Below, piece after piece: positions 1-39,767 of a stretch of 39,767 nucleotides of DNA. The stretch's first letter is position 1, and each line of letters starts with the position of its first letter. Origin of the DNA: Cytophagaceae bacterium (GTDB taxonomy: Bacteria; Bacteroidota; Bacteroidia; Cytophagales; JAIYAX01); the NCBI GenBank assembly GCA_027488815.1, contig JAIYAX010000016.1:1-39767 (forward strand), read 5' to 3'. The position numbers were made by a program, and so were the translations under genes. The notes under the pieces are model-generated. The model did not search any database, was not told the origin of the DNA, and saw only the letters and a program-made list of their open reading frames with translations.

Positions 1-2802
1 TGGAACACCGTAAGCAACAATGGATATTTTCAATTCATTGCTTCTGAAACCAACCGTGAAAGAATGGCAGGGCTTAGCACCACCAATGTAGATGCCAATT
101 TCACCAGTATTCGGTATGCTTTTTATCTGGTAAACAATGGTACCTTAAGGATATACGAACTGGGTGCCGACCGGGGTGGTTTTGGCACCTACGCTACAGG
201 TGACACCCTTCGAATCAGCTATATCAATAATGAGATCCGGTACTCAATAAATGGCAATATTTTGTTTATTAGTGCATTAGTACCAACTCCTACCTTGATT
301 GTGGATGTTTCTTTAAATCAAATTGGAGGGACTATAACCAACGCTGTGGTTTCAAACTTCAATACAGGGGTATTTGTGGCCACTTCAACCAATGCCGGGA
401 CTAATCCAACTTATCTTTGGAAAGTCAATCAGGATACCCTTCAATCCGGAATCTCGCCTAATTTCAGTTTCGGAGGTATTGATTCAAACGATACCATTTC
501 CTGCATTCTTGTTCCTGACTTAGGCGGTTGTAGCACTGTTAGTTACTCTTCTAACCTTGTTTTCAACCGAGAGGTAAGCGTATCAGCTAGCCTTGATTTC
601 CATATCGAAAGTAGTTCGACCAGCAATTGTAATCTGGGGATAGAACAAGTATCATGGACCACTGCAAGTCTGATAAGTGCTGTTGCCAGTAGAAACAATC
701 TTCAGAAATTTTCAAATAATGGCCTCTGGAATTCTGGGGCTTTCTCCAATAACAGTCTGAAAACCAATGGATACCTGGAATTTACTGTCGCAGAAACCAA
801 TACTTTCCGCTGTATAGGGCTAAGTTCTACAAATCCAAATGTTAACTTTAATTCCATACAGTTTGGGATTTATCTTCAGAACAATGCCACTTATTTCGTG
901 ATGGAGTCTGGTGCCACAAGAACAGCTACCCTCCCTTACCTCAGCGGTGATGTGTTTAGGGTAAGTGTGGAGAGTAATGTGGTCAGGTATTATCGTAACC
1001 AGGTTTTAGTTTTCACATCTGCTTTAACTCCGATCTTGCCCTTGTTTGCTGATGCCTCTTTATTCAACGCAAATGCAACTCTAAGCAATGTTCTAATCGC
1101 AAATTTCAACAACCTCAGTTTTCAGGCGATTGCTGTGAATGCAGGTGCTTCGCCTTCCTATCAGTGGAGGATCAATGGAGCAAATAGTGGCACCAACAGT
1201 GCTGCATTCAGTCCGGGCACTCTAGCTCCTAATGATGTTGTTTCATGTGTGCTTAGCCCAAATCTTGGGGGTTGTTTCGTCTCCACTTACCCTTCCAATA
1301 CCATCGTTTACAGAGCTCCCGGTGGAAGCACCACATGGAATGGAAGCTTAAGCAATGCCTGGAACGTACCAGCAAACTGGAGTAATGGCGTGCCTGACCG
1401 CTTTACCTCAGCGGTTATAGCTTCAGGAACCCCAAATAGCCCTTCTGTGAATGTGGAGGCCTCAATATATGATTTAGAACTCAGGTCAGGAGCTTCTTTG
1501 GCAGTTGCAGGAACAAACCGAATGTTGATCCACAGAAACTTTTCCGACAGTGGCACATTTACATCGGGCACAAGCACGATTGTATATGCCGGCTGCCATG
1601 CCTCCGGGGGGATATTCAACAGCACCGGTATTGAAACCTTCTTCAATTTTCAAATGAATTCGACCAACCAACTTACCCTCCAATCCGGAACTTACCGTAT
1701 CTCTAGCGCAGGCACCTTTACAAGAGGCGTACTTAATCAAAATGCCAGTCTGGTGTTCTTGGCTGGTTCCTCTACTTCAGGAGCAAGTTCACTGAGTTAT
1801 GTCAATGGCCAGGTGACCAAAGAAGGCAATACAGCCTTTGTGTTCCCAACCGGAAGTGCTAACCGTCTTGGTCGGATTGCCATTGGAGCCCCTACAGCTG
1901 TTAGCTCATTCAGAGCCCAATACTTTGACTCACCATTTAGCAGTTTTACCCTGGCGACAAGCCCTGCTCCCACTTTAAATAACGTGAGTGCCATCGAACA
2001 TTGGATTCTGGATAGGATTGCCGGTACCGGAAATGCAACTGTTACTTTACATTGGGAGAATGCTCAATTCAGTCAGGTATTGAACTGCACCAATGCAGAC
2101 TTGAGGGTGGCTCGTTTTAATGGAACCGCCTGGGAAAATGCGAATAACACAGTGGTCACAACCGGTGCCTGTACAGGTACTTCCGCCGGAACTATCCGAA
2201 CCAATGCCGCAGTAACAGCCTTTAGCCCTTTCACATTCGGATCACTCACTACTGTGCTAAACCCTTTACCAGTAGAGTTTGCTGATTTCAATTGTAGGAT
2301 TAATGAGACAGGACAGCCGGTCTTAAACTGGATGGTAGCTGTTGAAAAAAATGCAAAAACGTATTTCGTACAACGTTCAGCAGATGGGATGAATTTCAAA
2401 ACCATAGGTACTGTGCTTGCTACCCTTTCCTTTGAGGGAACAAAATCATACGGATTTACCGATCGATCTGCCCCTTCAGGCCTCAACTATTACCGTATAG
2501 CCCATGAAGATCAGCAAGGAGAGAGGCAGTATTCCAGCATCTGTGCTCAGGAGAAGGAACAGGAGCTTAAGTTTTACCCTAACCCGGCATCTAAAGTTTT
2601 AAACCTAAGTCTGCCTTATGCCAATGGAGGTGAGGTTTATTTACTCAATGTGCAGGGAGAAAAAGTGAGGAGCAAGCCGGTTGCTAATGAGACTGAGATC
2701 AATTGGCAGATCGGTGATTTAAGCTCTGGTTTCTACACCCTTATTTATGCTGATCGTCAAGGGATCAGAGCAAAAGAAAAAGTAATCATATTGGCCCCAT
2801 GA
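1..2802 (+). CDS. T9SS type A sorting-domain surface protein (5' end outside window)
   Basis: Large secreted protein, probably a cell-surface or extracellular structural or adhesive protein; no catalytic motif was seen. The frame is open from base 1, and the first 21 codons match an internal repeat, so the ATG at 64 is not the true start and the gene is cut by the window edge. Two repeats of about 210 residues each hold a beta-rich module (around GYLEFTVAETNTFRCIGLSS in the second) followed by an Ig-like module with YLWKVN or YQWRIN and LGGC. After a WNGSLSNAWNVPANW motif a beta-helix-like stretch follows. The last ~80 residues start FYPNPAS and match the T9SS type A sorting domain, so export through the type IX system is expected. 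A strong terminator follows the stop. Function beyond surface export is unknown. Confidence 0.85.
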   Translation, partial: WNTVSNNGYFQFIASETNRERMAGLSTTNVDANFTSIRYAFYLVNNGTLRIYELGADRGGFGTYATGDTLRISYINNEIRYSINGNILFISALVPTPTLIVDVSLNQIGGTITNAVVSNFNTGVFVATSTNAGTNPTYLWKVNQDTLQSGISPNFSFGGIDSNDTISCILVPDLGGCSTVSYSSNLVFNREVSVSASLDFHIESSSTSNCNLGIEQVSWTTASLISAVASRNNLQKFSNNGLWNSGAFSNNSLKTNGYLEFTVAETNTFRCIGLSSTNPNVNFNSIQFGIYLQNNATYFVMESGATRTATLPYLSGDVFRVSVESNVVRYYRNQVLVFTSALTPILPLFADASLFNANATLSNVLIANFNNLSFQAIAVNAGASPSYQWRINGANSGTNSAAFSPGTLAPNDVVSCVLSPNLGGCFVSTYPSNTIVYRAPGGSTTWNGSLSNAWNVPANWSNGVPDRFTSAVIASGTPNSPSVNVEASIYDLELRSGASLAVAGTNRMLIHRNFSDSGTFTSGTSTIVYAGCHASGGIFNSTGIETFFNFQMNSTNQLTLQSGTYRISSAGTFTRGVLNQNASLVFLAGSSTSGASSLSYVNGQVTKEGNTAFVFPTGSANRLGRIAIGAPTAVSSFRAQYFDSPFSSFTLATSPAPTLNNVSAIEHWILDRIAGTGNATVTLHWENAQFSQVLNCTNADLRVARFNGTAWENANNTVVTTGACTGTSAGTIRTNAAVTAFSPFTFGSLTTVLNPLPVEFADFNCRINETGQPVLNWMVAVEKNAKTYFVQRSADGMNFKTIGTVLATLSFEGTKSYGFTDRSAPSGLNYYRIAHEDQQGERQYSSICAQEKEQELKFYPNPASKVLNLSLPYANGGEVYLLNVQGEKVRSKPVANETEINWQIGDLSSGFYTLIYADRQGIRAKEKVIILAP

Positions 2803-2818
2803 TGCAGGTAAAGGACAT

Positions 2819-2847
2819 AAAAAAAGCCCCGTCGGGGCTTTTTTTAT
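2819..2847. terminator. Bidirectional intrinsic terminator
   Basis: The GC-rich arms GCCCCG and CGGGGC form a hairpin with an A-run before and a T-run after, so it can end transcription from both the plus-strand surface-protein gene and the convergent small secreted gene at 2862. Confidence 0.85.
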
Positions 2848-2861
2848 TAAGTAGAGTGCAA

Positions 2862-3071
2862 TTAAAGCGCCTTTTCTTTTTTGTCGTGGCATGACTTGGT
2901 GTCTTTGCCAGCCTCAGCTTTTCCTGCACAAGATTTTGCCTCTTTCGACGCACAGCATGACTTTTCAGACTTGCTCTTCTTAGACTTCTTTTCTTTGTCA
3001 CCACCTCCGGCATACACGGATGTTGATCCTATGAATAGCGCAAGAGCGGCAATGGCTAATACTTTTTTCAT
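2862..3071 (-). CDS. Small secreted Lys/Cys-rich protein
   Basis: Encodes 69 residues. The start is placed at MKKVLAIAALALFIG, because this gives a clear Sec signal peptide ending near SVYAGGG; a longer frame reaching 3125 would bury it and would run past the promoter. The mature part is about 48 residues, almost entirely Lys, Ser, Glu, Ala and Gly with four cysteines (SCC, SCAG, SCHD) and one His, which suggests metal or thiol binding (inference). It is divergent from the RND exporter and has a good Bacteroidota promoter about 16-50 nt upstream. No family was recognised; low-complexity composition makes any assignment weak. Confidence 0.7.
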   Translation of the reverse strand: MKKVLAIAALALFIGSTSVYAGGGDKEKKSKKSKSEKSCCASKEAKSCAGKAEAGKDTKSCHDKKEKAL

Positions 3072-3094
3072 GAAATTAAAATTTTGGTACCACC

Positions 3095-3125
3095 CAAACC
3101 TAACAATAATTATTCCTGTTTGCAA
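3095..3125 (-). promoter_or_regulatory. Bacteroidota-type promoter for the small secreted protein
   Basis: Read on the minus strand: TTG (3125-3123), a 20-nt spacer, then TAGGTTTG (3102-3095), matching TAnnTTTG exactly. Predicted transcription start is about 15 nt before the ATG at 3071. Confidence 0.6.
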
Positions 3126-3134
3126 GAGAGAAGA

Positions 3135-5402
3135 ATGTTAATGAAGAAGAAAATAAGGAAATGGGCCATTTGGGCCATGCGACTGGTTATGTTGCTTACA
3201 GCAGTGCTCGCATTTTCTGCCAGCCAATTAGAGTTGGATTATGATTTTGAAAGCTTCTTTCCGAAAAATGATGAGGAATTGCAAGATTACTTTAACTACA
3301 GAAAAGCTTTTGAAAATGACAACGATTTCATGCTGCTGGGTATCGAGACCCCGGGAAGGTTATTCGACTATGCTTTTCTAAATTCAATCGACTCACTGTG
3401 CGACTCTCTAAGAAGGCTTCCGAATATTCAATGGGTACAATCCATCACAACCTATACCCTTCCGATCATAGGACCCATGTCGCTTAGCCAGGTCCCTTTA
3501 GTACACAGCGGCGATAGTCTCCTTTATGTACAAGACTCCGTCAGACTTTTTAAAGAGCCCGGCATCATCGGAAATCTTGTTTCAACAGATGGGAAGTCCA
3601 TTTGCATTATCCTTAAGCATACTGACATGATGGATAAAGAACCCGGTCAGGTAATGCTTAATGGAGTAGACCGGCTATTGACTCAATTCGGCTTTGCTGA
3701 CGCTCATAAAGCCGGCAAAATATTGGCTCAGGAGACCTATATTTTGAAAATGAGGAATGAACTGATCCTCTTTACCGTCAGCTCATTCCTGCTGGTGGTT
3801 GTTTTCCTCTTTTTCACCTTCCGAACCTGGGCGGGGATCTGGCTTCCGGTACTCATCATCCTCCTGATTGTGATTTGGGTATTGGGTTTTATGCAATGGG
3901 TCGGTGCTAAAGTCAATCTGGTGAGTACCATCATGCCTACCATTATGTTTATCGTCGGAATGAGTGATGTCGTGCATATCCTCAGCAAATACATAGATGA
4001 GTTGAGAATGGGGCTGGGGCGTTTTGAAGCACTCAAAAAGTCGATCAGAGAGGTTGGAATGTCGACCTTTTACACCTCATTGACCACGGCTGTTGGTTTT
4101 TTATCCCTGCTCACAGTAAGCATTGCTCCTATCCGTGAGTTTGGGTTGTTTACCTCTGCGGGGGTACTGTTCGCCTTTGTCATCACTTACGGGCTACTTC
4201 CTGCCTTATTGATCTTACTTCCCAAATCCGCATTCAAAAGCCATTTTACTGATAAAAGCCTCTGGCAAGACATACTCCATCGCTCTTTTTATGAGTTGAT
4301 TCATCATCGGGTAAAAGTGCTGGTTGTATTCAGCCTCATTTCCACGCTCTTATGTGCTGGCATTATATTACTCAAGGTAAACATAACGCTGTTGGACGAT
4401 ATTGATGATGAAGATCCTCTTAAACAGTCTTTCATGTTTTTTGAGAAACAGTTTTCGGGTGTCCGGCCCTTTGAAATGAAAATCACAGTGGTTGATCCTA
4501 AGGCTACATTACTTAGCTATGAGGTGCTTCAGGAAATACAAAAAGTAGACTCTTACCTCAAATCAGAGTATGGGGTTAAATCAGGAATGAGCGTCCTGGA
4601 TTTTGTGAAAGGCCTGAACCGGGCAAGCAATGGAGGAAGCGTGGAAGCTTTCACACTCCCGGAAGACAGCACAGCTTATGATGAGCTGCAAGGAAAGATC
4701 AGTTTTCTAACCAAGATGCCCATGATCAAAACATTTGCAGACAGTACCCGAAGGCTGGGAAGATTTGGTGGACGAACGCAGGACCTTGGAAGCCGATCTT
4801 CAAGAATGAAAAATGAAGCTTTCAAGCAATTTGTAAAAGAAAATACTGACACTACCCTGGTCCAATTTCAAATAACAGGCACCGCCTACCTGCTGGATAA
4901 AAACAACGATAGCCTGGTTTCGAACATGATGAAAGGGCTGGGAATAGGCTGTTTGCTGATTACGATCATTTCCTTGCTCATTTACCGAAACATAGTCGTG
5001 GCACTAATTGCTCTATTGGTCAATATAGTTCCACTTGGAATCATTGCAGGCATTATGGGTTTTGCGTCCATTCCTTTACAGGTAGGCACCAGTATCATAT
5101 TCACCATTGCATTTGGCATAGCGGTGGATGACACTATTCATTTTTTAGGTCGGATGAAAGTGGAGCTTGACAAAGGCAAAAGCCCTATTTATGCCATAAA
5201 AAGGACGTTTATCAGCACCGGGAAAGCTCTGATCATCACCTCTCTTATCTTAATGGCAGGCTTTCTAACCCTCATTTTTTCAGACTTTAACGGTACCTTT
5301 TACATGGGCTTGTTGGTGAGCCTGACGCTGTTTTTTGCATTGTTAGCTGACCTCATCCTTCTCCCTCTGCTTTTGATTCAAGTGCTAAAACGAAAATCAT
5401 GA
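3135..5402 (+). CDS. RND superfamily exporter with two MMPL/SSD modules
   Basis: Inner-membrane proton-driven transporter of the RND superfamily (MMPL/patched-like). Layout: TM1 at about residues 10-30, a periplasmic loop to about 200, TM2-6 at about 205-375, TM7 near 400, a second loop to about 620, and TM8-12 to the C-terminus. The proton-relay motifs are seen in both halves: GMSDVVHIL near residue 274 and GIAVDDTIHFL near residue 661. At about 755 residues and with no membrane-fusion or TolC partner nearby, it resembles lipid or hydrophobic-substrate exporters rather than tripartite drug pumps (inference). ATG at 3135 was chosen; ATG at 3141 is nearly as good, with a GA-rich stretch upstream. 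A longer TTG-initiated frame from 3084 is unlikely. The substrate cannot be told from sequence. Confidence 0.85.
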   Translation: MLMKKKIRKWAIWAMRLVMLLTAVLAFSASQLELDYDFESFFPKNDEELQDYFNYRKAFENDNDFMLLGIETPGRLFDYAFLNSIDSLCDSLRRLPNIQWVQSITTYTLPIIGPMSLSQVPLVHSGDSLLYVQDSVRLFKEPGIIGNLVSTDGKSICIILKHTDMMDKEPGQVMLNGVDRLLTQFGFADAHKAGKILAQETYILKMRNELILFTVSSFLLVVVFLFFTFRTWAGIWLPVLIILLIVIWVLGFMQWVGAKVNLVSTIMPTIMFIVGMSDVVHILSKYIDELRMGLGRFEALKKSIREVGMSTFYTSLTTAVGFLSLLTVSIAPIREFGLFTSAGVLFAFVITYGLLPALLILLPKSAFKSHFTDKSLWQDILHRSFYELIHHRVKVLVVFSLISTLLCAGIILLKVNITLLDDIDDEDPLKQSFMFFEKQFSGVRPFEMKITVVDPKATLLSYEVLQEIQKVDSYLKSEYGVKSGMSVLDFVKGLNRASNGGSVEAFTLPEDSTAYDELQGKISFLTKMPMIKTFADSTRRLGRFGGRTQDLGSRSSRMKNEAFKQFVKENTDTTLVQFQITGTAYLLDKNNDSLVSNMMKGLGIGCLLITIISLLIYRNIVVALIALLVNIVPLGIIAGIMGFASIPLQVGTSIIFTIAFGIAVDDTIHFLGRMKVELDKGKSPIYAIKRTFISTGKALIITSLILMAGFLTLIFSDFNGTFYMGLLVSLTLFFALLADLILLPLLLIQVLKRKS

Positions 5403-5462
5403 CTGTTTGAGGTTTCAAACGGGAGAACTTGGTGGCTTTGAATAAACTTGGACCCAGATGCC

Positions 5463-5493
5463 AAAAAAAAGGGCCTTTGAGGCCCTTAATTTC
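5463..5493. terminator. Bidirectional intrinsic terminator
   Basis: Arms AAGGGCC and GGCCCTT around a TTTGA loop, with an A-run before and a T-rich run after. It sits between the stop of the RND gene and that of the convergent TerB-like gene. Confidence 0.8.
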
Positions 5494-5509
5494 TTTATCA
5501 TTAAGACGA

Positions 5510-5938
5510 TTATAAAAATCCGATAACCTCGGACTTAACTGTTTGCTGAGTTTTTCCCTCTTTGATACCAGCGGCTATCTTTCTGATCAAGATGCCTGAA
5601 GCCGGTTTACGAATTCCAAACTTCACTGCAATTTGCTGGCATAGTTCCATCTCGCTGTCCTCAAGAATACCATCTGCAAGCATCATCTGTACCAGATCAA
5701 AGATCTGATCGAATCGCTCGGAGTTGTTATCCGGGATAACCAATTGATGGGTTTTGGTATTTTTTAAAAGACCAGACAAAGTATCTCTGTCGATGCCATT
5801 CTTGCCGGCGAGCTTCTCAAGAAACTCACGTTCTTTGTCATGCATCGACCCATCACTATTGGCTAAAGCGGCCAAATTGACTAAGTGACTCTTTACTTTC
5901 TTCTTTTCTTTACTTTCGAACAGACTGGAGAAAAACAT
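5510..5938 (-). CDS. TerB-like domain protein
   Basis: 142-residue soluble, mostly helical protein. The pattern LVNLAALANSDGSMHDKEREFL followed by a second acidic helix pair (MMLADGILEDSEMELC) is the TerB/TerB-like fold, in which the two Asp/Glu-rich loops can bind a divalent metal. The role of such stand-alone TerB-like proteins in Bacteroidota is unknown; no tellurite-resistance cluster is present here. It lies 68 nt downstream of the GreA-like gene on the same strand and has its own candidate -7 element, TAACTTTG. Confidence 0.75.
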   Translation of the reverse strand: MFFSSLFESKEKKKVKSHLVNLAALANSDGSMHDKEREFLEKLAGKNGIDRDTLSGLLKNTKTHQLVIPDNNSERFDQIFDLVQMMLADGILEDSEMELCQQIAVKFGIRKPASGILIRKIAAGIKEGKTQQTVKSEVIGFL

Positions 5939-5980
5939 GTGATTGGTACGTATCGTTTTGAATCAGTTGTAAATAAAAGG

Positions 5981-5988
5981 CAAAGTTA
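5981..5988 (-). promoter_or_regulatory. Candidate -7 promoter element (TAnnTTTG)
   Basis: TAACTTTG on the minus strand, 42 nt before the TerB-like ATG, matches the Bacteroidota -7 consensus. No well-spaced -33 TTTG was found (the nearest TTTG is about 24 nt away), so confidence is moderate. Confidence 0.4.
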
Positions 5989-6006
5989 TGAGAATTCATA
6001 CATCCA

Positions 6007-6465
6007 TCAGAACAAATCGGTGATTTTAAACTGACGATCTCTGAAGCTGAAATGCTCTCCAACTTTTTTTCCTGACATGGCCTGATACAGCGGCGTTTGA
6101 GCAGAAATAGCAAAGACAGTCTCTCCCTCGAAAACCAATTGCCCAAGGCTAATGCAGATAAAGTATTTCTGAACCTCTGTCACTACCACAGTGCCGAACT
6201 CAACTTCATGGGGTTCTCGGTTGAGGTCAACCCTCTTAAGCAAAGCAAGAGCACTAACTGCTTCTTCAAACTGCCGGGCATACATATCTCTGTCTTGTTG
6301 CATTTGTTCACGGAACGATTCAAACTTCTCTTCCATCCCACCCTGTTCCTCGTTGGCGCTCTCCTGGGCATCAAGCATGGCCTTACGAGCATTTTCAACT
6401 ACTTTACTTTGCAACTTCAGGCACTCTTCCAGCAGGGCCTTCTTATCGAAACTTCGCTTTGTCAT
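6007..6465 (-). CDS. GreA/GreB-like C-terminal domain protein
   Basis: 152 residues. The N-terminal half (about 8-75) is a charged helical region, likely a coiled coil (ECLKLQSKVVENARKAM; QESANEEQGGMEEKF). The C-terminal half is beta-rich and ends with TPLYQAMSGKKVGEHFSF, which matches the FKBP-like C-terminal domain of transcript-cleavage factors GreA/GreB (compare SPLGxALLGKKVGD). It is therefore probably an RNA-polymerase secondary-channel protein of the GreA-like family found in Bacteroidota, but the N-terminal hairpin is not the canonical acidic-tip one, so cleavage-stimulating activity is uncertain. Homologues are sometimes mislabelled 3-oxoacyl-ACP synthase; nothing in this sequence supports that. 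Confidence 0.65.
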   Translation of the reverse strand: MTKRSFDKKALLEECLKLQSKVVENARKAMLDAQESANEEQGGMEEKFESFREQMQQDRDMYARQFEEAVSALALLKRVDLNREPHEVEFGTVVVTEVQKYFICISLGQLVFEGETVFAISAQTPLYQAMSGKKVGEHFSFRDRQFKITDLF

Positions 6466-6521
6466 AGAAAAAACGTGCGAATATAGTTACTAAATTGTGG
6501 GCCGCTAAACTCGTTACCCAC

Positions 6522-6890
6522 ATGAAGTCAAATCAACCCTTTACTTTTTTTATTGCGCTTGCCTTCTTATTTGCTTTGTCGGCAGCCACTTCAACGATCC
6601 AACTGCTTGATACCAAGCTTGAAATTACAATTAGAAACAGCCTAGGCAATACCGTAGAAGGAGTAGAAGTTACCCTTTATGAAAATGAAAAAAACTACCT
6701 AGAGCAAGCCAACCCTGTAGCCAAACTTGTTACCAATTCAAAAGGGATTGTCCTTTTTGAAAAACTTCGTACCATCCCCTACCATGTTGATGCACGCAAA
6801 GATCTGATGGATAACAGCGAAGGAGGAACCAAAACAGAAGTGATGCAAAAAGGCAAGAAAAACAAAACCACCATCATCATCCTGGAATAA
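6522..6890 (+). CDS. Small secreted transthyretin-like/prealbumin-fold protein
   Basis: 122 residues from the ATG at 6522; a TTG-initiated extension to 6495 would push the signal sequence inward. A signal peptide or anchor (FTFFIALAFLFALSAAT) leads a domain with LEITIRNSLGNTVEGVEVTLYENE, then GIVLFEKL and PYHVDARK. This is the pattern of carboxypeptidase-regulatory or SpaA/CNA-B-like beta-sandwich domains. Likely periplasmic or surface; function unknown. It faces the SPFH gene, with only 2 nt between the two stop codons and no hairpin there, so the two transcripts probably overlap. Confidence 0.65.
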   Translation: MKSNQPFTFFIALAFLFALSAATSTIQLLDTKLEITIRNSLGNTVEGVEVTLYENEKNYLEQANPVAKLVTNSKGIVLFEKLRTIPYHVDARKDLMDNSEGGTKTEVMQKGKKNKTTIIILE

Positions 6891-6892
6891 CG

Positions 6893-7753
6893 CTAGGCTC
6901 CGGCATTTACGATGGGGGTAGTAGACTTTTCGGAGCAAAGCACAACCATCAGGTTGCTTACCATAGCCGCTTTCCGGTCATTATCAAGATGAACGACTTC
7001 CTTTTCAGCCAATCGTTGCAGGGCCATTTCAACCATTCCGACGGCGCCATCTACGATTTTAGTACGAGCGGCAACGATTGCTGAAGCCTGCTGACGTTGT
7101 AGCATCGCCCCTGCGATTTCGGGTGCATACGCAAGGTGGCTTATTCTGGCTTCGATCACATGAATACCTGCCAGCTCAAGCCGTTCGACCAGTTCTTTTT
7201 CCAGCTCATCATTGATGACCTGCCCTCCTCCCCGAAGGGTAATTTTATCGTGCTCGTCTCCGAAATCATCATAACTGTATTTCCCGGCGAGGGAGCGAAC
7301 GGCAGCTTCACTTTGAAGGATAACATAGGCCTTGAAATCATCCACTTCAAAGAGTGCTTTGGCCGTTTCCTTTACCTGCCATACAATCACAGAGGCTATT
7401 TCTACCGGGTTTCCAATTCGGTCGTTTACCTTAATGCGCTCTGAATTGAAATTTCTGGCCCTAAGTGAAATGAGCTTCCTGCTAAAAAACGGGTTGGCCC
7501 AGAAAAATCCGTTTTCTTTCACTGTGCCTTTGTAGGTTCCAAAGAGGACCATGACACGTGCATTGTTGGGCTCAATGATGAAAAAACCGATCATCAACAA
7601 TGAGGCAAGCACACTGAGCGCAATTCCTGCTGCTAATGCTATGGGTGACTCAACGGCGTTTCGGAAAGCTAAAACAATCCCTACGATCATCAACGCCAAT
7701 ACAGTTAACATGACCCAGCCGCTGCCGGGCTTAAAAGTTTGTTCTTTTTGCAT
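6893..7753 (-). CDS. SPFH/band 7 domain protein
   Basis: 286 residues. Two N-terminal hydrophobic segments (about 13-31 and 38-58) anchor it in the inner membrane. They are followed by the SPFH/prohibitin domain: IEPNNARVMVLFGTYKGTV, then FFWANPFF, VNDRIGNPVEIASVIVWQV and the helical tail AGAMLQRQQASAIVAARTKI. Proteins of this family form membrane scaffold oligomers, stomatin/flotillin-like. No NfeD-type partner is adjacent. It lies 75 nt downstream of the oxidase subunit gene on the same strand and could be in the same transcript. Confidence 0.85.
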   Translation of the reverse strand: MQKEQTFKPGSGWVMLTVLALMIVGIVLAFRNAVESPIALAAGIALSVLASLLMIGFFIIEPNNARVMVLFGTYKGTVKENGFFWANPFFSRKLISLRARNFNSERIKVNDRIGNPVEIASVIVWQVKETAKALFEVDDFKAYVILQSEAAVRSLAGKYSYDDFGDEHDKITLRGGGQVINDELEKELVERLELAGIHVIEARISHLAYAPEIAGAMLQRQQASAIVAARTKIVDGAVGMVEMALQRLAEKEVVHLDNDRKAAMVSNLMVVLCSEKSTTPIVNAGA

Positions 7754-7828
7754 CTTACATGAATTTAAAAACCTTCCTCGAAAGCTAAGAAAATCTTCAC
7801 GTATAGGAAGACCATGTTTATGCTGAGG

Positions 7829-8437
7829 CTAGCTGTGAAGGATAAACAGCAGTATAAAAAGGATGAGCCATACCAAATCCAGAAAGTGCAGGTATCTCAC
7901 CACCAGACTGATTCGCATTCGTTCAAACTCATCGGTAAAGTATATAAACTTGCTCACAGGGTCTTGCGCTGACTTATGAATTCGTTTGTAGGCGAACAAC
8001 ACCATCAACAGTCCGCCGATCACATGTAAAGCATGGGCACCTGTTACCACATAAATGTACCCTTGAGAGGCTCTTCCGGTGAAATAAACACCTTGATTTG
8101 CCAAAGCTCTCCAACCAAAATATTGGAGTAGCATGAAAAGCACTAAAGCGGCAGAAAGTCCTGACAAGACATACATCAAAGCAGACAGGTTCTCTTTTTC
8201 AAACCAGGTTTTCATCGGAAGACTTAAAAGCGAACAAGCAATGGCCACTCCCAATGACACGTAGAAATATACAGGCATTTCCAATCCCATATTTCCGGTG
8301 GTTTCGGCGGACTGAATAAATGACCCTATCAAAAAGCTAAAGATGAGGACAGAACTGAAAATTGACAGGTACAGCATGAGATGATACGGATGCATCCGCT
8401 CGATCTGTTCTGTCCAGGTTGACTTTGTACTATTCAT
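7829..8437 (-). CDS. Cytochrome c oxidase subunit III-like protein
   Basis: 202-residue membrane protein with five predicted helices (about 18-40, 55-77, 85-108, 124-146, 180-200). YVVTGAHALHVIGGL matches the subunit III motif (TGxHxxHV) and VRYLHFLDLVWLILFILL the final helix, which fits the short bacterial version of heme-copper oxidase subunit III. It would sit in the inner membrane with catalytic subunits I and II, which are not in this window; it is therefore an orphan subunit or a supernumerary copy. It follows the AbgT-type transporter by 32 nt, so co-transcription is likely. Confidence 0.8.
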   Translation of the reverse strand: MNSTKSTWTEQIERMHPYHLMLYLSIFSSVLIFSFLIGSFIQSAETTGNMGLEMPVYFYVSLGVAIACSLLSLPMKTWFEKENLSALMYVLSGLSAALVLFMLLQYFGWRALANQGVYFTGRASQGYIYVVTGAHALHVIGGLLMVLFAYKRIHKSAQDPVSKFIYFTDEFERMRISLVVRYLHFLDLVWLILFILLFILHS

Positions 8438-8469
8438 TGCTAATGACAGTACAACAGCTTATTGCTGCC

Positions 8470-10014
8470 TTATGTTCCGTAGTAAAGGGGCACACCCGGG
8501 CCGATAGGAAGACCCAAACTAAGCCAGACGATAAACAATAAGGTCCAGATAACGAGGAACACAACCGAATAGGGCAACATGGTGCTGATCACAGTTCCTA
8601 TGCCGGCTTTTTTGTCGTATCGCTGTATGAATGCTACGATCAGGGCGAAATATGACATCATCGGTGAAATCACATTGGTCACCGAATCACCTATGCGGTA
8701 GGCGCATTGGGTAAGCTCAGGTGAAAAGCCCAGCAGCATAAACATGGGTATAAAAACCGGAGCCATTATCGCCCATTTGGCGGAGGCACTCCCCATGATC
8801 AGATTGATGGTGGCTGAGATAAGGATAAAGGCAATCAACAATGGAAAAGGACCAAGACCAACCGATTTCAAAACCCCTGCCCCGTTAATGGCCAGAAGCA
8901 ACCCCAGGTTTGTCCAGTTGAAAAATGCTACGAATTGAGCTGCAAAAAATACCAGTACTATATAGCTCCCCAAAGTCTCCATAGACTTGCTCATGCCTTT
9001 CATGGCATCTGCATCGGTCTTAATTGTGCCGGCCCCTTTTCCATAGGCAATTCCTGATACTGCTCCCATCACAAAGATGAATGCCACGATGCTGGACATA
9101 AAGGGGGAATGCAGCAAATCACCCGTTTTTATATCTCTCATGAAGCCAGCACCCGGCAGTGGCCATTCACGTGGGATTGCAGACCAGATAAGCACAAGGC
9201 TCATGATAAAAAGCGAAATGCCTGCGTAGCGCAAGCCCTTTTTCTCTTCAGGTGTCAAATGGCTTATTTCACCTGCTTTTTCCTCTCCGGTATATGGGCC
9301 CAGTCTCGGGATAATCACTTTCTCAGTTACCCAGGTGCCTGCGGCAGAGATAAAAAAGGTGGAGACAAACATAAAGTAATAGTTTGCCGTCGGGTTAACG
9401 ATGTAATTCGGATTGATGATTTTAGCCGCTTCCGTACTCAATCCTGCCAAAAGAGGATCCACGGTGCCAAGCAGAAGATTAGCGCTATACCCGCCTGACA
9501 CACCGGCAAAGGCAGCGGCCAAACCAGCTAAGGGATGCCGGCCTGAAGCTAAAAAAATGACAGCGGCCAAAGGCACCAAAAGGACATAACCAACTTCGGA
9601 AGCCATATTGCTCATGACACCTGCGAATACAATGACAAACGTGAGCAGTTTTGGTGGCGAGCTGAGCACCACCTTTTTCAATAGGGCACCAATTAGTCCT
9701 GAACCCTCGGCAATCCCAATGCCCAATAAAGCCACAAGAACAGTTCCTAGTGGCGCAAATCCAGTAAAATTGGTCACCATTTTAGTGGTGATCATGTGAA
9801 GCCCCTCAAAAGAAAGCAAATTGAATGGTTTGATCAGTTCTCCGGTGCCTGGGTGTATAGCAGTGAGATCGAACAGGCTGAACAAACCCGAAAGCAATAT
9901 GATCAGGAATGCCAAAGAAGCAAACAAGGTGGCCGGATGAGGAAGTGCATTGCCTGCTTTTTCGATGATGTACAAAAAGCGGTCTATGGCATTTCGCCTG
10001 GGGGTTTCAGACAT
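8470..10014 (-). CDS. AbgT family transporter
   Basis: 514 residues, about 12-13 membrane segments. Family signatures: [14 protein letters not shown] near the N-terminus, [17 protein letters not shown] near 135-150, and [19 protein letters not shown] followed by [15 protein letters not shown] near the C-terminus. The family includes E. coli AbgT (p-aminobenzoyl-glutamate uptake) and MtrF; some members export sulfonamides as proton antiporters. Substrate and direction are not predictable here. The ATG lies 23 nt after the stop of the fabH-like gene, pointing to an operon. Confidence 0.9.
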
Positions 10015-10037
10015 GGGTGGCTTGAGTTAAAAATAGA

Positions 10038-11048
10038 TTACCAACGGATGAGAGCAGATGCCCAGGTGAAGCCTGACCCAAATGCAGCAAGACAAACTAA
10101 ATCACCTTTTTTGATTTTTCCTTCCAATAGGGCTTCACTTAAGGCAATGGGGATAGAGGCAGCGGTCGTATTGCCATACCTCATAATGTTGTTGTACACT
10201 TTACCTTCTTCCAGACCCATTTTCTGTTGAATAAACTGACTTATGCGAAGGTTAGCCTGATGCGGGATGAGCATATCGATATCCGATACCTGCATCTTGT
10301 TTGCCTCCAACGCTTCCATGATCACTTCAGCAAATCGGGTAACAGCGTGCTTAAAGACAAAATTTCCGTTCATGTGAGGAAAATAAGAAACATCCTCCGG
10401 GTCGTTTCTTTTAATAATCTCCGGTATCCAGTCGAGGGTATTCGGTGAAAGCAAAGCCAATTCTTTGGCATGCTTCCCTTCGCTATGCATGTGAGTGGAC
10501 AGTATTCCCCGATCTGATTTAGAATCGCCGACAGAAACAACTGCCGCCCCTGCCCCATCGCCAAAAATCACAGAAACCCCTCTGCCACGGTCGCTGATAT
10601 CAAGTCCATGGCTATGAATTTCAGAGCCAATGACCAATATGTTCTGGTACATGCCTGTTTTGATGTATTGATCAGCAACAGAAAGGGCATAAACAAATCC
10701 TGAACATTGGTTTCGCACATCCAGAGCACCAATCTCAGCAATACCCAGTTGATCCTGTACCATTACTCCAGGCCCCGGGAAATAATAATCCGGGCTTAGG
10801 GTGGCAAAAATGATAAAGTCAATATCATCCGGCTTCAAGCCTGCATTTGCAATGGCTATTCTGGCAGCTTTGGTACCCATCGTGGAAACCGTATCGTCGC
10901 TGCCCTTTTCTACAAATCTCCTTTCTTTAATACCGGTACGCTCTTGTATCCAAGCATCGTTGGTATCCATCAATTTAGAGAGATCATCATTTGTGACGAC
11001 ATGGGGAGGCACATAATGCCCAACACCGGAGATAACAGATCTGAACAT
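10038..11048 (-). CDS. fabH: 3-oxoacyl-ACP synthase III (KAS III) family protein
   Basis: 336 residues, the normal length. The thiolase-fold catalytic triad is complete: Cys115 in VRNQCSGFVYAL, His263 in LIPHQANLRI and Asn293 in MRYGNTTAASIP. FGDGAGAAVV and the C-terminal GSGFTWASALIRW fit KAS III. The enzyme condenses an acyl-CoA primer with malonyl-ACP to start fatty-acid synthesis. Because it is outside a fab cluster and in line with an AbgT-type transporter and a CoxIII gene, it may be a second, specialised KAS III copy (inference), so the symbol is tentative. Confidence 0.85.
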   Translation of the reverse strand: MFRSVISGVGHYVPPHVVTNDDLSKLMDTNDAWIQERTGIKERRFVEKGSDDTVSTMGTKAARIAIANAGLKPDDIDFIIFATLSPDYYFPGPGVMVQDQLGIAEIGALDVRNQCSGFVYALSVADQYIKTGMYQNILVIGSEIHSHGLDISDRGRGVSVIFGDGAGAAVVSVGDSKSDRGILSTHMHSEGKHAKELALLSPNTLDWIPEIIKRNDPEDVSYFPHMNGNFVFKHAVTRFAEVIMEALEANKMQVSDIDMLIPHQANLRISQFIQQKMGLEEGKVYNNIMRYGNTTAASIPIALSEALLEGKIKKGDLVCLAAFGSGFTWASALIRW

Positions 11049-11084
11049 AAGAAGACTGAATTAAATCGCAGGCTTACGAAGGGG

Positions 11085-11116
11085 CAATGATACTGCCAAG
11101 CACCCCATATCACAAA
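11085..11116 (-). promoter_or_regulatory. Candidate promoter of the fabH-like operon
   Basis: On the minus strand, TTTG (11116-11113), a 20-nt spacer, then TATCATTG (11092-11085), which has one mismatch to TAnnTTTG. It lies about 36 nt before the fabH-like ATG. Confidence 0.4.
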
Positions 11117-11148
11117 GGATTACTCGGCATGCCTAATAAATGAGTTGA

Positions 11149-11880
11149 TCAGGGAACCCTTGCGAAGGCCTGGTATTTACGTATCGCAGCCAGGCGTCTC
11201 CTTACCCTTTCATTGGGCTTGAGAGGTGACCATTTCAAAGGGCTTGGCAATATAGAAGCCAATGCAGAGGCTTCTCTTTGATTAAGTTTTGAAGCTGACT
11301 TTTTGAAATAATGCCTAGAAGCAGCCTCACTCCCATAAATGCCTTTCCCAAGCTCAGCGACATTCAAATAGGTCTCAAGAATTTTCCGTTTACTCCAGTA
11401 GCTTTCAATTAATACGGTGAAATACATCTCCAGTGCTTTCCGAACATAGCTACGGCCAGGCCATAAGAATACATTTTTAGCTACTTGCTGACTCAGTGTG
11501 CTGGCTCCGGCTATCGGTCGCTTTGATGATTTTTTTCGAATGTTCTTACGCTCAGCACGCTCCATAGCCTTGAAATCAAATCCGTGATGATACATAAACC
11601 GATGATCTTCAGCGGTGATGGTGGCCTTTTTGAGAGCCATTGACATGTCATCATAGGCTATGGGTCGGTAATCAGGTCGATACCCTTCCTGCACCCATCG
11701 GCTCAGCATCAACCATGTCCCCAGAGGTTTAAAAAGGCCAAGACTAAAAACCAGAAGAAGTGTGAGGCCTTGAACAAAAGCGAGAAACAACAGGGAGTAC
11801 TTCGCTACTTGAAAGAATAGCTTATTTTTGAGCCTTCGCTCAAGCTTTTTCAATTGACAAATGATCCTTACGCTTCGCAT
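11149..11880 (-). CDS. mtgA: Monofunctional peptidoglycan glycosyltransferase
   Basis: 243 residues; one transmembrane helix (about 28-52) followed by a GT51 domain. Motifs: ITAEDHRFMYHHGFD with catalytic Glu91, GASTLSQQVAKNVFL, and SKRKILETYLNVAELGKGIYG with the second conserved Glu169. It polymerises lipid II into glycan strands on the outer face of the inner membrane and lacks a transpeptidase domain. It is head-to-head with the TPR lipoprotein gene, with only 13 nt between the ATGs, so its promoter must lie inside the neighbour; a TTG at codon 10 is an alternative start that would widen the gap. Confidence 0.9.
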   Translation of the reverse strand: MRSVRIICQLKKLERRLKNKLFFQVAKYSLLFLAFVQGLTLLLVFSLGLFKPLGTWLMLSRWVQEGYRPDYRPIAYDDMSMALKKATITAEDHRFMYHHGFDFKAMERAERKNIRKKSSKRPIAGASTLSQQVAKNVFLWPGRSYVRKALEMYFTVLIESYWSKRKILETYLNVAELGKGIYGSEAASRHYFKKSASKLNQREASALASILPSPLKWSPLKPNERVRRRLAAIRKYQAFARVP

Positions 11881-11893
11881 AAAGTGTTACCCA

Positions 11894-12622
11894 ATGATAC
11901 AAAGATTTCACATTCTATTCGCTGCTTTTTGCCTGGCTATCCTAAGCCTTAGTTCCTGCAACCAGAATGAGAGCACAACAAAGGCCGCAAGGTCGGCCCT
12001 TGATAGCCTTAAACCTGAGCAAGCCTTGAAACTTCTTGAAGGCAAAACTTTTGTTGACCAATCGGCAGAGGCACTTATCCTCCGAGGCACCGCCTCCTTT
12101 CAATTAAAAAAATACGGCGATGCGATTGCAGACTTCAGTTCAGCAGCCCAACTAGAACCTGAAAATTATAAGCCTTATTACAACAGATCGCTGGCATTTA
12201 TGGAGTCAGGCAAGGTAAATGATGCCATGATTGACCTGAGCAAAGCCATCAAGTTAAATCCCAATGAGAAAGACCTTTACCTCAATCGTGGAAATCTCTT
12301 TTTTCTCAAAAACGAAGTCGCAGATGCCCTCAGCGATTTTCAAAAAGTACTTGAGCTTGACTCATCGAATACACAGGCTCTTTATAATGTGGCGTACATT
12401 CATGGATCAGGAGGCAATAATTCTCAAGCTGAAATCTATTACAGACGTTTGTTGGCTCTGGAGCCGGATCACCTAAAGGCTCTTTTTGGCTACGGGCTTG
12501 CTTTGGTTCAAATGAATCAACGTGAAGCAGGTTGCGAATACCTCAATAAAGCTTATGAAAGGGGCTTTCAGTCAGCAATTAAAGTAATTCAAGTATATTG
12601 CACTAATTTACCAATTAAATGA
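11894..12622 (+). CDS. TPR-repeat lipoprotein
   Basis: 242 residues from the ATG at 11894, chosen because it begins a lipoprotein signal (FHILFAAFCLAILSLSSC) with the lipobox cysteine about 22 residues in; a TTG-like extension to 11861 would overlap mtgA. At least five TPR units follow (ALILRGTASFQLKKYGDAIA, YNRSLAFMESGKVNDAMIDL, LYLNRGNLFFLKNEVADALS, ALYNVAYIHGSGGNNSQAEI, ALFGYGLALVQMNQREAGCE). It probably acts as a periplasm-facing scaffold on the inner or outer membrane. It shares an ATGA overlap with the next gene and is the first member of a three-gene exported-protein operon. Confidence 0.8.
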   Translation: MIQRFHILFAAFCLAILSLSSCNQNESTTKAARSALDSLKPEQALKLLEGKTFVDQSAEALILRGTASFQLKKYGDAIADFSSAAQLEPENYKPYYNRSLAFMESGKVNDAMIDLSKAIKLNPNEKDLYLNRGNLFFLKNEVADALSDFQKVLELDSSNTQALYNVAYIHGSGGNNSQAEIYYRRLLALEPDHLKALFGYGLALVQMNQREAGCEYLNKAYERGFQSAIKVIQVYCTNLPIK

Positions 12623-13149
12623 GAAACTCAAATCTATCATTGATCGCTTGTTTCCTGATCTGTTCTTTCGCACAAGCACAGAGTTATTTTGCCAAAGTGC
12701 CCGGCCAAGCAGTACTTACTGTAGGTAACGAGCTTTCAACTTTTAACTCTTCAATGCTCAACCTTAGCTGTCTGAATGGCACAGAACAAATCACTTTGCA
12801 GGTAAAACTTGACACCTATCAGGATGAAAATTTGGTAACAAACCTATCGGATCGCCTAACTGCCAATGGCATGACCCTGATGCGTCTTGAAATACCAGCC
12901 AAAGGTTTTAGAGCTGAAAATGGAAGTAAAAATTCGTCAACAGCGACGATTGTGGTAAATTTGCTTGGTAAAAATCAGAGCATCCCAGGTAGGATTACTC
13001 TTGTCTCAAATAAACAATCAACTACCGTTAGTCTAGACGTCACAGTAGACCTTGAAGAACTAACATTAAATCAAAAATACAAAGGAATGAAGTTGAGATT
13101 TTTGGTGAATGAACATCGCATGGAGGCCTTTACCAATACTAAAAACTGA
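12619..13149 (+). CDS. Secreted hypothetical protein in CHU_C operon
   Basis: 176 residues with a signal peptide (LSLIACFLICSFAQAQ). The mature part is predicted beta-rich and includes LTVGNELSTFNSSMLNLSC, ATIVVNLLGKNQSIPGRITL and a charged C-terminus. No family was recognised. Start and stop overlaps (ATGA with the TPR lipoprotein, 5 nt to the next gene) imply co-translation with its neighbours, so a shared role at the cell envelope is likely (inference). Confidence 0.65.
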   Translation: MRNSNLSLIACFLICSFAQAQSYFAKVPGQAVLTVGNELSTFNSSMLNLSCLNGTEQITLQVKLDTYQDENLVTNLSDRLTANGMTLMRLEIPAKGFRAENGSKNSSTATIVVNLLGKNQSIPGRITLVSNKQSTTVSLDVTVDLEELTLNQKYKGMKLRFLVNEHRMEAFTNTKN

Positions 13150-13154
13150 TAACT

Positions 13155-15131
13155 ATGCTGAGAAAATTGGCCTTCTTTTTAGGAATTTTTACGCCTTGTA
13201 CCGTTTGGGCACAGTTGCCTCCAGGGCAGCCCCAGCAAGACTGCATAGGTGCTATACCTGTTTGCCAGGGTGTTTATTTTGAGCCCGCTTCATACCAAGG
13301 CGTTAATGGCACTTCTACAAATCCAGCCGACTGTAACGGCTTGATCTGCAACGAAATTAATCCGGCAATTAGTTGTTTGGCAACAGGTGAGAGAAACTCA
13401 GTGTGGTACACCTTTACCGTGCAGGGTACAGGGCTTTTTGGCTTCAATATCACTCCCAATATACTTGCTGACGACTACGATTGGGCGATCTACAACCTAA
13501 CAAACTCAAATTGCGCTGCCATTTATACCAATGCTGCTCTACAAGTAGCTTGTAATTACAGTGGCTTGCCCGGAGTTACAGGTTGTAACCTTCCCGTTGG
13601 ATCAGGAATAGTGGGACAGAATAATCCAGTTTTTCCGGTAGTTGCCGGACAAACCTATGTGCTTGTGGTCTCAAATTTTGAAACCAACCCAAACAACGCC
13701 AATGGCTTTACCATCAATTTGTTGCCTCCTCCTGTTATTCCTGTTGGTGGATCAGCTACCATCATTGGGGATACCACTCAAGCCCGGTTTACAGCAGATA
13801 CCATGATCTATTGTGGGCGCACAATTGGTGTGAGATTTTCAGAGCGTATATTAAGGGACTCATTAAACAACCAGTCATTCAGAGTTGTATCACCCACAGG
13901 GGTTCAGTTGCCAGTCACTAATATCGCCTGCAACAACTGCGTAAGTAACCGGGGCACCAATTTCACAATCACTTTTCTAAACAACAGCTCCGGTCAAAAC
14001 TATAAGCTCATTCTGATTGACTCAATTCCTGATGCCTGTGGCAATATTGCCAAGCTGGATACCGTTGAATTTGATGTTCTCCCCCGGCAAATCACCTTCG
14101 TGCCACAGCAAACAAATATTTGCATAGGCGACAACATTACTATTGCATCAACCATGTTTCCGGCTGATACCTACAATTACAGTTGGTCAGGCCCACAGAT
14201 CAATGGCTCTTCGACCAACCCTTCTGTATTTGTAAGTCCACAGGTTTCCAGTTTTTACAGACTTCAGGTTACCTCTTTGCAAGGTTGTATCAGTCGGGAC
14301 AGCATCGAAATCAAGGTCTTTCCACTGCCCTTACCGGGCGATGTCAGCCCTGACCAGAGCAACCTTTGCTTTGGAGACAGCTTGCGATTGATCGTCACAT
14401 CACCTTCCATAACGATTGACTCTGCCTCCTCCATTTGGAGAAGCCTGGGACCCAATGAGGACATTCTTGCAGTCAAACAAGTGTCAAATGATACAACCTG
14501 GGTGGTTCCAAGATTAGGAAACAGGCTGATCAGGTTGCAAGCCAGAATCATCAGCAGAGGGGGTTGTGCCAATTTCAGTGATACAGCCAGAATTCAAGTT
14601 GGTAAAAATATGATCCCCTCCTTCGAGGCAGACACCTTAAGCGGAATCGTGCCTTTCGAAGTGGAATTTGCAGACTTCAGCACCTCCGATTTCAATCGGG
14701 AAAGTGATGCAACACGCAAATGGTTTGTAGAAAATACCACTTTAAATCCCGGAGTGAGAGTTCAATTTGGTGATAGTACCTGGGCCAAATATCGATTTGA
14801 AAATTTTGGTAAGCATCGAATCATTCTCCAACTATCAGATCAGTTGGGCTGCACCAAGGAAGTTGAACAGATCATTGACGCTAAACAATTCATCTTGCCC
14901 AACGTGATTACCCCAAATGAAGATGGGCTAAACGATCGATTTGTGGTTTTGGGCAGGGTATCAGGCCTGGAATTGAAAATCTTTAACCGCTGGGGCAGAC
15001 AGGTGTTTTCCGATATGGATTATAAAAACACCTTCGATGGGCGAGAGCTGGAATCTGGCGTTTATTATTTCTCTTTGAACGACATTCAGACCGGCAACAG
15101 CTATACTGGTTGGATTCAGTTGATTAAGTAA
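13155..15131 (+). CDS. T9SS type B (CHU_C/gliding-motility-type) secreted protein
   Basis: 658 residues with a signal peptide ending near TVWAQ. Residues about 28-195 form a Cys-containing beta module (DCIGAIPVCQGVYF; NSVWYTFTVQGTGLFGFNI; YVLVVSNFETNP). Ig/PKD-like modules follow (for example TFVPQQTNICIGDNITIAS and SFEADTLSGIVPFEVEFAD). The last ~80 residues (PNVITPNEDGLNDRFVV, FNRWGRQVF, SGVYYFSL) are the gliding-motility-associated C-terminal domain, i.e. a T9SS type B sorting signal. It is thus exported across the outer membrane and probably anchored or released at the surface. It is the last gene of the operon that starts at 11894. Confidence 0.85.
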   Translation: MLRKLAFFLGIFTPCTVWAQLPPGQPQQDCIGAIPVCQGVYFEPASYQGVNGTSTNPADCNGLICNEINPAISCLATGERNSVWYTFTVQGTGLFGFNITPNILADDYDWAIYNLTNSNCAAIYTNAALQVACNYSGLPGVTGCNLPVGSGIVGQNNPVFPVVAGQTYVLVVSNFETNPNNANGFTINLLPPPVIPVGGSATIIGDTTQARFTADTMIYCGRTIGVRFSERILRDSLNNQSFRVVSPTGVQLPVTNIACNNCVSNRGTNFTITFLNNSSGQNYKLILIDSIPDACGNIAKLDTVEFDVLPRQITFVPQQTNICIGDNITIASTMFPADTYNYSWSGPQINGSSTNPSVFVSPQVSSFYRLQVTSLQGCISRDSIEIKVFPLPLPGDVSPDQSNLCFGDSLRLIVTSPSITIDSASSIWRSLGPNEDILAVKQVSNDTTWVVPRLGNRLIRLQARIISRGGCANFSDTARIQVGKNMIPSFEADTLSGIVPFEVEFADFSTSDFNRESDATRKWFVENTTLNPGVRVQFGDSTWAKYRFENFGKHRIILQLSDQLGCTKEVEQIIDAKQFILPNVITPNEDGLNDRFVVLGRVSGLELKIFNRWGRQVFSDMDYKNTFDGRELESGVYYFSLNDIQTGNSYTGWIQLIK

Positions 15132-15139
15132 CGTCTTGT

Positions 15140-16120
15140 TTGTACACCGGTAGTGGAACAGACCTGGATCTGGCCAGGCATTTCCTTGATCTGAATGAAT
15201 TGGTGGCCATTCCAACCGAAACGGTTTATGGCCTTGCCGGAAATGGTTTGGAGCCAAAGGCCATCCTTAAAATTTTTCAGGCCAAGAACCGGCCTTTCTT
15301 CGATCCTTTAATCCTTCATTGTAAAAGCCTGGAACAAGCCAGCTCAATGGCCACTGAATTTCCTGCTGTTTTAAGAGACCTTGCAGAGAAATTTTGGCCG
15401 GGACCACTCACTATTCTCTTACCTAAAAACGACAGGGTTCCTGACTTAATCACATCCGGCCAAGATGGAGTTGCCCTCCGAGTACCTGCGCACCCCCTTA
15501 CTTTGGCCTTGCTGCAAAAATTGGATTACCCTTTGGCAGCACCTAGTGCAAATCCGTTTGGCTACATCAGCCCGACTACCGCAGCCCATGTATTGCAGCA
15601 GTTAACAGGGAAATTGGCTTATGTACTTGACGGTGGCGCCTGTGAGGTAGGCCTAGAGTCAACTATTGTCGGACTGGAGGCAGATCAGTTGGTGGTTTAC
15701 CGAAAGGGCGGCTTGTCCATTGAAGAACTGAAGGCTCAGGTTCCAGCATCTATTCAAATCAAAGTGATTGAGCATTCAAGCTCCCGACCCGAAAGCCCCG
15801 GACAACTCCAAAGCCACTATGCTCCTTCAAAAAAATTAATTCTGACCGAAGATCTAAAAAGCAGCTTACCCTCATCGGTTCATCCTGAAACAACAGGATT
15901 ACTTCTTTTTGGTGACCCACTTGGCCTGCATACTGAACATTTTGCTCTTACCCTGAACCTCTCCCCTTCCGGTGACCTTAAAGAAGCCGCCACTCATCTA
16001 TTCAGTTTTATGAGAAGGCTGGACGATCACCCTCAAATTAGCCTCATTCTGGCGCAAAAGTTACCCGACCATGGTCTTGGCCTTGCCATCAATGACCGAT
16101 TGAGAAGAGCCTCCGCCTGA
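15140..16120 (+). CDS. tsaC: L-threonylcarbamoyladenylate synthase (Sua5 type)
   Basis: 326 residues, the long Sua5 form. The N-terminal YrdC/TsaC domain shows VAIPTETVYGLAGNG, IFQAKNRPFFDPL, FWPGPLTILLPK, PLAAPSANPFG and GLESTIVGL. A linker with SPGQLQSHYAPSKK leads to the small Sua5 C-terminal domain. It makes threonylcarbamoyl-AMP from Thr, bicarbonate and ATP for the t6A37 modification of ANN-decoding tRNAs. The start is a TTG at 15140, 8 nt after the stop of the CHU_C gene; no ATG or GTG lies between an in-frame stop (15125) and the conserved N-terminus. sua5 would be an equally valid symbol. Confidence 0.93.
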   Translation: MYTGSGTDLDLARHFLDLNELVAIPTETVYGLAGNGLEPKAILKIFQAKNRPFFDPLILHCKSLEQASSMATEFPAVLRDLAEKFWPGPLTILLPKNDRVPDLITSGQDGVALRVPAHPLTLALLQKLDYPLAAPSANPFGYISPTTAAHVLQQLTGKLAYVLDGGACEVGLESTIVGLEADQLVVYRKGGLSIEELKAQVPASIQIKVIEHSSSRPESPGQLQSHYAPSKKLILTEDLKSSLPSSVHPETTGLLLFGDPLGLHTEHFALTLNLSPSGDLKEAATHLFSFMRRLDDHPQISLILAQKLPDHGLGLAINDRLRRASA

Positions 16121-16148
16121 AGAGCTGCATAGTTCCAAATCTTTACAT

Positions 16149-16156
16149 TAATTTTG
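16149..16156 (+). promoter_or_regulatory. Candidate -7 promoter element (TAnnTTTG)
   Basis: TAATTTTG, 19 nt before the ATG of the DUF4920 lipoprotein, matches the Bacteroidota -7 consensus. No clear TTTG is found at the -33 spacing. Confidence 0.45.
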
Positions 16157-16175
16157 CGCCATAAAATCCAACCCT

Positions 16176-16682
16176 ATGAACATCAAACCATTCCTGTATA
16201 TCCTGACACTAAGTTTTTTCATGGCCGCTTGCGGTGGCACAGAACAAAAGTCAGAAACGGCCTCGGGCTCCAGTCTGGACACAGCTTTCAGCTATTTCGG
16301 AGATACGCTTGATAATTTATCCACTGCAGTTTCTCTTGAAACTTTTGAAACCATGATGGAGGAAAACAACAACATCGAAAATACCATGTTGACTGCTAAT
16401 GTGGCTGAAGTATGCCAGGCAAAAGGCTGTTGGATGAACATCAGCCTGAGCAATGGAGAAACCATGAAAGTAAAGTTTAAAGACTATGCATTCTTCGTTC
16501 CCAAAGACATTGCAGGCAAAGAAATCATCATTGAAGGCAAAGCCTACACAGATACCACAAGTGTTGATGAGCTGAAGCACTATGCCGAAGATGCAGGCAA
16601 AACACAAGCTGAAATCGACAGTATCACTGAGCCAAAAATCGGTTATCGCTTCCTGGCCTCTGGCGTTGCCATCAAAAAATAA
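16176..16682 (+). CDS. DUF4920 lipoprotein
   Basis: 168 residues. A lipobox (FFMAAC, Cys19) marks it as a membrane-anchored lipoprotein. The domain pattern VCQAKGCWMNISL, then MKVKFKDYAFFVPKDIAGKE and VIIEGKAY-like strands, matches the DUF4920 family: an OB-like small beta-barrel with a conserved CxxxGCWM. Function unknown; the paired cysteines could bind a metal or be redox-active (inference). It is monocistronic, with its own candidate promoter and a strong terminator. Confidence 0.8.
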   Translation: MNIKPFLYILTLSFFMAACGGTEQKSETASGSSLDTAFSYFGDTLDNLSTAVSLETFETMMEENNNIENTMLTANVAEVCQAKGCWMNISLSNGETMKVKFKDYAFFVPKDIAGKEIIIEGKAYTDTTSVDELKHYAEDAGKTQAEIDSITEPKIGYRFLASGVAIKK

Positions 16683-16702
16683 GTCTGCTCAATTCATTCA
16701 GA

Positions 16703-16738
16703 AAGCCTAAGATCACACCTTAGGCTTTTTTATTTTTA
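16703..16738 (+). terminator. Intrinsic terminator after DUF4920 gene
   Basis: Perfect 9-bp stem AAGCCTAAG/CTTAGGCTT with a 7-nt loop, followed by a T-rich tract. It sits only about 12-20 nt before the ATG of the M61 peptidase, so that gene's promoter must overlap or follow the hairpin. Confidence 0.85.
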
Positions 16739-16750
16739 TACCGTCATAAC

Positions 16751-18541
16751 ATGATGAGAAAACTTAGCTTTTTACTTCTTCTTGTTCCTTTAGAGCTTTT
16801 TGCACAAAGTGGGGTACTCCATTATGAGTTAAGGTTCTCTGAGCCACATACCCATTATGCCGAAGTAAGTCTTCAAATCAGAGGGTTTGAAGAGGATACC
16901 CTGGAGCTAAAAATGCCGGTCTGGACGCCCGGAAGCTATCTAGTCAGAGAGTTTGCCAGAAATGTGGAAGGGCTGGAAGCTTCCAACGATTTGGGACAAA
17001 AGATATCAATAGTAAAAGTTTCAAAGAATGGTTGGAAAATCCATCCCTGTAAAGGAGCTACCATTCAGATAAAGTATCGGATTTATGCAAATGAACTATC
17101 CGTAAGGACCAGCCACATCGATGAAAGCCACGCTTATATCAATGCTGCCTCAGTATTCATGTATGTAAAAAACTACAAGCAACTTCCCATTAGTGTCAAA
17201 ATTTATCCTTTTCAACAACACAACAAAATTTCCACTTCACTTCAGGCAAGCGCAAAAGATCCCTGGCTTCTTTTAGCGACTGATTACGATGAACTGGTTG
17301 ACTCACCCATAGAAATCGGTAATCAGAAAATCATCACTTATGAAGCTTTGGGAGTTCCCCATGAAATATGCCTCTATGGCGATGCACAATTTGACTCGGA
17401 AAGGCTGGTTTCTGATTTCAGAAAGATTTCAGAAGAAGCCAGTAAAGTATTTGGCCATCTGCCTATACAGCGTTATGTGACCATCATTCATCACTTTCAG
17501 GGTGCAGGAGGAGGATTGGAGCATAAAAACTCAACAACGCTTCACATCAGCCCCATGACTTACCGGACCAATTGGAATGGAGTGATTTCTTTGTTTGCTC
17601 ATGAGTATTTTCACTTATGGAATGTCAAAAGGTTGCGTCCTCATGGCCTTGGACCCTTTAACTATGATGAAGAGGTCTATACAGATTTGCTGTGGTTTGC
17701 AGAAGGGTTTACCAGTTACTACGATGATTTGCTGCCCGTTCGTGCAGGTGTAGTGAGCACAGAGAGCTATTTGCAAGAACTTAAGCTGAGAATACAGCGA
17801 ATTGAGCAAAGCCCGGGAAGCAAAGTTCAGACTTTGGCAGAATCAAGTTTCGACACCTGGATCAAGTTTTACCGTAGAGACGAAAACAGCTCAAACAGTC
17901 AGGTATCCTACTACGAAAAAGGTCATCTTGCCGGGGCGCTGATCAACGCTTATGTACTTGAAAAAACCGCAGGTGTTGCAGGCTTAGATGAAGTCCTCAA
18001 GGTGATGTACGATAGTTTTGCAATCAAATCTGATGTTGGCTTTCATTACCAAGACCTGCTGAGTGCCGTTGAAAAAGTAAGCGGAAACCGTATCGACTCT
18101 CTAATGAATAGTTGGATTTATAGTACTCAGTCCCCCGACTATGAGGCTGCATTTAAGCCATTGGGAATTCAGTTGAACTGGAAAAAACCGTTAAAGGAAA
18201 TTCGGCTGGGTATGAGCGCTGCCCTTGAAGGCAATCGATACGTGGTTAAATCGGTAGAGAAAGGGGGGACTGCTTATGTGTCAGGTTTAAACTCAGGAGA
18301 TGAAATTCTCTTTGTTAATGGTAAATCGGCCAACACACACTGGGCAGAGCTGGTGGATACAGGAAAGCCTGGTGATCGGGTGAATCTCACCGTCATGCGC
18401 AGGGGATCGAAAAAAGAGGTAGTCATGGAGCTCAAAGAAGAATCTCGCCCCAGCCTACAATTCAGCATAGCCCAAAAGTTAAGCCTGAGTCAAAAAAACA
18501 TGCTCATCAAATGGATGGGCAAGATCCCTGAATCAAAATGA
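16751..18541 (+). CDS. M61 family metallopeptidase with PDZ domain
   Basis: 596 residues with a signal peptide ending at LFAQ. An N-terminal beta domain (about 22-200) contains VWTPGSYLVREFARNV, typical of M61 peptidases. The gluzincin domain has GGGLEH near 253 and the zinc motif HEYFH at 284-288, with the third ligand Glu318 in WFAEGFTSYY. A PDZ domain follows at about 480-565 (GTAYVSGLNSGDEILFVNG). The family includes glycyl aminopeptidases; this one is predicted to be periplasmic. It overlaps ligA by ATGA and starts a four-gene operon. Confidence 0.92.
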   Translation: MMRKLSFLLLLVPLELFAQSGVLHYELRFSEPHTHYAEVSLQIRGFEEDTLELKMPVWTPGSYLVREFARNVEGLEASNDLGQKISIVKVSKNGWKIHPCKGATIQIKYRIYANELSVRTSHIDESHAYINAASVFMYVKNYKQLPISVKIYPFQQHNKISTSLQASAKDPWLLLATDYDELVDSPIEIGNQKIITYEALGVPHEICLYGDAQFDSERLVSDFRKISEEASKVFGHLPIQRYVTIIHHFQGAGGGLEHKNSTTLHISPMTYRTNWNGVISLFAHEYFHLWNVKRLRPHGLGPFNYDEEVYTDLLWFAEGFTSYYDDLLPVRAGVVSTESYLQELKLRIQRIEQSPGSKVQTLAESSFDTWIKFYRRDENSSNSQVSYYEKGHLAGALINAYVLEKTAGVAGLDEVLKVMYDSFAIKSDVGFHYQDLLSAVEKVSGNRIDSLMNSWIYSTQSPDYEAAFKPLGIQLNWKKPLKEIRLGMSAALEGNRYVVKSVEKGGTAYVSGLNSGDEILFVNGKSANTHWAELVDTGKPGDRVNLTVMRRGSKKEVVMELKEESRPSLQFSIAQKLSLSQKNMLIKWMGKIPESK

Positions 18542-20547
18542 CCATCGACTTTGCCCGTGAGCGGATATTAACGCTCAGAGATAAAATCAATTACTACAAT
18601 CAGAAATACTATGAGGAGAGCATTTCTGAAATCTCAGACCTTGAGTTTGACCGCCTTCTTGAAGAGCTAATCCAACTCGAACGCTCCTTTCCTGAATTAC
18701 AAACCGAAGACTCTCCCTCGCAAAGGGTAGGCGGTGCGATTACCAAGGAGTTCAAAACTGTATTTCATAAGCGGCCCATGCTTTCGCTTGGCAATACGTA
18801 TACCCTAGATGAAGTTCGTGATTTTGACGAGCGTGTGCGAAAGTCAATGCTACAACCACCGGTCTACTTTTGTGAACAAAAATTTGATGGTGTGGCCATC
18901 AGCCTCATTTACAAAAACGGAAAGCTGAGCCAGGCAGTCACCCGTGGTGATGGGGAGAAAGGGGACGATATCACAAACAATGCAAAAACAATCCGGAGTC
19001 TTCCTCTGTCTCTCCGGGCAAAGGAATTCCCGGCCGAGTTTGAAGTAAGAGGAGAAGTTTACCTTAGTCAGGAGGCCTTTGAGGCCCTCAATCGGGAAAA
19101 GGAAGAAGCCGGTGAAGAAAAAATGGCTAACCCCAGAAATACCGCATCCGGCACACTTAAACTGCAGGATAGTGCTGAGGTCGCAAGGCGCAGATTGAGC
19201 TGCTATGTCTACCAATTACTGGTTGATGATCAACAAATTACTGATCATGCCGAAGGTATCGCATTGCTGGAGAAATGGGGTTTTCCGGTATCCCCTACCT
19301 ACCAACTCTGCCCTAGCATTGAGGAGGTTTTCGCCTATATCAATAAGTGGGATCATGATCGCCACAGTCTTCCATTGGTCACAGATGGAGTCGTGATCAA
19401 GGTGAATGATTTCAGACAAAGAGAAATGCTTGGTTTTACGGCCAAGAGCCCACGATGGGCAATAGCCTTCAAATACAAATCTGAAAGTGCAAAAACCAGA
19501 CTTCTTCATGTCAGCTATCAGGTAGGCCGTACAGGCGCAGTCACCCCTGTTGCCAATCTGCAGGCTGTTTTACTGGCAGGGACAACCGTGAAAAGAGCCT
19601 CCTTGCACAATGCCAATGAGATCGATCGACTTCAATTGCATGAAGGAGACATGGTTTTTGTTGAAAAAGGTGGTGAAATCATCCCTAAGATAACAGGCGT
19701 AGAGTTTGAAAGCCGGTCATCTGATGCCAAACCGATTTTATTCCCTACGCATTGCCCGATTTGTGGCACTCGGTTGGTCCGCTCCGAAGGAGAAGCTGCC
19801 TTTTATTGCCCAAATGATAACGGCTGTGCGCCCCAAATCAAAGGCAGAATTGAGCATTTCATCCAGCGTAAAGCCATGGAAATCGAAAACCTGGGAGCTG
19901 AAACAATAGAATTGCTTTTTCAGGAAGGTTTGGTTAAGAACCCGGCTGACCTTTATGATTTACAGTATGATCAGGTGTTGAACCTCAACAGGTTTGCCGA
20001 GAAATCAGCCAGAAATCTGATCGATGCCATTGACAAATCCAAAGCAATGCCTTTTGAAAACGTATTGTTTGCGCTGGGTATTCGCTTTGTCGGGCGCACG
20101 GTAGCAGAGAAATTGGCTCGGCATTTAAGGAGTATGAATGCCTTGATGACTGCCGACCGTGAGGCCTTGCTGCAAGCTCCTGAAGTAGGTGAAAAAATTG
20201 CCGATAGCCTCTTGTCCTACTTTAGTCAGGCAGATCACCTGAGCATGATTCAGAGACTGGAAGCCCATGGACTCCAGCTGAAGGTCGAACAAAAAGAAAC
20301 CAAGCTGTTAAGCAGTTCACTAGAAGGGAAGACCTTTCTGATTTCCGGTGTTTTTGCCGGGATTTCAAGAGAGGAATTGAGCGATCGCATACAAGCTCAT
20401 GGGGGTAAAATGTTGTCCGGGGTAAGTGGCAATCTTCAATACCTGGTGGCTGGGGAAAACATGGGGCCTTCCAAATTGGAAAAAGCCCGTAAATTGGGAG
20501 TTCAGATCATCTCAGAGCAAGAGTTGAATAATATGATCAACCCATGA
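18538..20547 (+). CDS. ligA: NAD-dependent DNA ligase
   Basis: 669 residues, full length. Order: domain Ia and the adenylation domain with the AMP-accepting Lys115 in CEQKFDGVAISL; an OB fold around KSPRWAIAFKYKSES; a zinc finger with Cys406, Cys409, Cys424 and Cys430; helix-hairpin-helix motifs (GIRFVGRTVAEKLA; LLQAPEVGEKIADSLLSYF); and a C-terminal BRCT domain (GKTFLISGVFAGISREELSD). It seals nicks in replication and repair. It overlaps both neighbours by 4 nt. Confidence 0.98.
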   Translation: MTIDFARERILTLRDKINYYNQKYYEESISEISDLEFDRLLEELIQLERSFPELQTEDSPSQRVGGAITKEFKTVFHKRPMLSLGNTYTLDEVRDFDERVRKSMLQPPVYFCEQKFDGVAISLIYKNGKLSQAVTRGDGEKGDDITNNAKTIRSLPLSLRAKEFPAEFEVRGEVYLSQEAFEALNREKEEAGEEKMANPRNTASGTLKLQDSAEVARRRLSCYVYQLLVDDQQITDHAEGIALLEKWGFPVSPTYQLCPSIEEVFAYINKWDHDRHSLPLVTDGVVIKVNDFRQREMLGFTAKSPRWAIAFKYKSESAKTRLLHVSYQVGRTGAVTPVANLQAVLLAGTTVKRASLHNANEIDRLQLHEGDMVFVEKGGEIIPKITGVEFESRSSDAKPILFPTHCPICGTRLVRSEGEAAFYCPNDNGCAPQIKGRIEHFIQRKAMEIENLGAETIELLFQEGLVKNPADLYDLQYDQVLNLNRFAEKSARNLIDAIDKSKAMPFENVLFALGIRFVGRTVAEKLARHLRSMNALMTADREALLQAPEVGEKIADSLLSYFSQADHLSMIQRLEAHGLQLKVEQKETKLLSSSLEGKTFLISGVFAGISREELSDRIQAHGGKMLSGVSGNLQYLVAGENMGPSKLEKARKLGVQIISEQELNNMINP

Positions 20548-21068
20548 TTTTTTTCAATTGGTTTTCTTCTATCCGCTTGAAATGGTGGGGTAAAAAAGTT
20601 CGAAAACCCAGCCCTAGTATTGGATTTGAAAAGACTCAACAGATTGGAGTATTGGTCGGTTTCAAACAAAACCTCAATCAGGAAGCCCTGCTTTATTTCA
20701 TCGAAAAGCTAAGAAATCAAGGTAAAAAAGTAACGATACTTCAATATCAGGACCAAAAACAGGCCACATGGCTGATCCCCGGGGCACAGGTGTTCAGCAG
20801 AAAAGAACTTTCCTGGTTGGGTTCTATTCTATCTCCTGCGGCACAGGAATTTATAAAAATACCCTTTGATTATTTGTACATCTTGTCTGATAAGCCAATG
20901 AAGCCCTTGCTGTTGATCGCAGCAAAGTCCAAAGCCAAGACCTTAATCGGGAGGGCTTCGTCTGATTTTAATCCTTATCTGGATTTGATGATACAGCTCC
21001 CTGAGCATGCCAGTCAGGATGTTGCTTTACAACACTTATATCATTACAGTAGCCGAATTACCGCATGA
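20544..21068 (+). CDS. DUF6913-like protein
   Basis: 174 residues, no signal peptide; a basic, Trp-rich N-terminus (FFNWFSSIRLKWWGKKVRK) precedes an alpha/beta domain with IGVLVGFKQNL, KKVTILQYQDQ and FDYLYILSDKPMKPLLLIAA. The size, composition and position just before dapA match a small Bacteroidota family that I associate with DUF6913; the family name is from memory and not checked. Function unknown. It is translationally coupled to ligA and dapA through ATGA overlaps. Confidence 0.6.
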   Translation: MIFFNWFSSIRLKWWGKKVRKPSPSIGFEKTQQIGVLVGFKQNLNQEALLYFIEKLRNQGKKVTILQYQDQKQATWLIPGAQVFSRKELSWLGSILSPAAQEFIKIPFDYLYILSDKPMKPLLLIAAKSKAKTLIGRASSDFNPYLDLMIQLPEHASQDVALQHLYHYSSRITA

Positions 21069-21937
21069 ACACGTTATTGAAAGGCACCGGGGTAGCATTG
21101 GTCACTCCATTCAAATCGGATCAGTCCATTGATTTTGATGGAGTCAAGAAGTTGGTCAATTACCTTGGAGCAGAGGGTATTGAGTACCTGGTTGTCATGG
21201 GTACTACAGGAGAAGCCGCAACACTCAACAAATCTGAGAAACGGGCGGTACTCGATACTGTTTTGCAACATAACCCCTACCAGCTGCCTGTTGTTTATGG
21301 GCTAGGCGGCAATGATACCCGATCCTTAAAAGAAGAGCTTCAGCATTTGGATGTGACCGGCATTTCAGCCCTTTTAAGTGTTAGTCCCTATTACAATAAG
21401 CCTTCTCAATCCGGAATTATTGCTCATTACCAAACCCTGGCTGATGCTTCCACTTTGCCAATTGTTCTTTACAATGTGCCGGGAAGAACAGGTTCAAACC
21501 TGAGCGCCGCCACTACCGCAACCCTCGCAAAGCACCCCAATGTTATTGGAATTAAAGAAGCCTCCGGCGATTTGATTCAATGCCTTGAAATTAAAGCCAG
21601 CACCTCTGACGACTTTTTGTTGATATCGGGAGATGATTTGCTCACTCCTGCCATGATTAGCATGGGGGCCGTTGGTGCCATTTCTGTCCTGGCAAATGCC
21701 TACCCCGCTGTATTTGGACAGATGGTAAGGTTGGCTTTAGAAGGTCAGTTTACGAAAAGCCATGCACTGGCTCAAAAAATGCTGCCTTTAAACCGCTTAA
21801 TGTATCTGGAGGGAAACCCTACCGGCGTGAAAGCTTTGCTGCAAGCTCTGGGACTGTCTGCTCCTTATGTCAGAGCCCCAATGGCAGAAGCCTCTGCTGA
21901 ACTAAAAAATAACATCAGTAAAAACCTGATTAAATAA
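21065..21937 (+). CDS. dapA: 4-hydroxy-tetrahydrodipicolinate synthase
   Basis: 290 residues, complete TIM barrel. Schiff-base Lys164 in VIGIKEASGD, Tyr136 in VLYNVPGRTG and the MGTTGEAATL motif (Thr47-Thr48) are all present. It condenses pyruvate with aspartate semialdehyde in the lysine/meso-diaminopimelate pathway. It is the last gene of the operon with the M61 peptidase, ligA and the DUF6913-like gene, and is followed by a strong terminator. Confidence 0.97.
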   Translation: MNTLLKGTGVALVTPFKSDQSIDFDGVKKLVNYLGAEGIEYLVVMGTTGEAATLNKSEKRAVLDTVLQHNPYQLPVVYGLGGNDTRSLKEELQHLDVTGISALLSVSPYYNKPSQSGIIAHYQTLADASTLPIVLYNVPGRTGSNLSAATTATLAKHPNVIGIKEASGDLIQCLEIKASTSDDFLLISGDDLLTPAMISMGAVGAISVLANAYPAVFGQMVRLALEGQFTKSHALAQKMLPLNRLMYLEGNPTGVKALLQALGLSAPYVRAPMAEASAELKNNISKNLIK

Positions 21938-21966
21938 AAAAGGAGGCATTAGCCTCCTTTCTTTTA
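21936..21966. terminator. Bidirectional intrinsic terminator
   Basis: Stem AAAGGAGGC/GCCTCCTTT with an ATTA loop, A-run before and T-rich run after, between the stop of dapA and the stop of the convergent histone H1-like gene. Confidence 0.85.
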
Positions 21967-21978
21967 ATGTGGTTGTTT

Positions 21979-22182
21979 TTACTTTTTCTTCTTGGCTGGA
22001 GGTGCAGCTTTGGAATTTTTCATGTTTTGAACCTCTGTTCTCACGGTCTGAGCCCAGTTTTTCATGTCCTGCAAGCCTTTTCTCACACGGGTACCTGCAG
22101 CTTGGTTGTCTTTATCGTAAAACTTTACGAAGTCGTCTTCCATTGACATTATAAGATTCTTGATCTCATCAAATCTTTTCAT
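21979..22182 (-). CDS. Histone H1-like nucleoid protein (Hc1 type)
   Basis: 67 residues: MKRFDEIKNLIMSMEDDFVK, FYDKDNQAAGTRVRKGLQDM and a Lys/Ala/Pro-rich basic tail ending KKKK. This matches the small histone H1-like (Hc1 family) proteins common in Bacteroidota, with a conserved helical N-terminal part and a basic tail, thought to bind DNA without sequence specificity. A promoter of the Bacteroidota type lies 40-70 nt upstream. Confidence 0.85.
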   Translation of the reverse strand: MKRFDEIKNLIMSMEDDFVKFYDKDNQAAGTRVRKGLQDMKNWAQTVRTEVQNMKNSKAAPPAKKKK

Positions 22183-22223
22183 TATGAAACGGTTTAAGGT
22201 TGGTGTTTAAGTTTTCTGACGTT

Positions 22224-22254
22224 TAAAATTAGTGATTAAAACATTCGAGTCAAA
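22224..22254 (-). promoter_or_regulatory. Promoter of the histone H1-like gene
   Basis: On the minus strand: TTTG (22254-22251), a 19-nt spacer, then TAATTTTA (22231-22224), one base from TAnnTTTG. The predicted leader is about 35 nt. Confidence 0.5.
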
Positions 22255-22287
22255 TAAAAAGCCTTTTATTTTGATCTGGAAAGCATA

Positions 22288-23532
22288 TTAAACCACCTGG
22301 GCAATCGAACTGTTCGCATAAACTCCACTTTTGAGTTTACCTGAGACAGCGCTGAAGGCCTTTATGGTTTCTTCTACATCGGCCAAGGAATGGACAGCCG
22401 TAGGAATGAGGCGCAGCATGATCACATCTTTAGGAACGACAGGATAGGTCACTACAGAGCAGAAAATGCTATAATTCTCTCTGAGATCAATGATCAGGTT
22501 AGCGGCCTCATTGGTACCTCCACTTAGAAATACCGGTGTTACTGGCGACTCAGTTTTACCCAAATTGAAGCCTGCCTCCCTAAGCCCTGACTGAAGTGCT
22601 TTCACGATGACCCAAAGTTGATTTTTTAACTCCGGCTGGGTACGAAGCAGTTCAAGTCTCTTTCTTCCGCCGATAACCAATGGCATGGGTAGGGTTTTGG
22701 CAAAAATCTGTGAACGGGTGTTGTACCTGAGGAAGTTGATGACAAATTCATCACCGGAAACAAAAGCACCAATGCTTGCCATTGATTTGGCAAAAGTGGA
22801 GAAATACAAATCGATCTCATCCTGTACCCCTTGCTCCTCTCCTGTGCCTGCACCTGTTTTACCCATGGTTCCAAATCCATGCGCATCATCTACCAACAGT
22901 CTGAAATCATATTTCTTTTTAAGTGCAACGATGTCTTTCAGGTTTCCCTGATCACCGGCCATACCAAATACGCCTTCCGTTATCACCAGAATGGCTCCTC
23001 CGGTTTCAGCTACCCATTTACCGGCCCGTTGCAATTGTTTCTCGCAGCTTTCAATGTCATTGTGAGGAAAAACAAAGCGTTTGCCCAGATGCATGCGGAG
23101 ACCATCCACGATGCAGGCATGGCTATCTGAGTCATAAACAACCGCATCCTGCCTTGACAGAATAGCGTCTATAACTGAAAGTATTCCCTGATATCCGAAA
23201 TTTAAAAGCATCGTATCCTCCTTGCCCACAAATGAAGAAAGCTCTGCTTCCAATGCTTCATGCTCATTGGAGTTACCTGACATCATACGGGCTCCCATCG
23301 GATAAGCTAAGCCGTATTGTGCAGTTGCTTCGGTGTCAGCCTTTCTCACCTCCGGGTGATTCGCCAGGCCAAGGTAGTTGTTCAAACTCCAGGTCAGCAT
23401 CTCTTTACCCCTAAATTTCATTCTGGGGGCGATTTCACCTTCGAGTTTTGGAAAAGAAAAATATCCGTGTGCTATTTTGGCATGCTTGCCCAAAGGGCCC
23501 ATGTCCTTTTTGAACTTCTCAAACAGATCCAC
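22288..23532 (-). CDS. Alpha-oxoamine synthase (serine palmitoyltransferase / cysteate acyltransferase type)
   Basis: 414-residue PLP enzyme of the alpha-oxoamine synthase family. PLP-binding Lys249 in STFAKSMASIGAFVSGD, DDAHGFG (Asp215-His218) and SNEHEALEAEL are intact. The FAKSMASIG motif is closer to bacterial serine palmitoyltransferases than to glycine C-acetyltransferase (Kbl), so it probably condenses serine or cysteate with acyl-CoA/ACP to begin sphingolipids or sulfonolipids (capnine type) in the cytoplasm; sequence alone does not decide which. Annotation as glycine C-acetyltransferase is the alternative. Translation starts with GTG. It is divergent from the biotin carboxylase gene and has a near-consensus promoter. 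Confidence 0.85.
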   Translation of the reverse strand: MDLFEKFKKDMGPLGKHAKIAHGYFSFPKLEGEIAPRMKFRGKEMLTWSLNNYLGLANHPEVRKADTEATAQYGLAYPMGARMMSGNSNEHEALEAELSSFVGKEDTMLLNFGYQGILSVIDAILSRQDAVVYDSDSHACIVDGLRMHLGKRFVFPHNDIESCEKQLQRAGKWVAETGGAILVITEGVFGMAGDQGNLKDIVALKKKYDFRLLVDDAHGFGTMGKTGAGTGEEQGVQDEIDLYFSTFAKSMASIGAFVSGDEFVINFLRYNTRSQIFAKTLPMPLVIGGRKRLELLRTQPELKNQLWVIVKALQSGLREAGFNLGKTESPVTPVFLSGGTNEAANLIIDLRENYSIFCSVVTYPVVPKDVIMLRLIPTAVHSLADVEETIKAFSAVSGKLKSGVYANSSIAQVV

Positions 23533-23563
23533 AGTAGAGCGGTTTTAAAATGGTATAATGCAG

Positions 23564-23593
23564 CAAAAATAGACAAAAGGCCGCATTGCTCAA
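23564..23593 (-). promoter_or_regulatory. Promoter of the alpha-oxoamine synthase gene
   Basis: On the minus strand: TTG (23593-23591), exactly 19 nt, then TATTTTTG (23571-23564), a full TAnnTTTG match. It is 31 nt before the GTG start. Confidence 0.6.
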
Positions 23594-23700
23594 CAATTTC
23601 CTTTAGGCTGCATTAAGTTTTAGTCACGTTTGCCATCTTTGTCACTGAAGCAAGGCTGTAAAACCTCAACCTGGCAAGCCGGTTTTTGATCGATTTAGTC

Positions 23701-25206
23701 ATGAAAAAAATAAACAAACTACTGATTGCTAACCGTGGTGAAATTGCTCTTCGGATCATGCGCACGGCCAGAGAAATGGGAATTCAGACGGTTGCGATCT
23801 ATTCAGAAGCAGACCGTAAAGCACTGCATGTGAGGTTTGCTGATGAAGCCTATTTTATCGGCCCTCCCCCATCATCACAGTCGTATCTGCAGCAAGACAA
23901 GATCGTCGAGGTAGCAAAGCAGTGCGGGGCTGATGCAATACATCCCGGTTATGGCTTTCTTTCCGAAAACGCTGTGTTTTCTCAGAAGGTAAGGGATGCC
24001 GGCATCCTCTTCATCGGCCCCTCGGCCAAATCGATTGAGATCATGGGAAGCAAACTGGCAGCAAAGCAGGCGGCCATGAAATTTGGAATTCCTATGGTGC
24101 CGGGCACGGAAGAGGCCATCAGTGATATCCCTAAAGCAAAGCAACTGGCAGCAAAGATCGGGTACCCCATCTTAATCAAGGCGAGTGCAGGCGGGGGTGG
24201 CAAGGGGATGCGTATTGTGGAAAACGAAGCAGAATTCGAAGAGCAAATGAACCGTGCCATTAGTGAAGCTCAGTCTTCTTTTGGTGATGGGTCGGTCTTT
24301 ATAGAAAAATACGTCACTTCTCCTCGTCATATTGAAGTGCAAATCATGGGTGATGAGCATGGCAACATCGTACATCTGTTTGAAAGGGAATGCTCCATAC
24401 AGCGTAGACACCAAAAGGTGGTCGAGGAAGCCCCAAGCTCAATACTAAGCCCAGAAATGCGCAAAGAGATCGGAGAAGCAGCCGTCAATGCCGCCAGATC
24501 CTGTGACTATTTCAATGCAGGAACGGTAGAATTCATCATGGATGACCAGATGAAGTTTTACTTTCTGGAAATGAATACCCGACTACAGGTAGAACACCCG
24601 GTAACGGAGATGATTACAGGCATTGATCTGGTAAGGGAACAAATCAGGGTCGCTGAAGGGCACACGCTTCATTTTAAGCAGGAAGACCTGATCCTACGTG
24701 GCCATGCCATCGAGCTCAGGGTGTATGCAGAAGATCCTGCCAATAATTTTCTGCCTGATATCGGTAAACTGCATCGCTATGTGCGCCCACAAGGCAATGG
24801 TATCAGGGTCGATGATGGATTTGAGCAAGGCATGGACATCCCTATCTATTACGATCCTATGATTGCCAAGCTGGTTGCCTTTGCCGAAACAAGGGAAGCT
24901 GCCATTGAAAAAATGATCCGGGCTATTGATGAATACCAGATCGTAGGCGTAGAAAACACCCTCGCTTTTGGCCGGTACGTGATGCTTCACGAGGCTTTCA
25001 GAAGTGGGAATTTTGATACGCATTTTGTAAACAGACACTACAAAGTAGAGCAGCTAAAACCCGCAGGAAACGAAGAAGAGGAAAAAGTGGCGATGCTTAT
25101 GGCCGGAATTATTGACCAGAAACACCGAAAGGCCTCAGAAGATCAACCGGCTGCTAACGGAAATCATGGCAACCAATGGCTGCGGAGAAGGACCTATGGG
25201 AGGTAA
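23701..25206 (+). CDS. accC: Acyl-CoA carboxylase, biotin carboxylase subunit
   Basis: 501 residues from ATG 23701; a TTG five codons earlier is unlikely. It shows the full biotin carboxylase: KKINKLLIANRGEIALRIMR, ATP-grasp KASAGGGGKGMRIV, EKYVTSPRHIEVQIMGD, FERECSIQRRHQKVVEEAPS and EMNTRLQVEHPVTEMITG. It carboxylates biotin on a carrier protein using ATP and bicarbonate. About 50 residues longer than AccC of fatty-acid synthesis, with an extra Gln/Asn-rich tail (DQPAANGNHGNQ), so it may belong to a propionyl- or methylcrotonyl-type carboxylase (inference). No biotin carrier or carboxyltransferase gene is adjacent in the window. Confidence 0.9.
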   Translation: MKKINKLLIANRGEIALRIMRTAREMGIQTVAIYSEADRKALHVRFADEAYFIGPPPSSQSYLQQDKIVEVAKQCGADAIHPGYGFLSENAVFSQKVRDAGILFIGPSAKSIEIMGSKLAAKQAAMKFGIPMVPGTEEAISDIPKAKQLAAKIGYPILIKASAGGGGKGMRIVENEAEFEEQMNRAISEAQSSFGDGSVFIEKYVTSPRHIEVQIMGDEHGNIVHLFERECSIQRRHQKVVEEAPSSILSPEMRKEIGEAAVNAARSCDYFNAGTVEFIMDDQMKFYFLEMNTRLQVEHPVTEMITGIDLVREQIRVAEGHTLHFKQEDLILRGHAIELRVYAEDPANNFLPDIGKLHRYVRPQGNGIRVDDGFEQGMDIPIYYDPMIAKLVAFAETREAAIEKMIRAIDEYQIVGVENTLAFGRYVMLHEAFRSGNFDTHFVNRHYKVEQLKPAGNEEEEKVAMLMAGIIDQKHRKASEDQPAANGNHGNQWLRRRTYGR

Positions 25207-25219
25207 GTCATTCTCACTA

Positions 25220-25253
25220 CTCGTAACCAACAGGTGCTGGCATTGGTTACGAG
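25220..25253. repeat. 11-bp perfect hairpin after accC
   Basis: Arms CTCGTAACCAA and TTGGTTACGAG with a 12-nt loop. It starts 13 nt after the accC stop. There is no T-tract, so it may be a transcript-stabilising or weak termination hairpin rather than a classical terminator. Confidence 0.6.
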
Positions 25254-25376
25254 GGGTCATGGTTAAGTAGTGTGCCGGAGGCCAGGTCACATAAGGGTCA
25301 ATCGGAACAGCCGAGCGAAGATGGGGATAGCTGGATTAGAAGGTTAGTTGGCTTGGTATATGATGGCAGAAGTCAC

Positions 25377-25401
25377 GACTTGTGCAAGCTGGGCACAAGT
25401 C
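25377..25401. repeat. REP-like palindrome, family distinct from the RAYT REPs
   Basis: Perfect 9-bp stem GACTTGTGC/GCACAAGTC around AAGCTGG. A degraded second unit follows (GACTTGCGCCAGCTGG, 25405-25420), so the pattern is a paired, BIME-like palindrome. It shares no core with the REPs at 28222-30166. Confidence 0.5.
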
Positions 25402-25536
25402 ACAGACTTGCGCCAGCTGGGGGGAGCACATATACATAGCCTGTCACGTGAAACGGGAAATTAATGGCCGCTTTGACATACAACTTGCCAAGTACATGAA
25501 TTCAACAGGTTAAAAACAATTGCCAAAGCAGCAGAA

Positions 25537-25591
25537 AAGCCATAAAGGATCAAGAGGCATTTTCAGCTTTTCTATGCCCGTTTTATGGCTT
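25537..25591. repeat. Nested inverted repeat
   Basis: Outer arms AAGCCATAAA (25537-25546) and TTTATGGCTT (25582-25591) enclose inner arms GGCAT (25556-25560) and ATGCC (25574-25578). It could be a structured RNA or a decayed mobile-element end; no T-tract follows. Confidence 0.4.
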
Positions 25592-25740
25592 CCATAGTTC
25601 CTCTAAGAGACACCCAATTTTACAGATAAAAAAACCTGAAGAAAACTCAGCCGCTCCTATAAGTGCTTTATGAAGGCCGTTTTTCGTTTCAAAACTCAAG
25701 ATTAAATAAATTAAGGGTAGTTGAACGACAGTTACCGCTG

Positions 25741-25757
25741 TTAGGTGCTGGGCTTTA
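25741..25757 (+). repeat. Left 17-bp inverted repeat of R-M module
   Basis: TTAGGTGCTGGGCTTTA. Its reverse complement occurs at 27879-27895 with 15 of 17 bases matching. It ends 1 nt before the methyltransferase stop codon. Confidence 0.6.
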
Positions 25758-25758
25758 T

Positions 25759-26703
25759 TCATTCGTGGTATACAAGTTCTAATTGTCCGACTGTAATTTG
25801 CTTGTTTTCTTGTCTGTCGTTGATATACTCGTTGATACAGTTTGCAACGTATTCTCCAAGTTTTACAGGGACTGCATTTCCTATGATTTGTTCAAGGTCT
25901 GTCTTGCTACCGTTGAAAATAAAGTTTTCGGGAAAAGTTTGAATTAAACTTCTTTCTTTTGTTGATAGAGGTCTTACTTTGTCAGAAATTTCAACTGTGT
26001 CTCCTTCGTGTTTTGTGTAGCCTTTTGGAATTGGTCGGTTTACACCACGAATTGTTGGACTTGGTTCGTAAATACTGAAAATGCCACGTCTTGCATAACT
26101 TCTTGGGTGTCTGTAGTAATGCTCAACTCCAAGTGATTTGCCGAAATAGTCAAACAAAGTCATTTGTTTGCTTGCTAAATTTTTGTTGAAGTATGGATTT
26201 AGAAAATTGTCTGTTGAATGTTTATGTCCGACTAAGAAAAAACGTTTTCTTGATTGTGGAACTCCACAAAAACTGGCATCTAAAACTTGATAAGAAATTC
26301 CATATCCTGCTTCCTTTAAAATTTGTAATGATTTCTTCAGAATGTGACTCTTTGCAATTCGCTCAACATTTTCCATTACAAACCAATCGGGTTTTGCTGA
26401 GGCTACAATATTTGCATAAGAGATTGTCAGGTCTGCACGACCTAACGTTTCGTCCCTTTTTCCTGCACTTGAAAAGTCTTGGCAAGGTGGACCACCAATA
26501 ATCATTTGTGGTTTAAGGCTCTTAACAAATTCAAGTCCTTCTTCGCTTCCTAAGTCCATGTCGTAAATTGGGTGATTGAAATTATCTCTATAAACTTTTA
26601 CTGCTGGCTCCCATTTGTCAAATGCCGCTAATATTTTAAAACCTGCATGTTGAAACCCAAGCGACAAACCGCCACAACCTGAAAACAAATCTACTGTTTC
26701 CAT
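25759..26703 (-). CDS. C5-cytosine DNA methyltransferase of a type II R-M system
   Basis: 314 residues. Motif order is canonical: I DLFSGCGGLSLGF (6-17), IV GGPPCQDFSSAGKR with catalytic Cys74, VI ENVERI (111), VIII QSRKRFFLVG (150), IX RPLSTKERSLIQTFP and X GNAVPVKLGE (275). It transfers a methyl group from SAM to carbon 5 of cytosine. The target-recognition region between VIII and IX is short. It follows the restriction gene with a TAATG overlap of one base, so translation is coupled. A HindVP partner suggests recognition of GRCGYC-type sites (inference). The codon and base use is AT-richer than in the flanking housekeeping genes, a sign of transfer. Confidence 0.92.
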   Translation of the reverse strand: METVDLFSGCGGLSLGFQHAGFKILAAFDKWEPAVKVYRDNFNHPIYDMDLGSEEGLEFVKSLKPQMIIGGPPCQDFSSAGKRDETLGRADLTISYANIVASAKPDWFVMENVERIAKSHILKKSLQILKEAGYGISYQVLDASFCGVPQSRKRFFLVGHKHSTDNFLNPYFNKNLASKQMTLFDYFGKSLGVEHYYRHPRSYARRGIFSIYEPSPTIRGVNRPIPKGYTKHEGDTVEISDKVRPLSTKERSLIQTFPENFIFNGSKTDLEQIIGNAVPVKLGEYVANCINEYINDRQENKQITVGQLELVYHE

Positions 26704-27779
26704 TATGTGAATAGTTCTGGTGAGTTGTAAATAATTGCATCAAATCGTCTTTCTGGACTTAACAAATGCTGTCCACCGCCTAGAATGATTTTTCTGATTT
26801 CTTTCTTTTCAATTCTCGGTTTTGTCAATTCAGCACAAGTCATATACCTGTTTGTAATTCGGCCACTTACTGCAAATGCCTTGTCATTTTTAGTATTGTA
26901 TGAAAGTTCGTCAATAATTTTGTGGTGGTTAATTTGACCTTGATTTGCAAAGTCATAAAGCATCTTGAAAAGCCAAATGATAGTTCTTACTTGACGAGTA
27001 ATTCTGTTTGAACCTGCGGATAACTCACCCCTTGCAACATCAACAAAGAGTTGAGTAAAAGCGAAGTTTGACCAAATAAAAACATCTAAACAATTGTCTG
27101 CGAGTTTTGGCGATTTGCCATTTGTTTTCCAAATAGGTTGCATTAGTAACGGTTTTTGTTTGCCCAAAACAGAAAGGATTACACGGTCAATTCCCGTTAT
27201 CATTTCAGTAATATAAGACCATACAGAAACACCGTCTGTCCAATCAGTGATTGTGTCAAACCTATTTCCAATAAGTGAAGAAAGTTCCTTTTTGTTGTCT
27301 TTGAAGTTAGAAGCAATACTGCAAGCCAAATAAACTATCGTATCAGGGCGGATTACTATTTCACAACCAAAGTATTCTTCACTTAGATTACAAGTTGAAT
27401 TGTCAGGAAGTGCTGTTAATTTAACTTCAATTGGGCGTAAACATTGTCCGTTACTTCTTAGTTGGGTAACTAAATCAACTCTTGGTAAAGTTCCAATAAC
27501 TAATTGCTGATATGGTGTATATTGACTTTCAAAAGAGAAAAATAAATCGTCAGCGTTTGGTTCAATTCCGTAAAGTTGTTCCGCAGATATTTTCGTGTGT
27601 TTTACTTTAAGTTGATTGTCAAGATAGAGATAAACGTTTTCTAAGTTCTTAGAAGCAATAAAATTTGTCAAACCCGCAGGGAAAGAGGAATTAAATTGGT
27701 TCTTGCCCCAAGTGTCGGTTTGGGCAAAGTCCCTGTTTGAATATTTTACTCCGAAAAGTCCGGATTTTTCCTGTATCAT
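26703..27779 (-). CDS. HindVP-family type II restriction endonuclease
   Basis: 358 residues. The N-terminal pattern SGLFGVKYSNRDFAQTDTWG, the central LPRVDLVTQ and PIEVKLTALPDNSTC, and EIVIRPDTIVYLACSI match my recollection of the HindVP family. Asp102 and Glu118-x-Lys120 fit a PD-(D/E)xK nuclease core, which would cut unmodified DNA with Mg2+. HindVP recognises GRCGYC and pairs with a C5 methyltransferase, as here; the exact site for this enzyme is not proven. Restriction gene first and methyltransferase second in one transcript is notable because no controller gene is visible to delay restriction. Confidence 0.8.
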   Translation of the reverse strand: MIQEKSGLFGVKYSNRDFAQTDTWGKNQFNSSFPAGLTNFIASKNLENVYLYLDNQLKVKHTKISAEQLYGIEPNADDLFFSFESQYTPYQQLVIGTLPRVDLVTQLRSNGQCLRPIEVKLTALPDNSTCNLSEEYFGCEIVIRPDTIVYLACSIASNFKDNKKELSSLIGNRFDTITDWTDGVSVWSYITEMITGIDRVILSVLGKQKPLLMQPIWKTNGKSPKLADNCLDVFIWSNFAFTQLFVDVARGELSAGSNRITRQVRTIIWLFKMLYDFANQGQINHHKIIDELSYNTKNDKAFAVSGRITNRYMTCAELTKPRIEKKEIRKIILGGGQHLLSPERRFDAIIYNSPELFT

Positions 27780-27878
27780 TTTGTTTATTATATAGATTTC
27801 AAATTTACAAAAATTGTCCTTTGTATGTCTTTTAAAAGGTTCAAAGTTGTTAACGAGTTACTGTCGGTTGTGTCGGTT

Positions 27879-27895
27879 TAAAGCCTTGCACCTAA
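27879..27895 (-). repeat. Right 17-bp inverted repeat of R-M module
   Basis: On the minus strand reads TTAGGTGCAAGGCTTTA, pairing with the repeat at 25741-25757 (15 of 17). It lies 1 nt before the 146-bp recombinase-derived repeat. Confidence 0.6.
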
Positions 27896-27896
27896 T

Positions 27897-28042
27897 TACT
27901 CCGTTGGCGAATCATTTCGCTTATTTCCCATATCGCCGAGGTCTATGTGTTCCAACAGGCTCTTTCAAAGGCCCTTCAAATAGCCAATCATCTGGTTTGT
28001 ACTCCTTGAGGTATTTTTGGATCAAGCTGAGGATGTTTTCAG
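27897..28042. repeat. 146-bp repeat, copy A
   Basis: Ungapped match to 29895-30040 with about 11 differences. It starts at TACTCCGTTGGCG and ends at GGATGTTTTCAG. It encodes, on the minus strand, the end of a tyrosine-recombinase remnant, and its left end carries an imperfect GGCGAA-TCAT-TTCGCt hairpin. It lies right beside the R-M module. Confidence 0.85.
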
Positions 28043-28204
28043 CCAATATAGCAGTTCTGTCTTTTTTTTCCTTCCCTAATATGCTAAAAATTTTTCCGCT
28101 GTCCTGGGCAAGTCATCTACCCTTAGTTTAAATAGTTCGCCCAGTCGCAGCCCGGCAGAGTAGATCAGCATCAGGAGGGTTATGTGCTTCAGTCTTTCTG
28201 TGGC
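27921..28204 (-). pseudogene. Tyrosine recombinase (integrase) remnant, frameshifted and truncated
   Basis: Minus-strand translation gives TERLKHITLLMLIYSAGL, then RLGELFKLRVDDL, the catalytic-arginine box of XerC/D-like recombinases. A frameshift at an AAAAATTTTT run (near 28085) separates this from KEKKDRTAILAENIL and KYLKEYKPDDWLFEGP, the beta-hairpin and following part of the same domain. The N-terminal SAM-like domain and the C-terminal HxLRH and Tyr boxes are absent; a stop at 27921 follows. The 5' side is cut at the REP and RAYT element. It cannot encode a working recombinase. Confidence 0.75.
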
Positions 28205-28221
28205 CCAATCGCCCCCAATCG

Positions 28222-28267
28222 CCCCCGTTTGCAACGGGGGTGAATTAGAAGATCGTTTGCAACGATC
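28222..28267. repeat. REP pair 5' of RAYT (unit 1)
   Basis: Two perfect hairpins with a common core and TGC loop: CCCCCGTTTGCAACGGGGG (28222-28240, 8-bp stem) and GATCGTTTGCAACGATC (28251-28267, 7-bp stem). Confidence 0.8.
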
Positions 28268-28386
28268 AACCTTATCAAATACAAAGTACATTTATGGTAT
28301 TGCAGGTGATAAGTATCGAATAGCAGACCAGAATGGCATCTACTTCACTACTTCTACCATCGTTGATTGGATTGATGCCCCAATCG

Positions 28387-28432
28387 CCCCCGTTTGCAAC
28401 GGGGGTGAATGAGAAGATCGTTTGCAACGATC
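28387..28432. repeat. REP pair 5' of RAYT (unit 2)
   Basis: Same two hairpins at 28387-28405 and 28416-28432, immediately upstream of the intact RAYT start. Confidence 0.8.
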
Positions 28433-28463
28433 AACCTTATCAAATACATAGTACATTTATGGT

Positions 28464-29012
28464 ATGGCAGGTGATAAGTATCGAATAGCAGACCAGAATG
28501 GCAACTACTTCATTACTTCTACCATCGTTGATTGGATTGATGTCTTTACCAGAATCTCTTATAAAGAGATTATAGTCCAATCACTTAATTATAGTGTCGA
28601 GATGAAAGGTTTGGAAATTTATGCCTGGGTCTTGATGTCTAATCATCTCCATATGGTCTGTCGTGCAAGGGAGGGGTATAAACTTTCTGAGATTTTAAGA
28701 GATTTCAAAAAGTTTACTTCCAAACAAATTATTGAAGAGATAAAAAAAAGTAATGAAAGTAGGGCGGAATGGTTCTTAGATAAATTTTCGTTTGAGGCGA
28801 GAAAAACGGGTAGAGCAGAAAATTATAAAGTGTGGCAAGATGCAAACCATGCTATCGAAATTAGTGGTTACATTCATGTTGAAGGTAAGATTGAATACAT
28901 CCACTTAAATCCTGTGAGAGCAGGTTGGGTAAATGAGGAGGCTGACTATGTATACAGCAGTGCCAGAGATTACGCAGATGGAAAGGGCTTGGTTAAAGTT
29001 ACAGTATTGTGA
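28464..29012 (+). CDS. REP-associated tyrosine transposase (RAYT, Y1_Tnp/IS200-like)
   Basis: 182 residues, the usual length, apparently intact. The HuH metal motif is in YAWVLMSNHLHMV (His61, His63). Further family marks are LSEILRDFKKFTSKQI, VWQDANHAIEI, EYIHLNPVRAGWV and YVYSSARDYADGKGL. The nucleophile is a tyrosine in the C-terminal helix region. RAYTs nick and rejoin single-stranded REP hairpins and are single-copy domesticated relatives of IS200/IS605 transposases. REP pairs flank the gene on both sides, as is typical. An ATG at 28464 begins directly after the second REP unit; the upstream duplicated copy has lost its start. Confidence 0.9.
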   Translation: MAGDKYRIADQNGNYFITSTIVDWIDVFTRISYKEIIVQSLNYSVEMKGLEIYAWVLMSNHLHMVCRAREGYKLSEILRDFKKFTSKQIIEEIKKSNESRAEWFLDKFSFEARKTGRAENYKVWQDANHAIEISGYIHVEGKIEYIHLNPVRAGWVNEEADYVYSSARDYADGKGLVKVTVL

Positions 29013-29081
29013 AAGAAACAAAAATGCATTCGCTGTAAGCGAATATCTCGCTCGCCCCCGTTTCAAACGAGGGCGAGTGGT
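28989..29081 (+). repeat. 93-bp repeat: RAYT 3' end plus REP pair, copy 1
   Basis: Matches 30078-30170 with about three differences and no gaps. It covers the last codons of the RAYT gene (GLVKVTVL), the 15-nt spacer and both 3' REP hairpins. Confidence 0.88.
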
Positions 29082-29094
29082 GAGGGCGAGTGGT
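29028..29094. repeat. REP pair 3' of RAYT with 13-bp tandem tail
   Basis: Hairpin 1: ATTCGCTGTAAGCGAAT (29028-29044). Hairpin 2: arms CTCGCCC and GGGCGAG (29051-29057 and 29071-29077) extended by CGTTT/AAACG with one C-A mismatch. The last 13 bp, GAGGGCGAGTGGT, are repeated in tandem (29069-29081 and 29082-29094). Confidence 0.8.
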
Positions 29095-29114
29095 GAGTTC
29101 GGCTTTCTTTTCTG

Positions 29115-29441
29115 TCAAGCGAGTTTAATAAAATTGTCTTCAAGTTTTACGTTAAAATTGATTTCTGCTTTTAATGCTCTGAATACTTTTAATATAGTGT
29201 CAATGGTAGCACTGTTGGCACTACTTTCAAGTTTAGAGATTTGAGCTTTCTGAACTCCAACAAGTCTTCCAAGTTCTTCTTGTGTCAAGTTTCTTTCTTG
29301 TCTTGCGGCTTTAATCATTTTACCCAAAACGTCCATGCGAAGTTCATACTCGTATTCGTCTCGCTCTTGTGTCCCTACTTTGCCGATGTATTTGTCTTTC
29401 ATTTCGGCAAGTGAGTATGTCTTTAATTCTTTAGTTGCCAT
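29115..29441 (-). CDS. XRE-family antitoxin (HigA type)
   Basis: 108 residues. After a charged N-terminal stretch, a helix-turn-helix domain is clear at about 38-90: LGKMIKAARQERNLTQEELG, then RLVGVQKAQISKLESSA and ATIDTILKVFRAL. It should bind and neutralise the toxin encoded 4 nt upstream and repress their shared promoter. The toxin-first order is that of higBA. The stop codon lies about 20 nt from the REP tail of the RAYT element, so the pair is boxed in between mobile sequences. Confidence 0.88.
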   Translation of the reverse strand: MATKELKTYSLAEMKDKYIGKVGTQERDEYEYELRMDVLGKMIKAARQERNLTQEELGRLVGVQKAQISKLESSANSATIDTILKVFRALKAEINFNVKLEDNFIKLA

Positions 29442-29445
29442 ATGA

Positions 29446-29787
29446 TCACTTTTGTCGTTTGTTGTTAAAATATTTGTCTCTCAGTCTTACTGCCCGGTCA
29501 ATTTCGTTTACCGGAACTTTGTCAGCTTTCTTAATAAAACCGTGGGTCGCTATGACCAAAGTTTCTTTGTTATCTGTCTTGTCCCAAAAAGCAAGAAGCC
29601 TGATTTGAAGTCCTGCAAACTTTGTCCTTAACTCCCAAATGTCATTTTGAAGTTTCTTGAAAAGTTTTGGGTCATTCGTTTGTTCAGCAAGGTCAATATT
29701 GTAAAAGATTTTCTTAATTGTCTTTGGGTCGAGTTGCGAAATGAACTCGTCCGCTTCTTCTAAAAATTTTGTCTCGAAAAATCTCAT
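29446..29787 (-). CDS. RelE/HigB-like toxin (Gp49 type)
   Basis: 113 residues. IWELRTKFAGLQIRLLAFWD, ETLVIATHGFIKKADKVPVN and EIDRAVRLRDKYF match the phage-derived Gp49-like HigB/RelE family, which cleaves mRNA at the ribosome. The gene precedes its XRE antitoxin by 4 nt. No frameshift is seen, so the pair may be functional. It is AT-richer than the housekeeping genes and lies between the RAYT element and the second integrase-derived repeat. Confidence 0.88.
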   Translation of the reverse strand: MRFFETKFLEEADEFISQLDPKTIKKIFYNIDLAEQTNDPKLFKKLQNDIWELRTKFAGLQIRLLAFWDKTDNKETLVIATHGFIKKADKVPVNEIDRAVRLRDKYFNNKRQK

Positions 29788-29894
29788 TCAATACTGTCGT
29801 GTTCAACGTCACAAAGATACTAAATGTTTCCATAAATAGAAACCATATTTTTTGTGAACTTCTTAGGTGTCATGTTGCTAATCTGACGCACAAC

Positions 29895-30040
29895 TACTCC
29901 GTTGGCGAATCATTTCGCCTATTTCCCATATCGCCGAGGTCCAGGTGTTCCAACAGGCTCTTTTAAAGGCCCTTCAAGTAGCCAATCATCTGTTTTATGC
30001 TCCTTGAGGTATTTTTGGATCATCCCGAGGATGTTTTCAG
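29895..30040. repeat. 146-bp repeat, copy B
   Basis: Second copy of 27897-28042, exactly 1998 bp away. Here the boundary hairpin GGCGAA-TCAT-TTCGCC (29904-29919) is perfect. It lies on the right of the TA pair as copy A lies on the right of the R-M pair. Its right end joins a REP at TTTTCAG/TCTCGC. Confidence 0.85.
29919..30040 (-). pseudogene. Tyrosine recombinase remnant, second copy
   Basis: The minus strand encodes ENILGMIQKYLKEHKTDDWL followed by LEGPLKEPVG, homologous to the remnant at 27921-28204 and stopping at the same place (RRYGK). Only about 40 codons survive; the catalytic Arg box is missing because the REP sequence starts there. Confidence 0.65.
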
Positions 30041-30045
30041 TCTCG

Positions 30046-30072
30046 CTCGCCCCCGTTTCAAACGAGGGCGAG
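30046..30072. repeat. Solo REP hairpin
   Basis: Arms CTCGCCC and GGGCGAG around a CGTTTCAAACG core, same family as the 3' REPs of the RAYT gene, followed by GTGGTG. Confidence 0.75.
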
Positions 30073-30077
30073 TGGTG

Positions 30078-30170
30078 TTGGTTAAAGTTACAGTATTGTG
30101 AAAGAAATAAAAATGCATTCGCTGCAAGCGAATATCTCGCTCGCCCCCGTTGCAAACGAGGGCGAGTGGT
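30078..30170 (+). repeat. RAYT 3'-end relic with REP pair, copy 2
   Basis: Contains the last ~8 codons of a RAYT gene and its stop (30098-30100 region), the spacer, and REP hairpins at 30117-30133 and 30140-30166. The rest of the gene is missing, so this is a deletion derivative of the element at 28213-29094. Confidence 0.8.
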
Positions 30171-30217
30171 CTACGCCAGGTGATCCACCTTTAAACCAAA
30201 ACTACAACTGTAAAAAA

Positions 30218-31312
30218 TCAGGGTGCCGGAGTAACTTTCATGGCAGCCTTCATGTCATCCCATGCATAATACTGAAAGGTGCGGTTGTCACTCATGGCCA
30301 CAAACAAGCCTCCCGGAAACTTGTTGCCAAAGCTATGGGCCACAATGTCGTTGCCATCGCTTTCTACTGTGGAGGCTAAAACTACCCCTACCTCCGTGTG
30401 TACATGGGCTCCGGATCCATCTCCTTCTCGTGCAAAAAATTTGAAGGCATTGCGCTGCTGATCTGATACGATGATGTAACCGGTGGTGTCTGTAGTGGGA
30501 TAGATGCTGATGCCTTCATTGTCTTCGGCAAAACCGGTGGTGCCAAATAGGGCCAATTCTTCATCTCCACGGCCAGGGTCTGCATAATACTTGCGAATAC
30601 CAACCCCCTCATCACAGTAATACACAAAACCTAAAGCTTGGTCTACTGCTATGGCCTCAATCTCCTTTTTGCCTGAAAAGTGGCCGAATTTTCGTACCAA
30701 TTCTGCTTTTACTATCCCTGAACCATTATCACTAAGCAAATACTGCCATAAGTAGCTGCCACCGGTCGGTCCGTTTTTCCTTCCTACAATGGCATAAATT
30801 CTCTTATCTGCATCTTTGTACAAAGCAATACCCATCAAATCACGGAATTCAGGCCCCAGCTCTCCTTCAAAGACTTCAATTCCTCCCTTGTCCAATGGTC
30901 TGAAATCGGGCACTGAGAAGATGCGCAACTTGGAGGTCATACGCTCAGTGGCAACTACAATATCCGTGGCCTTGCCTGCCAGTTCTAAGCCGTAGGCCAA
31001 GTCCACATTGTTGGGCCGTTTGAGACCGGGAACAGTATCTACAATTTGCCCCTGTAGGTTGAAAACATACAATCCTCCTTGCTCATCTTTATCCGTGCCA
31101 ATCACCAAGCCCTCTTCAGGATTTGAAGGGTTAACCCAAATGGCAGGGTCATCGGTATCAAACTGAACAGCTTGCGTGGTGATACGAGGCATCAATGCAT
31201 GGATAGAAGTATCCGCTGCATTGCTCTGCTGTGCAGCATTCTCAGTTTTTGATGTGCAATGGCTGAGCGAGATACCCGCAACAATCCATAAAGTCCACTT
31301 GATTTTGCTCAT
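30218..31312 (-). CDS. Beta-propeller phytase lipoprotein
   Basis: 364 residues. A lipobox (ISLSHC, Cys19) marks a lipoprotein. The six-bladed beta-propeller phytase family is recognised by DDPAIWVNPSNPEEGLVIGT, the DKDEQGGLYVFNLQG strand, KRPNNVDLAYG, FRDLMGIALYKD, KKEIEAIAVDQALGFVYYCD and DNEGISIYP; these acidic residues bind the Ca2+ ions that hold the substrate phosphates. It removes phosphate from inositol hexakisphosphate. It is the last gene of a minus-strand series with a TonB-dependent receptor and a beta-helix lipoprotein, a context known for phytases of Gram-negative bacteria. Its stop lies 48 nt from the accessory island. Confidence 0.92.
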   Translation of the reverse strand: MSKIKWTLWIVAGISLSHCTSKTENAAQQSNAADTSIHALMPRITTQAVQFDTDDPAIWVNPSNPEEGLVIGTDKDEQGGLYVFNLQGQIVDTVPGLKRPNNVDLAYGLELAGKATDIVVATERMTSKLRIFSVPDFRPLDKGGIEVFEGELGPEFRDLMGIALYKDADKRIYAIVGRKNGPTGGSYLWQYLLSDNGSGIVKAELVRKFGHFSGKKEIEAIAVDQALGFVYYCDEGVGIRKYYADPGRGDEELALFGTTGFAEDNEGISIYPTTDTTGYIIVSDQQRNAFKFFAREGDGSGAHVHTEVGVVLASTVESDGNDIVAHSFGNKFPGGLFVAMSDNRTFQYYAWDDMKAAMKVTPAP

Positions 31313-31422
31313 ATTCTATTATGGGGCATCCTTTTGAAATTGCATCCGTCGCCAAAAACCAATTCTGGTTTCTAAAGCCCTGTGCTAAAAAAAGGAAAGA
31401 CCTTTGTTTAAATCCCTTTCAA

Positions 31423-32631
31423 TTAGTGTTTATTGCCCTGGCCGTCTGTGGGATATGCCCCCAAATCTGCATTGTAGGTACGATTGCCTGCTCCTATTGC
31501 AGGTGAATTGGGCTTTAAGCGTATGTTGTTGCTATTGGGCGCCAGGTTTATATTCTGGGCATTGACATAAGAAAGATCCAAAGAAACAAACTCCGGGTTG
31601 GTATTCATCAGGTCTGTGGCCTGAGGTGTACCATAGTCACCGAGAGGGTAAAACCTGCTGCGTGTACTGGTCTGCCACTGCGCATTGTCAAGTTCACCAT
31701 AAAACAGATTGTAGCCATACACGGTGTTGTTTTTGTCAATGGCATTGGTCAATCTCAGACTTTGGCGACAGTTCACAAACAAGTTATTTACGATCGTTCC
31801 TCGAACCCAACGGTCAAATAATATGGCATTGCCCGGCTTTTGCACCCTGCGGTAACCTGTGTTTACAAATGTATTGTTATGGATGAGTAAATTTGTTTGA
31901 GGATTGAGTACCACTTCATCAGTATAGATTTTCATGCAATTGGTAGCTGCTGACCAAAAGACATTGTAGGCAATGGTACCTGTCACTCCTTTTTGCAGGT
32001 TCAAAGCTTCACCCTCCGGCCCACCATTTCGGATAAAATGATTGCGTAGCAGGCTGATGTCACGGGTGCCGTAAAATCTAGCTCCATCGTCATAGGAATA
32101 CTCTATCCAAGAGTCGTGTATTATGAGGGGTTTTACCAGGCTATTGATGCATGAAAAGGCATACCTCGGGTCATTTGAGTCGTCAGGTCCACCGGCATGC
32201 TGTATGTGTGTCCAATGGATCATGACCGAACGAGCCGAATCACACATCAAGCCTCCCCAGGCACCTCCTTCAGGAAAACGGGCACGTGTGGTATCGGGAA
32301 TGGTAAAATAATTTGGGTTTGCCTGTGTGCCCTGTGAGATCAACACTCCGCTTATATAAAATGAAAAATTGCCGAGCAGGATCACCTTTACCCCCTCTTC
32401 AAGATAGAGCGTATCTCCCGTATTTACGAAGATATCTCCAGTGATGTAATAGGTTTTTCCAGCTTCCATTACACCCTTTACAGGCACATCTACGCCAGTG
32501 GGGAGCATTTCTGAGCTGATGGACTCTCCATTAAGCTTTCGAGGATATTTTAGTTCAAGATCCTCATTGGTGCGGCAGGAAAAAAGTCCGGCCATCAACG
32601 GTACTAGCAGAAGGAATGCTACGTTTTTCAT
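31423..32631 (-). CDS. Parallel beta-helix lipoprotein
   Basis: 402 residues from ATG 32631, chosen because it gives a lipoprotein signal (LLLVPLMAGLFSC, Cys19); an ATG at 32658 would overlap the receptor gene. After a linker the protein has the sequential short strands of a right-handed beta-helix (TLYLEEGVKVILLGNFSFYI; AFSCINSLVKPLIIHDSWIE; LLIHNNTFVNTGYRR; GTIVNNLFVNCRQSLRL) and ends with PEFVS, NSPAIGAG and DLGAYP, the terminal motif common in secreted beta-helix proteins. No catalytic site was identified. Position between the TonB-dependent receptor (20 nt) and phytase suggests a surface substrate-binding role (inference). Confidence 0.8.
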   Translation of the reverse strand: MKNVAFLLLVPLMAGLFSCRTNEDLELKYPRKLNGESISSEMLPTGVDVPVKGVMEAGKTYYITGDIFVNTGDTLYLEEGVKVILLGNFSFYISGVLISQGTQANPNYFTIPDTTRARFPEGGAWGGLMCDSARSVMIHWTHIQHAGGPDDSNDPRYAFSCINSLVKPLIIHDSWIEYSYDDGARFYGTRDISLLRNHFIRNGGPEGEALNLQKGVTGTIAYNVFWSAATNCMKIYTDEVVLNPQTNLLIHNNTFVNTGYRRVQKPGNAILFDRWVRGTIVNNLFVNCRQSLRLTNAIDKNNTVYGYNLFYGELDNAQWQTSTRSRFYPLGDYGTPQATDLMNTNPEFVSLDLSYVNAQNINLAPNSNNIRLKPNSPAIGAGNRTYNADLGAYPTDGQGNKH

Positions 32632-32651
32632 TGTGTGAAATTTATGTGGTT

Positions 32652-35348
32652 TTACCATTTAATTCTTAATCCGATGATGTAATTCTGAGCGAAAAAGTCA
32701 CGTCTCACCAATGTGCCATCTTTCACTTCTTCTTCGTAGGGGCTATTGAGCAGGTTGGTGAACTTACCAAAAATAACCAGGTTTTTACGAACGACTTTAT
32801 CCACAGAAAAGTCAAGCAAGCTCAGGTTGCGCTGGTAGAAATCTTTTCCTTCCAGTTGAGATATCTGAACAATTCTGCGCCCGGTAAGAACATAAGAGAG
32901 TTGGCAATTCAGCCCATACTTATCACTTCTATACAATAGGCTTGCATTGGCAATATGAGCAGATTGGCCTTGCAGGGGTCTTACTTCTTCAACAAGCGTA
33001 GTGATGGTGTCTCTGTTCCTGATTTTAAGCATGGTGAGTGAAGAATTGGTATAGGTGTAGTTGGTTGAAATACCAAAATCTCCGAAATACTTTACTGCCA
33101 CGATCTCTATCCCAAAATTGGTAGCTGTGCCATAGTTTTGAGGTGCCAGGGTACTGCCTGAGGCATCTGTAAAACCATATTCTACCGGATTTTTGATGTT
33201 TTTATAAAATAGACCTACTGCAAATTGCTCCCTGTAATTTGGGAAAAACTCATACCTCAGGTCAAAGTTATCAGCCTCTGTTCGTTTTAGATTAAAGTTG
33301 CCCACTTCGTCAAAGGCTTCACCGATAAGTCTATAGGGAACCAACTCAAAATAGCTTGGCCTGCTGATCGACTTAAAGGCAGATAACCTTAGATTTTGAC
33401 GGCCGTCAATCATGTACTTTAGGTGAATGCTCGGAAGGAAATCGGTGTATTTTAAAGAAGCTTCTGTAGGTGCATTAAAGGTTCGCCTGGCTTTGGTCTG
33501 AAAGGACTGGGTGGTCATCTCTGTACGAAAACCGGTAAGTACCTGCACTCCCCTCACCAGAAAACGCACTTGGGCATAGTAAGCGGTTACATTTTCGCTG
33601 GCATCAAAATTTTCATTGTTGAAAAAGGCATTGTTGGGATTGTAGATCACATCCAGATTGGCAGGATTGATATCATTTATATCGCTACTGTATGGCGATA
33701 CGCCTTTGTGAAGTAGTTTATAGTTGTTAAACCTGTTCTCTCTTGTCTTATCACGGTACAAGCCCCCTCCCTTGAACTCAATCATTTGGCCCATCGCCCG
33801 CAGCTTGTAGGTGACATTGAGGTAGGCAGCGTAATCTTTGTCATTATTTTTCTGCCACTCTTTTACCACATTGTCAAATCGGGCGGAGTCTTCAGTGCCG
33901 GGAGCCTCGGAAATGACATAACTGCGATTGTACTCCGATTGGTCAGGTATATCTTGAAAAGCACTGCAATACACTGCTGACCAGTCCAGGAGCAGGTTGG
34001 AGGCCAACTTATGCTCGCCCTGCAAGTTGTGGCTGCGAATGACCTGAGTTTGATAGCGGGATCGTTCAAAAAGATCTATTCTTCCTGTTCCGGGTCCTGA
34101 CCTGTTGCTCACAAAAGAGGTATCGGAAATGGTGCGGGTTTGTACCTCACGCATGTCCATGTAAATATTGGTGAGGGTGATTTTGTTTCGCTTGTCGATG
34201 CGGTAGTCAACCACTCCGTTCAACCCTGAGCGGACAAGCTGTGAATAGTAACTGCGGGTTTGTACTCCGGTGTAGACGGTATTGTTTGTAGAGGGGTCTA
34301 CACTCACCCGATAAATCTCAGATTCTGTTCCCCTAAAGGTGTTTTGATACGATCCGGACACCAATACGCCTATTTTATTTTTAAAAAATCTCTGCCCAAC
34401 TGTTCCACCCAATAGGCCGTTAATTGGGGCATTCTGAGATTGGAAGTCCATATTTTTATAGTTGAATGAGCCCGAAGGGGGTATTTGTCCGGGGAATGAG
34501 GAGGCAGGGTCAGTTGCTGCATTGGCCCTGTCCCAGCGCAGGAAGGGCTTTCCCAGAAAGAACTGGTTGTAACCAGTGGCGATGTTTGCCGAGGCTATGA
34601 GTGTGTCTGGTGCTGGGCGCAACACCATATTTAGCGTTCCTCCAATTGCATCGCCTTCCATATCTGGAGTGAGTGCTTTTGTAACTTCCATGCGAAGCAG
34701 CATCTCTGCCGGGAAAATATCAAGAGGAATAAACCTGTTTCTGGGGTCAGGGCTGGGTATTTTTACACCATTGATGAGTGTGTTGTTGTACCTTGGCTCC
34801 ATACCCCTGATGATCACAAATCGTCCGTCGCCGTTCACACTTCGCTCTATGGATACACCAGACACCCTTTGCGAGACATCGGCTACGCTAAGGTCCGGAG
34901 AAAGTTCTATGGAACGAGCTGAGATCACGTTGATGATGTTGTCTGCTTTTTGTTCAATTCGAGATGCTGACACCTCAGACTCCATATCCATTTTACCGAT
35001 CACTTCTACCTCTGTAAGCGTGGTCATGGACTCTTGCATGATAAGAACAAGCTCAACTACTTCAGCTTCATTGGTTATTTCAACTTTTGTAGGACGTGTG
35101 GGATTATAGCCGATGTATGTGGCTGATAGGGTGTATTGACCTAATGCCAATCCCTCTATTTCATATTGTCCCTCCAAATTTGATACTGCGGCTTTCTCTG
35201 AGTTGGCGATGCGCACAAGTGCTCCTGTCAATCGTTCACCCGTACGGCTGTCGGTAATTGTACCTCTTATCTTGCCTGACTGCCCAAAAACAGGGAGTGT
35301 AAGACAAACAAGGAATAGAAAAATAAAAAATTTAACAGGGCTTACCAC
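32652..35348 (-). CDS. TonB-dependent receptor with CarboxypepD_reg-like domain
   Basis: 898 residues with a signal peptide ending VFGQ. A carboxypeptidase-regulatory-like beta-sandwich (about 25-105, GKIRGTITDSRTGERLTGAL) precedes the plug (about 115-245, with VSQRVSGVSIERSVNGDGRF and VIIRGMEPRYNNTLINGVKI) and a 22-strand barrel ending FFAQNYIIGLRIKW. It imports a large or charged ligand across the outer membrane with TonB/ExbBD energy. No SusD partner is present. Translation starts at GTG. The downstream lipoprotein and phytase genes suggest an inositol phosphate or its breakdown product as ligand; this is inference. Confidence 0.9.
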   Translation of the reverse strand: MVSPVKFFIFLFLVCLTLPVFGQSGKIRGTITDSRTGERLTGALVRIANSEKAAVSNLEGQYEIEGLALGQYTLSATYIGYNPTRPTKVEITNEAEVVELVLIMQESMTTLTEVEVIGKMDMESEVSASRIEQKADNIINVISARSIELSPDLSVADVSQRVSGVSIERSVNGDGRFVIIRGMEPRYNNTLINGVKIPSPDPRNRFIPLDIFPAEMLLRMEVTKALTPDMEGDAIGGTLNMVLRPAPDTLIASANIATGYNQFFLGKPFLRWDRANAATDPASSFPGQIPPSGSFNYKNMDFQSQNAPINGLLGGTVGQRFFKNKIGVLVSGSYQNTFRGTESEIYRVSVDPSTNNTVYTGVQTRSYYSQLVRSGLNGVVDYRIDKRNKITLTNIYMDMREVQTRTISDTSFVSNRSGPGTGRIDLFERSRYQTQVIRSHNLQGEHKLASNLLLDWSAVYCSAFQDIPDQSEYNRSYVISEAPGTEDSARFDNVVKEWQKNNDKDYAAYLNVTYKLRAMGQMIEFKGGGLYRDKTRENRFNNYKLLHKGVSPYSSDINDINPANLDVIYNPNNAFFNNENFDASENVTAYYAQVRFLVRGVQVLTGFRTEMTTQSFQTKARRTFNAPTEASLKYTDFLPSIHLKYMIDGRQNLRLSAFKSISRPSYFELVPYRLIGEAFDEVGNFNLKRTEADNFDLRYEFFPNYREQFAVGLFYKNIKNPVEYGFTDASGSTLAPQNYGTATNFGIEIVAVKYFGDFGISTNYTYTNSSLTMLKIRNRDTITTLVEEVRPLQGQSAHIANASLLYRSDKYGLNCQLSYVLTGRRIVQISQLEGKDFYQRNLSLLDFSVDKVVRKNLVIFGKFTNLLNSPYEEEVKDGTLVRRDFFAQNYIIGLRIKW

Positions 35349-35381
35349 GTTAAGTTGGGTATTTGATTTCAGTTATTTTAA

Positions 35382-35424
35382 AAGTCCGGAGAAAAACCAG
35401 TTACCTGATGTTTCCTCCGGATCA
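35382..35424 (-). terminator. Hairpin between T9SS Asp-box gene and TonB receptor gene
   Basis: On the minus strand, TCCGGAG (35421-35415) pairs with CTCCGGA (35391-35385), with additional GAAAC/GTTTTTC pairing inside, followed by CTTTTA. It may attenuate or end the upstream transcript. Confidence 0.45.
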
Positions 35425-35432
35425 TTTGTTTG

Positions 35433-36845
35433 TTACTCTTTTAGCAATTTTTTAGTCTGTATGGTCTCTGCAGATTGAATGCTCAAGAAATACACCCCTG
35501 CATGAATATCAGAAAGGTCCATTTCAAAGTTTCCTTCAGCATTGTAAAAGATCGACTTTATCACCCTGCCTTTTACATCCATCAACCTCACCATGGAGGC
35601 TGCATTTAAAACAAGGTTTACAGACCCTTGTGCAGGATTGGGGTACAAGGAGACTTCTTTGTTTTCAACTGAGGCAGAAAGTCCTGTAATGGATTGACAT
35701 GAAAAATGGTTCAAAATAGGACCTGATCCGATAGTTGGAAACTGTTTCTTATTACCGGCTACTAAAATCTGCACATCCGGGGTAGTACTTATGGCTATGG
35801 TATTGAGTGTATAAGTACCGGTGGTGTCGCTTGGGAAATTACCAACTACCTGAGTAAATGTTGGAGCGGCACTACTGGCATTGGTGGCGTAGTAAAAATA
35901 CCCCACATTGTCAACAACTCCCACAACATTGCTATTGGCTGAAACCCAGCGAAACTGGCCATGCAATAAGGGGCTATAACCCTGCACGGTGATGGCTCCC
36001 CAGGTCAATCCATTGTCATTAGAGCGGATAAGTGCTGCACCTGCATCATTGTCAGAAACAGCCCATATGGTATTTCCATTTCTGAACATGTTGTCCCAAC
36101 TGGCATTTCCGATAGTTATTGAGCCTAATGTGGTGGTGGGCGCAATTACGTTTGTCCATGTGGGGTTGTCATTTCCTGCGGTTGTAAAATTTGCAATGAC
36201 TGTTCTGCGAATGTATCCATCCCGGTTGCTCATCAATACAGTACCGGTGGCAGTATCCAATACAGCGGAGTAATAGCGTGAGCTGAAGTTGTTGGAAGGG
36301 GTGATATTGGTCTGACGTACCCAGGTCAGTCCGGAATTTTTGGTGATGAATACCCCGTTTCTGGTTCCAGTGATGTACCAGTTAGAGAAACTAGGATGGC
36401 GAATGATGTAATAATTTGGACCTCCGGGAACCTTAAAAGGCTGATTCACCCATGTAGTGCCTGAATTCGTAGAAATGTATACGTTACCCGAATCGCTCAG
36501 GGCGTTTCCAATTCCATCACCTGCCAGTAAATAAGTAGTGGGAGATAAAAATTGGATATACTTAAATCGTTGATTGGCATACTGAGTAAAAGTAGTGGTT
36601 TGTTGAGCAGCACTCCATGTGTTGCCACTGCGAGTCATTTTAATCAGCAAACTCTGCTTACCAACGGCCCATGCCTCGTTGGCATTGTAGGGGTTTACAA
36701 CTACGTAATCCAGGTCAGTGTCTGCAGGTGAATTGGAAATGGACACTACAGCACCTTGAAGGCTAAGGCCTGTTCCGCAGATTTGAGCCTGCACTTGCAC
36801 TTTGATAAATGCACTAACAAAAAGAAGGAGTACTATTTTTTTCAT
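35433..36845 (-). CDS. T9SS type A secreted Asp-box (sialidase/BNR-like fold) protein
   Basis: 470 residues with a signal peptide ending VQAQ. Three Asp-box-like motifs, ISTNSGTTW, ITKNSGLTW and RSNDNGLTW, mark a beta-propeller of the sialidase/Vps10 fold; no sialidase Arg triad was identified, so it need not be an enzyme. The last ~75 residues (VSLYPNPAQGSVNLVL, GVYFLSI, TIQTKKLLKE) form the T9SS type A sorting domain, so it is exported to the surface or medium. It precedes the TonB-receptor gene by 84 nt and follows the TPR regulator gene, all on the same strand. Confidence 0.82.
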   Translation of the reverse strand: MKKIVLLLFVSAFIKVQVQAQICGTGLSLQGAVVSISNSPADTDLDYVVVNPYNANEAWAVGKQSLLIKMTRSGNTWSAAQQTTTFTQYANQRFKYIQFLSPTTYLLAGDGIGNALSDSGNVYISTNSGTTWVNQPFKVPGGPNYYIIRHPSFSNWYITGTRNGVFITKNSGLTWVRQTNITPSNNFSSRYYSAVLDTATGTVLMSNRDGYIRRTVIANFTTAGNDNPTWTNVIAPTTTLGSITIGNASWDNMFRNGNTIWAVSDNDAGAALIRSNDNGLTWGAITVQGYSPLLHGQFRWVSANSNVVGVVDNVGYFYYATNASSAAPTFTQVVGNFPSDTTGTYTLNTIAISTTPDVQILVAGNKKQFPTIGSGPILNHFSCQSITGLSASVENKEVSLYPNPAQGSVNLVLNAASMVRLMDVKGRVIKSIFYNAEGNFEMDLSDIHAGVYFLSIQSAETIQTKKLLKE

Positions 36846-37074
36846 CTTGGTAGAATTTGTTTCGACACAAAAATGAAATGGAGGCGGTCAGGAGTCAAAA
36901 CAGAGGTGTATACAAAACAGCAACATGCAAAATCACAACCGTAGCAAAAGGGCAACAGATGGTCTTTACACAAGTTAATTCGTTGTATTCCATTGACTTA
37001 TGAAACACAATTTGAATGTTACGTATTTGTTAAGAATGGTAGCTTTCAATAACATAGATTTAATCTTAGGAATT

Positions 37075-38799
37075 CTATAGTTTTTGAATGAAAGCTTTGA
37101 GGCTTTCTTCTTTTTGAAGACCAAGCTTTTTCTTTAGTCTGTAGCGGGCAATTCGAAGACTATCAATGGAGATTCCAAGTACAATGGCGATGTCTTGGGT
37201 GCTTAAGTTTAATTTGATCAATGCACATAGCCTGGTTTCGGTATTGCTGAGCTCTGAAGGAAATTCCTGTATCTTATTGAAGAATGACTGGTGCACTTGC
37301 TCAAAATTTTGCCTGAAATCAGTCCACTCTTGGTCATGGTTAAAGCTATCTGAGATTTTCCCCAGTATTTCTTTTTGCATGAGTCTACGCTCTGCCCCCT
37401 CTAGTTTTAGCGATGCAGCAAGTGAACTTTTGATATTCTCCAGCAGTTTGTTTTTTTCGATGAGGTGTAAGGTATGGGTAGCCAATGATTTTGACCTTTG
37501 TTCCAAGTCTGCATTCAACCGGTTTTCATTTAGCCTTGCATTGCTAAGTTGGGCCTCTAACAATTTCTGCTCCGCCTGAAATGTTCTGTCACGCTCTTCA
37601 AGGATCTCTTTGTTTTTTAAGTTCTTAATCCTTTGACGGTTCATCACTACTATGATCAATAATGTAGTGAGCAAGGCAATACTTGCCAGTGAGTATCGGT
37701 AGACCAGTCCTATTTCCCTTTCTTTTTCCAATACTTCAATCTCTTTGTTCTTCTTTTCTATCTGAAACATGGTTTGCAAGCGGGCTAACTGTGTGACGCT
37801 CTCCTGGCTGTAGATTTCCTCATAGAGGTCATAGGAGCGATTAAGATAGTCTAGAGATTTTGGATAATCTCCCATGGTGAAATATGCCTTTGAAAGGTCT
37901 TTGAAGGCACTGCGCATCTGGTACTTGTTGTCAACCTTCTCTGCCAGTCGTAGTGCCAAAAGGCTGTAGTGTGTGGCACTGTCAAACTGATTTAACTTAC
38001 GGTAGGAGTCTCCTATGTTGTTGTAGTTGGTGATTTCAGGAACAGGTCTATTCAATTTTTTATTCATGCTAAGTGCAAGCATAAAATGTTTGAGTGCAAG
38101 GTCATGGTTACCTATGTCTTCATAGATGCTGCCTATGTTTTCATAAATATCAGCCATACCTTCCTCTATGTTTGCGTCACGGTATAGCTCCAGCGCTATC
38201 TCTTGTTGCTTCAGTGCCATTTTAAAATCTCCCTTTTTCTCATAGAGGTGCCCAAGAGCGCCAAGGGCCTGGGCTTTTCCTGAGGAGTTACCTATCTGAT
38301 TAAAAAGATCATACGCCATTCGATGGTACTCCTCTGCCAACTCCGGCTGCATGGAAAAATAATAGACCATTCCCAGCAAATTGGCACTGTTTGCCATGCC
38401 CTCGCTATGGCCCAAGTCAGTGAACTTGTCAAGTGCACGCAAAAGGTATTGACTTGACTCACCAAACACACTGCTTCCAAATATCAATTTACCCAGGTAA
38501 AAATCTGCAACAGCAACCCCTAGCTCATAATCCTGTGCCGTTGCCTGGTCTAAAGCCAATGATGCATAATAAAAAGCCGTATCTGGCTCTAAATCTGCCA
38601 AATGCTCTGTGAGTTGAAGCAGAAGGTTAACATACTCAACAGTCAGTGGTTTTGTGTTTTCCAATTCAAATCTGAGCCCTTGGCGCAAAGTTGTGGTCGG
38701 AAAAAACTTGTTGTTCGTCAGATTAGCACCTGCCGACAATGGGCTGCTGAGAAACATACAACTCATCCAGGAAAAAAATAGAAAGAGCCCCTTTTTCAT
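37075..38799 (-). CDS. TPR - transmembrane - LuxR-type HTH regulator
   Basis: 574 residues. A signal or anchor segment (FLFFSWMSCMFLSSPL) is followed by a run of TPR units (about 60-345; for example GKAQALGALGHLYEKKGDFK and MADIYENIGSIYEDIGNHDL) facing the periplasm. A transmembrane helix lies near 370-390 (SLASIALLTTLLIIVVM), then a coiled coil and a C-terminal GerE-like helix-turn-helix (LSTQDIAIVLGISIDSLRIA, RYRLKKKLGL). This is the Bacteroidota type of membrane-bound transcription regulator often linked to outer-membrane uptake loci. It lies upstream of and co-oriented with the T9SS/TonB/phytase genes and is a good candidate regulator of them (inference). Confidence 0.85.
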   Translation of the reverse strand: MKKGLFLFFSWMSCMFLSSPLSAGANLTNNKFFPTTTLRQGLRFELENTKPLTVEYVNLLLQLTEHLADLEPDTAFYYASLALDQATAQDYELGVAVADFYLGKLIFGSSVFGESSQYLLRALDKFTDLGHSEGMANSANLLGMVYYFSMQPELAEEYHRMAYDLFNQIGNSSGKAQALGALGHLYEKKGDFKMALKQQEIALELYRDANIEEGMADIYENIGSIYEDIGNHDLALKHFMLALSMNKKLNRPVPEITNYNNIGDSYRKLNQFDSATHYSLLALRLAEKVDNKYQMRSAFKDLSKAYFTMGDYPKSLDYLNRSYDLYEEIYSQESVTQLARLQTMFQIEKKNKEIEVLEKEREIGLVYRYSLASIALLTTLLIIVVMNRQRIKNLKNKEILEERDRTFQAEQKLLEAQLSNARLNENRLNADLEQRSKSLATHTLHLIEKNKLLENIKSSLAASLKLEGAERRLMQKEILGKISDSFNHDQEWTDFRQNFEQVHQSFFNKIQEFPSELSNTETRLCALIKLNLSTQDIAIVLGISIDSLRIARYRLKKKLGLQKEESLKAFIQKL

Positions 38800-39082
38800 A
38801 TCCTGAGCCCAATCTATTCTTTTTGTGTTAACTGAATATTAACAGAGGTGTAGCTTGACTAAATTGTGAGATCCAATGATAGGCTGGAAAAGGCACATTG
38901 AAAATCAAACAAGAAATTCCCAGCCGATAGTGGTATATCTATAATTTTCAGGCTTGTAGGCAATGGAATGGGGCTTGGTTAAGGTGGTGATATTTACCAT
39001 CACGCACAAGCGGGATTGATGTGGAGAACAAATGCTTGATTGACCACAAAACTGTCTTGTCCTGAAATAGCTTTACACAAGT

Positions 39083-39280
39083 CTAAGCAAAGAAGAGGTT
39101 CAGATTTTTAAGAAAGCAGACAGGCAATTCAGCTTTGAGGACCGGTATAAAATTATCCAGAAGATCATATTTAGCAGAAGCCACAAAGCCCTGGTAATGG
39201 GTAGGGCTGATCGCTGCAAGCGAATATCTCGCTCGCTCCCGTTGCAAACGAGGGCGAGTGGCCTTTTGGGTAGGTGCTGA
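39083..39280 (+). pseudogene. Coding-like fragment interrupted by a REP
   Basis: The plus frame reads LSKEEVQIFKKADRQFSFED, then RYKIIQKIIFSRSHKALVM and GRA before running into REP sequence and a stop at 39278. The amino-acid composition looks like real protein, but there is no start codon upstream before an in-frame stop at 39068. Family not recognised; chance reading is possible. Confidence 0.3.
39211..39258. repeat. Remote REP pair of the RAYT family
   Basis: TCGCTGCAAGCGA (39211-39223) and the larger hairpin with arms CTCGCtC and GGGCGAG (39232-39258) match the 3' REPs at 29028-29077 and 30117-30166, about 9 kb away. No transposase gene is attached. Confidence 0.8.
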
Positions 39281-39309
39281 TAGCAGCTGGTGTATTTGAT
39301 TTGTTTCTT

Positions 39310-39663
39310 TTATTGCTCAATTTCCTCCTTTTTGAATAGCTTTTTTCTATGCTTCTTTCCCCAGTCTCGTAAGGCAGCTATAACATCATCTAATGATTTG
39401 CCATAGTCTGTCAACGAGTATTCTACAGTTGCAGGAATTGTATCATAAACGGTACGTTTTACCAGTTCATTCATTTCTAAGTCTCGCAATTCTTTTGAAA
39501 GCATTTTTGGTGTTATTCCAGCTACGTCTCTTTCTAATTCCTTAAAGCGTTTGTTTCCAAAAGCCAATGCAATTAAAATAGGCAATTTCCATTTCCCATT
39601 TATTATTTCCAAAACATCCCTTACAGGTCTTATAAACTCAGTGCATTCTCCTTTTGTGTACAT
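39310..39663 (-). CDS. HxlR-family transcriptional regulator
   Basis: 117 residues. Winged-helix signature of HxlR: INGKWKLPILIALAFGNKRF, then KELERDVAGITPKMLSKELR, DLEMNELVKRTVYDTIPATV and EYSLTDYGKSLDDVIAALRD. An N-terminal Cys (GECTEF) is typical of the family and can be a thiol sensor in some members. These proteins usually repress a divergent gene and themselves. The ATG lies 14 nt from a 38-bp palindrome that is very probably its operator. The gene is AT-rich; the regulated gene is likely beyond the window end. Confidence 0.9.
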   Translation of the reverse strand: MYTKGECTEFIRPVRDVLEIINGKWKLPILIALAFGNKRFKELERDVAGITPKMLSKELRDLEMNELVKRTVYDTIPATVEYSLTDYGKSLDDVIAALRDWGKKHRKKLFKKEEIEQ

Positions 39664-39677
39664 ATTACCTTTTTTGT

Positions 39678-39715
39678 TACTATACTAAATTATACTAGTA
39701 TACTTTGGTATAGTA
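39678..39715. promoter_or_regulatory. Putative HxlR operator (38-bp palindrome)
   Basis: Symmetric about 39696.5: outer arms TACTATAC (39678-39685) and GTATAGTA (39708-39715), inner perfect TATACTAGTATA (39691-39702); 17 of 19 base pairs are complementary. It lies in the region between this gene and whatever starts beyond the window. The dyad size fits a dimeric winged-helix regulator binding two half sites. Confidence 0.7.
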
Positions 39716-39767
39716 GTATATTTTGTATAGCGAAGGTAAATATTTTTGCAACATCATTAACAATAAA

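Follow-up and report, generated by a model that had tools for sequence, protein, structure and literature searches.

The attC sites of integron cassettes carry two boxes, R' and R'', of the types G^TTRRRY and RYYYAAC. Once a cassette is linear, its 5' end is formed by the R' tail while R'' follows the gene, and because the two halves of attC are in this way split to opposite ends, they resemble inverted terminal repeats. Integrons have been viewed as nearly absent from Bacteroidota, and the recombination of attC as a single strand has been credited to the I2 helix, reportedly unique to the integrase IntI (PMC7790495, PMC9024848). That helix is held to be necessary for cassette capture and to occur in no protein other than IntI (PMC7790495). 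Salinibacter ruber was the one member of the Bacteroidetes in which IntegronFinder 2.0 detected complete integrons (PMC9024848), and a survey of attC sites in 11 taxa left out Bacteroidota (PMC8352920). For a group of integron-like recombinases, an insertion was noted that is incompletely conserved (PMC8138268).

The window considered here, the whole stretch of DNA that was analysed, comprises 39,767 nucleotides from a Cytophagaceae bacterium, with a restriction-modification (R-M) pair between two inverted repeats. I propose that this pair is, very probably, a gene cassette belonging to an integron-type system of Bacteroidota, a reading drawn from comparison of sequences. The features on which it turns are these:

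25460..25737, minus strand: constB, a repeat of the host genome, directly after R''
25734..25739, minus strand: AGCGGT, the remaining first bases of an attC hairpin arm; similarity to L018 and L021 stops here, the rest of the hairpin being lost
25740..25757, minus strand: R'' half-site (TAAAGCCCA)GCACCTAAC, which matches as complement the box at this cassette's 5' end (8/8)
25759..26703, minus strand: C5 cytosine methyltransferase (MTase), cassette gene 2 (PF00145, E 1.7e-70)
26703..27779, minus strand: HindVP-family restriction endonuclease (REase), cassette gene 1 (PF09519, E 2.1e-151)
27879..27895, minus strand: R' half-site TTAGGTGC(AAGGCTTTA), the cassette 5' end, with a predicted recombination point of the G^TTRRRY type immediately ahead of TT
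27896..28276, minus strand: what is left of a tyrosine recombinase gene (tblastn matches in two blocks, 28276-28109 and 28103-27972), its 3' end ..CGCCAACGGAGTAA being the attI-like site that received the cassette; repeated copies are followed by other genes
29115..29893, minus strand: second cassette, box TTGTGCGT, with a Gp49/RelE-like toxin (29446-29787) and an HTH antitoxin (29115-29441)
29894..30040, minus strand: another copy, 92% identical, of the recombinase 3' end with its attI-like site

Ends of the restriction-modification pair

An earlier note on this DNA had described a HindVP-like pair bracketed by imperfect inverted repeats of 17 bp that enclose nothing but the two genes, and this description stands. 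Profile matches to PF09519 and PF00145 agree on the nature of the enzymes. The first repeat, TTAGGTGCTGGGCTTTA, lies at 25741-25757 on the plus strand and its inverted partner, TTAGGTGCAAGGCTTTA, at 27895-27879 on the minus strand, the two being identical at 15 of 17 positions. With up to 3 mismatches allowed, the motif has these two matches in the whole window and no others. Shuffled windows gave a mean of 0.17 matches, and at least two in 1 shuffle out of 100. The repeats are real, with a probability by chance of about 1/100 for the window. A single nucleotide separates the MTase stop from the first repeat, and the second repeat is 99 nt upstream of the REase start (about 100 had been claimed); the only ORFs between the repeats are those of the two enzymes. 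A further pair of look-alike sequences, GTTGAACGACAGTTAC and GTTGTTAACGAGTTAC, to which the note had also pointed, is probably due to chance: its first copy belongs to a repeat of the host genome that is not part of the cassette, and its second lies within the leader of the cassette itself.

Relatives of the HindVP enzyme were found at 70 loci when GTDB genomes were scanned. In four of these, from different Bacteroidota (L007, L018, L021 and L072), the similarity of DNA to the window starts exactly at 27895, and the flanks are unrelated. This coincidence is independent proof that the repeats exceed chance. Because the homologues share DNA from precisely this nucleotide, the R-M unit can be considered mobile, with its start at the outermost nucleotide of one repeat. 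The base preceding TTAGGTGC is A in the window and G in all four. On the side of the MTase, similarity in L007, L018 and L021 ends at about 25734-25737, that is 4-7 nt (CAGCGGT) past the repeat, after which the sequences diverge; in L072 it stops inside the REase gene at the edge of its own contig. The boundary that the earlier note had drawn at 27895 is therefore exact, but the one on the MTase side falls short, since in intact relatives the unit continues for about 110-120 nt beyond the repeat, taking in an attC hairpin and reaching the next G^TT. The note had also supposed a compact mobile cassette with no transposase of its own, and this view survives in part. The homologues that end exactly at 27895 amid unrelated flanks, together with sites in the same genome where the same flank is followed by other genes, speak for mobility, but the ends are halves of a cassette-specific attC rather than conserved, transposon-like terminal repeats.

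The boxes themselves are instructive. Five box pairs from homologous R-M units (TTAGGTGC/GCACCTAA for the window type, TTATCGGT/ACCGATAA for L006, TTGGGTGC/GCACCCAA for L012, TTGGGCTT/AAGCCCAA for L024 and TTGGGCAC/GTGCCCAA for L026) differ in their letters and retain their complementarity. By my reading, seven R-M homologues of Bacteroidota resemble cassettes by their end boxes, as do several more in which a covariance model, described below, places attC directly after the MTase (among HindVP loci, for example, L006, L012, L014, L018 and L021). Others stand in ordinary contexts, and about half of the HindVP homologues are without such ends. Box matches in L008, L018, L066 and L071 were put down to chance, judged by their position, where about 1.5 loci are expected to match by chance. 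No HindVP homologue turned up in phage records. Small plasmids (5-11 kb) from Escherichia, Morganella, Citrobacter and Salmonella, most of them mobilizable, carry HindVP endonucleases of 37-39% identity.

The earlier note's hope of finding other cassettes with the same ends was disappointed: the junction motif, sought in the window's own genome, matched the window alone, a motif built from both ends had no second copy in that genome, and the exact 18-mer of the cassette 5' end had no match in 296 Bacteroidota genomes. Searches by end motif bring up no other copies because the boxes are specific to each cassette. The window itself lacks the hairpin; there the short junctions folded alone gave no structure and the covariance model for attC gave no match. 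The junction sequences display no evident target-site duplication; the relatives available for this comparison belong to the same order only.

Cassette arrays and attC hairpins in relatives

A more complete arrangement is found in L012. There an intact tyrosine recombinase of 377 aa (L012 2615-3748) is followed, 105 nt past its stop, by an attI-like site, ..CAGACCTATAAGCGAG^TTAGC, and by an array in which each cassette begins with G^TT and ends in a hairpin of about 132 nt. The R-M pair is cassette 4. The cassette adjoining it (L012 8259-9089) holds a gene for a PD-(D/E)XK nuclease family transposase (PF12784).

Of 395 Bacteroidota genomes sampled, 40 hold close relatives of the L012 recombinase at a threshold of E <= 1e-80. 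About 32 of these recombinases were read downstream, and all but that of L149 are followed by a site resembling TATAARYRAG^TTR, recognized by eye, beyond which the sequences are unrelated. When 229,256 nt downstream of recombinases at 21 Bacteroidota loci (20 genomes and L012) were scanned for hairpins without regard to boxes, 58 were found, versus 1 in shuffled sequence. In 29 of the 39 cassettes defined by consecutive hairpins, the 5' box is the complement of the cassette's own R'' at 8/8 positions, while boxes of other cassettes in the same array attain at least 7 matching positions in just 2 of 98 cases. An alignment of 34 attC sites gives an 18-bp stem with compensatory changes in every pair. 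Within the stem, columns 26 and 118 of the alignment form an A.C mismatch, the A invariant and the C present in at least 90%; this mismatch is a candidate for a signal of strand asymmetry.

A covariance model of attC matched at 18 places in the window's genome. Of 16 Bacteroidota genomes, 14 contained sites; some of these genomes had supplied training sites for the model. On 325 kb of non-Bacteroidota loci it returned nothing below E 0.5 (the best at E 0.54). Rfam shows no family for these sites. Matches to the attI motif in IMG/VR (L132 and L133) were dismissed as chance, there being no recombinase or attC at either place. Near one cassette array lies a fragment of a group II intron (RF02001; L180 12887-13085, minus strand). 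Some group IIC introns target attC sites.

These arrays share several features with integrons. In both, a tyrosine recombinase stands beside a primary site, cassettes follow in tandem, mostly in one orientation, and attC hairpins carry RYYYAAC and G^TTRRRY boxes, with R'' and R' matched within each cassette. In the relatives the attC has boxes and hairpin alike, of which the window retains the two boxes alone; the attI adjoins the recombinase gene and has one conserved G^TT insertion point; and tandem arrays of exchangeable cassettes are found in L012 and in 20 genomes. There are two differences. The array-linked recombinases lack the IntI insert (I2/patch III) and score below the TIGR02249 cut-off, and their attI is downstream of the recombinase gene, which points toward the array. 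The latter arrangement is shared with archaeal and other integrons, where attI lies immediately downstream of the integrase gene, but the archaeal IntIs retain the IntI-specific domain that these recombinases are without (PMC9668308).

How might such a cassette move? In the free circular form the two repeats would flank the hairpin of about 132 nt and pair as R'' and R', the attC presumably being used as a folded single strand. A tyrosine recombinase would cut the folded attC before the TT of G^TTRNNN, and its partner would be the double-stranded attI directly downstream of the recombinase's own gene. The outcome would be a linear, integrated cassette that starts with TTAGGTGC and bears the complementary GCACCTAAC past the MTase stop.

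The recombinase and the alternatives

By both sequence and fold the recombinase is closest to XerA-type enzymes (5HXY, 4A8E), and it is related to IntI4. It shares with XerA-type enzymes the spacing of the catalytic domain but differs from them in its linkage to cassette arrays and, in most cases, in an additional N-terminal domain, about 95 residues long. The distance from KDR to HxLRH is 58-59 residues in all 30 recombinases measured, versus 100 in two true IntIs of the same phylum, and all 30 are without the IntI insert of about 41 residues (the I2 helix). The recombinases align to TIGR02249 below its cut-off and in two blocks, skipping positions of about 180-237, where the IntI-specific domain is located. 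In the AlphaFold model, whose quality is modest (mean pLDDT 75), the catalytic domain has no extra helix. The additional domain of IntI, with I2 helix and patch III, is thus wanting. A tree sets the recombinases apart from IntI, with long branches that leave the deeper order unsure.

True IntI, scoring over the TIGR02249 cut-off, was sought in 21 genomes, 20 chosen for their cassette arrays plus the window's own. It is absent from 15 of them, mostly 98-100% complete. In the other six, environmental Bacteroidota (G335, G284, G263 and G016, at L188-L191; G006 and G294), it occupies loci apart from the insert-less recombinase. The insert-less recombinase is likely the enzyme that moves the cassettes, to judge from its linkage to them and from the lack of alternatives in many genomes.

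It is unlikely, in my estimation, that these are ordinary integron cassettes moved by a true IntI that bears the I2 insert, whether supplied in trans or present in past hosts, while the linked recombinases do something else. This idea draws on the six genomes with an integrase at another locus and on the reported need for I2 in cassette capture (PMC7790495). It has to contend with the 15 genomes without one, several of them rich in attC (38 sites in G375, 29 in G371), and with arrays that begin at a conserved site directly 3' of the insert-less recombinase.

The remaining explanations do without integrons altogether. Inverted ends with no transposase between them are what one would see in a transposon- or MITE-like unit that is bounded by terminal inverted repeats and moved by a transposase acting in trans, but the ends of such a unit should be conserved across copies and common to unrelated inserts. 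Conserved transposon ends are strongly disfavoured because the five box pairs vary yet remain complementary; moreover, the motif from both ends has no other genomic copy and the relatives exhibit hairpin attC sites in the context of attI. I regard this explanation as very improbable. Slightly more improbable still is a dif module, in which genes between inverted XerC/XerD sites are moved by the host's Xer system. Such modules occur in plasmids of Acinetobacter. Small modules of a defence type, short inverted sites, no recombinase within and Xer-type enzymes at hand would all suit it, but here the ends differ from cassette to cassette and lead into a long hairpin, and the primary site adjoins a dedicated recombinase gene. 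A dif-like site of 28 bp at both ends, constant from module to module, is not seen. Least credible of all is that the inverted repeat arose by chance on either side of an R-M operon which was passed on by ordinary homologous transfer. The absence of such ends from about half of the HindVP homologues might seem to favour it, but the repeat has a probability of about 1/100 in this window, and the recurrence of the exact 27895 boundary in four other contigs (L007, L018, L021 and L072) refutes it.

On the integron-type reading, which I prefer, the R-M pair appears from its sequence to behave as an integron cassette, one whose platform, for want of I2, falls outside integrons as defined by IntI.

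Remnants in the window's genome and the place of the cassettes

The decayed 3' end of the recombinase recurs in the window's genome, with different content after each copy, and the attI-like junction there reads GGAGTAR^TTR. In the window the copies are followed by the R-M pair and by the toxin-antitoxin pair (29115-29893); at L121 the insert is a group of metabolic and membrane genes. Inserts that look defence-like follow three other copies: a C5 MTase and a GHKL ATPase at L117, a UvrD-type helicase and an RNase H-like protein at L118, and an N6/N4 MTase and a HerA-like ATPase at L120. Sites with matched boxes in this genome are L113, L117, L118 and L121. The longest recombinase copy, that of L120, reads EINTHH where relatives read EIYTHV, and so has lost its catalytic tyrosine. 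The search of the window's genome yielded no intact member of the family; two intact Xer-type matches, 30-37% identical, are taken to be the housekeeping XerC and XerD.

A non-coding repeat of about 280 bp, constB, is present in four copies (window 25460-25737; L113 1230-1516; L114 1702-1879; L121 9791-9916), always directly after an R'' box and in place of the attC hairpin. It is possibly an element that inserts into attC sites or deletes them. The 3' attC of the toxin-antitoxin cassette is also missing, and REP-like sequences lie in its place. Sequences of this kind (CGCCCCCGTTTGCAACGGGGG..) are found near 28210-28420, 29040-29090 and 30070-30160, one of them where that attC should be, and recur at many sites in the genome. 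The window also encodes a REP-associated tyrosine transposase (NF047646; 28464-29012).

The R-M cassette is probably stranded in this genome, since its own attC hairpin is truncated and the search turned up no intact recombinase of the family. With attC sites and cassettes and no intact integrase found, the genome is similar to a CALIN, a cluster of attC sites lacking an integrase, but its attI-like sites are still marked by remnants of the recombinase and are scattered rather than gathered in one cluster.

I incline, with some reserve, to a broader view: that Bacteroidota possess, throughout the phylum, a second kind of integron, in which a Xer-like recombinase without I2 or patch III captures cassettes by way of folded attC hairpins, either through another solution, perhaps the A.C mismatch, or as a state that preceded I2. 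No description of such a class of cassettes was found in the literature searched, the scope of which excluded most subscription papers and preprints, so an earlier description is possible. Cassettes of this sort could escape the usual integron searches, which are aimed at IntI. If the view is true, widespread cassettes served by a recombinase without I2 would alter two received ideas, the near-absence of integrons from Bacteroidota and the requirement for I2, and would make it possible to test directly how the capture of cassettes evolved. The movement of restriction, toxin-antitoxin and other defence genes between Bacteroidota as small cassettes would be explained as well.
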